Shown here: in pieces, positions 1 through 39,352 of the stretch
Numbering within the stretch: position 1 is the first letter of the stretch
Layout: each line of letters starts with the position of its first letter
From: Candidatus Peribacteria bacterium
GTDB lineage: Bacteria > Patescibacteriota > Gracilibacteria > Peribacterales > Peribacteraceae
DNA length: 39,352 nt
NCBI GenBank assembly: GCA_028286915.1
Contig: JAQBQQ010000014.1
Location: 1 to 39,352 of the forward strand
Direction of reading: 5' to 3'
Program-made: the position numbers and the translations under genes
Notes under the pieces: model-generated
The model's input: the letters and a program-made list of their open reading frames with translations, nothing else
Database searches by the model: none
What the model was told of the DNA's origin: nothing

Positions 1-40
1 AGCCGGAATACGTTCCCTCCACCTGCAGGTTTGGATTTTT

Positions 41-430
41 CTACTGCAGGAATGCCGCCGCCTTCTCTGCCACACCCGGCGCCGCGCCCAGGAAAAACAC
101 GGAATCATCCGCAGTGAGCTGGCTGCAGAACGCCGTCACTGTATCCACGCCTGTCACTCGTTCTTTTAACTTCTGGCCGGTAAGAAACGCCATCCATAAA
201 AGCCCGTGGCTGTCCGGCAGATTCAAACTCGTCTTCTGCAATACGGCATGGAAAGCCGGATTACGTGCCGCTTCCACTAGCATTTCACTGTTCGGCGTTA
301 CCACATGATACTGCGCCGTACCCGACAAATAGCCGCGCATACGGGCGATTGCCTCTTCCTGTGTCACGGCATCAACAGGTACGCCCAGCAGGGAAACACG
401 CGGCAGTGGTGCCAACGACTCTTCTGTCAT
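41..430 (-). CDS. WecG/TagA/CpsF-type glycosyltransferase, interrupted by an in-frame TAG
   Basis: This family transfers N-acetylmannosaminuronic acid or a similar sugar to a lipid-linked acceptor in envelope polysaccharide synthesis. The N-terminal half is clear: TPNSEMLVEAARNP, LNLPDSHGLLW (the family Asp) and VFFLGAAPGVAEKAAAFL. After about 129 residues a TAG stops translation at 41-43. The same frame then continues to the window edge as KNPNLQVEGTYSG, which is the expected family continuation (compare the usual P-x-L-x-V-x-G-T-x-S-G). The full family length is about 240 residues, so this is either a nonsense mutation, a sequence error or a readthrough site. ATG at 430 is preferred over an in-frame GTG at 451, because TAAGCT (438-443) lies 7 nt upstream of it. 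TAG is an ordinary stop elsewhere in the window (mutM, 32836, 36918). Confidence 0.8.
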   Translation of the reverse strand: MTEESLAPLPRVSLLGVPVDAVTQEEAIARMRGYLSGTAQYHVVTPNSEMLVEAARNPAFHAVLQKTSLNLPDSHGLLWMAFLTGQKLKERVTGVDTVTAFCSQLTADDSVFFLGAAPGVAEKAAAFLQ

Positions 431-523
431 GGAACACAGCTTAACAGCCACCGTGCCGTATCAATATTGTTTTGTACTGACACGTCCGCATAAATAAAAC
501 CTGATGGATATAGCGATCATATT

Positions 524-552
524 TTGGCGCAACGGATAAAAGACTGTATTCT
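524..552 (+). promoter_or_regulatory. Promoter of the DsbA-like lipoprotein gene (leaderless type)
   Basis: A -35 TTGGCG (524-529), 17-bp spacer and -10 TATTCT (547-552) end 6 nt before the ATG at 559. Transcription would start at or next to the start codon. No SD sequence is present. Confidence 0.45.
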
Positions 553-558
553 CCGGCC

Positions 559-1272
559 ATGACACGAACTGCACCCGGCCTCATTATGGCAGCCACAGGC
601 TTTTGCCTGCTATCCGCCTGCGCAGGTGTACCAACTGCACCCGTTCGTGCGTTGGATACTTCTGCCACTTCCGGAGGAACTGTTGCCATGCCGGAGCAGG
701 TGCAAACACAATACAATGTCACACCCGGCACGGGCAGCGTACTGGATACCGTATCTGCCGACGGCATTATGAGCCTGGGCAAACAGAATGCGCCGCTCAC
801 GATTACGCTTGTCACACACCCGTCCTGCGCCTACTGCCGTACGTTCCAGGAGGAGCTGTTACCGCGGCTGCGCACGGATTTTATAGATACCGGTCTCATC
901 AAACTGCAATTTATCATTCTGCCGATTCAAAAATACCCGGAAAGTGAAATGTTACATGCGGCAGTTCAGTGCGCCGCCGCCCAGCAAAAAGGCTTTGCAG
1001 TATTGAACAGGCTGTTTGAAGCTCCCAAAACGCGCGATGACCTTATAAAAACAGCCGCCGCCGCGGGTGCCGATGAAGCTCTGTTTACGGCCTGCCTGGA
1101 CAGAGTTCCCCTGTCTGTCACGGCGGAAGACACACTTATTCGCGAATTCAAGGTAACCTTGGTACCGACTGTCATTGTACAGTCGCAAGCGTCTGTCGGT
1201 TTTCCGTCCTACGCAGATCTTCGCGGCAGCATAGATGAGGCATTACAGAAATACGCAAGCGCAAACCGGTAA
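559..1272 (+). CDS. DsbA-like thioredoxin-fold lipoprotein
   Basis: This is a predicted extracytoplasmic thiol:disulfide oxidoreductase anchored as a lipoprotein. It has a hydrophobic N-terminus followed by a lipobox LSAC with the lipidated Cys at residue 21. A low-complexity linker follows, then a Thioredoxin_4/DsbA-like domain from about residue 70. The active site is CAYC (Cys90, Cys93), and the cis-proline motif LVPT lies near the C-terminus. The length of 237 residues fits single-domain DsbA-like proteins. It likely helps fold secreted or envelope proteins such as those encoded in this window. Oxidase and isomerase roles cannot be separated from sequence. It is divergent from the wecG-like gene and has its own promoter. 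Confidence 0.85.
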   Translation: MTRTAPGLIMAATGFCLLSACAGVPTAPVRALDTSATSGGTVAMPEQVQTQYNVTPGTGSVLDTVSADGIMSLGKQNAPLTITLVTHPSCAYCRTFQEELLPRLRTDFIDTGLIKLQFIILPIQKYPESEMLHAAVQCAAAQQKGFAVLNRLFEAPKTRDDLIKTAAAAGADEALFTACLDRVPLSVTAEDTLIREFKVTLVPTVIVQSQASVGFPSYADLRGSIDEALQKYASANR

Positions 1273-1359
1273 GAAAAGAACGTCACGTTCGTCAACTATG
1301 TCAAACCCCCATTTTTATCGCTATTTTGCGATAAAAACCATCCTTCCCCCCTATTTATT

Positions 1360-2022
1360 ATGCTCAAGTTATCTCTTGCAGCAGTGTCGTTAGCCAGTTT
1401 TATCATGGCACCTCTTGCCATGGCCCAGACCTCGCCGTTCAGTACGGCACCGTTCACCGATGTATCGGCTTCCAGCCCGTATTATGTAGCTATTGAATAC
1501 ATGCGCCAGAATAATGTTATCCGCGGCTACCTGGATGGCACATTCCGTGCCAATGCCCGCGTGAACCGCGCCGAAATGGCTCAGCTGCTTACCAATCCGC
1601 TGTTCTTGAATAACGATGGCATGAGTGATTGCGCCGTACAGAATACAACCGCCAGTGACAACACCGTCTTCTTCACCGATGTTCAGGCCAGCGTGTGGTA
1701 TGCAACGCCTGTCTGTATCGCCAAGCAGAAAAGAATTCTCGATGGCTACCCAACCGGCCGCTTTGAACCGGGAAACCCGATCATTTTCGCCGAAGCAGCC
1801 AAGATGATTGTGAATACATTTGTATCAGATTTAAAGGTAAGCCCTACCGATGAAAAGTGGTACACACAATACATTCAGCATTTAAACGACCTGAAAGCTG
1901 TTCCAACAGCCGTCAAAACGCCTGATCAGATTATGACCCGCGGTGAAATCGTGGAAATGATCTACCGCGTCAAATTAAACGGCGGCGCCAAGACAACGAC
2001 GAGCAGCACGGACGTACGCTAA
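1360..2022 (+). CDS. SLH-domain surface protein
   Basis: This is a secreted protein with a signal peptide (residues 1 to about 22, ending AMAQ) followed by S-layer homology repeats. The first repeat (about 32-80) has FTDVSASSPYYVAIEYMRQ and RGYLDGTFRANARVNRAEMA. The second (about 104-150) has FFTDVQASVWYATPVCIA and DGYPTGRFEPGNPI. A weaker third (about 165-210) has WYTQYIQHL and MTRGEIVEMIYR. SLH triplets bind secondary cell-wall polymers and tether proteins to the envelope. At 220 residues it is almost only SLH, with no catalytic domain, so it may be a small S-layer or anchoring protein. A strong terminator follows the gene. Confidence 0.88.
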   Translation: MLKLSLAAVSLASFIMAPLAMAQTSPFSTAPFTDVSASSPYYVAIEYMRQNNVIRGYLDGTFRANARVNRAEMAQLLTNPLFLNNDGMSDCAVQNTTASDNTVFFTDVQASVWYATPVCIAKQKRILDGYPTGRFEPGNPIIFAEAAKMIVNTFVSDLKVSPTDEKWYTQYIQHLNDLKAVPTAVKTPDQIMTRGEIVEMIYRVKLNGGAKTTTSSTDVR

Positions 2023-2062
2023 GAACACATCAAAGTGCATTCTTCGTCAGACTCGGAAGAAC

Positions 2063-2093
2063 AAAAAAGCAGGAACAATGTTCCTGCTTTTTT
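2063..2093 (+). terminator. Intrinsic terminator after the SLH gene
   Basis: A 14-nt perfect inverted repeat (2063-2076 and 2080-2093) has a 3-nt loop. The stem contains GCAGGAAC and is bounded by A6 on the left and T6 on the right, so it can act in both directions. Confidence 0.9.
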
Positions 2094-2141
2094 ATGCATA
2101 TTTCATAGCCAGCAACTTCCTCCCGGCGGTATTGTTCCCCT

Positions 2142-2954
2142 ATGCCCGAACTGCCCGAAGTGGAAACCACCAAACGCGCGATTGAACCTGTCCTGCTGGG
2201 AAATACGTTTCACACGGTAGAAGTACTGCGGCCGAATATGACGCTGTTCAATAAGCAGTTCGCAAGCTCTCTGGCGGGTAAAACTGTCAGAACCGTTGAG
2301 CGCAAAGGCAAGTATTTACTGCTGCACTTAACCGATTCTCTCACGCTGATTCTGCACTTGAAGATGAGCGGGAGACTTGGCCTTAGGCATATTGATGATG
2401 CGGCATTAACCTACGAAAGAATCCGATTTCACCTCCACGACAATCAAGTGCTGATTTTTAACGATCCGCGCACGCTGGGCAGAGCTACGTTGCTTCCGAC
2501 AGACGCAGTAATGAGCTATGCCGCCTTGGGCAGCATGGGTCCGGATGCACTAACGGTAACCGGGCAAGAATTTTCTGATCGCTTAAAAAAACGCCGCGGC
2601 ATTCTAAAGTCAGTTCTGTTAAACCAGTCCTTCGTCGCCGGCATCGGCAATATCTATGCTGATGAAAGCTGTTTTGTAGCAGGTATTAATCCCAATAGAA
2701 GAACGGAAACTCTTACTGATGTTGAACGATCAGTCCTGCATAAAGCCGTCATAGAAACATTGGAAAAAGGAATCAGGAATATGGGAACCAGTTTCTCAGA
2801 TTTTTCGGATCTGTTCGGCAAACCGGGGCAGAATCAGAAGACACTGTTTGTCTACGGGCGAAACGGAAAACCATGCCTCGCCTGTGGAACAGTTTTAAGC
2901 CGATCAGTTGTCGGGCAACGAGGAACGGTGTGGTGCGGGGAATGTCAGATCTAG
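2142..2954 (+). CDS. mutM: Formamidopyrimidine-DNA glycosylase (Fpg/MutM)
   Basis: This bifunctional base-excision repair enzyme removes 8-oxoguanine and formamidopyrimidines and cleaves the abasic site. The sequence starts MPELPEVE, giving the catalytic Pro2 and Glu3 after Met removal. LKMSGRL carries the conserved lysine, QSFVAGIGNIYADE is the H2TH signature, and a C-terminal zinc finger uses CLAC and CGEC. The length of 270 residues is normal. TATTGT at 2130-2135 lies 6 nt before the ATG and no SD is present, which suggests a leaderless message. The gene stands alone between the SLH terminator and a convergent DUF167 gene. Confidence 0.97.
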   Translation: MPELPEVETTKRAIEPVLLGNTFHTVEVLRPNMTLFNKQFASSLAGKTVRTVERKGKYLLLHLTDSLTLILHLKMSGRLGLRHIDDAALTYERIRFHLHDNQVLIFNDPRTLGRATLLPTDAVMSYAALGSMGPDALTVTGQEFSDRLKKRRGILKSVLLNQSFVAGIGNIYADESCFVAGINPNRRTETLTDVERSVLHKAVIETLEKGIRNMGTSFSDFSDLFGKPGQNQKTLFVYGRNGKPCLACGTVLSRSVVGQRGTVWCGECQI

Positions 2955-3043
2955 TTTCCGTACCAGTGATTCTCAAATCGCTGCCGCCCTGATAATTAAC
3001 AACAGCCAGGATTTGAAAATTGTGGCTGCGGGATTTGGAACTA

Positions 3044-3310
3044 TTATATCGTTACCACCACTCTCTTCCGCCCGCTCGTGTGGCCGCTCATAATCTCTAC
3101 ACGGTCTTTTAATACATCAAATTCATCAGCCAGAAACCGGATTAATTCCGCATTGGCTTTCCCATTCTCCGGCTCGGCGGCTATATCAATTTTCACAGAA
3201 CCATCGGCCATAATGGATTTAATTTTGGTCTGCCCGGCACCCGGCCGCGCCCGAACATCCAACGATATCGTCCCCCGCTGTGCCAAATCTTTTTTACGAT
3301 CCTCAAGCAT
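3044..3310 (-). CDS. DUF167 (YggU-family) protein
   Basis: This is a small conserved protein of 88 residues with no established molecular function. Family features are ISLDVRARPGAGQT near residue 15, KIDIAAEPENGKANAELIRFLA, and a C-terminal VEIMSGHTSGRKRVVV. The ATG at 3310 follows a short repeat-rich spacer after trmD on the same strand, so it is probably cotranscribed with trmD. No SD is seen. Confidence 0.9.
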   Translation of the reverse strand: MLEDRKKDLAQRGTISLDVRARPGAGQTKIKSIMADGSVKIDIAAEPENGKANAELIRFLADEFDVLKDRVEIMSGHTSGRKRVVVTI

Positions 3311-3311
3311 A

Positions 3312-3345
3312 GTTCAAGACTCAAAATTCAAAACTCAAGACTCAT
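3312..3345. repeat. ACTCAAGACTCAAAATTC word repeat
   Basis: A short tract of tandemly varied words (TCAAGACTCAAAATTC, AAAACTCAAGACTCA) fills the trmD/DUF167 spacer. Similar tracts occur near 27908 and 30430. Confidence 0.6.
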
Positions 3346-4031
3346 CGTAACTGCGCCTTCTTCCACTTCTCTATCTCCTTATGATGCCCACTTAAAAGCA
3401 CATCAGGAACTTTCATGTCACGAAACACTTCGGGCCGCGTATACAACGGATACTCTTTTTTACGGTCCAGCTTTACCGAAAAGCTCTCTTCCGCCGCGGA
3501 TTCATCTTTCCCAAGCACGCCGGGAATATGACGCGCCACGGCATCCACCAGCACCATGGCCGGCAACTCGCCACCGGTTAACACATAATCGCCGATCGAA
3601 ATCTCTTCATCGATCCATCCATCAATCACTCGCTGGTCCACGCCTTCGTAATGGCCGCACAATAACAATAACCATTCATGATTCGCCGAAATTTGTTCCA
3701 CCTTCGGCTGGGTTAAACGCTCACCGCGGGGGGATAAATATATACGGTGGGGTTTGTGAACTACGGAGGAGGAGACGCCATGGTATGGCGTCTCTACCGG
3801 GGTGACGGTGATTTCGTCGATCAATTGCACGATCGGCTCTGCCATCATTACCATACCGGCTCCACCACCATATGGCTTGTCATCCACCTGCTTATACTTG
3901 CCGATGGAAAATTTGCGGAGGTCGTGAATACGGATATCAATCACCTTTTCCTCCTGCGCACGCCGAAGGATGCTCTCCGTGAACGGACCCTCAAACATTT
4001 TTGGAAATAAAGTTAAAATATCAATTCTCAT
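3342..4031 (-). CDS. trmD: tRNA (guanine-37-N1)-methyltransferase TrmD with an in-frame palindrome insertion
   Basis: TrmD makes m1G37 in tRNAs, using S-adenosylmethionine bound in a trefoil knot, and so prevents frameshifting. Markers are MRIDILTLFPKMF, DDKPYGGGAGMVMM, IYLSPRGERL, LLCGHYEGVDQRV and EEISIGDYVLTGGELPA. The start at 4031 is fixed by the conserved N-terminus. The 229 residues are near normal length. An extra segment with VETPYHGVS (about residues 79-87) sits in the linker between MAEPIVQLIDEI and IYLSP. It is encoded exactly by the palindromic repeat at 3772-3794, which is also found around the neighbouring RAYT gene. All recognisable core motifs remain, so the enzyme is probably active. 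Its product S-adenosylhomocysteine would be processed by the hydrolase encoded at 27989. Confidence 0.95.
   Translation of the reverse strand: MRIDILTLFPKMFEGPFTESILRRAQEEKVIDIRIHDLRKFSIGKYKQVDDKPYGGGAGMVMMAEPIVQLIDEITVTPVETPYHGVSSSVVHKPHRIYLSPRGERLTQPKVEQISANHEWLLLLCGHYEGVDQRVIDGWIDEEISIGDYVLTGGELPAMVLVDAVARHIPGVLGKDESAAEESFSVKLDRKKEYPLYTRPEVFRDMKVPDVLLSGHHKEIEKWKKAQLR
3772..3794. repeat. REP-like palindrome, copy 1 (inside trmD)
   Basis: Arms GAGACGCCAT (3772-3781) and ATGGCGTCTC (3785-3794) flank a 3-nt loop. On the minus strand it is read in the trmD frame as part of VETPYHGVS. Confidence 0.9.
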
Positions 4032-4113
4032 ATCTATGAAGGAACATGCTTGCCCGCCATAGCTCCAGAGAGCGAAGGTGGGCCGGAAATAAAGTGAGGA
4101 TGTCGATGCGCAT
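4021..4113 (-). pseudogene. Duplicated 5' end of trmD (remnant)
   Basis: From ATG at 4113 the minus strand encodes MRIDILTLFPA and then unrelated residues to a TGA at 4021-4023, 30 codons in all. The first ten residues are identical to functional TrmD, but the codons differ: the ATG-CGC-ATC-GAC-ATC run replaces ATG-AGA-ATT-GAT-ATT. It is therefore not a fresh duplication. It may be the relic of a second trmD, or the original 5' end displaced when the RAYT/REP material arrived. The remainder, including the segment matching no TrmD, overlaps the leader of the intact gene. Confidence 0.6.
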
Positions 4114-4199
4114 AAGAAGCCGAATAATACCGCAAAGGCGTTCCATGCACGAATGGAACCGGTTTTATGGCGATAGAATGGGCAAAACACACCCCCGTA

Positions 4200-4222
4200 G
4201 AGACGCCATACCATAGCGTCTC
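4200..4222. repeat. REP-like palindrome, copy 2 (upstream of RAYT)
   Basis: GAGACGCCAT (4200-4209), a 3-nt loop and ATAGCGTCTC (4213-4222), with one mismatch between the arms. It lies 34 nt upstream of the RAYT start. Confidence 0.88.
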
Positions 4223-4256
4223 TTGCCACAGGCAATAGACCATATATAACAATATC

Positions 4257-4778
4257 ATGATCCATCCCGAAAAATTCAAAGGCAAATATCGCATTTCATC
4301 GACGCGATTGATTGGCCGGGATTATGGATTACCCGGGAGGTATTTCATCACCATTTGTACCAAATACCGTGCTCCATGGTTTGGGGTAATCCGTCACGGA
4401 ATCATGGGATTATCCGATGCGGGTTGTATGGTGCATGATTATTGGAATCAAATACCAATACATTATCCACACGTATCCATCGATTCGTTCATTGTCATGC
4501 CGGACCACATACATGGAATTATTCGCATACATGGGCAGGTAGAGACGCCATATTATGGCGTCTCTACGGGGCAACGAATGGATTGGAAACCCGGAACATT
4601 GGGTGTGATTATTCATCAATTTAAACGGGCATGCACAAAATACATTCGCCAATCCGGCATGCATGATTTTACATGGCAACCACGATTTCATGATCGAATC
4701 ATACGGAATGACCATGCCTATGAACGAATATCGGCATATATCGTAAATAATCCGCGAAATTCGGGTGGGGGTATATAA
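4257..4778 (+). CDS. REP-associated tyrosine transposase (RAYT, Y1/IS200-like HUH family)
   Basis: RAYTs are single-copy, domesticated relatives of IS200/IS605 TnpA that cut and move REP palindromes as single-stranded DNA. The N-terminus (RDYGLPGRYFITICTKYRAPWFG) and FIVMPDHIHGIIRIHG are typical; His84 and His86 form the HUH metal site. The C-terminal HAYERISAYIVNNP supplies the nucleophile (Tyr155 or Tyr161). It has 173 residues and is intact. The gene is bracketed by palindromes at 4200-4222 and 4784-4804, with a third in frame inside the coding region at 4539-4567 that gives VETPYYGVST just after the HUH site. This layout is the classic RAYT-REP arrangement, but with coding palindromes. 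Confidence 0.93.
   Translation: MIHPEKFKGKYRISSTRLIGRDYGLPGRYFITICTKYRAPWFGVIRHGIMGLSDAGCMVHDYWNQIPIHYPHVSIDSFIVMPDHIHGIIRIHGQVETPYYGVSTGQRMDWKPGTLGVIIHQFKRACTKYIRQSGMHDFTWQPRFHDRIIRNDHAYERISAYIVNNPRNSGGGI
4539..4567. repeat. REP-like palindrome, copy 3 (inside the RAYT gene)
   Basis: This is the longest copy: perfect 13-nt arms, GTAGAGACGCCAT (4539-4551) and its complement (4555-4567), with loop ATT. It is read as VETPYYGVST in the transposase. Confidence 0.93.
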
Positions 4779-4783
4779 GTAAA

Positions 4784-4804
4784 AGACGCCATGGTATGGC
4801 GTCT
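4784..4804. repeat. REP-like palindrome, copy 4 (downstream of RAYT)
   Basis: AGACGCCAT (4784-4792), loop GGT and ATGGCGTCT (4796-4804), continuing CTAC as in the full unit. It begins 6 nt after the RAYT stop. Confidence 0.9.
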
Positions 4805-4825
4805 CTACGAGATGAATGGACGGGA

Positions 4826-5716
4826 TTATATAAATTCCTTCATCAATTCACTGATATCCACTTTTTCCACCTCGTCCACCGCCTGCGTCTTTTTGCCCTG
4901 CCGCGGCACCAGGCGTTCATAAAAATTCGGTATGTCTTCATTCTGATACAGAATCCCCGTCGCAATGCGGTCGGCATTATGGGTGGCCAGGTAGCGGGCT
5001 TTCTCAAAATCCTTTACATCGTGTCCTTCGGCATTGGCGTCATAACACTTGCTGAGCAGGTACTCGTGGGTGGCAAAATGGTTATATGTCGGGCACGCCT
5101 GCAACATATCTACAAATGCAAACCCGCGGTGCTGAATAGCAGCCTTGAGAATCTCCACCATTTGCGGAATATTGCCACTGAACCCGCGGGCAACAAAGGT
5201 TGGCTGCAACGAGAAAACAAAATCCATGCTGGGCAGTGTTTGCTCCGCCATGCCATTCGGGTTGGTATTCATAGGCTGGCCCTGCCATGTCAAGCTGCTC
5301 GCCTGCCCGGTAGTAAGGCCATAGTTGGCATTATTGTGCAGAATAAATGTAACAGGGTACTGGCTGCGGATGCTGTGCACCAGGTGGCCGACGCCTTCGG
5401 AAAAACTGGCGCCGTCACCGCCATGGGCAATAACCGGCACATTCATGTTGGCCAGCTTGGCACCGGCGGCAAACGGTAATACACGGCCATGTAAACCATG
5501 GAACCGGTAGCCGTTCAATTTATCAGACATATTGCCATGGCAACCGACATCATAACAAAGCAGCACCTGCCACGGGCTGTAGCCAAGCTCACTGAGCGCC
5601 CGTTTGATAGCTGTCCAGATACCGTAATCCCCACAGCCATCGCACCACGTGCATTTGGTTTCGCAGTGGAAACTTTTCATTTTCTCAACCGCTGTTGTAT
5701 CAAGCTGGATGGACAT
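4826..5716 (-). CDS. 2-oxoacid:ferredoxin oxidoreductase, beta subunit
   Basis: This is the thiamine-diphosphate and [4Fe-4S] subunit of an enzyme that decarboxylates 2-oxoacids to acyl-CoA, with low-potential electrons to ferredoxin or flavodoxin. Cluster-ligand candidates are the Cys residues in KCTWCDGCGDYG, GCHG and QACPTYN. ThDP binding shows as GGDGASFSEGVGHLVHS followed by LHNNANYGLTTGQ. The 296 residues are typical of KorB/PorB in two-gene systems. It starts 2 nt after the stop of the gamma-alpha gene, so the two are one operon. The substrate (pyruvate, 2-oxoglutarate or branched) cannot be decided by eye. No SD is visible, so translational coupling is likely. Confidence 0.92.
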   Translation of the reverse strand: MSIQLDTTAVEKMKSFHCETKCTWCDGCGDYGIWTAIKRALSELGYSPWQVLLCYDVGCHGNMSDKLNGYRFHGLHGRVLPFAAGAKLANMNVPVIAHGGDGASFSEGVGHLVHSIRSQYPVTFILHNNANYGLTTGQASSLTWQGQPMNTNPNGMAEQTLPSMDFVFSLQPTFVARGFSGNIPQMVEILKAAIQHRGFAFVDMLQACPTYNHFATHEYLLSKCYDANAEGHDVKDFEKARYLATHNADRIATGILYQNEDIPNFYERLVPRQGKKTQAVDEVEKVDISELMKEFI

Positions 5717-5718
5717 AG

Positions 5719-7539
5719 TTAAGGATGGTGCGTAACAGGAGTTTCCAAAACAGTACGAGATGAAGACGCATCTGAAGTTATGACTGTCCGTAATGCATCA
5801 CGCAGTTCATCGTAGAAAAAAGGCCGGCCATCATACTTTACAATATGATGCGGAATTTTGAGCCCGCATTCCTGCATAATAAGCTTCCCAAGCTGTGCCT
5901 GAAAATTGCCTTCAATCAACAATACTTTTCTGCCACTGGCTGCGAGCTTTTCCAGAAGCTCCGTTTTAAGCGGCCATAGATAAGTGTAATGCACATAATC
6001 AATACGTTTACCGGCAAAAAGCGGATCGCGAAGCACATCTATAATTACGCTTTTAGTACTCCCCCAGCCAACCAGAACAATATCGATTGGTGCGTTCGGG
6101 TCTGCATCACCGTAAATGTCGGGCTCCGGCAGCGTTGCCTTGAGTGCCTCGTGTTTGCGCATACGCTTTTCCATTTGAGAAACTGCATTATGCGCGCTCT
6201 CATCCACGCTGCCGGCTGCAGTATGCTCGTCGCCCTGGCCGGCGAATGTGGCCGCTTTCTGGCCGGGAAGCCAACGCAATGAAACGCCGTCAACGGCAGA
6301 AGCATCGTACCGGTCCGTCGGCTTAAGCGCCGGCAACTGGTCTTCGGATGCCAGGCGGCTGCCGCGCAGGACCTGTGTTTTTTCCTGATCAAACGGTGCC
6401 TGTGTATAGAGCGCTTCGGCAATCTGCTTGTCCGTCATGACAATCACGCTCATCTGGAACTCCTCGGCAATATTGAACGCAATCGGCATGAGCTCAAAAG
6501 AATCCTGCGCGTTGCTGGTAGATACAACGCAGCGCGGAAATTCTCCGTGCGCCGTATGCACCGCCAGCATCAAATCCCCTTGCGCCGTCCAGGTGGGTAA
6601 ACCTGTCGCCGGGCCGGGCCGCTGCGCCAGAACAAACACCGTCGGGTTCTCTGTAATTCCATTCAATGACAATGTCTCACTCATCAAATCAAACCCGCCG
6701 CCGCTGGTGGCAGTAAGCGCGCGCGTCCCCATGAACATGGCACCGCTCACCATTTGGGCCGCCGTAATTTCATCCTCCGCCTGCTTAATAACCATGCCGG
6801 TTTTGTTTTGAACATCGGCAATATAGGTGAGCAACGGGCTGGACGGAGTCATGGGGTAACCCGCATATAAACGCACACCGGCATGCACGGCGCCCATGCC
6901 CATGGCTTCGGAGCCACGGAGCAACAGATGATCTTTCCATATGTCGCGCGGTTCCGGAACGGCAATGGATAACTTTCCGTGCGCAGGGTCCGCGTATGCA
7001 AACCCTTCCTCAATACACTGCATATTCAGCTCCAGCAGATCTTTCTTCTTCGCAAAACGTTCGCCCACCATGGTCTTCAGAAGCTCTTTATCCTGGCCCA
7101 GAACAGCCCACATATAGGCGGCAATAAGCACATTGCCCAGAATGGGTTTGGCACCCAGACGCGCCAGAATACTATCCACTGGCAGTTCAATCAGTTTGAT
7201 ATTCCGCTGGCGTACCAGTGCGGCCTCTTCCGGCTTTAGTAACCAGTTTGGTGTCTGATGCACCACGATGCCGTTCTCTTTAAGATCCTGCAGATTCAGT
7301 TCCAACCCGTGATGATTAAGTGTAATAAGCGCATGTACCTGCAACTCCGAACTCTCAATGGCATGCGCGCTCTCTATATCCAGCTGATAACTGGCGTGCC
7401 CTCCCTTTATGAGCGACGGGTATTCACGGTAACCAAACACGCAGTACCCGGCCCGTTTAAGGCCTTTCGCCAGAATTTCGCCCACGGAATTAATTCCCTG
7501 TCCGGAAGCGCCGACGATTTTAAGTGATACACGGGACAT
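5719..7539 (-). CDS. 2-oxoacid:ferredoxin oxidoreductase, fused gamma-alpha subunit
   Basis: This is the partner of the beta subunit at 4826. Residues 1 to about 190 form the gamma domain (MSRVSLKIVGASGQGINSVGEILAKGL, GYREYPSLIKGGHASYQ). The alpha (pyrimidine-binding) domain follows: GSEAMGMGAVHAGVRLYAGYPMTPSSPLL, QAEDEITAAQMVSGA, TATSGGGFDLMSE and NPTVFVLAQRPGPATGLPT. The C-terminal domain II contains VLVGWGSTKS. The 606-residue length and gamma-alpha fusion match KorA-type enzymes. The neighbouring flavodoxin gene is a plausible electron acceptor, and the ADP-forming acetyl-CoA synthetase at 12104 could turn the acyl-CoA into ATP. TATCAT at 7549-7554 lies 9 nt upstream of the ATG. Confidence 0.93.
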   Translation of the reverse strand: MSRVSLKIVGASGQGINSVGEILAKGLKRAGYCVFGYREYPSLIKGGHASYQLDIESAHAIESSELQVHALITLNHHGLELNLQDLKENGIVVHQTPNWLLKPEEAALVRQRNIKLIELPVDSILARLGAKPILGNVLIAAYMWAVLGQDKELLKTMVGERFAKKKDLLELNMQCIEEGFAYADPAHGKLSIAVPEPRDIWKDHLLLRGSEAMGMGAVHAGVRLYAGYPMTPSSPLLTYIADVQNKTGMVIKQAEDEITAAQMVSGAMFMGTRALTATSGGGFDLMSETLSLNGITENPTVFVLAQRPGPATGLPTWTAQGDLMLAVHTAHGEFPRCVVSTSNAQDSFELMPIAFNIAEEFQMSVIVMTDKQIAEALYTQAPFDQEKTQVLRGSRLASEDQLPALKPTDRYDASAVDGVSLRWLPGQKAATFAGQGDEHTAAGSVDESAHNAVSQMEKRMRKHEALKATLPEPDIYGDADPNAPIDIVLVGWGSTKSVIIDVLRDPLFAGKRIDYVHYTYLWPLKTELLEKLAASGRKVLLIEGNFQAQLGKLIMQECGLKIPHHIVKYDGRPFFYDELRDALRTVITSDASSSRTVLETPVTHHP

Positions 7540-7561
7540 GCAGGAGAGATGATAGAGGAAC

Positions 7562-7650
7562 GAACTCGTTAGGTTGTTTGTTCGTTGGTTCGTTATTCGT
7601 TAATGAATGCTATGCCATAACCATAAACGAACAAACGAAAAACTAAAACA
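7562..7650. repeat. GTTCGTT-word inverted repeat
   Basis: A tract built of GTTTGTTCGTTGGTTCGTTA words is followed after about 30 nt by the complementary AAACGAACAAACGAAAAAC. It can fold into an imperfect hairpin in the flavodoxin/korA spacer and may act as a terminator or be a mobile word repeat. Confidence 0.6.
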
Positions 7651-7651
7651 T

Positions 7652-8149
7652 TTATGCGGATGTATCGGAAGAAAAAGAAGCCACAATGGTTTCCGCCCAC
7701 TCCGTAACTTTCCCCTCCTGCCCGTACGGTTCATTAATAATCCTTAACGTTGGCTCTACCAGTTGTCCGTTATGCGTCCGTACAAAATGCTCCAGGTGAT
7801 CCGCCGCTTTACAGGTGTAAAAGTACCGCGCGTCGCCAAGGCCTATGACAGCTGTTTTTTTCTGATTCAAGTCGATGGATTTCGCCAGATCCATTAAAAA
7901 ATGATACATGTGCGGGTTCAGCTGGCCTTCTATATTATTCGTGTTCCACGTGCTGCTGGCAAGAACCAGAAGATCGGCCGTAAGCATATCTTCCGGCTTG
8001 GCGTGCTCCACACGCTGAACGGTTACGGAGTAATCGGCATGCTTCTGCTTCATGTATGCCGCCAGTTCCCCCGCTATGTATTCGGTGTGTCCGCTGGTGG
8101 AGGCGTAGATGACGTGGAGGGAAGGCATGGGAAGATTGTACGCGCTCAT
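7652..8149 (-). CDS. Flavodoxin
   Basis: This is a small FMN electron carrier. HVIYASTSGHTEYIAGELA forms the phosphate-binding loop, LLVLASSTWNTNNIEGQLN the second FMN loop, and TAVIGLGDARYFYTCKAADHL the third. The length is 165 residues. It most likely receives electrons from the adjacent 2-oxoacid oxidoreductase and could replace ferredoxin when iron is scarce. Two starts are possible (8149, or 8128 at MPSLHV). TAGAAT at 8156-8161 lies exactly 6 nt upstream of 8149, with TTGGAA 16 bp further out, which favours 8149 and a leaderless transcript. Confidence 0.92.
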   Translation of the reverse strand: MSAYNLPMPSLHVIYASTSGHTEYIAGELAAYMKQKHADYSVTVQRVEHAKPEDMLTADLLVLASSTWNTNNIEGQLNPHMYHFLMDLAKSIDLNQKKTAVIGLGDARYFYTCKAADHLEHFVRTHNGQLVEPTLRIINEPYGQEGKVTEWAETIVASFSSDTSA

Positions 8150-8154
8150 AGAGA

Positions 8155-8236
8155 AATTCTAAATTCCAAATACTAAATTCCAAACAAGGGATACAGTACT
8201 TGGTATTTGGAATTTGGTGCTTGGAATTTAATTCTT
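8155..8236. repeat. AAATTCCAAATACTA-word inverted repeat
   Basis: Tandem AAATTCCAA words (8163-8185) and the complementary TTTGGAATTTGGTGCTTGG (8205-8224) form an imperfect hairpin in the gap between the DoxX-like and flavodoxin genes. The right end overlaps the likely flavodoxin promoter. Confidence 0.6.
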
Positions 8237-8624
8237 ATTCTATCAACAATAAACAAAGTGTTATCGCCGATAACAAAATACTGATATCCCTCACCGCCAG
8301 GTCATTCCAGCCGGTCTGGGTAAGAATGCCGAGTAACTGAATAATAATGACGGTAGTAGCAATCAACCGGACTTTCCGGTTGGGAATAAAAAGCGACACA
8401 GCCGACAGAATTTCCACACAGCCGATAATCTGCAGCCAGATATTTTTAGACAGCCCGCCAAGCCCGTTCATCCACACCGGAATCCACCCGATCCACACCA
8501 GCGGATGCACGAATTTATCAATGCCGAAATACCCGAAGACGAATGCAATGCCCAGAATAAGCACAAGTCTCACATACCGGGCGCGTTTGGCTTCAACTGG
8601 CAGGTAAAGCGAAGAGAAAAACAT
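8235..8624 (-). CDS. DoxX-like integral membrane protein
   Basis: This small protein has four predicted membrane helices: VRLVLILGIAFVFGYFGIDK, VWIGWIPVWM to WLQIIGCVEILSAVSLFI, LIATTVIIIQLLGIL and ISILLSAITLCLLLI. The pattern and the short length fit the DoxX/DoxD-like group, whose members are often linked to redox stress, but no catalytic residues are known. A GTG at 8657 is open in frame. The ATG at 8622-8624 is preferred because TATTAT (8631-8636) stands 6 nt before it, as in other genes here. That gives 129 residues. It is transcribed in the same direction as flavodoxin and korAB. Confidence 0.75.
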   Translation of the reverse strand: MFFSSLYLPVEAKRARYVRLVLILGIAFVFGYFGIDKFVHPLVWIGWIPVWMNGLGGLSKNIWLQIIGCVEILSAVSLFIPNRKVRLIATTVIIIQLLGILTQTGWNDLAVRDISILLSAITLCLLLIE

Positions 8625-8717
8625 ACGATAATAATAGAAGTATTTACCGCTGCTCACTATATGAATTCGGGATTAGCGGTTGATTAAGAGCCTTAATAAC
8701 GTAATATATCATTGATC

Positions 8718-8745
8718 TTGACAAAATTGCATATAATAGTATATT
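8718..8745 (+). promoter_or_regulatory. Promoter of the large surface protein gene
   Basis: The consensus -35 TTGACA (8718-8723), a 16-bp spacer and -10 TATATT (8740-8745) are present. A second TATAAT lies at 8732-8737. Initiation near 8752 would leave a leader of about 115 nt before the ATG at 8866. Confidence 0.65.
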
Positions 8746-8768
8746 AAGCTTACTTATTGCCTGGGACG

Positions 8769-8856
8769 CCAATCCAAGTATTGGCCGGGCATAAGCCCGA
8801 CCCTTGGAATCATTGGCTTTCTCAGTGCAATATTTTTTCCGGCACAGCCGGAAGGA
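8769..8856 (+). promoter_or_regulatory. Structured 5' leader with hairpin over the ribosome-binding site
   Basis: CCAAT (8769-8773) can pair with ATTGG at 8780-8784 or with ATTGG at 8812-8816. The second choice encloses CCAAG/CTTGG (8774-8778 with 8803-8807) and CGGGC/GCCCG (8786-8790 with 8795-8799). Just before the gene, TTCCGGC/GCCGGAA (8837-8843 with 8847-8853) covers part of the SD GGAAGGA (8850-8856). The alternative pairings suggest a cis-regulatory RNA. It does not match a riboswitch class that I can name. Confidence 0.45.
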
Positions 8857-8865
8857 TCCTGTCCC

Positions 8866-11800
8866 ATGTTCAGCCTCACCTGCATTGCCCGCAGCATCTT
8901 CGGCACCCGCACCTCCTCCGTCCGCAAGGCCCGTCGCGCTGTCGCGCTGAACGGCATCGAGAACCTCGAAGGCCGCCAGTTGATGGCCGCCCGGCTCATG
9001 CTCACCGAACTCCATCTGCCCGCGCAGGAAGTGCAGACGGGCGCCCGCGCCAACCTTGGCAGCTTCCGTCTCACCAACCCGGCGATTACGCCGGTGTGGG
9101 CCAGCAGCCTCAAGTTCACGGCCGCCACCGGCACAGATGGCACCATCGAAAACAGCCTGTCGTCCATCCGCATCTACGCGGACATGAACGGCAACGGCAC
9201 TTTCGACAACCACGACTTCGCGGTCGCCAAGACCAACGACCCGTTGAATGGCGGGACCATCCGCATTCCGAAAAGCAACAAGCTTCGTGTGACAAAGAAC
9301 CACCCGGTCACGCTCGGCGTCGACGGCATCATTGCCGACGAGCCGGACAGCAACTACCTCGGCCTGTCGCCAAGCGGCATTACGGCCAACCGTCGACACG
9401 GCAAGCCAGTCAAACCCTCGGAGATGTCCGTCACCCTGCTCAACTCGCCGGGCCTGGCACACATCATCGAACCTCCTCTTGAAACTGAACCGCAGGTGGT
9501 CATGGCCTTTGCCGGCCCTGGCACCGCGACAGCCGGCGGGAATCTCACGTACATGATCGGCGTCTTCAACATCGGTCAGGCAACTGCCCATGACATGACC
9601 GTCACCTACGAAGTTCCCAACGGCCTCAGCTTCACGAACGCTTCCAGCGGCAACTTCCTTCTGCAGGGCAACCTGCTTACAGGGAAGATCGCGTCGCTGG
9701 AAGCGGGCGCGCAGATCCAGTTGGATCTGCATTTCCACGTGAACTCCGACGCTGTCGGACAGATCACCAGCAACGTGGACATTGAGGGTAGCGATATCCT
9801 CCCTGTCACCGCCGGTTCTTCCGTCACAACTACCATCAAACAGCCGGAAACACAGAAGGCGGTTCTTACCGTCAGCATGTTGGCTTCCCAGCTGACTGTG
9901 CCACCCGGCGACTTCGTCCAGTACACTGGCACCATTCAGAACACGGGGTCGGCCACGGCCAACCAGGTGAACCTGAGTGATACGGTTCCGGCCGGACTCA
10001 TGTTCGAGCCGTCGATTTCCAGCAACGGCAGCCTGCTCGTGGGCAACCATGTGCAGACCCCGAACTTCGAACTGGCCCCCGGCCAGATGAAGGAGTTCTT
10101 TATCGGCTTCCGCGTGAGCAGCAATCTCGCACAGGGAACCGTCATTACGAACTCAGTGATTGTCGGCGCCAATAACGCGCCGTTCGTCACCAGTAATACT
10201 GCCAACATTAGCATTGTTGGAACGCCACCCCAGAACTATCTCACACTCACCACCGCTGCCAAAGCGATGGCAAGTGAAGACACGGTCGTCCAAAACCAGA
10301 AGAACGTCCCGGTTTTCACCGGCGAGTTCTACGCGGCAGCCGACAGCGGCAGCCCCAAGGATATTCTGGTAACCGGCCTGTCCCTCACGGGCACCGGTCT
10401 CGGTAACGGCCAGCACTACACGTTCTGGGTGGATACCGACGGCGACTTCAAAGTAGACACCATCGTCCAGACCGGAGTGACTTCCAACAGCAACTCCGTG
10501 GACTTCACAAACCTGAAGAACGGCGGCTATGTCGTTCCGGCCGAAGAAACTGTCCGGTGGGAAATCCACACGGACATCAATAGCTCTGCCTCGGGCAATT
10601 TGCATATGACCAGCGTGGTTTCAACCACGGCTGAAGAACTTTCTACAGGTACGCCCCTCCGGGCGTCCCAAACTCCCATCGTCAACAACGGCGTGACGGG
10701 AACCAATTACACCATCCGAAACCAGGGTGACCTCTACGTCACCAAGGACACCACGCCTATCCGCGAACAGTACGGACTGCTCGGCAGCACGGTTATCCTC
10801 GGTCGTCTCCGCTTCCACGCGAAGTTCGAAGCGATTGCCGTCACGGACTTGCACTTCACCACGGTGGCTGGCCTCGGTCAGTCCATCGATCGGATCGAAT
10901 TGTACAAAGGCTTGTCGCAGACGGCCTTCGCCAGTGCGACCATTGGTGCGGCCGGCGCTGACGAAGTGCCCCACATCTACAACGGGCAGCCAGCCGAAAC
11001 GCTCGTTGCCCAGATGGAGTACAGACAACTGGTCATCTCGGATAACCAGGACGAAATCGTCACCATCGTCGCCCGCCTGAAGACCGATGTGGCAGGCGGT
11101 AAAATTAACGAGCCGCTGCAGTTCGTCATCGTTTCCACCCCGGTGTCCAACAACTCCACGGGTGAGGGGGCCATCCGCGCCCGCGGCGATGTGTCCAGCA
11201 ACAACCTGCTCGCCAACAATGGCAACGCCACAGCTGATGGCGAAGTGTTCATCGGCCGGCTCACCCCGGCTCCTACAAACCAGGATATCCTCACGGGTAT
11301 TCAGGTGACAACGGCCTCCATGATCACGGCCGTCACCAACGCCAACCCGGATGGCCAGAGCAGCAACTCTATCCCCAGCGGAAAGAGCCGCGCGGTCGGC
11401 CAGTTCAAATTCACGGCCGCCCCGAACAACAACTCGAAAAATGGCCTGAACAAGGTGAGGATTGACGAACTCCCCCTCATACTGGCCATCACCGGTCGGG
11501 AAGTGGATGCCGACCGCGTCTTCTTCTATAACAAGGCAGACGCGATTACCCACGTACAAGGACACCTCGTCGATGCCAATGGCAACACCTTGCAAGGAAT
11601 GGTGAAGGACGGCCTGTACGGCATGGTCATCACCACCAGCGACGACATCAGTCGCTTCATCGAACAGGGGACCGACCAGACCTTCGTGGTAGAGCTGGAC
11701 ATCAACGTCCCAAGCTCTCCCCCGATTGGCTCGGCATCGCTGCAGGTGTCGCTCGACACCTCGAAGATCAAGTGGACCTCGCTGGATAACAGCGCGGCCA

Positions 11801-11868
11801 CCACCGCCTCGTACGTCGGGCTCAAACTGGCGGACTCCATCGTGAAGTCCACGCTCTACCAGAGCTAA
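8866..11868 (+). CDS. Large exported surface protein with DUF11/CARDB-like repeats
   Basis: This 1000-residue protein of unknown role is probably extracellular. A basic N-terminus with a VRKARRAVALNGIENLEGRQLMAAR segment resembles the (I/L)E-x-LE-x-R-x-L(L/M)A motif at the start of many large planctomycete exported proteins; no ordinary signal peptide is seen. Two DUF11-like beta-sandwich repeats lie at about 205-320 (VFNIGQATAHDMTVTYEVPNG) and 330-455 (IQNTGSATANQVNLSDTVPAG). Possible calcium loops are DMNGNGTFDNHDF and DTDGDFKVDT. The rest is beta-rich, Asn/Thr/Ser-rich and not recognised. It has an SD (GGAAGGA), its own promoter, a structured leader and a strong terminator. Codons favour C-ending forms (AAC, ACC, GTC) more than its neighbours, suggesting transfer. 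Confidence 0.85.
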   Translation: MFSLTCIARSIFGTRTSSVRKARRAVALNGIENLEGRQLMAARLMLTELHLPAQEVQTGARANLGSFRLTNPAITPVWASSLKFTAATGTDGTIENSLSSIRIYADMNGNGTFDNHDFAVAKTNDPLNGGTIRIPKSNKLRVTKNHPVTLGVDGIIADEPDSNYLGLSPSGITANRRHGKPVKPSEMSVTLLNSPGLAHIIEPPLETEPQVVMAFAGPGTATAGGNLTYMIGVFNIGQATAHDMTVTYEVPNGLSFTNASSGNFLLQGNLLTGKIASLEAGAQIQLDLHFHVNSDAVGQITSNVDIEGSDILPVTAGSSVTTTIKQPETQKAVLTVSMLASQLTVPPGDFVQYTGTIQNTGSATANQVNLSDTVPAGLMFEPSISSNGSLLVGNHVQTPNFELAPGQMKEFFIGFRVSSNLAQGTVITNSVIVGANNAPFVTSNTANISIVGTPPQNYLTLTTAAKAMASEDTVVQNQKNVPVFTGEFYAAADSGSPKDILVTGLSLTGTGLGNGQHYTFWVDTDGDFKVDTIVQTGVTSNSNSVDFTNLKNGGYVVPAEETVRWEIHTDINSSASGNLHMTSVVSTTAEELSTGTPLRASQTPIVNNGVTGTNYTIRNQGDLYVTKDTTPIREQYGLLGSTVILGRLRFHAKFEAIAVTDLHFTTVAGLGQSIDRIELYKGLSQTAFASATIGAAGADEVPHIYNGQPAETLVAQMEYRQLVISDNQDEIVTIVARLKTDVAGGKINEPLQFVIVSTPVSNNSTGEGAIRARGDVSSNNLLANNGNATADGEVFIGRLTPAPTNQDILTGIQVTTASMITAVTNANPDGQSSNSIPSGKSRAVGQFKFTAAPNNNSKNGLNKVRIDELPLILAITGREVDADRVFFYNKADAITHVQGHLVDANGNTLQGMVKDGLYGMVITTSDDISRFIEQGTDQTFVVELDINVPSSPPIGSASLQVSLDTSKIKWTSLDNSAATTASYVGLKLADSIVKSTLYQS

Positions 11869-11908
11869 CCCAAAACCTGAGAAAGCCATATCCCAAGGGC
11901 CTTCCCCT

Positions 11909-11945
11909 AACCCCCTCCCGCGCATGCGCAGGAGGGGGTTTTTCT
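11909..11945 (+). terminator. Intrinsic terminator of the surface protein gene
   Basis: AACCCCCTCC pairs with GGAGGGGGTT (11909-11918 with 11931-11940) around a GC-rich 12-nt loop, and is followed by a T run. Confidence 0.92.
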
Positions 11946-12066
11946 ATGTACGCCAGTTATGTACCTATGCTTCGTTGGCACACGCTTGCGCTGGATAGAA
12001 ATGGTTCCAAGCGCCCACAAGTAAGCGAAGCGCCAGTATACAGACAAAGAAGACGCATATGAGCCA

Positions 12067-12095
12067 TGGGCAAAAAGCCGGATTTCTGCTATAAT
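12067..12095 (+). promoter_or_regulatory. Promoter of the acetyl-CoA synthetase gene
   Basis: A -35 TGGGCA (12067-12072), a 17-bp spacer and the consensus -10 TATAAT (12090-12095) end 8 nt before the ATG at 12104. The message should be essentially leaderless. Confidence 0.65.
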
Positions 12096-12103
12096 TATTC
12101 GAT

Positions 12104-14173
12104 ATGTCTCTTCTCTCCCCCGCTTCCATTGCCGTGGTTGGTGCCTCCAGTGAGGAAGGCAAAGTGGGCAATTATATTTTTAAAAATATTCTTACGCAGG
12201 GATACGCGGGAGCGCTGTACCCGGTAAATGCCAAACACCCGGAGGTACTAGGACAAAAAGCCTATGCCACCGTGGCGGACATTCCCGGCCTGGTTGATAT
12301 GGCAGTGATTGTTACGCCCGCACCAACCGTGGTGCAGATTGCCCGGGAATGCGGAGAGAAAAACGTGCGGACACTGGTGGTTATTTCCGCCGGCTTCGGC
12401 GAGCTGGGAACAAAAGAAGGAAAGGAGCAGGAAGCGGCGCTTGGCGCCGTCTGTCATGAGTACGGTATACAGCTTATCGGCCCCAACTGTCTGGGCATCC
12501 TCCGCCCGTCCATCGGGCTGAACGCATCGTTTGCCGAGACACTGCCGAAAACCGGCGCCACGGCGCTCCTTAGCCAGTCCGGCGCCATGGCCGTTGCCAT
12601 CATGGATTCTTCGGCGTCACTGCAGCTTGGCTTTTCACTGGTAGTAAGCATGGGCAATAAAGCCATGATGGATGAATGCGACTTTCTGGAGATCTGCGAA
12701 CAGGACGCCGAAACCGATGTCATCGGTCTGTACATCGAGAATATTCGCGATGGCCGCCGCTTTCTGGAAATCGCCAGCCGCGTGGCTATTACCAAACCGA
12801 TTGTTGTGATTAAATCCGGTGTCTCCCAGCGCGGCGTCCATGCCGTTTCATCCCACACGGGAGCCATGGCCGGCTCGGAGAGCGGCATTGCAGCCGTCTG
12901 TTCACAGGCCGGCATTCACCGCGCCAAAACCACCGAAGAATTTTTAGATATTCTGCGCACGCTTTCCAGCCAGCCGCGTCTGCTGTCACCGAATATCGCC
13001 GTTATCACCAATGCCGGCGGGCCGGGCATTCTGGCTACCGATGCGGCCGACAAAGAAGGGCTGATACTGGCCCAGCTGGAGCCAAAAAATAAAACACTGT
13101 TGCAGCAGCTGCTCCCGGTGGCCGCCAGTACCGAAAACCCGGTTGATGTTCTGGGCGACGCCAAAGCCGAGCGTTACAAGATGGCACTCGAAGCATGCGG
13201 CAAAGACCCGAATATTGATGGTCTGGTTGTCATTCTCACGCCGCAGATTATGACGCCGGCCGTGGCTATCGCCAAAGAAATTATCAGTCTGCAGACGCAC
13301 TATCCGCTCATGCCCATTGTCACCAGTTTTATGGGCGATGCCGGCATTCAGGAAGCCCAGCAACTGTTACATACACACGGCATTCCCAATTTCTCCACCC
13401 CCGAGCGCGCCATGCATGCGCTGGAAAACCTGCAGCGCCGCCAGCACAAGGGCCATGAAAAACCCGCCAGAATAACAACCGAGCGCTCCGAAAAAGCACT
13501 CTCGCTTGTCTGCAGCCAGCAGGGACTATTGTCCCCGGACATTACCAAAGAACTTTTCAACCTGTATAACCTGCCCACTCCGGAGCAGGAAGTGGCGCTT
13601 ACGGTTGACGATGCCGTGAAGATTGCCGAACGTATCGGCTATCCGGTGATTGCCAAAATTTCCTCGCCGGAAATTCTGCACAAGACGGATATTGGCGGCG
13701 TGCGGGCAAATTTACAAAATGAGTTTGATGTCCGCGCGGCGTACCAGGAAATTCTGGATAACGTCACCGCCTACGATGCCGATGTCTACCTGCAGGGCAT
13801 TCTGATTCAGAAATTTCTCCCGGCCGGCAACGAATTCATTGTCGGCGCCGCATCCGATGCCAGCTTCGGCCATTTAATTATGATCGGCCTCGGCGGTATT
13901 TACACCGAACTCTTTAACGATGTGAGCTTCCGCATCGTCCCCATTACCGAAGTGGAAGTGTACGAAATGCTGCAGGAACTCAAGTCCTGGAAACTGCTTT
14001 TGGGCATGCGCGGCAAAAGCCAGTCCGATATTGCCGCTCTGGTGAAAATCGTCGCCAGCATCTCCGAACTCGTCACCGACTGCCCCTGCATCCGCGAACT
14101 GGATTTAAACCCGGTCTTCGTGGACGAAAACGGCACGATTGTGCTGGATGCGAAGGTGGTGGTGGGGAAGTAA
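12104..14173 (+). CDS. Acetate--CoA ligase (ADP-forming), fused alpha-beta
   Basis: This enzyme converts acyl-CoA, ADP and phosphate to the acid, CoA and ATP, an energy-conserving step of peptide or sugar fermentation in archaea and some anaerobic bacteria. Residues 1 to about 450 carry the CoA-binding and succinyl-CoA ligase-like domains: SIAVVGASSEEGKVGNY, LIGPNCLGI, and HAVSSHTGAMAGSE, in which His251 is the phosphorylated residue. An ATP-grasp beta domain follows from about residue 480 (GYPVIAKISSPEILHKTDIGGV, GLGGIYTELFNDVSFR, ELDLNPVFV). At 689 residues in alpha-beta order it is a complete single-chain enzyme. It would use acyl-CoA from the oxidoreductase encoded at 4826-7539. Confidence 0.95.
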   Translation: MSLLSPASIAVVGASSEEGKVGNYIFKNILTQGYAGALYPVNAKHPEVLGQKAYATVADIPGLVDMAVIVTPAPTVVQIARECGEKNVRTLVVISAGFGELGTKEGKEQEAALGAVCHEYGIQLIGPNCLGILRPSIGLNASFAETLPKTGATALLSQSGAMAVAIMDSSASLQLGFSLVVSMGNKAMMDECDFLEICEQDAETDVIGLYIENIRDGRRFLEIASRVAITKPIVVIKSGVSQRGVHAVSSHTGAMAGSESGIAAVCSQAGIHRAKTTEEFLDILRTLSSQPRLLSPNIAVITNAGGPGILATDAADKEGLILAQLEPKNKTLLQQLLPVAASTENPVDVLGDAKAERYKMALEACGKDPNIDGLVVILTPQIMTPAVAIAKEIISLQTHYPLMPIVTSFMGDAGIQEAQQLLHTHGIPNFSTPERAMHALENLQRRQHKGHEKPARITTERSEKALSLVCSQQGLLSPDITKELFNLYNLPTPEQEVALTVDDAVKIAERIGYPVIAKISSPEILHKTDIGGVRANLQNEFDVRAAYQEILDNVTAYDADVYLQGILIQKFLPAGNEFIVGAASDASFGHLIMIGLGGIYTELFNDVSFRIVPITEVEVYEMLQELKSWKLLLGMRGKSQSDIAALVKIVASISELVTDCPCIRELDLNPVFVDENGTIVLDAKVVVGK

Positions 14174-14179
14174 GGTTTT

Positions 14180-14573
14180 TCGTTGGTTGGTTTATCGTTT
14201 TCTGGTGGGTTGATTGGTTTTTTGGTTGATTGGAAACATGAAAATAAAAATGCCAGTATTATCGTTTCATCTATTGAGAGTGGCCCTTCGAGGCCGCGGA
14301 TGTCCGATCAGAATATACAGAACAAATTGTCCAAAGCTCCTTGTCGTAATGGACGTTGGTTCGTTTTTCGTTTGTTCGTTTTTCGTTTTTAGAAGTTAAT
14401 TGGTTTTTTTGGTTGATTGGAAAGATCAAAGAACATCTTCTCAGCCATCTTTGTAGGTGTTACAGGTAAACTATATATTATTTTATAAAATATATTTTAT
14501 GTCAATAAAAAATGCCACTGTACGAACTATTTACCTATCCGATAAACCAATCAACCAAAAAAACCAATCAACC
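14180..14573. repeat. GGTTGATTGGTTTTTT repeats, including a long inverted pair
   Basis: This 430-nt gap holds no convincing gene. It contains a direct copy of the word unit at 14208-14233, a second at 14396-14420 and an inverted copy at 14547-14571. The last two match over about 25 nt with one or two differences. They enclose a very AT-rich segment (about 14465-14505) and GTTCGTTTTTCGTTTG words. The 176-bp unit bounded by the inverted pair has the shape of a small non-autonomous element, but no target duplication was identified. Confidence 0.65.
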
Positions 14574-14602
14574 TTTGCCCGAACTTCGCTACACTTACTT
14601 CT

Positions 14603-15562
14603 ATGTCCAAGGTCAGTATTCTCATGCCTACGTATGAACCGGATCCGAATCATATTCGGGAGGCTGTTGAATCGGTTATAAATCAGACGGAGAGAGACTG
14701 GACACTCATCATTCATGACGATGCATCCAAGGCCCATGTAAAAGCCATGATTGATGAATTCTTGTGGGATCCGCGTATTACCTTTTCACGCAGCAAAAAA
14801 CGGCTGGGAATCGGCGGGAACTGGAATGCATGTCTTAAAAAGGCAACGGCGCCTTACGTACAATATTTATTTCAGGATGATGCCTGGGAGACAACCTATC
14901 TGGAAAAATCCATAGCCGCACTGGACAGCGAGCCGTCTGTCGGGCTGGTAGCCGTCGGGCATCACTATCAATTTGATGCGCATGATTCAGTGCCCGGTAC
15001 ACAAATGCCGTCTATCTACCACGAAGTGCTGGCGGAACAATTACTGCTTACAGCCGGCATACAGAACGGCCCGAACTTTGTACTTACATGGGCCGAAAAA
15101 GGATTGCGGCCGAATATTGTGGGCGAACCCAGCTTCGTCATGATCCGCACGGTTGTCGCCAATGCCGCCGGACCGTTCCGCGAAGATCTGCCGCAGGGGC
15201 TGGATATAGAATACTGGATCCGCCTCTTGTGCCGGAGTGACATTTTTATTATCAAAGACCACTTGGGTTTCTTCCGCGTGCACGAAAAAGCCGCCAGCAG
15301 CCAGAATAACAATGCCGGAGCCGGGCTGACGGACAGACTCCGGTGCTTTGAAGTCCTCGTTGCCAACACGCCCGACACCCAAAAAAAGAAGCGTGCAAAA
15401 GCGGCGGCACGAAAAGCACTGCAGCATATGATGGCCAAGTACTTTCACCGCACACGGGCGGGCGGCGGCACGGGCGGTTTGGACAAAAAATTTCTCGCAA
15501 AATTCTGCCTGAGGCATCCGCTTATGGTAACACGAGCGCTGCTAAAGAGCCGAGGTAACTAG
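14603..15562 (+). CDS. Family 2 glycosyltransferase
   Basis: This is a GT-A fold sugar transferase, probably cytoplasmic and acting in envelope glycan synthesis. It starts MSKVSILMPTYEPDPNHIREAVESVINQT. LIIHDDAS carries nucleotide-binding Asp residues, and YLFQDDAWE is the metal-binding DxD-like site. RLCRSDIFIIKDHLGFFRVHE is the C-terminal part. It has 319 residues with no transmembrane helix. The donor and acceptor are not deducible. TACACT at 14590-14595 is 7 nt before the ATG and there is no SD. The C-terminus is Lys/Arg-rich. Confidence 0.88.
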   Translation: MSKVSILMPTYEPDPNHIREAVESVINQTERDWTLIIHDDASKAHVKAMIDEFLWDPRITFSRSKKRLGIGGNWNACLKKATAPYVQYLFQDDAWETTYLEKSIAALDSEPSVGLVAVGHHYQFDAHDSVPGTQMPSIYHEVLAEQLLLTAGIQNGPNFVLTWAEKGLRPNIVGEPSFVMIRTVVANAAGPFREDLPQGLDIEYWIRLLCRSDIFIIKDHLGFFRVHEKAASSQNNNAGAGLTDRLRCFEVLVANTPDTQKKKRAKAAARKALQHMMAKYFHRTRAGGGTGGLDKKFLAKFCLRHPLMVTRALLKSRGN

Positions 15563-15681
15563 CTCTTATAATTTGAACGCCATCCCCCGCCGGCAAAAGA
15601 TGCTTATTGCCTACAATTATCTTTTCATTACATTCCCGTATTGTTACTCTACAAAGGTATTGTTTCGTTCTCCCTCACCGT

Positions 15682-16650
15682 ATGAAATTAAAAGCTCTCA
15701 TGGAACATGCCGTGCAGATTGGCATGAACAGCGACCCGCGTGGAAAGGAATACATTGAAAAGCAGCTCAAGAAGCAGAAAGACAAATGGGAGAAACTGAA
15801 AGACGATAACGAAAAGGAGATGTTCGATACCGAACGGACGTGGAACCCGTATGCCGATTCCCGTATTATCAACGGCTCCGGTGATGAAGAAGTGCAGACA
15901 CTCATGATCGGCATAGATATTGAAACACCCGAAATCCTACTGGCCGACAGGCTCCGTGAAAAAGGACAGAAAATCGATGCCATCTTTATCCACCACCCGG
16001 AGGGACGGGCATTGGCCGACTTGGAAAAAGTAATGCCCATGCAGGCGGACTTGCTGGCGCTGCACGGCGTACCGGTGAACCAGTCCGATGCCCAGATTCG
16101 TCCGCGGATGGAACGCATCTGGCGCGCCATTCACGCCGATAACCTCTTCCGCACCGAGCGCGCCGCCGAACTCATGGGCTTCCCGGCTTTCACCTGCCAT
16201 ACCATTACCGACAACCTCGTCTGGAGATTTATAGAGGAAACCATTTGTGCCAAGCAGTTTGATGACCTGAATGAAGTGGTGAAAGCGCTGGAAGAAATTC
16301 CGGAATACAAGTACTACGCCAAAAAAGGTAACCCGCCCATTATCGTAAACGGCAGCGGCTCCAGCCGGCCGGGAAAAATAGTAGCCACCGAATTCACAGG
16401 CGGCACCAACGGCCCGGAAGAATTTCTGGAGTCACAATCCAGAGCAGGCATTGGCACCATCCTGTCTATGCACGTAACCGAAAAAACTCTGGATGAAGCC
16501 AAGAAGCACCACGTAAACATGATTCAGTGCAGCCACATGGCCAGCGATGCCATGGGTATCAATTTACTGCTGGATAAACTGGAAGCCGAAGGGCATATAT
16601 TTGAAACGGTTGATGTGTCGGGCTTTATCCGCGTAAAGAGAAATTCATAA
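15682..16650 (+). CDS. NIF3-like (NGG1p-interacting factor 3-related) metal-centre protein
   Basis: This is a conserved protein of the NIF3/YbgI superfamily, a hexameric dinuclear-metal fold of uncertain biochemical role. Recognisable parts are IGIDIETPEILLADRLREKGQKIDAIFIHHPEG, with the metal-binding HHP; MQADLLALHGVPVN; FTCHTITDN; and C-terminal NMIQCSHMASDAMGINLLLD. An N-terminal charged helix (about residues 15-45) precedes the domain. The open frame extends to 15607, but the ATG at 15682 begins the conserved sequence (MKLKALMEHAVQIGMNSDPRG). That gives 322 residues, usual for this longer subgroup. It is followed by a hairpin at 16685. Confidence 0.82.
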   Translation: MKLKALMEHAVQIGMNSDPRGKEYIEKQLKKQKDKWEKLKDDNEKEMFDTERTWNPYADSRIINGSGDEEVQTLMIGIDIETPEILLADRLREKGQKIDAIFIHHPEGRALADLEKVMPMQADLLALHGVPVNQSDAQIRPRMERIWRAIHADNLFRTERAAELMGFPAFTCHTITDNLVWRFIEETICAKQFDDLNEVVKALEEIPEYKYYAKKGNPPIIVNGSGSSRPGKIVATEFTGGTNGPEEFLESQSRAGIGTILSMHVTEKTLDEAKKHHVNMIQCSHMASDAMGINLLLDKLEAEGHIFETVDVSGFIRVKRNS

Positions 16651-16684
16651 CAGTGCGCTTGCGTACAATACGCAGAATCTCCAT

Positions 16685-16720
16685 GGCAGCCGGGGGAATA
16701 CATCCCCCGGCTGCCACCTT
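16685..16720 (+). terminator. Intrinsic terminator after the NIF3-like gene
   Basis: GGCAGCCGGGGG (16685-16696) pairs perfectly with 16704-16715 around a 7-nt loop, and ACCTTTC follows. The stem is strong and the T run weak. Confidence 0.7.
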
Positions 16721-16767
16721 TCATAAACACTTAGACATCAGTACAATAAGCCTGTTATCTCACTTCT

Positions 16768-17724
16768 ATGCCGACATTAAACCGACCCGGCATTATTGAT
16801 ATTCTGCGGGGCTCGTTTGAATTTTACCGTAAGCACAGTGCGCTTAACTGGGTCATGCTCTGGCTCATGATTCTGCCGGGCATCGGCTTGAACCTACTGA
16901 AAAGCCTGCTGAAGTACGGCACTGTCAATGTACCAAACTACCAAAGCCAATTACCGCTGCGCATTGTCATTGGCGTCGGTGCGCTGGCGCTCATTATTAT
17001 TGTGCTGTGGGGCACGGCTTCCGTCATGGTTATTGGCAAGCGGCAGATCCAGAACAAAGCCGGACGGGCGCGTACATCGTTTAAAACCGTGCGTCAGGAA
17101 TCACGTATACTGGTTGGCCGCCTGTTCTTCACGAATGTTATTCAGACGTACACTGCGCTGTATTACAGCCTACTGTTCACTGTGCCAGCACTTATGTACC
17201 TGCTTATTCATCCGACTTGTCAGATACAGAGTAAGAACTGGCAGGCGACAACCAGCTGCCTGTGGCCTGTCCTGCTGATGACGCCGCTTCTCATCCCGGC
17301 ACTTGTCTACCTGCTGCGCACCATATTCTACGGTGTCATTATTGCCACCGAGGACAAGGCATATCGCGAAGCACTGCGCCGCAGCATGGAAGTAACCAAA
17401 GGCTCACTGTTGTACATACTGACAATCGTTCTCGGCTTGGCAATTATTATGTACGTGCCGGTATTGGCTCTTGTGTCCGTCCTTCAAATTCTGGCGGGCA
17501 CAAGCATGAACCTTATTACGAGTACATTGCTCTCCATTCTGGATAATTCGCTCCACAGCTTCGGCTGTATGCTCATGATTTTGAGTGTGGTTTCGCTCTA
17601 TGGCATTCTGCGTGACGGCGGAGCCAAAGAAGAACCCAAACCGCTCGGCCGGCCAAAGAAAGGTGAGACTCGAACAAAGATAAAAGAGGTGAAGCCATCG
17701 TCCCGTTCCAGGTCTTCCAAATAA
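16768..17724 (+). CDS. Polytopic membrane protein of unknown function
   Basis: The family is not recognised. The 318 residues contain about six hydrophobic segments: near 26-44, 68-88, 120-148 (LYYSLLFTVPALMYLLI), 168-196, 212-245 (LLYILTIVLGLAIIMYVPVLALVSVL) and 262-285. The segment REALRRSMEVTKGSLLYIL resembles the cytoplasmic loop of glycerophosphoryl-diester-phosphodiesterase-like or DUF975-like membrane domains. The C-terminus is a basic tail with GRPKKG, an AT-hook-like sequence whose DNA-binding role is only speculative. It is 3 nt upstream of the patatin gene, so the two form an operon. A -35-like TAGACA occurs 18 bp before a weak -10 ahead of the ATG. Confidence 0.7.
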   Translation: MPTLNRPGIIDILRGSFEFYRKHSALNWVMLWLMILPGIGLNLLKSLLKYGTVNVPNYQSQLPLRIVIGVGALALIIIVLWGTASVMVIGKRQIQNKAGRARTSFKTVRQESRILVGRLFFTNVIQTYTALYYSLLFTVPALMYLLIHPTCQIQSKNWQATTSCLWPVLLMTPLLIPALVYLLRTIFYGVIIATEDKAYREALRRSMEVTKGSLLYILTIVLGLAIIMYVPVLALVSVLQILAGTSMNLITSTLLSILDNSLHSFGCMLMILSVVSLYGILRDGGAKEEPKPLGRPKKGETRTKIKEVKPSSRSRSSK

Positions 17725-17727
17725 CAT

Positions 17728-18558
17728 ATGACGTGGGGACTGGTTCTTTCCGGTGGTGTGGCTTGTGGCATTGCCAACGGCGGCATCATTGAAGTGCTGG
17801 AGCGGGAAAAGCTGCGTCCAAGCGCCGTAGCCGGCAGCAGCATGGGTGGCATTATTGGCGGGCTGTACGCATTCGGCGTGCCAATAGAGGATATTCATGC
17901 TCTTAGCAAAATGCTGTCGTTTCTTAAAATTGTATCCATGCAAAAGAAACCGTTCCAGCATGGGTTGCACAGCGGCCTGTTCCGGCAGAATTTTACGGAT
18001 GTCATCTACCCGCTCATTGGGGACGCCCGCATTGGCGATTGCCAGATCCCCTTCCTATGCATTGCCGGACGCGTACGCCAACCGCTGGAATGGCAAAAAG
18101 CATTTTCCGGCGGCCTGCTGGAACATGCCGAAAAACGCATAGAAAAATATATATTTCCGCCCGATACAAAACTGCTGGATGCCCTTCTGGCCACCAGTGC
18201 CATGCCGGTCCTTTTTGCTCCCGTGGAAGTAAACGGCGATATGTTTGTAGACCTGGTGAACTTCGGTTCCATTCCCACCCGCACCATGCGGGAAAGCTAT
18301 GACCCGGATAGAATTATTGCCACCAACACCGAACCCGGCTGGCAATCCGTTTCCGGTTTTCTGCCAAAGCCACTGCAGGAATTCACCAAAGCCGGCTATA
18401 TCTCGCTGGAGGAAAGCAAACGCTCCTGTGACTTGCTCATCGAGCCCCAAAAAGCATACGGCCCGTTCAGGTTCGACAAAGCGGAGGCGTTTTGGGCAGC
18501 CGGTAAGGCAGAAGCAGAAAAAAGATTGGAAGAAATTAAAATATGCCTATCTGTATAA
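17728..18558 (+). CDS. Patatin-like phospholipase
   Basis: This is a predicted lipid acyl hydrolase with a Ser-Asp dyad. LVLSGGVACGIANGG is the oxyanion loop. GSSMGG holds the nucleophile in a G-x-S-x-G elbow near residue 37. The second residue of the dyad is Asp in FVDLVNFGSIP near residue 175, where most family members have Asp-Gly; here it is Asp-Leu. The 276 residues suit a single-domain RssA/YlbK-like patatin. No signal peptide is seen. It is cotranscribed with the membrane protein upstream, hinting at a role at the membrane. Confidence 0.88.
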   Translation: MTWGLVLSGGVACGIANGGIIEVLEREKLRPSAVAGSSMGGIIGGLYAFGVPIEDIHALSKMLSFLKIVSMQKKPFQHGLHSGLFRQNFTDVIYPLIGDARIGDCQIPFLCIAGRVRQPLEWQKAFSGGLLEHAEKRIEKYIFPPDTKLLDALLATSAMPVLFAPVEVNGDMFVDLVNFGSIPTRTMRESYDPDRIIATNTEPGWQSVSGFLPKPLQEFTKAGYISLEESKRSCDLLIEPQKAYGPFRFDKAEAFWAAGKAEAEKRLEEIKICLSV

Positions 18559-18636
18559 GATGGCATATTACACAGGTCGGCCCGGCCACTCCTGGCTGCC
18601 ATAATAAGTAGAGTATTCAGCTCTTTAGATACAATG

Positions 18637-19131
18637 TCATACTTTCTTCATCATGATAATCATACGGTCTTTATAACCGCATTTCTCATAAAAAGTATGC
18701 GCACCCACGTTTGGCGCAAAGCAATCCACCTGGAAGACATCACATTTTTGTTTCTGAAAATATAACTCCATACTTTTCATTAATCGAACTCCAAGTCCCA
18801 TGCGTCGGGCCTGCTTTGCTACATACATCTCTAAAATAATTCCTGCTTTCATGGGAAGATCCACTAACAAATCATCATAGCTAGGCTCCGGAATAATTCC
18901 TGCAATACAGCCGACAATTATATTCTCTGTGTCTTCCGCTACATATATTGCTCCAGTTGCATTTTGTACTTTTGCCACAACATTATTCCAATAGGCCCGA
19001 TCGTCATAATCAGTGCCGGATCGAACATAATGCAATGAATCAGTAGCTGCAATGTGCTCCTGCAATTCGCGCATACACGAAACCAGCGATTCAAAATCAG
19101 AATCCCTGTATTCGCGTATAGCAATCGACAT
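18637..19131 (-). CDS. GNAT-family N-acetyltransferase
   Basis: This acetyl-CoA-dependent acyltransferase has 164 residues. The fold is shown by IREYRDSDFESLVSCM at the start, IYVAEDTENIIVGCIAGI (beta 2-3), LEMYVAKQARRMGLGVRLMKSME (motif A with the Q/R-x-x-G-x-G pyrophosphate loop) and APNVGAHTFYEKCGYKDRMIIM (motif B). The start ATG overlaps the rplT stop by 1 nt (TAATG), so it is translated by coupling with L20. Its position makes a ribosomal-protein or translation-factor acetylase attractive but unproven. Confidence 0.88.
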   Translation of the reverse strand: MSIAIREYRDSDFESLVSCMRELQEHIAATDSLHYVRSGTDYDDRAYWNNVVAKVQNATGAIYVAEDTENIIVGCIAGIIPEPSYDDLLVDLPMKAGIILEMYVAKQARRMGLGVRLMKSMELYFQKQKCDVFQVDCFAPNVGAHTFYEKCGYKDRMIIMMKKV

Positions 19132-19478
19132 TATACAACACCCACCTGCTTCAATATTTTTCCGAAGATGGCTGGCTCATGGATGGCCATTTCGCTGAGT
19201 ACTTTACGGTTAAGGCCCAGGTTATTGTCTTTGGCGGCTTTGATGAATACGGAATACGTAACACCCTGGGAGCGCAAAGCGGCATTCAGACGGACAATCC
19301 AGAGAGCGCGGAATGTGCGCTTCTTCAGGCGGCGGTCGCGGTAACTATTCAAACCTGCCTTAAGTACAGCTTCGTTCGCTTTCTTAAACGTACTGGACCG
19401 CATGCCGCGGTATCCTTTCGCCAGATCGCGAATCTTCTTGTGACGATTGTGCCGGACGGTACCTCGCTTGACGCGCAT
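19131..19478 (-). CDS. rplT: 50S ribosomal protein L20
   Basis: This 23S rRNA-binding protein is needed early in 50S assembly. The sequence MRVKRGTVRHNRHKKIRDLAKGYRGMRSSTFKKANEAVLKAG and the arginine-rich RLKKRTFRALWIVRLNAALR are diagnostic. The 115 residues are standard. It follows rpmI by 23 nt and overlaps the GNAT gene by 1 nt. No SD is present ahead of the start. Confidence 0.98.
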   Translation of the reverse strand: MRVKRGTVRHNRHKKIRDLAKGYRGMRSSTFKKANEAVLKAGLNSYRDRRLKKRTFRALWIVRLNAALRSQGVTYSVFIKAAKDNNLGLNRKVLSEMAIHEPAIFGKILKQVGVV

Positions 19479-19501
19479 GATCTAGAAAGGAAAAAGGTGG
19501 A

Positions 19502-19696
19502 TTACAAGTAGGGGACGGTCAACTCCAAACGCTTTATGTCGCGGTCGTTGGCCACAATGGTACGGTTCAAACGCTTCTGGCGCTTGCTCTTCTGCTGCAA
19601 AAGGTGACTCCTTCCACGGCGCTTGAATGCCAGTTTACCGCTGCCGGTACGCCGGAGACGTTTCTTGGCGCCGCTGTGTGACTTCATTTTTGGCAT
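19502..19696 (-). CDS. rpmI: 50S ribosomal protein L35
   Basis: This small basic large-subunit protein has 64 residues. MPKMKSHSGAKKRLRRTGSGKLAFKRRGRSHLL is the family signature. An upstream in-frame start at 19711 would add five non-conserved residues, so the start is placed at 19696. In most bacteria infC-rpmI-rplT are contiguous; here a separate ORFan transcription unit lies between infC and rpmI, and rpmI has its own promoter. Confidence 0.97.
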   Translation of the reverse strand: MPKMKSHSGAKKRLRRTGSGKLAFKRRGRSHLLQQKSKRQKRLNRTIVANDRDIKRLELTVPYL

Positions 19697-19729
19697 AATT
19701 CGTGAGTGCAACGAGCTAGAAGGGCTGGG

Positions 19730-19757
19730 AGTATAACTATCTACCGGATAAATGCAA
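19730..19757 (-). promoter_or_regulatory. Promoter of rpmI-rplT
   Basis: On the minus strand, TTGCAT (19752-19757), 16 bp and TATACT (19730-19735) give a leader of about 27 nt before the rpmI ATG. Confidence 0.5.
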
Positions 19758-19840
19758 AAGAAAAACCCGCTGAAAGCTATAAGCCATGAGCTTTGAGCTA
19801 TGAGTTGACCGGATTATACGAAGAAACAGGATAAACACAA

Positions 19841-19878
19841 GATAAAAGCTCATGCACGTCAGAATGACGTGCATGAGC
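19841..19878 (-). terminator. Intrinsic terminator of the ORFan between infC and rpmI
   Basis: A perfect 14-bp stem (19848-19861 with 19865-19878, containing CTCATGCACGTCA) with a 3-nt loop is followed on the minus strand by TTTTATC. Confidence 0.8.
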
Positions 19879-19903
19879 GGACTTCAGCAGACAATCTCCG
19901 GCA

Positions 19904-20206
19904 TTATTGCCAGATCGCCAGGTTCGCACCATTGAGAGGGACATCAATCCGCAGCTGTACCGCGGGCGGAACCACCCACAGTACATAAGGATTACTCCCC
20001 TGCTCGGGTGACCGCTGCAGTTCAGGCAACTGAGAAAGGTTCTCCAGAAAGCTGAAAAAGGTCCACTGCCGATTCCGGGTGACGTACATCGCTAGGAGAA
20101 GCTCGCCAGAGGCAAGCCGTGAATCTTCATTCGCATGCGAAAACCGTTTTCCATGGGCCTCCACAATGTGAGCCTGAAGGTTTCCTTCGTATGTGTAATA
20201 CAACAA
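19904..20206 (-). CDS. Small ORFan inserted between infC and rpmI
   Basis: No family is recognised. The 100-residue protein is soluble and mixed in composition (LASGELLLAMYVTRNRQWTF in the middle, LWVVPPAVQLRIDVPLNGA near the end), with no signal peptide or membrane helix. It is supported as a gene by a strong SD, GGAGG (20212-20216), 5 nt before a TTG start. A second TTG follows directly. It also has its own promoter (TTGACT-16 bp-TAAGAT) and a perfect terminator hairpin. The SD and TTG sit in a CAACG/CGTTG mini-hairpin. Single-gene, self-contained units of this style recur at 26697-27619 and 32919. Confidence 0.7.
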   Translation of the reverse strand: MLYYTYEGNLQAHIVEAHGKRFSHANEDSRLASGELLLAMYVTRNRQWTFFSFLENLSQLPELQRSPEQGSNPYVLWVVPPAVQLRIDVPLNGANLAIWQ

Positions 20207-20251
20207 CGAATCCTCCGTTGATGAACCAAAAGAACTGAAGTCTCTATATTG

Positions 20252-20279
20252 ATCTTAATACACTCTTTCCATAAGTCAA
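20252..20279 (-). promoter_or_regulatory. Promoter of the ORFan at 19904
   Basis: -35 TTGACT (20274-20279), a 16-bp spacer and -10 TAAGAT (20252-20257) on the minus strand give a leader of about 40 nt. Confidence 0.55.
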
Positions 20280-20348
20280 CGTACGAGACAATAAAAAAAT
20301 CCCGGGCTTATTGATGAAGAGTCCAATAAAGAATCACTGAAGAATCAT

Positions 20349-20900
20349 CTACCTTTTCGGCCGTAAAATAGCCACAAACTGATTGCCCTGCATTTTTACA
20401 TCATCTTCCACATCAGCGACATCCGCCAGACCGGCAATCAGCGCTTTTAACTTTTGGGCTGCATAATCTTTGTTACTCAGCTCGCGGCCGCGCAGACGAA
20501 CGGCAAATTTTACCAAATGACGTTCGGCCAGGAACTCCTTGGCGCGATCAGCCAGTCTGTCCAAATCATGCTTTTCGGTACGGAAGCCGAATTTAAGCAT
20601 TTTTACTTCCACCTGCTTGCTGTGCGCTTTCTGCTTCTTCTCCTTTTTCTGCATCTGGTACAGGTAATGACCAAAATCACCGATTTTCACCACGGGCGGC
20701 ACGGCTTTTGGTGATACTTCAATAAGATCAAATCCCTCATCGCGGGCACGCTCGAGGGCGTCCGCAATGGTAAGCGTTTCGGCTTTTCCGTCTTCCGCCA
20801 CGAGCATTACTTCCGGTGCGCGGATCTGTTCATTCATACGGGGACGCTTTTCCTGTCGCTGCTGGGATGGAACGTGTTTGGATCGTTGACGCAGAGAAAT
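20349..20900 (-). CDS. infC: Translation initiation factor IF-3, probable AUU start
   Basis: IF-3 binds the 30S subunit and enforces start-codon and initiator-tRNA fidelity. Diagnostic parts are NEQIRAPEVMLVAEDGK, DLIEVSPKAVPPVVKIGDFGHYLYQ, KEKKQKAHSKQVEVKMLKF and FAVRLRGREL. The first ATG (20837) would begin right at NEQIRAPEV, with the conserved preceding KRPR left outside. The open frame continues upstream without a stop and contains no ATG, GTG or TTG, but an ATT at 20898-20900 would give a basic 21-residue extension ending EKRPR. AUU is the known autoregulatory start of Escherichia coli infC. If ATG at 20837 is used, the product is 162 residues; with ATT it is 183. Confidence 0.9.
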   Translation of the reverse strand: MSLRQRSKHVPSQQRQEKRPRMNEQIRAPEVMLVAEDGKAETLTIADALERARDEGFDLIEVSPKAVPPVVKIGDFGHYLYQMQKKEKKQKAHSKQVEVKMLKFGFRTEKHDLDRLADRAKEFLAERHLVKFAVRLRGRELSNKDYAAQKLKALIAGLADVADVEDDVKMQGNQFVAILRPKR

Positions 20901-20963
20901 GGGGGGAATGTATCGAATGCATGCTAAGAAAGGAACGCCGCAGAGTCAAGCGTCCAAACGTAA

Positions 20964-21833
20964 TTACTTGGCATTCCGTGCGTACAACTGGAAGACAACC
21001 GAGAGATCGTATCCGTCATCTGTCACATGCTTTGCCGACAGGGACGTAACGGTTGCCAGTGGAAATGGCCAGACATCCCCGGCAGACAGAGCCTGGGTAA
21101 GCGTGCCCGTAAACAGATTCTTCACCTGTATAAGCAATGGAGAGGTGAGAACAGTCCTGGCCACCAGCGCACAGCGCTCAGACGAAAAAGAGCCGACCAG
21201 CCTGTCGGTATACGATACTGCATCCTGCGCAAAGACGTGCAGGTCCGTACCCAGAACATCGTTCACCGCATCTGCCGCCGACGGACCTTCTTCTTCCAGA
21301 CAGGCAAGCAGAGACCGGCGATCCGCCGTAGCCAGAGCATCGTTCACTGTTAAATACCCCATGACATGAAAAAGCTGCAGCCATTCGGTAAGTCCGGCAG
21401 CGGTGACACGCACAAGCATATGCACATTTCGGCTGCTTACATCTTTATGCAGCGTATCCGGTTTGAACTGTTCAAACTCCACAGATGCCGACCCGGCCTG
21501 GTCTCCCTGCTTTTCCAGAACGGTACTCACGCGATCCAGCAACGTAAGCAGGCGGTCATGATTGTCTGCATGCGGCAGAACATAGAGCGCAATGCGTTCA
21601 TCCGCGGAGCCGGTCTGCACGGCGGCATGTAATTCGGCACGGTCCACCTGCTGACTAAGGAGTGTTTCCCGGCGCTCCAGGGTTACAAGACTGGCTGCCA
21701 ACGGCAATGACTGAAAATCGGTTTCGCGAATGGAATGCGCATGCTCCGCCACCAGAAAACCGGAAAGTATCAGCAGGACACAGCCAATGGCAATAAACAC
21801 AAGCGACCGCTGCAGGCGTGACAGAGTAATCAT
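20964..21833 (-). CDS. PilO-like membrane-anchored protein
   Basis: The 289-residue protein has one N-terminal helix (about 9-29, SLVFIAIGCVLLILSGFLVA), then a coiled-coil-like stretch (about 45-65), and a soluble region with VHMLVRVTAAGLTEWLQLFHVMGYLTVNDA. That arrangement, and its place after a PilN-like gene, fit PilO of type IV pilus or type II secretion platforms. Sequence similarity is too weak to be certain. It overlaps the upstream gene by 4 nt (ATGA), so the two are translationally coupled. Other pilus genes are not in the window. Confidence 0.55.
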   Translation of the reverse strand: MITLSRLQRSLVFIAIGCVLLILSGFLVAEHAHSIRETDFQSLPLAASLVTLERRETLLSQQVDRAELHAAVQTGSADERIALYVLPHADNHDRLLTLLDRVSTVLEKQGDQAGSASVEFEQFKPDTLHKDVSSRNVHMLVRVTAAGLTEWLQLFHVMGYLTVNDALATADRRSLLACLEEEGPSAADAVNDVLGTDLHVFAQDAVSYTDRLVGSFSSERCALVARTVLTSPLLIQVKNLFTGTLTQALSAGDVWPFPLATVTSLSAKHVTDDGYDLSVVFQLYARNAK

Positions 21834-22435
21834 GGAAGAGTGACTGTAAAAGAGAACGGCGAATGCATGCCGGTTGCCGCATCATTCATGCGCACAAAGC
21901 GCGGCAGCTCCACATGCGTCACGCCATCCAGCGCACCAATGGCATCCACCAGCTGGGCCAGAACCGTCATGCTCCGGAAACCGACCGACCGGACATCACC
22001 GGCAAGCACGAGCGTGTGATCCGCAGCACTAAAACTCACTTCATTGAACCGTATGGCACCGGGCACGGGGGAAACCGAGGCGGCTGCCTGCCGCACTTTT
22101 TCAAACACCAGACTCATATCCGGCTGAACCTGCCGGGCGTCGCGCAGGGCAATGTACGCCGCGTCATGCACGGGCAACAGCGCCGCATCCCGCCTGGTTT
22201 GCAGTGCCTGAATACCGGCCGTGAGTTCGGCTTGCTTCCCCGAAAGCTGAGACGCGTTATATAACTGGCCGTTCACATCTACCCGCGCCCAGAGCGGCAG
22301 CAGAAGCAGCCAGGACAAAAAAAGCAGCCCGGCAAGAATGGCACTAAAAAGCAAAAATGGCATGGCCAGGTGTTCTATAACAGCCGCACGCGTGAGGCGC
22401 TGTGGCACTACCAATGGTGAAAGTTGGTTTTGCAT
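21830..22435 (-). CDS. PilN-like membrane-anchored protein
   Basis: The 201-residue protein has a short cytoplasmic head, one helix (about 27-50, FLLFSAILAGLLFLSWLLLLPLW), a coiled-coil stretch (QLSGKQAELTAGIQALQTRR) and a ferredoxin-like domain with LAGDVRSVGFRSMTVLAQLVDAIGALDGVTHVELPRF. This is the PilN/GspL-C layout. TATAAT lies at 22450-22455 on the minus strand and an AAGGAG at 22444-22449 sits 8 nt before the ATG. Start from that -10 box would exclude the SD, so another promoter may exist. Confidence 0.55.
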   Translation of the reverse strand: MQNQLSPLVVPQRLTRAAVIEHLAMPFLLFSAILAGLLFLSWLLLLPLWARVDVNGQLYNASQLSGKQAELTAGIQALQTRRDAALLPVHDAAYIALRDARQVQPDMSLVFEKVRQAAASVSPVPGAIRFNEVSFSAADHTLVLAGDVRSVGFRSMTVLAQLVDAIGALDGVTHVELPRFVRMNDAATGMHSPFSFTVTLP

Positions 22436-22708
22436 GAGTATTTCTCCTTATTATAGCGGAAAAGAAGGATTTTTTCTACCTGTAAAAAGCCCTTTTCCGC
22501 TATGGAAAAGACAGTTGATTATGAGGCAGACTCAACAGAAACCTCCTTACAATGAGAAAGTGTGATGGACTAACGATAATGAGTGTAGTAAACAAACATA
22601 ATCACGCGCAGGCTTAACTTTTCTGCCTTTCCTGCCCTCTTTGCCATTTCTTCCTCTCTTCATTCTTTCGCTGTACTATGGAGCAGAAATAATCCATTCC
22701 CCCTTTCC

Positions 22709-23795
22709 ATGGAAGAACTGCTGCAAAAATTACAGGAATTGCACTCAGCAGTAAGCCAGGGCAAGGACTCTCTTTGAGGCCCACGGCATTCCGCAGCACA
22801 TCAAAGAGCTGGAAATACAAACCGAAGACCCCAATATCTGGAGCGACAACCAGGCGGCGCAGGTGCTATTTGGCAAACTGAAAATTCTACGCAAACAGTG
22901 GGAGCCTATACATTCGGTCTACGAAGATGCCAATGCATTACTGGAGATGGCGGCGCAGGCGACAGAAGACGATGTACCGGCTTTCCAGAAAGATTACGAC
23001 AGCATTGCCGCACGCTGGAGCACGCTGGAAACACAGCTGTATTTAGGCGGCGAGTTTGATGCGGGCAATTGTTACCTGTCCCTTACCAGCGGCGCCGGCG
23101 GCACGGAGGCGCAGGATTGGGCGTCCATGCTGGCACGCATGTATGTGCGCTACTGCGAACGCCAGGGCTGGCAGGCGAATATTCTGGAACGGACCGATGG
23201 CACGGAGGCGGGCATCAAGTCTCTTACCATTCATATTGTCGGCGATATGGCCTACGGAAATTTAAAGTGTGAACGCGGCACGCACCGCCTGGTACGGCTC
23301 TCCCCTTTCAATGCCAAGAGTCTGCGCCAGACAAGCTTTGCGCTGGTGGAAGTGCTGCCGGAAATTACGGAGACCGATGAAGTGGAGATTAACCCCAATG
23401 ACTTACGCGTGGATACGTATCGCAGCGGCGGTGCCGGTGGCCAGCATGTGAATAAGACTGACAGCGCCGTGCGCCTGACACATATTCCAAGCGGCATAGT
23501 GGTTGCCTGCCAGACCGAACGCAGCCAGATGCAGAACCGCGCCCAGGCCATGAACATGCTGCGCGCCAAACTGTTGGAAAAAAAGCGCGCCGAAGATGCC
23601 GACCAGAAAAAAGAATTGAAAGGCGCCACCAAGTCCGCTGATTTCGGCCAGCAGATACGCAGCTATGTCCTGCACCCGTACCAGATGGTAAAAGACTTAC
23701 GAACCGATACCGAAACGAGTGATACAGCCGGGGTTTTGGATGGCGATATTCAGCAGTTTATTGACGCGGAATTAAAGAGAGAGGCGAGCCTGTAG
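22709..23795 (+). CDS. prfB: Peptide chain release factor 2 with programmed +1 frameshift
   Basis: RF2 ends translation at UAA and UGA. The frame-0 start (ATG 22709) runs 22 codons to an in-frame TGA at 22775-22777, preceded by CTT. A +1 slip on CTT-T restores the long frame from GAG at 22776, giving LEAHGIPQHIKELEIQTEDPNIW and the rest of RF2. Downstream motifs are HRLVRLSPFN (SPF tripeptide) and SGGAGGQHVNKTDSAVRLTH (catalytic GGQ). A weak SD-like AAGGA (22763-22767) lies upstream of the slip site, farther away than in Escherichia coli. The site is autoregulatory: low RF2 favours the frameshift. The frameshift-corrected length is about 360 residues. Confidence 0.95.
22763..22778 (+). promoter_or_regulatory. 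prfB programmed frameshift site
   Basis: AAGGA, a short CTCT spacer and CTT-TGA-G. The UGA is read by RF2 itself, so frameshift efficiency reports RF2 level. The SD element is weaker and 1-2 nt farther from CTT than the usual AGGGGG-TAT-CTT arrangement. Confidence 0.9.
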
Positions 23796-23934
23796 TCATG
23801 TTAGTTTTTGGTTCTTGGTTGTTAGTTGTTGGTTCGGGCATTCTGTCGGACAATGGATACTTATCCAAATTTGTGATGTTAGCTATTCAGAATGACTGCT
23901 CGGTCCTGACGAATCCACATTCAGTAAATGAACT

Positions 23935-24420
23935 TTAATCTTTAGCCGTATGTCTTGGCGTACAAAAGAGACATGCAATAAGAAATATAATCAAAAATAG
24001 GCCGTAAACGATAAAAAACACTGAAGGATCATTTACAATTGGATGAAGCTCGGGAGTGCAGGCTAGTGGCGTATTGATAAAAAATCTCTGAATAAAATTA
24101 CCAGCCGAACCTCTGGCATCACCACAATCTCCAATATTAAACAACAAAGCAGATAGCTGACTGATGAAAACAATGAAAAGAAATATTTTATGAATAAATA
24201 TAAAATGCACGCCTGCTATGTATCGTATGCCGCAGATAGCAAATAGGAAAACAGTAATCACTCCAGCGATACCTAATCCACTTAATCCTTCCAAGATAGA
24301 AGTCCATCCGCCACTTGTTATATAGAATAGGAAGACGCTCAATAAGCTATACACAATAAATCCAATAATAAAAACCCATGATTTTATTTTCCACCAAGTA
24401 TTATTCAAGTGCATGCACAA
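23935..24420 (-). CDS. Small polytopic membrane protein, unknown
   Basis: No family is recognised. The 161 residues contain four hydrophobic segments: about 13-34, 45-67 (LSGLGIAGVITVFLFAICGI), 72-93 (FIFIHKIFLFIVFISQLSALLF) and 133-152. A loop between the third and fourth has Cys and Gly-rich GDCGDARGSAG. Composition is AT-rich compared with neighbours. It lies just after the histone gene terminator on the same strand. The MCMHLN start at 24420 overlaps the region right after that terminator, and no SD is visible. Start choice is uncertain. Confidence 0.6.
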   Translation of the reverse strand: MCMHLNNTWWKIKSWVFIIGFIVYSLLSVFLFYITSGGWTSILEGLSGLGIAGVITVFLFAICGIRYIAGVHFIFIHKIFLFIVFISQLSALLFNIGDCGDARGSAGNFIQRFFINTPLACTPELHPIVNDPSVFFIVYGLFLIIFLIACLFCTPRHTAKD

Positions 24421-24440
24421 AGCCTAGCACACGAATAAAA

Positions 24441-24468
24441 CTAAAAAAACCGACCCTTACGGATCGGT
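24441..24468 (-). terminator. Intrinsic terminator of the histone gene
   Basis: On the minus strand ACCGATCC pairs with GGGTCGGT (24461-24468 with 24449-24456, one G-U pair) around GTAA, followed by a run of seven T. Confidence 0.88.
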
Positions 24469-24494
24469 CTCTTTGTAAGAATGAACGCGGAGGA

Positions 24495-24665
24495 CTAAAG
24501 GTCTTCTGGGCGTACAGTCTTGCGGCCGTTCTTGGTGGCACGGTCAGCAGCCTTCTTGATAGCTTCCTCGAGGAAAGCGGATGCGGCCTCTGGGAAATCA
24601 CCAGCGGTCATCATGTCGTGCTTCTTCAGAAGCTCTTTGATCGCAGATGCGACAACGTAACTCAT
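24495..24665 (-). CDS. Single-domain bacterial histone (histone-fold DNA-binding protein)
   Basis: This 56-residue protein begins MSYVVASAIKELLKKHDMMT, continues AGDFPEAASAFLEEAIKKAA and ends DRATKNGRKTVRPEDL. It has the helix-strand-helix-strand pattern of a histone fold without tails: a short alpha-1, a long central helix, and the loop-2 signature GRKTVRPEDL (R-K-T then x-x-x-D), as in archaeal histones and small bacterial histones such as Bdellovibrio Bd0055. It likely dimerises and binds or bends DNA as a nucleoid protein. It is basic, monocistronic, and has a promoter (TTGCGC-16 bp-TAGAAT) and a strong terminator. No SD precedes the start; the leader is pyrimidine-rich. Confidence 0.85.
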   Translation of the reverse strand: MSYVVASAIKELLKKHDMMTAGDFPEAASAFLEEAIKKAADRATKNGRKTVRPEDL

Positions 24666-24698
24666 AAAAGATGAGAGAAAAGAATAAAGACAGAATTG

Positions 24699-24726
24699 AT
24701 TCTAGATATGCCTAAACGATGCGCAA
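24699..24726 (-). promoter_or_regulatory. Promoter of the histone gene
   Basis: -35 TTGCGC (24721-24726), a 16-bp spacer and -10 TAGAAT (24699-24704) give a leader of about 27 nt. The stretch from 24727 to about 25030 shows no gene or RNA that I recognise. Confidence 0.55.
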
Positions 24727-25031
24727 GGGGAAAATGATCATGTCAGCTAAGCTAGACATTCCGGTGTCGTAGGATGCTTTTTCCTCAGGTATAAGCACAA
24801 AAAACCTGTTTTTAAGCGCGAATTTTGATAATAGCGAGTCGATAATTCAATTTGAACGTCAACTCCGCTTCTTGCAGAAAGATGGTCAAAATGAGGATTT
24901 TCCTTAAAAAGTCCCGGCTTCATCTACAGATAATATTGCGACATTCGGCCTGTTTTTCATTGAATTATCTATCATCCCGGCACTTTAGCGGCTAGGAATG
25001 AAAAGTCAGCAGTCGTCATATATAGAAAAAC

Positions 25032-25072
25032 TGGCCTGCCGGCCGTAGTCAGCCGCGGCTGACGAAGGCTGG
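25032..25072. repeat. Dispersed GC-rich element (GCCGGCCGTAG type)
   Basis: CTGCCGGCCGTAGTCAGCC followed by GACGAAGGCTGG abuts and overlaps the tRNA-Ser 3' end. A related unit (TTGCCGGCCATAGCC then CAACGGCTGG) lies at 27928-27961. Confidence 0.5.
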
Positions 25073-25159
25073 CGGAGAGAGAGGGATTTGAACCCTCGAT
25101 ACCCTTACGGGTATACACGATTTCGAGTCGTGCGCTTTCGACCACTCAGCCATCTCTCC
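25070..25159 (-). tRNA. tRNA-Ser (anticodon CGA), CCA encoded
   Basis: The acceptor stem is GGAGAGA/TCTCTCC (25153-25159 with 25074-25080), followed by G73 and an encoded CCA (25070-25072). The anticodon arm is CACGA-CTCGAAA-TCGTG, so the anticodon is CGA and reads UCG. A long variable arm (TACCCGTAAGGGTA) marks a class II tRNA. The T arm GAGGGTTCAAATCCCTC is regular. Confidence 0.97.
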
Positions 25160-25243
25160 AGAGACGAGCACGAGAATGCCCTTAGATACACCGTGTGACA
25201 AGTGACGTTTGTGTTTCATGGAAAGCCGGCGGAAAATACGGAC

Positions 25244-25507
25244 ATGAAAAATCTTTCACTCAAAGAGCTTCAAACTATTCCCGGTATCGGCAAAAGCATT
25301 GCCGAAGATTTATGGAATATAGGTATTCAGTCTGTTGCTGATTTACAAAACAAGAACCCGGAGGATCTATATAATCGCTCCTGCGCGTTTCAAGGAGCAA
25401 CAATTGATCGATGCCTGCTATACACCTACCGCTGCGCCGTCTACTTTGCATCCACAAAAAACCACGACCCGGAAAAATTGAAGTGGTGGAAATGGAAAGA
25501 CAGCTAG
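25244..25507 (+). CDS. Helix-hairpin-helix protein of the Cdd1/'pathogenicity locus' family
   Basis: The 87-residue protein from ATG 25244 has LSLKELQTIPGIGKSIAEDLWNIGIQSVADLQNKNPEDLY, a tandem HhH DNA-binding motif. CAFQGATIDRCLLYTYRCAVYFA with conserved Cys residues follows, typical of PF11731-like Cdd1 proteins. These are likely small nucleic-acid-binding proteins of unknown role despite the family name. A GTG at 25202 is open in frame, but its extra 14 residues are not conserved-looking. It lies just downstream of the oppositely oriented tRNA-Ser. Confidence 0.83.
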   Translation: MKNLSLKELQTIPGIGKSIAEDLWNIGIQSVADLQNKNPEDLYNRSCAFQGATIDRCLLYTYRCAVYFASTKNHDPEKLKWWKWKDS

Positions 25508-25663
25508 GTTTATTGGTTTATTAGTGGACTGGTTGATTGAACAGATAATTCGTTAGTTCGTTTGTTGGTTGGTTCGTTTTTCGTTCAGCTGCATAACCAT
25601 AAACAAACAAACGATAAACGAACCAACAAGTCGTTGTTCCAATCAACCAATAAACCAATCAAC
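25505..25663. repeat. Nested inverted word repeat between Cdd1 and PolX genes
   Basis: The outer arms are built of GGTTTATTGGTTTATTAG/GGTTGATTGAAC words (25507-25541) and CCAATCAACCAATAAACCAA words (25638-25657). The inner arms are GTTTGTTGGTTGGTTCG words and AAACAAACGATAAACGAACC words. The whole spacer between two convergent genes can fold as one long hairpin and may terminate both. Confidence 0.7.
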
Positions 25664-26618
25664 TCACAGGCAACACCCCTGTCCGCTTCGTCGGATCAAC
25701 CCATGGTAATCCCAAGGCTGTATAAATCTCCTCTTCGCTTTTCTGGGCAATCACCTTCTCACCTTCCGACAGACAGTATTCATTCAGTTTCCAGCCGCGT
25801 TCAATCGCCTTTTTCCGCAGGCTGATGTTGTGCTCCTTGTCACCGGTAAAGTAGAGAAGTGCGCTTCCCCACTCCTCCTCTTTGACGAACCGGATATCCA
25901 CCCGCAATAAGTTCTGCAAGTTAAACGACAGTTTGGTTCCGCCTTTGGCAACCACCTCTTTTACCAGCGGAAGATGCGCCACCAGATCGATCACCTTCTC
26001 CGGGTCCTTTGTTACAACCAAAATATCCACGTCGCCGACTGTCGGCTTCTGTCGTCTGTACGAACCCGCTGCTTCCGCTTTTTCCACGCCGGGCACCGCG
26101 CGCACGGCTTTTAATATTTCTTCTACATCAGAAACGATTTCTTCACGCGGATATCTTTTTGAGCGCTCCGTCACCTTGCGCGCATTCTCCAGAATTTTCT
26201 GTTCCAGGTGCTCTGACATGCGCGATAGATTCCGTAATTTCCCTTCTTCGGCGGCTTTAATCAAATCCGCCACTGTTTTAATACCAAGCTCTTTCTGGAA
26301 TTCCCGCACGCGCTTGGGGCCCATATCATCTATATCCAGGAGTTCCGCGGAAATATCCCCGAATTCCGCTCGCAGTTTTTCCAGGTTTTTAATGGTGCCC
26401 GTCTGCAGATACTCCACAATTTTTGCCGCCGTCGCTTCGCCGATACCGGAAATTTTCTGCAGCTCCTTTTCATCGCCCAGCTCGGCTACATCTTTGTCCA
26501 GATCATCCAGCACCTGTGCCGCACGTCGGTAGGCATTCGGCTTAAAGGCAACACCCTGCTCGTCCAGCAACGCGGCAATCTGCCGGAACAGCGATGCAAT
26601 GCGTTTGTTGTTTTCCAT
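25659..26618 (-). CDS. Family X DNA polymerase (Pol beta-like) lacking a PHP domain
   Basis: This gap-filling repair polymerase has 319 residues. The N-terminal 8-kDa-like domain has an HhH at 55-70 (ISGIGEATAAKIVEYL) and a second HhH at about 95-113. The catalytic site is GSYRRQKPTVGDVDIL, with Asp196 and Asp198, plus Asp241 in LLRVDIRFV; all three metal-binding aspartates are present. The thumb motif FTGDKEHNISLRKKAIERG is intact. Bacterial PolX is usually about 570 residues with a C-terminal PHP nuclease, which is absent here. TATACT at 26626-26631 is 7 nt before the ATG. It may act in base-excision repair together with MutM. Confidence 0.93.
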   Translation of the reverse strand: MENNKRIASLFRQIAALLDEQGVAFKPNAYRRAAQVLDDLDKDVAELGDEKELQKISGIGEATAAKIVEYLQTGTIKNLEKLRAEFGDISAELLDIDDMGPKRVREFQKELGIKTVADLIKAAEEGKLRNLSRMSEHLEQKILENARKVTERSKRYPREEIVSDVEEILKAVRAVPGVEKAEAAGSYRRQKPTVGDVDILVVTKDPEKVIDLVAHLPLVKEVVAKGGTKLSFNLQNLLRVDIRFVKEEEWGSALLYFTGDKEHNISLRKKAIERGWKLNEYCLSEGEKVIAQKSEEEIYTALGLPWVDPTKRTGVLPVS

Positions 26619-26640
26619 AAGGCTGAGTATAGAACGTTTT

Positions 26641-26687
26641 ATAAAAAACTAAAATGCCGCCATCCCTGTTTCCAGGGATGGCGGCAT
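26641..26687 (-). terminator. Intrinsic terminator of the 67-residue ORFan
   Basis: A 15-bp perfect stem (26654-26668 with 26673-26687, containing GCCGCCATCCCTG) with a 4-nt loop is followed on the minus strand by TTTTAGTTTTTT. Confidence 0.9.
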
Positions 26688-26696
26688 ACTGTATTC

Positions 26697-26900
26697 CTAA
26701 GACAGGCTAACCCATACGCACCTCTCTTTACCGGAACAAGAATGTGATCCCGAAGGATCACGCCACAAGGGTTGAATACCATTGAGGAGGCCGACCGGCC
26801 GTCGCCCTCGAAAACGGCACACTCCGCAATGTACGGGCATGGTACTGACTTTTCTGTATAGGTCAAACAGGCTATAGATTTTTGTATCATAAGTATTCAT
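26697..26900 (-). CDS. Small ORFan, 67 residues, Cys/Arg-rich
   Basis: No family is recognised. It starts MNTYDTKIYSLFDLYRKVST and contains HCGVCRFRGRRP and CSGKERCVW, that is four Cys and a His that could bind a metal. A perfect -10 TATAAT (26941-26946) gives a leader of about 35 nt, and a strong terminator follows the stop. An alternative frame (26639-26890) would run through the terminator and is less likely. It is the last of three consecutive small genes on this strand. Confidence 0.55.
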   Translation of the reverse strand: MNTYDTKIYSLFDLYRKVSTMPVHCGVCRFRGRRPVGLLNGIQPLWRDPSGSHSCSGKERCVWVSLS

Positions 26901-26969
26901 CCAATCTTTGAAAAAGATGAATAATCATGCCCTAAAGAACATTATATACAGAACTCCACTCTTAAAGCT

Positions 26970-27000
26970 GCCGGCCATCCACAAAAGTGGATGGCACGGC
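26970..27000 (-). terminator. Hairpin after the 48-residue ORFan
   Basis: GCCATCCAC/GTGGATGGC (26974-26982 with 26987-26995) around a 4-nt loop, extendable with one bulge. There is no T run, so this may be a terminator or an RNA-stabilising stem. Confidence 0.5.
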
Positions 27001-27013
27001 CTAGAGAAAAGGA

Positions 27014-27160
27014 TCAGTCCTGACCTTTCACCAGATGCGCAAGATCATGTGGCCGGAGAAGCTGCTTCAAAGTAGGAGGCTTGGAGCTCCGTTTCTTTTG
27101 GGATGCTTTCCTCTCTCTGGCCACTTCCTGCTGCAAGACTGATCGAAATTTTTTGGCCAT
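27014..27160 (-). CDS. Small basic ORFan, 48 residues
   Basis: The start is set by an SD (AAAGGA) 7-8 nt before ATG 27160. Longer in-frame starts have none. The product, beginning MAKKFRSVLQQEVARERK and continuing with KKRSSKPPTLKQLLRPHDL, is strongly basic and likely binds nucleic acid, though no known family is seen. The SD lies in an ATCCT-GAAA-AGGAT hairpin. A dyad CTCACAC-C-GTGTGAG (27194-27208) lies in the leader downstream of a -10-like TATAGA and could be an operator. Confidence 0.55.
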   Translation of the reverse strand: MAKKFRSVLQQEVARERKASQKKRSSKPPTLKQLLRPHDLAHLVKGQD

Positions 27161-27193
27161 GATGAAATCCTTTTCAGGATATCCGCCCTTTGC

Positions 27194-27208
27194 CTCACAC
27201 CGTGTGAG
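27194..27208. promoter_or_regulatory. Operator-like dyad upstream of the 48-residue ORFan
   Basis: Seven-nt arms CTCACAC and GTGTGAG flank one base, between the likely -10 box and the SD of the gene at 27160. Confidence 0.35.
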
Positions 27209-27289
27209 TACAACAAAGAACAGAGTTCTATATACGGCTTTTCGCTGATAACAAAGAGCTGCGAGAAAGAATATGATCTGCATTCTGAC

Positions 27290-27329
27290 AATAAAGAGAG
27301 CCCGCCTCCCGGTAAATCCGGGGGGCGGG
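27290..27329 (-). terminator. Intrinsic terminator of the 93-residue ORFan
   Basis: A 12-nt GC-rich stem (27301-27312 with 27318-27329, one mismatch on the minus strand), a 5-nt loop, then CTCTCTTTATTG. Confidence 0.75.
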
Positions 27330-27337
27330 ACAAGGCG

Positions 27338-27619
27338 TCAGGCCCTGCGGGCGGCACGAGACGGGCGAATCGAGTAAGCCTTGGGCAAGCGACGGCGAGT
27401 AGCGGCGAACGGCTTTGAGTCCGTTTTTGGCTCCGGCTGCTGCTCGCTGACCAGCGGCTCGTAAATGCGCGGCTTCCTGCAATTCGTGACAATGACCGCC
27501 TGGATCTCGGGAGGAAGCACCGCGAGCTTCGCAGTGTCGACGTCCTTCAGACCTTTGGGGGTCAAATTTGCCTCGGTCCAGCCCAAATGCATGAGGGCGA
27601 AAGCGGGAACGCGATCCAT
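27338..27619 (-). CDS. Small ORFan, 93 residues
   Basis: No family is recognised. The N-terminal half is globular-looking (MDRVPAFALMHLGWTEANLT, then AKLAVLPPEIQAVIVTNC). The C-terminus is basic and disordered (ATRRRLPKAYSIRPSRAARRA). An SD GAGG is 5 nt before the ATG. A promoter with TATGAT (27699-27704) and a terminator bound the unit. Codon use leans to C-ending codons (CTC, GTC, CCC), as in the large surface protein. An 18-bp palindrome lies upstream at 27730. Confidence 0.6.
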   Translation of the reverse strand: MDRVPAFALMHLGWTEANLTPKGLKDVDTAKLAVLPPEIQAVIVTNCRKPRIYEPLVSEQQPEPKTDSKPFAATRRRLPKAYSIRPSRAARRA

Positions 27620-27698
27620 GATTACCTCGTTGCTGACACCATGAGCCTTCTACTGACGCCCCTCCAGGGGAATCAGTACTTTGCAGTAAAGAAGGCAG

Positions 27699-27747
27699 AT
27701 CATATTCCGAAAATTTCAAAGACCAAACCGTACCGATACATCGGTAC
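27699..27747 (-). promoter_or_regulatory. Promoter and upstream palindrome of the 93-residue ORFan
   Basis: -10 TATGAT (27699-27704) and a weak -35 TTGGTC (27721-27726), spaced 16 bp, with a dyad GTACCGAT-AC-ATCGGTAC (27730-27747) directly upstream, placed like an activator or repressor site. The rest of 27748-27880 shows no gene I can support. Confidence 0.45.
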
Positions 27748-27865
27748 AAAAAGGAATGTGCTTATGGTAGAGACATGTCAAGAATTCACGAGAAAATTAC
27801 CTCCGAAACACTCCATTTTTGCTTACAAATAGGAAAAAATCGCCTATGTATCATTTTCTGTTCCA

Positions 27866-27901
27866 CGTAAAAACATCATAAGGCCGGACACTGTCCGGCC
27901 T
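27866..27901 (-). terminator. Probable terminator of the S-adenosylhomocysteinase gene
   Basis: AGGCCGGACA and its complement (27881-27890 with 27892-27901) form a 10-bp palindrome, followed on the minus strand by TATGATGTTTTTACG. It lies 88 nt beyond the stop. Confidence 0.6.
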
Positions 27902-27988
27902 GTACCAAAACTCAAGACTCAAAATTCACTTGCCGGCCATAGCCTTAGAGGCAACGGCTGGAGACTCACAGCTCACAGCTCATAACTC

Positions 27989-29242
27989 TTACGTTCCCTC
28001 CTCCCAGCTGGAAATATATTTCGCCTGTTCATCGGTTAAAGCATCAATAGACAGACCCATGGCTTTCAGCTGCAAATCGGCAATATACTGGTCAATATCC
28101 GGCGGCATGGTAAGTACGCCTGCCGGAAGTTTGCCTTTATTTTTTACCAGATACTCACAGGCCAACGCCTGGCCGCAGAATGACAGACTCATCACCTCGC
28201 TTGGGTGGCCTTCGGCGGATGCCAGGTTTACCAGACGTCCTTCGCCGGCCACGTAGACAATGCGACCATTGGATAACTTGTATTCATCCAGATAATGACG
28301 GACACGGCGCTTGCCTGTTGCCCTGGCCTCCAGAGTTTTCAAATCAATCTCGGCATCAAAGTGACCGGAGTTCGCCAGCACGGCACCGTCTTTCATGCTT
28401 TCCATATGTGCGTACGAAACGACGTTCAGGTTTCCCGTGACGGTAATAAACAAATCGCCCTGCCTGGCAGCTTCCGCCATTGGCATAACACGGTGGCCGT
28501 CCATAGCAGCCTGAAGAGCGCGGAACGGATCAACTTCGGTGACAATCACCTGGGCACCCATTCCCTGTGCGCGCATGGCAACCCCTTTGCCGCAACTTCC
28601 GTAGCCCAGAACCACCACAATTTTACCGGCAATCAGCATGTTGGTGGAACGCAAAATGCCGTCGAATGTACTTTGGCCGGTTCCATAGTAGTTATCCATC
28701 ATGTGTTTGGTCTTGTTGTCGTTCACAGCCACCATGGGAATTTTTAAGGCGCCATCCGCTTCCATGGCTTTCAGGCGCTGCACACCGGTTGTGGTTTCCT
28801 CACAGCCGCCAATGAGTGTGCTCAAAAGCTCCGGGTGATTCTTATGCATCATGCTGATAAGGTCGCAGCCGTCATCAATGGTAATGTCCGGTTTTTTTCC
28901 CACAACAGCCTGCAAAAACTTATAGTAATCTTCGGTACTCTCGCCTTTGTACGCCCATACTTCCACGTTCGCCTCCTCGGCAAGAGCCGCCGCAATGTCA
29001 TCCTGCGTGCTCAGCGGGTTACACCCGGTAATAGCTACCTTTGCGCCGCCGGCAGTCAGCGTGCGGACAAGAATCCCTGTCTCTTTGGTAACGTGCAGCG
29101 CCATACCGATTGTTAAACCGGCAAACGGCTTTTCTTTCGCAAAGCGATCACGCACAACAAGCAGCGCGCCCATGTGCTTCTCGGCAATTTCCAGATTCAT
29201 ACGGCCCTGTGCGGCAAGTGACGGGTCTTTAACGTGGGACAT
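27989..29242 (-). CDS. ahcY: Adenosylhomocysteinase
   Basis: This NAD-dependent enzyme hydrolyses S-adenosylhomocysteine to homocysteine and adenosine, relieving product inhibition of methyltransferases such as TrmD. The conserved start is SHVKDPSLAAQGRMNLEIAEKHM. LTGCNPLSTQDD-type substrate residues (here ITGCNPLSTQDD), VNDNKTKHMMDNYYGTGQS and the NAD site VVVLGYGSCGKGVAMRAQGMGA are all present. The C-terminal LDEYKLSNGRIVYVAGEGRLVNLASAEGHPSEVM is intact. With the start at 29242 the length is 417 residues. A longer frame to 29428 runs through repeats and is not conserved. The PfkB-type kinase upstream on the same strand may remove the adenosine. Confidence 0.97.
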   Translation of the reverse strand: MSHVKDPSLAAQGRMNLEIAEKHMGALLVVRDRFAKEKPFAGLTIGMALHVTKETGILVRTLTAGGAKVAITGCNPLSTQDDIAAALAEEANVEVWAYKGESTEDYYKFLQAVVGKKPDITIDDGCDLISMMHKNHPELLSTLIGGCEETTTGVQRLKAMEADGALKIPMVAVNDNKTKHMMDNYYGTGQSTFDGILRSTNMLIAGKIVVVLGYGSCGKGVAMRAQGMGAQVIVTEVDPFRALQAAMDGHRVMPMAEAARQGDLFITVTGNLNVVSYAHMESMKDGAVLANSGHFDAEIDLKTLEARATGKRRVRHYLDEYKLSNGRIVYVAGEGRLVNLASAEGHPSEVMSLSFCGQALACEYLVKNKGKLPAGVLTMPPDIDQYIADLQLKAMGLSIDALTDEQAKYISSWEEGT

Positions 29243-29325
29243 GATTCTTAGAGGGAATAGAAGACGAAGAGAAATCAGAGGATAATTGAAAATGAAAAAT
29301 TTCCCAGCTAAAAATTTACAGCCAC

Positions 29326-29436
29326 CTGTCAGGTTGAGCCTGTCGAAACCTAGTCCGAGAGGACAATAAAGAATTCGATTTTTTTCCGAGTGGAGGTTTA
29401 GACAAAGACCACATTTCGACAAGCTCAATGTGACAG
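29326..29436. repeat. Inverted pair of TTTCGACA(A/G)GCTCAA repeats
   Basis: CTGTCAGGTTGAGCCTGTCG (29326-29345, plus AAA) and the inverted TTTCGACAAGCTCAATGTGA (29414-29433, plus CAG) match at 20 of 23 positions. A third partial copy (TTTCGATAGGCTCAAAC) occurs at 38264-38280. This is a type of dispersed intergenic repeat seen in many genomes. Confidence 0.7.
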
Positions 29437-29443
29437 TATGAAC

Positions 29444-30388
29444 CTACCATGAAAATCTCTCCCCATACGCCTTCACTGCCCTCTCCTGAAGCACATCCAT
29501 ATCCAGCGAAGCCAACTGCGTCCCCTCCTGTTCCACGACTAACGAAGCAATGGCCGCACCAAGTTGTCCGGATTCTTTCAAATTCCAGCCAAGCGACAAG
29601 CCTGTCAGAAAACCGGCGCGCAGTGCGTCACCGGCGCCGGTGGGGTTTACAAACCGGTCTGCTTTGCAGGCGGGAATATAGATGGCGTCTTCGCGTGTAT
29701 GAATAACCAGACCTTCTTCTCCTTTCGTAATAATGAGCATAGGCGTGAGCTCCAGTGCCTGCACAACCGACACAGACAGCCGGTCCGAAAGCAGACTCCA
29801 TTCATAATCATTCACAATAAGTCCGTCACTTATAGACACCACGCGCCGCAGTTCATCCGTGCCAAAGCCAATAGTCCACTGGCCCGGATCAAACAGAAAC
29901 GGTAAGCCGGTTTCATGGCACCACAGGGCAGCCTTGAGCATGAGCTGGCTGTTACGCGGACTTACAATGGCATACGAACATACATCACGCACGGCCGAAA
30001 GATCCGGCCAGCTGCCGGCTCCATCGGCACCCGGGTGATACAGCGTAATCTGCTGCTCACGCGTGTCGGTTGTCATAATGGCCGTGGCAGTCATGTCATG
30101 CGACACAACATCAATCAGATCCGTTTTCATGCCGTGCTTCTGCAGAAATTGCAGATACGCTTCACCGTCACTGCCGACCGTGGACACAATCAGCGGGTCC
30201 TGAGCAAGCAGCTTCAAGTTCCAGGCAATGTTGGCGGCTGTCCCGCCATAATGCCGCTCAAAGTGCGATGTCACAAACGCCAGCGACAATGCATCCGGCT
30301 TCCCCTGCGCGACCGCATCAGCAAAAGAACCGTCATACGACAACAGAAGATCGTAAGCCATGGAGCCAGTGACAAGGATATTCTTCAT
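29444..30388 (-). CDS. PfkB-family carbohydrate/nucleoside kinase, possibly adenosine kinase
   Basis: This is a ribokinase-fold ATP-dependent kinase of 314 residues. The N-terminal ILVTGSMAYDLLL and YGGTAANIAWNLKLL (substrate loop) match the family, as does the signature NPTGAGDALRAGF, with Asp254 as catalytic base and GAGD as anion hole. The position directly upstream of ahcY on the same strand suggests adenosine as substrate, by context only; sugar kinases share the same motifs. TAGGCT (30395-30400) lies 6 nt before the ATG, consistent with a leaderless message. Confidence 0.9.
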   Translation of the reverse strand: MKNILVTGSMAYDLLLSYDGSFADAVAQGKPDALSLAFVTSHFERHYGGTAANIAWNLKLLAQDPLIVSTVGSDGEAYLQFLQKHGMKTDLIDVVSHDMTATAIMTTDTREQQITLYHPGADGAGSWPDLSAVRDVCSYAIVSPRNSQLMLKAALWCHETGLPFLFDPGQWTIGFGTDELRRVVSISDGLIVNDYEWSLLSDRLSVSVVQALELTPMLIITKGEEGLVIHTREDAIYIPACKADRFVNPTGAGDALRAGFLTGLSLGWNLKESGQLGAAIASLVVEQEGTQLASLDMDVLQERAVKAYGERFSW

Positions 30389-30427
30389 GGACGCAGCCTA
30401 ACAGAGATTATTGTAATCCTGGAAATG

Positions 30428-30502
30428 AATTTTGAGTCTTGAGTTTTGATTTTTGAATAATTTTATTTCAAGACTCAAGATTCAAAACTCAAGACTCACA
30501 GT
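30428..30502. repeat. GAGTCTTGAGTTTTGA / TCAAGACTCAAGATTC inverted repeat
   Basis: The left arm (about 30431-30455) and the right arm (about 30470-30500) are complementary word tracts that can form a long imperfect hairpin between two divergent genes. Confidence 0.65.
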
Positions 30503-30508
30503 TAAAAG

Positions 30509-30537
30509 CTGACATACGCCCAGCACCCCGCTACACT
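30509..30537 (+). promoter_or_regulatory. Promoter of the UDP-glucose dehydrogenase gene
   Basis: -35 CTGACA (30509-30514), a 17-bp spacer and -10 TACACT (30532-30537) end 6 nt before the ATG at 30544: a leaderless arrangement. Confidence 0.65.
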
Positions 30538-30543
30538 CCCTCC

Positions 30544-31854
30544 ATGAACCTCGCCGTTATTGGTACCGGCTACGTTGGCCTTGTGTCTGCCGCATGTTTT
30601 GCGGAGCTGGGGCACACTGTGTACGGCGTGGATATTGATCAGGCAAAAATCGACAAATTAAAGCGCGGCGAAAGCCCGATTTACGAACCGGGTCTGGAGG
30701 AAATAATCAAGCGCGGGCTGGAAAACGGCCGCCTGTCTTTTACGACTGATAGTACGGAAGTACTTCCCAAGGTGCAGATTCTCTTCTGCGCCGTTGCTAC
30801 GCCGTCAGGAGAAGGCCACAAGGCAGATCTGCGCGCCGTCTTTAGTGTGGCCGAAACCGTTGCGAAGCATATTGATCACGACCTGGTGTTTGTGAATAAA
30901 TCCACCGTGCCGGTTGGAACAGGAAAACAGTGTGAGGAGAAAATCAAAGAGATACTGAAAAACAGGAACATGACAATCAAGATTCCAGTGGTCAGTAACC
31001 CCGAATTCCTGCGCGAAGGCATGGCGGTATCGGACACTCTTATGCCGGACAGAATTGTCATTGGCATTAACGGCAACACATGGGCACAGGAAATGATGGA
31101 AGAGCTGTACCGGCCCATTACCCGCGTCGGCAAACCGATTCTCTTTATGAGCCGCGAGAGCGCCGAAATTGTAAAGTACGCCAGCAATTCTTTCCTGGCC
31201 ACCAAGATAAGTTTCATCAATATGATGAGCGAACTAGCCGAAAAAACCGGTGCCGACATACGCGATGTGGCGCAGGGCATGGGCATGGACGACCGCATCG
31301 GACCGCGCTTCCTGCATGCCGGCATTGGCTATGGCGGCAGCTGCTTTCCCAAAGATGTGAAAGCGCTGCTGGCGACGGCCAAAGAATATGATTTGGATTT
31401 TTCTATTATTCAGGCAACGGATCAAGTCAATCATCGTCAGCGCCACAGGTTCTTCCAGAAGATTATCGACACTGTCCCGACCGGCTCAACAGTGGCTATT
31501 TGGGGACTGGCCTTCAAGCCAAAAACCGACGATATGCGCGATGCGCCAAGCCTGGATTTAATTCCTATGCTCCTGGAAAAAGGCTACACCGTGAAAGCAT
31601 ACGACCCGGCCGCTATGGAGAATGCCAAAAAAGTCCTGCCCGAACAGATCCAATTTGCCGGTTCGCCGCTGGAGGCTGCAAAAGAAGCTGACGTCTTAGT
31701 GATTCTGACGGAGTGGGATGAGTTCAGGGGCGTGAATTTAGCGGAAACACAAAAGCTGATGAAGGGCGACCTGCTGTTTGACGGCCGGAATATTTATGAT
31801 CCAAAGGAAGCACAAGAGGCTGGTTTTGTCTATATGGGCATCGGCATATCGTGA
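30544..31854 (+). CDS. UDP-glucose 6-dehydrogenase
   Basis: This enzyme oxidises UDP-glucose to UDP-glucuronate with two NAD+, feeding acidic polysaccharides. The Rossmann start is MNLAVIGTGYVGLVSAACFAELG. VNKSTVPVGTG, NPEFLREGMAV, and IGYGGSCFPKDVKAL with the catalytic Cys267 are all present, as is the C-terminal WGLAFKPKTDDMRDAPS. The 436 residues are standard. The next gene encodes a UDP-glucuronate 4-epimerase-like protein, so the two would make UDP-galacturonate in sequence. Confidence 0.96.
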   Translation: MNLAVIGTGYVGLVSAACFAELGHTVYGVDIDQAKIDKLKRGESPIYEPGLEEIIKRGLENGRLSFTTDSTEVLPKVQILFCAVATPSGEGHKADLRAVFSVAETVAKHIDHDLVFVNKSTVPVGTGKQCEEKIKEILKNRNMTIKIPVVSNPEFLREGMAVSDTLMPDRIVIGINGNTWAQEMMEELYRPITRVGKPILFMSRESAEIVKYASNSFLATKISFINMMSELAEKTGADIRDVAQGMGMDDRIGPRFLHAGIGYGGSCFPKDVKALLATAKEYDLDFSIIQATDQVNHRQRHRFFQKIIDTVPTGSTVAIWGLAFKPKTDDMRDAPSLDLIPMLLEKGYTVKAYDPAAMENAKKVLPEQIQFAGSPLEAAKEADVLVILTEWDEFRGVNLAETQKLMKGDLLFDGRNIYDPKEAQEAGFVYMGIGIS

Positions 31855-31882
31855 TTGAGCTTTAAGCTGGAAGCGGTAAGCT
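31855..31882 (+). promoter_or_regulatory. Promoter of the UDP-glucuronate epimerase gene
   Basis: -35 TTGAGC (31855-31860), a 16-bp spacer and -10 TAAGCT (31877-31882), 6 nt before the ATG at 31889. Confidence 0.45.
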
Positions 31883-31888
31883 GTCTGT

Positions 31889-32836
31889 ATGAAAATCTTT
31901 CTTACCGGAGCCGCAGGCTTCATCGGCTTTCACACGGCGCAACGGCTTCTGGCCCGGGGCGATGAAGTGGTGGGGTTCGATAACGTGAGCCCGTATTACG
32001 ACCCGACACTTAAGGAGGCGCGCTTAAAAATCTTATCTGATATTCCGGGTTTTTCCTTCATCCGCGGTGATATCCTGGACAGGCCGGCTCTGGCCGATGC
32101 CATGAAAGGCGCAGACAGAGTCTGTCATTTGGCTGCACTCGCCGGTGTCCGTTACTCATTCGAGCACCCGGAGGAATACATCGCCATAAATATTCAGGGC
32201 TTCTTCCACGTACTGGATGAAGTAAAGAAGCAGAAGATTAACGGACTGGTGTATGCGTCCAGCAGTTCGGTATATGGCGGCAACGGCAAGCTGCCGGCGG
32301 AGGAAACGGACAGAACGGATAACCAGCTGTCACTGTACGGCCAGAACAAAAAGGACAATGAACTGATGGCCCACACGTACCATCATCTGTATGAAATCCC
32401 GGTTACCGGGCTGCGCTTCTTTACGGTCTACGGCCCGTACGGCCGGCCGGACATGGCACTGTTTTTGTTCACCGATGCCACACTGAAAAAGCAAACCATG
32501 CAGATATTCGGCGAAGGCAAAATGCAGCGCGACTTCACCTACGTGGAAGATATTGTCTCCGGCATTGTGGCGTCTATTGATAAAAATTATCCGGAAGAAA
32601 TTTTTAACCTGGGTTCCGGCCGCAAGGAAGAACTAATGGACTTTATCTCCATGATTGAGCAGGCAACCGGCGTGGAGGGAAAGAAAGAATTCCTCCCCAT
32701 GCAACCCGGCGACGTGCGTGCAAGTCTGGCTGATATTTCGCACGCCAAAGAGAAACTGGGCTATGAACCACAAACGATGATAAAAGATGGAATTCCAAAG
32801 TTTGTGGAGTGGTATCGCAGCTACTACAAGCTATAG
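31889..32836 (+). CDS. UDP-glucuronate 4-epimerase-like SDR enzyme
   Basis: This is an extended short-chain dehydrogenase/reductase of 315 residues. It has the NAD motif GAAGFIGFHTAQ, ASSSSVYGG (catalytic Ser), Y-G-Q-N-K (catalytic Tyr and Lys) and FFTVYGPYGRPDMALF. The last is typical of UDP-GlcA 4-epimerases, which interconvert UDP-glucuronate and UDP-galacturonate. RDFTYVEDIVSGI and LGSGRKEEL are also family features. Its place right after UDP-glucose dehydrogenase supports this substrate. Confidence 0.9.
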   Translation: MKIFLTGAAGFIGFHTAQRLLARGDEVVGFDNVSPYYDPTLKEARLKILSDIPGFSFIRGDILDRPALADAMKGADRVCHLAALAGVRYSFEHPEEYIAINIQGFFHVLDEVKKQKINGLVYASSSSVYGGNGKLPAEETDRTDNQLSLYGQNKKDNELMAHTYHHLYEIPVTGLRFFTVYGPYGRPDMALFLFTDATLKKQTMQIFGEGKMQRDFTYVEDIVSGIVASIDKNYPEEIFNLGSGRKEELMDFISMIEQATGVEGKKEFLPMQPGDVRASLADISHAKEKLGYEPQTMIKDGIPKFVEWYRSYYKL

Positions 32837-32850
32837 AAACCGTCTTTTAT

Positions 32851-32878
32851 TTGACCGCACCAGAAAATTACGTACTCT
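32851..32878 (+). promoter_or_regulatory. Promoter of the 95-residue ORFan
   Basis: -35 TTGACC (32851-32856), a 16-bp spacer and -10 TACTCT (32873-32878) give a leader of about 34 nt. Confidence 0.5.
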
Positions 32879-32918
32879 TCCTCTGTCTCTCACCTTACGG
32901 CACAAGGAGAGCAGTTTC

Positions 32919-33206
32919 ATGGCACTCGAAACCGAACGGCTCATGAGAACACAGGCGTACGTGGCGCAGTTTCTAAAGCGCGGCGCCCGCACCGAGCCAG
33001 GTGAAAGTAGCCAACACAGGCTGGTATCACAAAACTTCGAGGATGCCCTGGCCGAAGCACAAAACCTGCCGGCCGCACATGCAGATTTCCTGCAAATCTG
33101 GCTGGTCTGGGTCACGCCGTTGCCCGGCGCGCGGGAGGATTGCCACCGTATCCAGCGAATCGGTGACCGTACCGATGTCCGTCAGGCCACTTCTGCGCAG
33201 GCCTAA
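32919..33206 (+). CDS. Small ORFan, 95 residues
   Basis: No family is recognised. The start at 32919 is set by SD AAGGAGA 8 nt upstream. The sequence is helical-looking (LMRTQAYVAQFLKRGARTEP, then NFEDALAEAQNLPAAHADFLQIWLVWVTPLPGA) and ends in a charged tail. It has no signal peptide. The unit has its own promoter and a GC-rich terminator overlapping the end of the convergent GT-C gene. It matches the style of the SD-led small units at 19904 and 26697-27619. Confidence 0.65.
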   Translation: MALETERLMRTQAYVAQFLKRGARTEPGESSQHRLVSQNFEDALAEAQNLPAAHADFLQIWLVWVTPLPGAREDCHRIQRIGDRTDVRQATSAQA

Positions 33207-33211
33207 CCGCC

Positions 33212-33248
33212 GCCCCGCCCCTCCGCGTTACTGCGGCGGGGCAAATTT
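33212..33248 (+). terminator. Intrinsic terminator between convergent genes
   Basis: GCCCCG/CGGGGC (33212-33217 with 33237-33242) and an inner CCGC/GCGG (33223-33226 with 33233-33236) precede AAATTTTA. It overlaps the stop of the minus-strand gene at 33228. Confidence 0.65.
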
Positions 33249-34448
33249 TACATACACTTTCGCCGGCTCCGCGACTGCCAGTTGCCGCCACCGTGTCTCA
33301 TCAATTTTTTCGGTACATACCGGCAGACACACCACGGCCTGCGCATCTTTCTCTAAAGATTTTTTATATCTTCTGATGGGAAACACACTTTCATACTGCC
33401 AGTCATGGCCGAAAGACCCTTGAATTAAAACAAAACCCTGCAAATGATTATTCCTGATTTCCTGCATGACGGCACGGGCCGGGCCGGGCAGCGGATAACC
33501 TGAAGGCAGAAAATACAGTTTCATAAGGCCAACCTGGAGAACAAGAAGAATAGTCATCCAGAGTCGCGGCAGACGGAACTGAGCAAGTCCCGCAACAAAC
33601 AGCGGCGTAAACAGAATGGCGTAATAACCAAAATACGACAGCGCTGTGTAAGCCGTAATCAGCAGAAACGTGAGAATCAATTCCCATTGTTTCCATTTGA
33701 AGATGCCGGCAATTCCCAGTACCGCCCACACGCCGCCGCCGAATGCCCACAGCAAAAGAGCACCATGCAATTTATCCGCCAGCGTACCGGCTGCCCCCTG
33801 CCCCTGTTTTAGCGCCATGCTTGCCAGCGACAGCGGGTTCGTAAACGTGTAGAGCGCCAGCAACAAAAGCGGTAACGCCACATATACAACAGCCATACGA
33901 GCACGCCACGGTGTGTCCCGCCGGAATGCCGCCCACGCCAACGGCGCAAATAACACCGCCTGGTACGCCGTGAATAACGATGCCAACCACCATAACCCAA
34001 TCCACATATCTCTTATCCTCCATATGTCTCCTGCTTTTCCTGTCTCCCCTAAAACCCTACGGGCACGAACGTACAGCCACACAAACACCAGCAACTCCAA
34101 TGCCGTCAGCGGCGCCATCATAATGGAACCGGCCTGCAATAAAACGGCCGGCGACAGAAGCCAGAACGCACAGGCATATACTTTCTCCTCGCGGCTGCGG
34201 TCTTTGAACATATCCCGCACCAGCCACACCGCCTGAATCACGAGCGTGGAAAACACAATTCTCCAAAATAATTCCTGATACGCCCAGCCGTCTGTAAGAC
34301 TAAGGATGAATCGCGCCAGCGGCGGATGCGGATACGGAATATTCAATACATACTTGGCTTCATCGGTATGGATACCCTGCAACCATTGGCTGACAGCCAG
34401 AAAAACAGCCATTACCTCCAGGCCAATGACTACAAAGATGCGTCGCAT
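33228..34448 (-). CDS. GT-C fold glycosyltransferase-like membrane protein (GT39/ArnT type)
   Basis: This is a multi-spanning protein of 406 residues with about nine to ten hydrophobic segments. After the first helix comes HTDEAKYVLNIPYPHPPLARFIL, the acidic extracytoplasmic loop with Asp-Glu that is typical of polyprenyl-phosphate-sugar-dependent GT-C enzymes (PMT, ArnT, GT83). It probably transfers a sugar from an undecaprenyl carrier to a glycan, lipid or protein outside the membrane. Start 34448 (MRRIFVV) is preferred over 34487. It overlaps the 110-residue gene upstream. The GT2-GtrA enzyme in the same operon could make the lipid-linked donor. Confidence 0.78.
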   Translation of the reverse strand: MRRIFVVIGLEVMAVFLAVSQWLQGIHTDEAKYVLNIPYPHPPLARFILSLTDGWAYQELFWRIVFSTLVIQAVWLVRDMFKDRSREEKVYACAFWLLSPAVLLQAGSIMMAPLTALELLVFVWLYVRARRVLGETGKAGDIWRIRDMWIGLWWLASLFTAYQAVLFAPLAWAAFRRDTPWRARMAVVYVALPLLLLALYTFTNPLSLASMALKQGQGAAGTLADKLHGALLLWAFGGGVWAVLGIAGIFKWKQWELILTFLLITAYTALSYFGYYAILFTPLFVAGLAQFRLPRLWMTILLVLQVGLMKLYFLPSGYPLPGPARAVMQEIRNNHLQGFVLIQGSFGHDWQYESVFPIRRYKKSLEKDAQAVVCLPVCTEKIDETRWRQLAVAEPAKVYVKFAPPQ

Positions 34449-34762
34449 GACGTGACGGAAGAAGAAGCAAAAACAATACGGACACACTGCTCGTCATCCG
34501 GGCCTTTCTTGTATTCGCGCTGGATAATAGTCATATCCGTGTCCGTCACGCGCCGGAGCATAAGGCTGGAAACGAGTACTCCCCGTTCACTGGCAAACTG
34601 CTGCAACTGCTTTTGGACATTCATCCGCACTGCCGCCCGTGTGTATAGCGGCAAAATAGCCAGTAATCTGTAGCCATACAATACAAAGAGAATCAGACAG
34701 ACTGCCAAAAAAATACCAGACTGCCAACACTGCTGCCAATACCGCAACAACCTTGCCCTCAT
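34430..34762 (-). CDS. Single-pass membrane protein, unknown
   Basis: The 110-residue protein has one helix (about 16-38, GIFLAVCLILFVLYGYRLLAILPLY) and a predicted soluble C-terminal part. No family is recognised. It overlaps the GT2-GtrA gene by 4 nt (ATGA) and the GT-C gene by 19 nt, so the three are one tightly coupled operon. It may be an accessory subunit of the glycosyl-transfer system. Confidence 0.7.
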   Translation of the reverse strand: MRARLLRYWQQCWQSGIFLAVCLILFVLYGYRLLAILPLYTRAAVRMNVQKQLQQFASERGVLVSSLMLRRVTDTDMTIIQREYKKGPDDEQCVRIVFASSSVTSCDASL

Positions 34763-35865
34763 GTTTTCCAGGTGAACAGCCGGTTCATAGTGTAGTTCCA
34801 GATAACGCCCACACCCGCGCCCAAAATCACGCTCAGGATTTCCGGGAAGCCTCTGGTAAAGAAAAAAGCACTCACGGCGTAATCCGCAAATGCGCCAAAC
34901 AAACAGGCAATATTAAAAGTAACGAGTCCCGAAACAGCCTGCAATCCGCGTAATTTCATGCGCGAAAACGTCCATGCGTTATTCAGGAAAAAATTGAAGA
35001 TAATGGCTGTTTCCATACCGGCCAGAAGCGCCAGCGAAAAACCCTGCAGGGTAGTCTGCGGCCCGCTCAGAAACAAACGTGAAACCGCTAAATACACCGC
35101 CAGATTTACAAGGACACCCACAGTCCCGACCAGACAATACTTAATAAAAGTAAGCGGAATGTATGTGCCCAGCGTTACATCGTACAAATACTCCAAAAAT
35201 TCCACCTGCACGCGGCGGGAGAGCTTGCTTTCACCGTGCGTGCGCACGCCAAAGCGGAACGGAAATTCACGCACGCGGGTACTGCGCGGAACGTGCACGA
35301 GCAAATCCAGAAGAATCTTAAATCCTTTTGGGTTCAAAGCCGGCAGAACCGATTCAAACAGCAACCGGTCAATGGCGAAAAAACCGCTCATGGGGTCTGT
35401 CGCCTCCACTTTGCAGAGACGGATAGCCATGCGGGTGGCAAGCCGGCTGAGTGCATGCCGTCGCTCATCCCACTGGCCCACACTGCCGCCCTGCATGTAA
35501 CGCGAGCCAATCGCCATGCCGCTATCGCGGTGCACCGAACCATAGAGAGTGGAAAGCAGAGTTAAATCATGCTGGCCATCGGCATCCATAACGGCGAGGA
35601 CCGTTCCTTTGGACGCCAGGAAACCTTCCATAACGGCGGACGACAAGCCATAACGGCCCACCCGCCGCACAACATGAATATCCGGGTTCTTCCAGGCAAG
35701 ATTGCGCGCAATCTTCCATGTCTTATCCGGCGAATCATCATCCACAATAATAATTTCATGCGGAATCCCCTCTAAGGCCGTACAAAGAGCCGGCAAAAGC
35801 TGCGGCAAATTTTCCGCTTCATTATAAGTAGGCAGGATCAGAGAGAGCACGAATACAGGGTACAT
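34759..35865 (-). CDS. Polyprenyl-phosphate glycosyltransferase (GT2) fused to a GtrA-like domain
   Basis: The N-terminal domain (about 1-235) is dolichol-phosphate-mannose-synthase-like: LSLILPTYNEAENLPQLLPAL, IIIVDDDSPDKTW, AVMDADGQHD (DxD metal site), AIGSRYMQGG and DPMSGFFAIDR. The C-terminal 130 residues carry four helices of the GtrA family (FIKYCLVGTVGVLVNLAVYL; FNFFLNNAWTFS; the end VIWNYTMNRLFTWK). The fusion suggests synthesis and flipping or handling of a polyprenyl-phosphate sugar. The length is 368 residues from ATG 35865. A longer frame to 35937 has no conserved residues. It heads a three-gene operon. Confidence 0.92.
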   Translation of the reverse strand: MYPVFVLSLILPTYNEAENLPQLLPALCTALEGIPHEIIIVDDDSPDKTWKIARNLAWKNPDIHVVRRVGRYGLSSAVMEGFLASKGTVLAVMDADGQHDLTLLSTLYGSVHRDSGMAIGSRYMQGGSVGQWDERRHALSRLATRMAIRLCKVEATDPMSGFFAIDRLLFESVLPALNPKGFKILLDLLVHVPRSTRVREFPFRFGVRTHGESKLSRRVQVEFLEYLYDVTLGTYIPLTFIKYCLVGTVGVLVNLAVYLAVSRLFLSGPQTTLQGFSLALLAGMETAIIFNFFLNNAWTFSRMKLRGLQAVSGLVTFNIACLFGAFADYAVSAFFFTRGFPEILSVILGAGVGVIWNYTMNRLFTWKT

Positions 35866-36006
35866 CCTCATCCGCAAGACGAAAATCCAAAAAAACGAAA
35901 TTGAGATTTTGTACGTGGAGCCTGTGCAGTGCTTCATCCGCCTGAATCCTGGAGCGAATTTCAGTTTTGAATTTTATATTCCAGCATCATCCGTTACAGT
36001 AGACAT

Positions 36007-36918
36007 ATGCACATTCTCGTTACCGGGTCGTCCGGCACTATCGGCACACGGCTTATGGAAACACTGGCCCTGCGCGGCATACAGGCGACAGGCGTGGACT
36101 GGCTGCCGAATAAGTGGAAGCCGGATATTCAGGCACGCACCACTATCGCCGATCTCCGCCATGCGGAAACACTGGATTCACTGCCTGCCGATATAGATAC
36201 CATTGTGCACCTGGCGGCCAATGCCCGCGTATATGACCTGGTGGAAGACCCGTCCAAAGCGCATGACAACGTAACAACGACATTCAACATGCTGGAATTC
36301 GCCCGCGCGCGCGGCATTAAAAAATTCCTGTTCGCCTCGTCCCGCGAAGTCTACGGCAACGAGCAAAAAGTAGATGTCTACACCGAAGACATGGTGCACG
36401 TGGAACATACAGAAAGCCCATACTCCGCCTCCAAACTGGCCGACGAAGCCTTTGTGCAAAGCTACACACGCTGCTACGGCGTGGATCACGTCATCTTCCG
36501 GTTCAGTAACGTGTACGGCATGTACGATGACAGCAACCGCGTGGTTCCGCTCTTTATCCGCCTGGCCAAAGCCAATGAAACACTCAAGGTATTCGGCAAA
36601 GACAAATGTCTGGATTTTACGTACATAGATGACTGCGTGGACGGCATTATCAAAGCCATTGAGAAGTTCGATACCGCCAAAAATGATACGTACAACCTGG
36701 CCTTTAACCAGGGAACAACCATTTTACAGGTGGCAGAAGACGTAAAACGAATGCTCGGAAGTTCATCAGCCATAGAAATCGGCAATCCCCGCACCGGCGA
36801 AGTGGTCCGCTATACAGCCGATATTACCAAGGCACGCCGCAAACTGGGCTACGACCCGAAAACATCATACGGTGAAGGCATAGCAAAATCTGTTGAGTGG
36901 TACGCGGCAAATGTGTAG
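36007..36918 (+). CDS. NAD-dependent epimerase/dehydratase (extended SDR)
   Basis: This is a nucleotide-sugar epimerase or dehydratase of 303 residues. MHILVTGSSGTIGTRL is the dinucleotide loop, LFASSREVYG holds the catalytic Ser region, and SPYSASKLADE the catalytic Tyr-x-x-x-Lys. FRFSNVYG and LDFTYIDDCVDGI are family features. It is closest in style to UDP-glucose 4-epimerase relatives, but the substrate is unclear. TACAGT (35995-36000) is 6 nt before the ATG. It is divergent from the GT2-GtrA operon. Confidence 0.9.
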   Translation: MHILVTGSSGTIGTRLMETLALRGIQATGVDWLPNKWKPDIQARTTIADLRHAETLDSLPADIDTIVHLAANARVYDLVEDPSKAHDNVTTTFNMLEFARARGIKKFLFASSREVYGNEQKVDVYTEDMVHVEHTESPYSASKLADEAFVQSYTRCYGVDHVIFRFSNVYGMYDDSNRVVPLFIRLAKANETLKVFGKDKCLDFTYIDDCVDGIIKAIEKFDTAKNDTYNLAFNQGTTILQVAEDVKRMLGSSSAIEIGNPRTGEVVRYTADITKARRKLGYDPKTSYGEGIAKSVEWYAANV

Positions 36919-36946
36919 TTGACAAATATTTAATTTAATATTAAAT
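36919..36946 (+). promoter_or_regulatory. Consensus promoter of the HExxH gene, leaderless
   Basis: A perfect -35 TTGACA (36919-36924) begins directly after the TAG of the epimerase gene. A 16-bp AT-only spacer and -10 TTAAAT (36941-36946) lie 6 nt before the ATG at 36953. Confidence 0.7.
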
Positions 36947-36952
36947 ACAAAT

Positions 36953-38245
36953 ATGTCTACTCCGGATGATTTGAGAAAGCCACCCGAAACTGCTGAAGAA
37001 ATAATGAGAAAATACGGCGTGCCTTTACCAGCGCCTCAGAAAGTTGACGTACCACAAATCCAAACGAGTAAAACCGGAAAGATAATTCCTACCGTATTTC
37101 CGGGCACAGATACAACCTTACTAAAAAATTATAATGATCCATCCGGCTTTGTATCTGCTGGTTTTTCGTCACAGGCTATTTTAGGTATTTGTGAAAGAGT
37201 ACGGGACACGTACATGGATATGATGTCCCAAGCTCCTAAAGATTTGGTTTCAGTTGCGCCAAACCATATCCCGCTCTATTGCGATCCTACCATGGGGGCA
37301 GAGGCATCATTATGGTTACGTGATACATTTCCCACTTTGGATACAGATACCATGCAAGGTAAAAAACCATATGTGCCAGCCAGTTTTATACCTTCAAAAT
37401 TGGCCGGATTCGCTTTGTCTTATAATCCACATTCACTTGCTGCGCGGCCACAAGAAGTCACGCGCAAGATGCGTCATGAATGCCTCCATCTTTTAACCTT
37501 AAAGGGAATGCATAAATATATGCGAGGCCCCTTGGAAACATTTACTTTGCGCCTTGAGGCAGAATACTGTGGAGGGCCGGATATAAAACATTTCCCATTC
37601 ATACCTCAGCCAGATTTATTTCAGTCATCTACAGGTTTTATAAGCGCGCAGGGATCAGCGATTGAGTATTCTCCACAGCTGGAACAGGCACTGTACTTAT
37701 CGGCTACCTTTGCAGCTAAAAATATTTCTTCGGAAAATATATGGAAAATATGGAGTTCGCTGACAGACATCACAAATCAAGCAGCTATGTATCCTGTTTT
37801 TAGTGATGTCAGGAAAACAATTGTAGATATCCTTGGAGAGCAAGGTGAGGCACTGCTTAATACCATGCCATTTAAGCCTATGGAGTTAGGCACTCATCAT
37901 TTTATGTTTCCAGGCTCTAAAAAAGGAATGAATACAGATACCACTGAGGTGAAAGCAGTCCACATTGAATCAAATCCACACTTCGGTTTTATACGAAATG
38001 GCACATGGCAGGAATCAGCCTTACATACAAAAGACATAAAAAGTGAAGTACGTGTGGATTTACTTGAAGCCAAAAAACCCATAAATGCAAAACCTTTAAC
38101 AATGCCTATTGATGGACATGGGCTAATTACGAAAGAAGCAATTATCAACTCCTTAACAAAACATCCGTCAGGCAAAGAAATATTGTCTCGTCTGTCGGAT
38201 ATAAAAATTTCCGCAGGTAAGGCATTAGTTGTGTTTAAGATATAA
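36953..38245 (+). CDS. Putative HExxH metalloprotein, otherwise unrecognised
   Basis: The 430-residue protein belongs to no family that I recognise. Its one motif is RKMRHECLHLLTLKG, an HExxH (His175, Glu176, His179) in a predicted helix. LETFTLRLEAEYCGGPD 16-25 residues later offers Glu195, Glu202 or Glu204 as a third ligand, as in gluzincin-type peptidases. The N-terminal 60 residues are Pro-rich and probably disordered. There is no signal peptide or membrane helix, so it is likely cytoplasmic or exported by an unknown route. Base composition is clearly more AT-rich than the sugar genes upstream. It has a strong, apparently leaderless promoter. Peptidase activity is inference only. Confidence 0.7.
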   Translation: MSTPDDLRKPPETAEEIMRKYGVPLPAPQKVDVPQIQTSKTGKIIPTVFPGTDTTLLKNYNDPSGFVSAGFSSQAILGICERVRDTYMDMMSQAPKDLVSVAPNHIPLYCDPTMGAEASLWLRDTFPTLDTDTMQGKKPYVPASFIPSKLAGFALSYNPHSLAARPQEVTRKMRHECLHLLTLKGMHKYMRGPLETFTLRLEAEYCGGPDIKHFPFIPQPDLFQSSTGFISAQGSAIEYSPQLEQALYLSATFAAKNISSENIWKIWSSLTDITNQAAMYPVFSDVRKTIVDILGEQGEALLNTMPFKPMELGTHHFMFPGSKKGMNTDTTEVKAVHIESNPHFGFIRNGTWQESALHTKDIKSEVRVDLLEAKKPINAKPLTMPIDGHGLITKEAIINSLTKHPSGKEILSRLSDIKISAGKALVVFKI

Positions 38246-38433
38246 TTTTATTTAAAGTCAATATTTCGATAGGCTCAAACGGCCATTTCAAGAAACAACA
38301 TACAGTACTTAGCCAGAAATCTATCGCAAAGTTTATGGCTCAAATAAATTTTGATGGTTCCATGCGACAAGTATTGTTAACAATATGACAAGGCTTTCTT
38401 AGAGGCCGTTTATGTGAATAAGAATATCAATTC

Positions 38434-39352
38434 TCATGTCTTCTTCTCCTCATGATATTCCTGCTCCAGATTCACATTCCATAAGTTCGCCTTAGCCGTT
38501 ATGCCAGCCACAATATTATCCACGGCCATCATGGCGGTTAACATGCTGTGATCCTGATTATTATAGCGATGCATGCCGTTACGACCGACCAGAAACAGGT
38601 TGGGTATGGCGTCCGCATAGCTTCTTACCACAGGGAATTGATCGTAACTGCCAAAGTAGGCCGGGTAAGCTTTTGGCATGCGAAGAACACAGGCGTCCAA
38701 AACATCCTCTTTTTTCAGAAAGCCTATTTTTTCCATTTCCATAATACCCAGCTTAATCATCTCCTCATCCGGCTTTACCCACAGGTCACCGCCTTCGTTC
38801 ACAAAGTATTCCAAACCAATCCACGTGGTGTTCTGACGGTCCGCCACCATATACGGGCTCCAGTTATTGAAAATCTGAATGCGGCCTACCCGCACATCAC
38901 CTTCCTGTACATAAATCCAGTTGTCCGGCACGGTAGTTGCCGGCTGCTTCCCCTGCTCTTCCACGTGCAGCTTTTTCATAAGAAGCCCCACCGTAAGGAA
39001 GTCGCGGTACATAAGGCCTTCGGCAACTTCCACCACGGTAGATGGCGGGCGCGGCGTCATCATACCCATAAGGTGCTTAACGGGCATGGTGGAGAAAAAG
39101 TAGTCGCACTGCCGGCGCTCCTGCCGGCCTGTTTCCATATGTTCTATGGTTACGGATTCCACCTGACCGTCTGTAAGGTGCACGCCACTAATTCGCGTCT
39201 TCATATAAATCTCGCCGCCACACGCCTGCACCTGCTCGGCGGTTTTCTCCCACATTTGTCCCGGACCGTACTTGGGGTACCAAAAACGCGTAATCAAACT
39301 TGTTTCCCGTTCCACCTGCGCTTTCTGGAAATCGTTACTCAAAAGATCTTTG
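38434..39352 (-). CDS. FAD-dependent amine-oxidase/protoporphyrinogen-oxidase-like protein (5' end outside window)
   Basis: This is the C-terminal part of a two-dinucleotide-binding-domain flavoprotein. The reading frame is open to the window edge, so the FAD-binding GxGxxG start is missing; the apparent TTG start at 39342 is internal. Visible parts are RFWYPKYGPGQMWEKTAEQVQACGGEIYMKTRISGV, then DYFFSTMPVKHL, and C-terminal AIPNLFLVGRNGMHRYNNQDHSMLTAMMAVDNI, the FAD-contacting end of the family. Such proteins often sit with sugar-nucleotide and glycosyltransferase genes, as here. The substrate is unknown. Confidence 0.82.
   Translation of the reverse strand, partial: KDLLSNDFQKAQVERETSLITRFWYPKYGPGQMWEKTAEQVQACGGEIYMKTRISGVHLTDGQVESVTIEHMETGRQERRQCDYFFSTMPVKHLMGMMTPRPPSTVVEVAEGLMYRDFLTVGLLMKKLHVEEQGKQPATTVPDNWIYVQEGDVRVGRIQIFNNWSPYMVADRQNTTWIGLEYFVNEGGDLWVKPDEEMIKLGIMEMEKIGFLKKEDVLDACVLRMPKAYPAYFGSYDQFPVVRSYADAIPNLFLVGRNGMHRYNNQDHSMLTAMMAVDNIVAGITAKANLWNVNLEQEYHEEKKT

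Follow-up and report, generated by a model that had tools for sequence, protein, structure and literature searches.

A Tail-Less Histone of Probable FtF Type Co-occurring with HU in Candidatus Peribacteria

1. Introduction

To our knowledge, bacterial histones have come to be known only recently, and the experimental work on them concerns two proteins, HBb and HLp. HLp is the face-to-face (FtF) histone of Leptospira perolatii (PDB 9QT0-9QT2), whose tetramer wraps about 60 bp of DNA; its residues R49, N53 and R55 lie in the tetramer interface, and R55 and D62 form the RD clamp (PMC12701072). The positions of HLp that contact DNA are A13, S14, K15, K17, K21, T27, G29, T56 and T57.

The main text of a 2024 survey (PMC11390915) describes an alpha3 histone family with a short alpha2 (4-5 residues shorter than in nucleosomal histones), a one-turn alpha3 helix cut to 3-4 residues, and an RxTxxxxD motif. 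FtF histones are marked there by two residues of the dimer-dimer interface, R48 and N52 in HMM numbering, besides R54, T56 and D61, and the HBb-type bacterial dimers are without R48 and N52. The same text names Spirochaetota, Planctomycetota, Bdellovibrionota and Myxococcota as the bacterial phyla with FtF histones, and describes the bacterial forms as usually bearing tails, mostly basic ones, and the archaeal forms as without tails. Two further reports bear on what follows: bacterial histones reportedly do not conserve the R-T "sprocket" pair of archaea (PMC10627809), and bacterial DUF1931-like doublets are reported to be without DNA-binding residues (PMC13088155).

2. The Histone Gene and Its Transcription Unit

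The window, by which we mean the whole stretch of 39,352 nucleotides analysed here, contains a histone open reading frame of 56 codons on the minus strand at 24495-24665, with its ATG at 24665 and its TAG at 24497-24495, and the encoded protein is MSYVVASAIKELLKKHDMMTAGDFPEAASAFLEEAIKKAADRATKNGRKTVRPEDL. The frame appears in an ORF listing made at a 45-residue limit; an earlier note on this DNA had given exactly these coordinates, and the strand is the minus one, the plus strand read over 24495-24665 yielding unrelated sequence only. The protein is also tail-less, as that note had it, in that the start codon stands a few residues ahead of the first conserved position and the same Met starts all close relatives. 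There is one copy in the source genome (1.43 Mb in 48 contigs). When the window gene is compared with ten relatives, the mean differences at codon positions 1, 2 and 3 are 8.4, 8.1 and 29.3, a pattern that shows purifying selection on the protein. The features of the locus are as follows:

24721 to 24726, minus strand: -35 hexamer TTGCGC, with CTTGC conserved in relatives (comparative promoter scan; exact match in the window)
24699 to 24704, minus strand: -10 hexamer TAGAAT (comparative scan; nearly all relatives have this hexamer or TACAAT)
24666 to 24692, minus strand: putative 5′ leader of about 27 nt, pyrimidine-rich and without a Shine-Dalgarno motif (start site placed by its spacing from the -10 hexamer)
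24495 to 24665, minus strand: histone gene, tail-less alpha3 (predicted FtF-type) single histone fold (ORF, Pfam, PDB matches, AF2, Foldseek)
24443 to 24474, minus strand: intrinsic terminator, a GC stem followed by a T tract (hairpin energy -19.3 kcal/mol, z -5.2)
22863 to 23795, plus strand: prfB, peptide chain release factor 2, a convergent conserved neighbour outside the histone unit (Pfam PCRF and RF-1)

In the relatives, the promoter consists of CTTGC, then TA(G/C)AAT 16-18 nt past the -35 hexamer, and then 28-35 nt to the ATG. Of the 39 distinct upstream regions in Peribacterales, 38 have this arrangement in its general form (TTG-N16-18-TANNNT, 28-35 nt ahead of the ATG), as do 5.6% of shuffles. 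In the window 16 nt separate TTGCGC (24726-24721) from TAGAAT (24704-24699), and there is no second instance of the combined pattern in its 39 kb. It was comparison across loci that found this promoter, which a generic sigma70 scan of the window did not pick up because its -35 element is TTGC and not TTGACA. On the 3′ side, the hairpin at 24474-24443 is followed by a T run, and a terminator-like hairpin is kept in 35 of 39 relatives. The earlier note's proposal of a monocistronic gene with a promoter and a terminator of its own is borne out.

The leader carries pyrimidines at 18 of its last 20 bases (15-19 of 20 in relatives), and a Shine-Dalgarno motif ahead of the histone gene was found in none of the 39 distinct Peribacterales upstream regions. 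HU genes from ten genomes of the order have a CTTG-type box, a related -10 element and a leader of the same kind, and this promoter type, common to histone and HU, supports high expression without proving it. That the histone is an abundant nucleoid protein, as the earlier note had suggested, would fit this strong-looking, conserved promoter and the precedent of HLp and HBb.

Several observations concern translation initiation more broadly. A Shine-Dalgarno-like motif precedes 4 of the 29 window ORFs of at least 150 residues, and the histone and HU genes (HU loci L158-L167) share leaders of about 25 nt that are pyrimidine-rich and lack the motif, together with the CTTGC promoter type. The 16S rRNA 3′ tail reads GGAACA(T/C)(T/C)TCC... 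in place of GGATCACCTCC (L168:1440-1530, minus strand, in the window's genome; L169-L198), and CCTCC is found in only one of 31 such tails. The residual CTCC or TTCC can pair with GGGAG or GGGAA just downstream, with covariation from C-G to T-A, so that the anti-Shine-Dalgarno is degenerate and perhaps masked in a hairpin if the mature rRNA includes the pairing partner.

A prfB homologue adjoins the histone gene in nearly all Peribacterales loci compared, and in about eleven of these PolX lies upstream of the histone gene. A hydrophobic ORF of 161 residues (23935-24420, minus strand) lies between the histone gene and prfB in the window; it has no Pfam match and is absent from the recurring neighbours in the loci of the compared relatives.

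3. Fold and Class

The window histone matches Pfam PF00808 (CBFD_NFYB_HMF) at 22.7 bits against a curated cut-off of 21.4, and an NCBIfam search returns a weak archaeal-histone match (17.5 bits, cut-off 50). By sequence, its best match in the PDB is HLp (9qt0, E = 3.4e-4), with HBb/Bd0055 of Bdellovibrio next (8fvx, 5e-3; 8cmp, 6e-3) and HTkC of Thermococcus also present (9f2c, E = 0.015). An AF2 model built on a 38-row alignment (pLDDT 90.8) contains two longer helices, residues 3-15 and 24-45, followed by a single turn of a third at 53-55, and it superposes on HLp over its full length of 56 alignment columns. Foldseek against the PDB likewise places HLp at the top (TM 0.91), then HBb (TM 0.83) and HTkC, and after them NF-Y, TAF-like and nucleosomal histones. 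The histone fold read from the letters in the earlier note thus stands, with a profile score above the Pfam cut-off and a predicted structure that matches solved histones, and the R-D clamp it looked to is present as the pair R48-D55. Its pointer to Bdellovibrio holds as far as a bacterial histone goes, but HLp is the nearer type by both sequence and fold.

The features of the alpha3 family can be found one by one. DSSP applied to the AF2 model gives HHH at 53-55 and then the C-terminus, and alpha2 (24-45) has 22 residues, which counts as short by the difference from nucleosomal histones given in the survey (PMC11390915). D23, R42, N46, R48, T50 and D55 do not vary across the alignment of 38 sequences; R48, T50 and D55 make up the RxTxxxxD motif, and R42 and N46 occupy the same columns as the interface residues R49 and N53 of HLp. 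As a set, R42, N46, R48, T50 and D55 correspond to R48, N52, R54, T56 and D61 of the FtF HMM (an offset of six) and to R49, N53, R55, T57 and D62 of HLp (plus seven). The helix-1 lysine of FtF histones (HMM K16) is K10 here, kept in at least 90% of the 38 sequences.

The other histone types fit less well. R42 and N46 are present and HLp ranks above HBb, at odds with a bacterial dimer of the HBb type; a tree of 57 columns is too short to resolve depth. Nucleosomal histones (HMf/HTk) have an alpha3 of about 10 residues and a four-helix-bundle tetramer, whereas here alpha3 is three residues long and the chain stops at 56; DUF1931 pseudodimers have two folds per chain, whereas the 56 residues here make one. 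Since R42 and N46 are missing in the Bdellovibrio-type dimer, the window histone belongs most naturally with the FtF histones, which are tetrameric and wrap DNA. The assignment to the tetramer rests on residue identity and uses the FtF motif as a proxy only, because HTkC forms the ring with a glutamate at the N46 column of the alignment, so that the asparagine is not an absolute requirement. The window histone and its close relatives have no tail, unlike the usual bacterial FtF histone.

4. Distribution and Co-occurrence with HU

The histone was found in 68 of 74 Peribacterales genomes and in 55 of the 57 good ones. In the two good genomes without it, the adjacent prfB is missing from one (G050, with no true match and only 41% identity) and truncated in the other (G061, where the match ends at residue 244 of 310); loss of the histone from these two was considered and is weakened by this, the locus probably falling in an assembly gap in both. 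On this count the histone is a core gene of Peribacterales and not an isolated occurrence. Nearly all of the closest relatives come from assemblies named Ca. Peribacteria or Peregrinibacteria, with a few under general labels only, and the next closest in GTDB genomes come from Diapherotrites (Iainarchaeota) archaea, at about 43-61% identity. On one contig labelled "Euryarchaeota archaeon ARS80" (L029, NYYK01000002.1) the histone does not differ from the one in Ca. Peribacter UBA2144 (L028) and has the same prfB neighbour; the genome so labelled is probably mis-assigned. Five divergent Peribacterales histones (L118, L119, L120, L121 and L123) end in KENKRQTVY(A/G)CDC, have lost the RP of loop 2 and carry cysteine for the terminal leucine, and their function may differ.

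For a phylum-wide search PF00808 proved too weak a probe, with 2 of 380 genomes above its cut-off, and the 38-row profile was used instead. It matches 28 of the 380 genomes, 16 of them Peribacterales and one from another family of the class, the rest chiefly from two distant families; among 242 genomes sampled across the class there are 46 matches, 43 of these from the window genome's own family. Outside Peribacterales, then, the histone is scattered in Patescibacteria. In the tree the distant patescibacterial histones group with HLp (99/82), apart from the Peribacterales set, and one patescibacterial row (L152) sits within the Peribacterales group; this indicates two or more separate lineages of histones in the phylum. 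The data are compatible with one Peribacterales clade (p-AU 0.40), 57 columns being too few to order the deep branches, archaea included. The HLp-like histones of other patescibacterial families (L153-L157), which group with HLp, have NKRTTVKPQD or NKRSTVKPQD loops.

HU, as one gene, is encoded in 67 of the 74 genomes of the order, the window's own included. A replacement of HU by the histone, which has been suggested for Leptospira, is rejected on these numbers, and the histone is therefore an addition to HU. A literature search on histones in Peribacteria, Peregrinibacteria and Patescibacteria returned nothing relevant. The FtF-type histone is already known, and the main text of the surveys does not name Peribacteria as a carrier; the range of FtF histones in bacteria is extended past the phyla named in that of 2024.

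5. Doublet Histones

Four loci encode two alpha3 folds in one chain, each a tandem with RKTV loops in both halves:

L113, 1939 to 2295, plus strand: doublet alpha3 histone
L114, 2943 to 3299, plus strand: doublet alpha3 histone
L115, 2782 to 3138, plus strand: doublet alpha3 histone
L151, 1257 to 1619, minus strand: doublet alpha3 histone

The carriers are three Peribacterales genomes (G018, G040 and G073; 119 residues) and one of a second family of the class (G428; 121 residues), and the order-wide and phylum-wide searches report no separate singlet histone in them. In the AF2 model (pLDDT 92.6, pTM 0.85) the doublet forms an intact pseudo-dimer of histone folds; single halves lie 0.8 Å rmsd from HLp (TM 0.95), and the whole chain gives a TM of 0.67 with the Methanopyrus pseudodimer 1f1e. 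In the Peribacterales doublets the FtF arginine has been lost from the first half and is kept in the second only. DNA-binding loops in both halves set these apart, as a distinct kind of doublet, from the DUF1931-like ones, which are reported to lack DNA-binding residues, and they are more unusual than the singlet histone itself. We hold it possible, and advance it tentatively, that Peribacteria vertically kept a tail-less FtF histone as a core chromatin protein beside HU and that in several members the singlet was replaced by a doublet. If true, bacteria would here have a counterpart of the passage from homodimeric to heterodimeric histones, one separate from the DUF1931 doublets.

6. Proposed Mode of Action and Alternatives

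The reading we consider likely is that of a tail-less FtF alpha3 histone, a predicted DNA-wrapping tetramer that is made constitutively and serves as a second core chromatin protein beside HU. The 56-residue chains would pair through the handshake of the histone fold, and two such dimers would close into a ring with R42, N46 and R48 at the two dimer-dimer interfaces; the doublet AF2 model supports the dimer level only. The ring would wrap about 50-60 bp of DNA with no sequence preference, through predicted contacts in loop 1 (T20, G22), loop 2 (K49, T50) and helix 1 (S7, K10, K14). Its supply would come from a constitutive one-gene transcript read from the gene's own sigma70-type promoter, and the protein would then act beside HU. 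We infer dimer and tetramer formation, DNA wrapping and abundance alike.

There are competing readings. HBb comes second in the structural comparison (TM 0.83), matches in sequence (E about 5e-3) and shares GRKTV in loop 2 with the window histone, likenesses that would suit the Bdellovibrio-type mode (HBb/Bd0055), in which separate dimers bend or coat DNA; this is nevertheless quite improbable, given that such dimers do not have the R48/N52 pair (PMC11390915) and HBb has S and D at the columns where R42 and N46 are invariant in 38 sequences, and that HLp outscores HBb in both sequence and fold. One may also picture a specialised, non-packaging role, for example in local regulation or as a partner in DNA repair, with low expression and with HU packing the bulk of the DNA. 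The presence of HU in 67/74 genomes, the low net charge of the window histone and the survey's point that prokaryotic histones need not all be global organisers lean that way; the monocistronic unit with its conserved, strong-looking promoter of HU type, single-copy retention across the order in genomes of about 1-1.5 Mb, and the high expression of FtF relatives where measured, less so for HTkC (main text of PMC11390915), make it unlikely. That the frame is a chance ORF of histone-like composition could be argued from its 56 codons and absent Shine-Dalgarno motif, and is vanishingly improbable in view of the codon-position pattern (8.4/8.1/29.3), the Pfam and PDB matches, the occurrence in 68/74 genomes, the conserved promoter, and the general lack of such motifs in the window (4/29 ORFs of at least 150 residues with one). 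Judged by comparison among relatives, the ORF is a real gene and chance is excluded.

7. Comparison with Known Histones

The DUF1931 pseudodimeric bacterial histones (PDB 1WWI, 1R4V; PMC13088155) share a bacterial histone fold and serve as a comparator for the doublets; they differ from the window histone in having two folds per chain and reportedly no DNA-binding residues, where it has one fold and keeps the residues. HBb/Bd0055 of Bdellovibrio bacteriovorus (PDB 8CMP, 8FVX; PMC10627809, PMC11317129) has a like short alpha2 and one-turn alpha3, and its loop 2 GRKTV and RD clamp recur in the window histone; it is unlike in missing the FtF arginine and asparagine and in its lower sequence and fold scores. 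HTkC and the archaeal FtF histones, including those of Iainarchaeota/Diapherotrites (PDB 9F2C; main text of PMC11390915), are similarly tail-less single folds with a truncated alpha3, whereas the window histone has a bacterial host and belongs to a coherent lineage that spans the order and has a start of its own, MSYVVAS.

The closer functional model, as far as residues and fold can tell, is HLp and not the Bdellovibrio histone. HLp is the best sequence match (36% identity in the structural alignment) and the best fold match, shares the R/N/R tetramer residues and the RD clamp, and equals the window histone in core length once its seven disordered N-terminal residues are removed. Seven of its nine DNA-contact positions are identical in the window histone, the exceptions being K15, which is A8, and T56, which is K49; the net charge of the window histone is +0.6 at pH 7, with nearly all relatives higher, and this low charge together with the replacement of a contact lysine by alanine is why its DNA affinity may be modest. 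It differs from HLp in having no N-terminal tail and in co-occurring with HU, which Leptospira lacks (PMC12701072). An order of the candidate phyla radiation with a minimal 56-residue FtF histone beside HU thus offers a natural comparison set of singlets, doublets and charge variants, and because the window protein corresponds to the ordered core of HLp alone, what the N-terminal tail contributes to DNA wrapping becomes directly testable.
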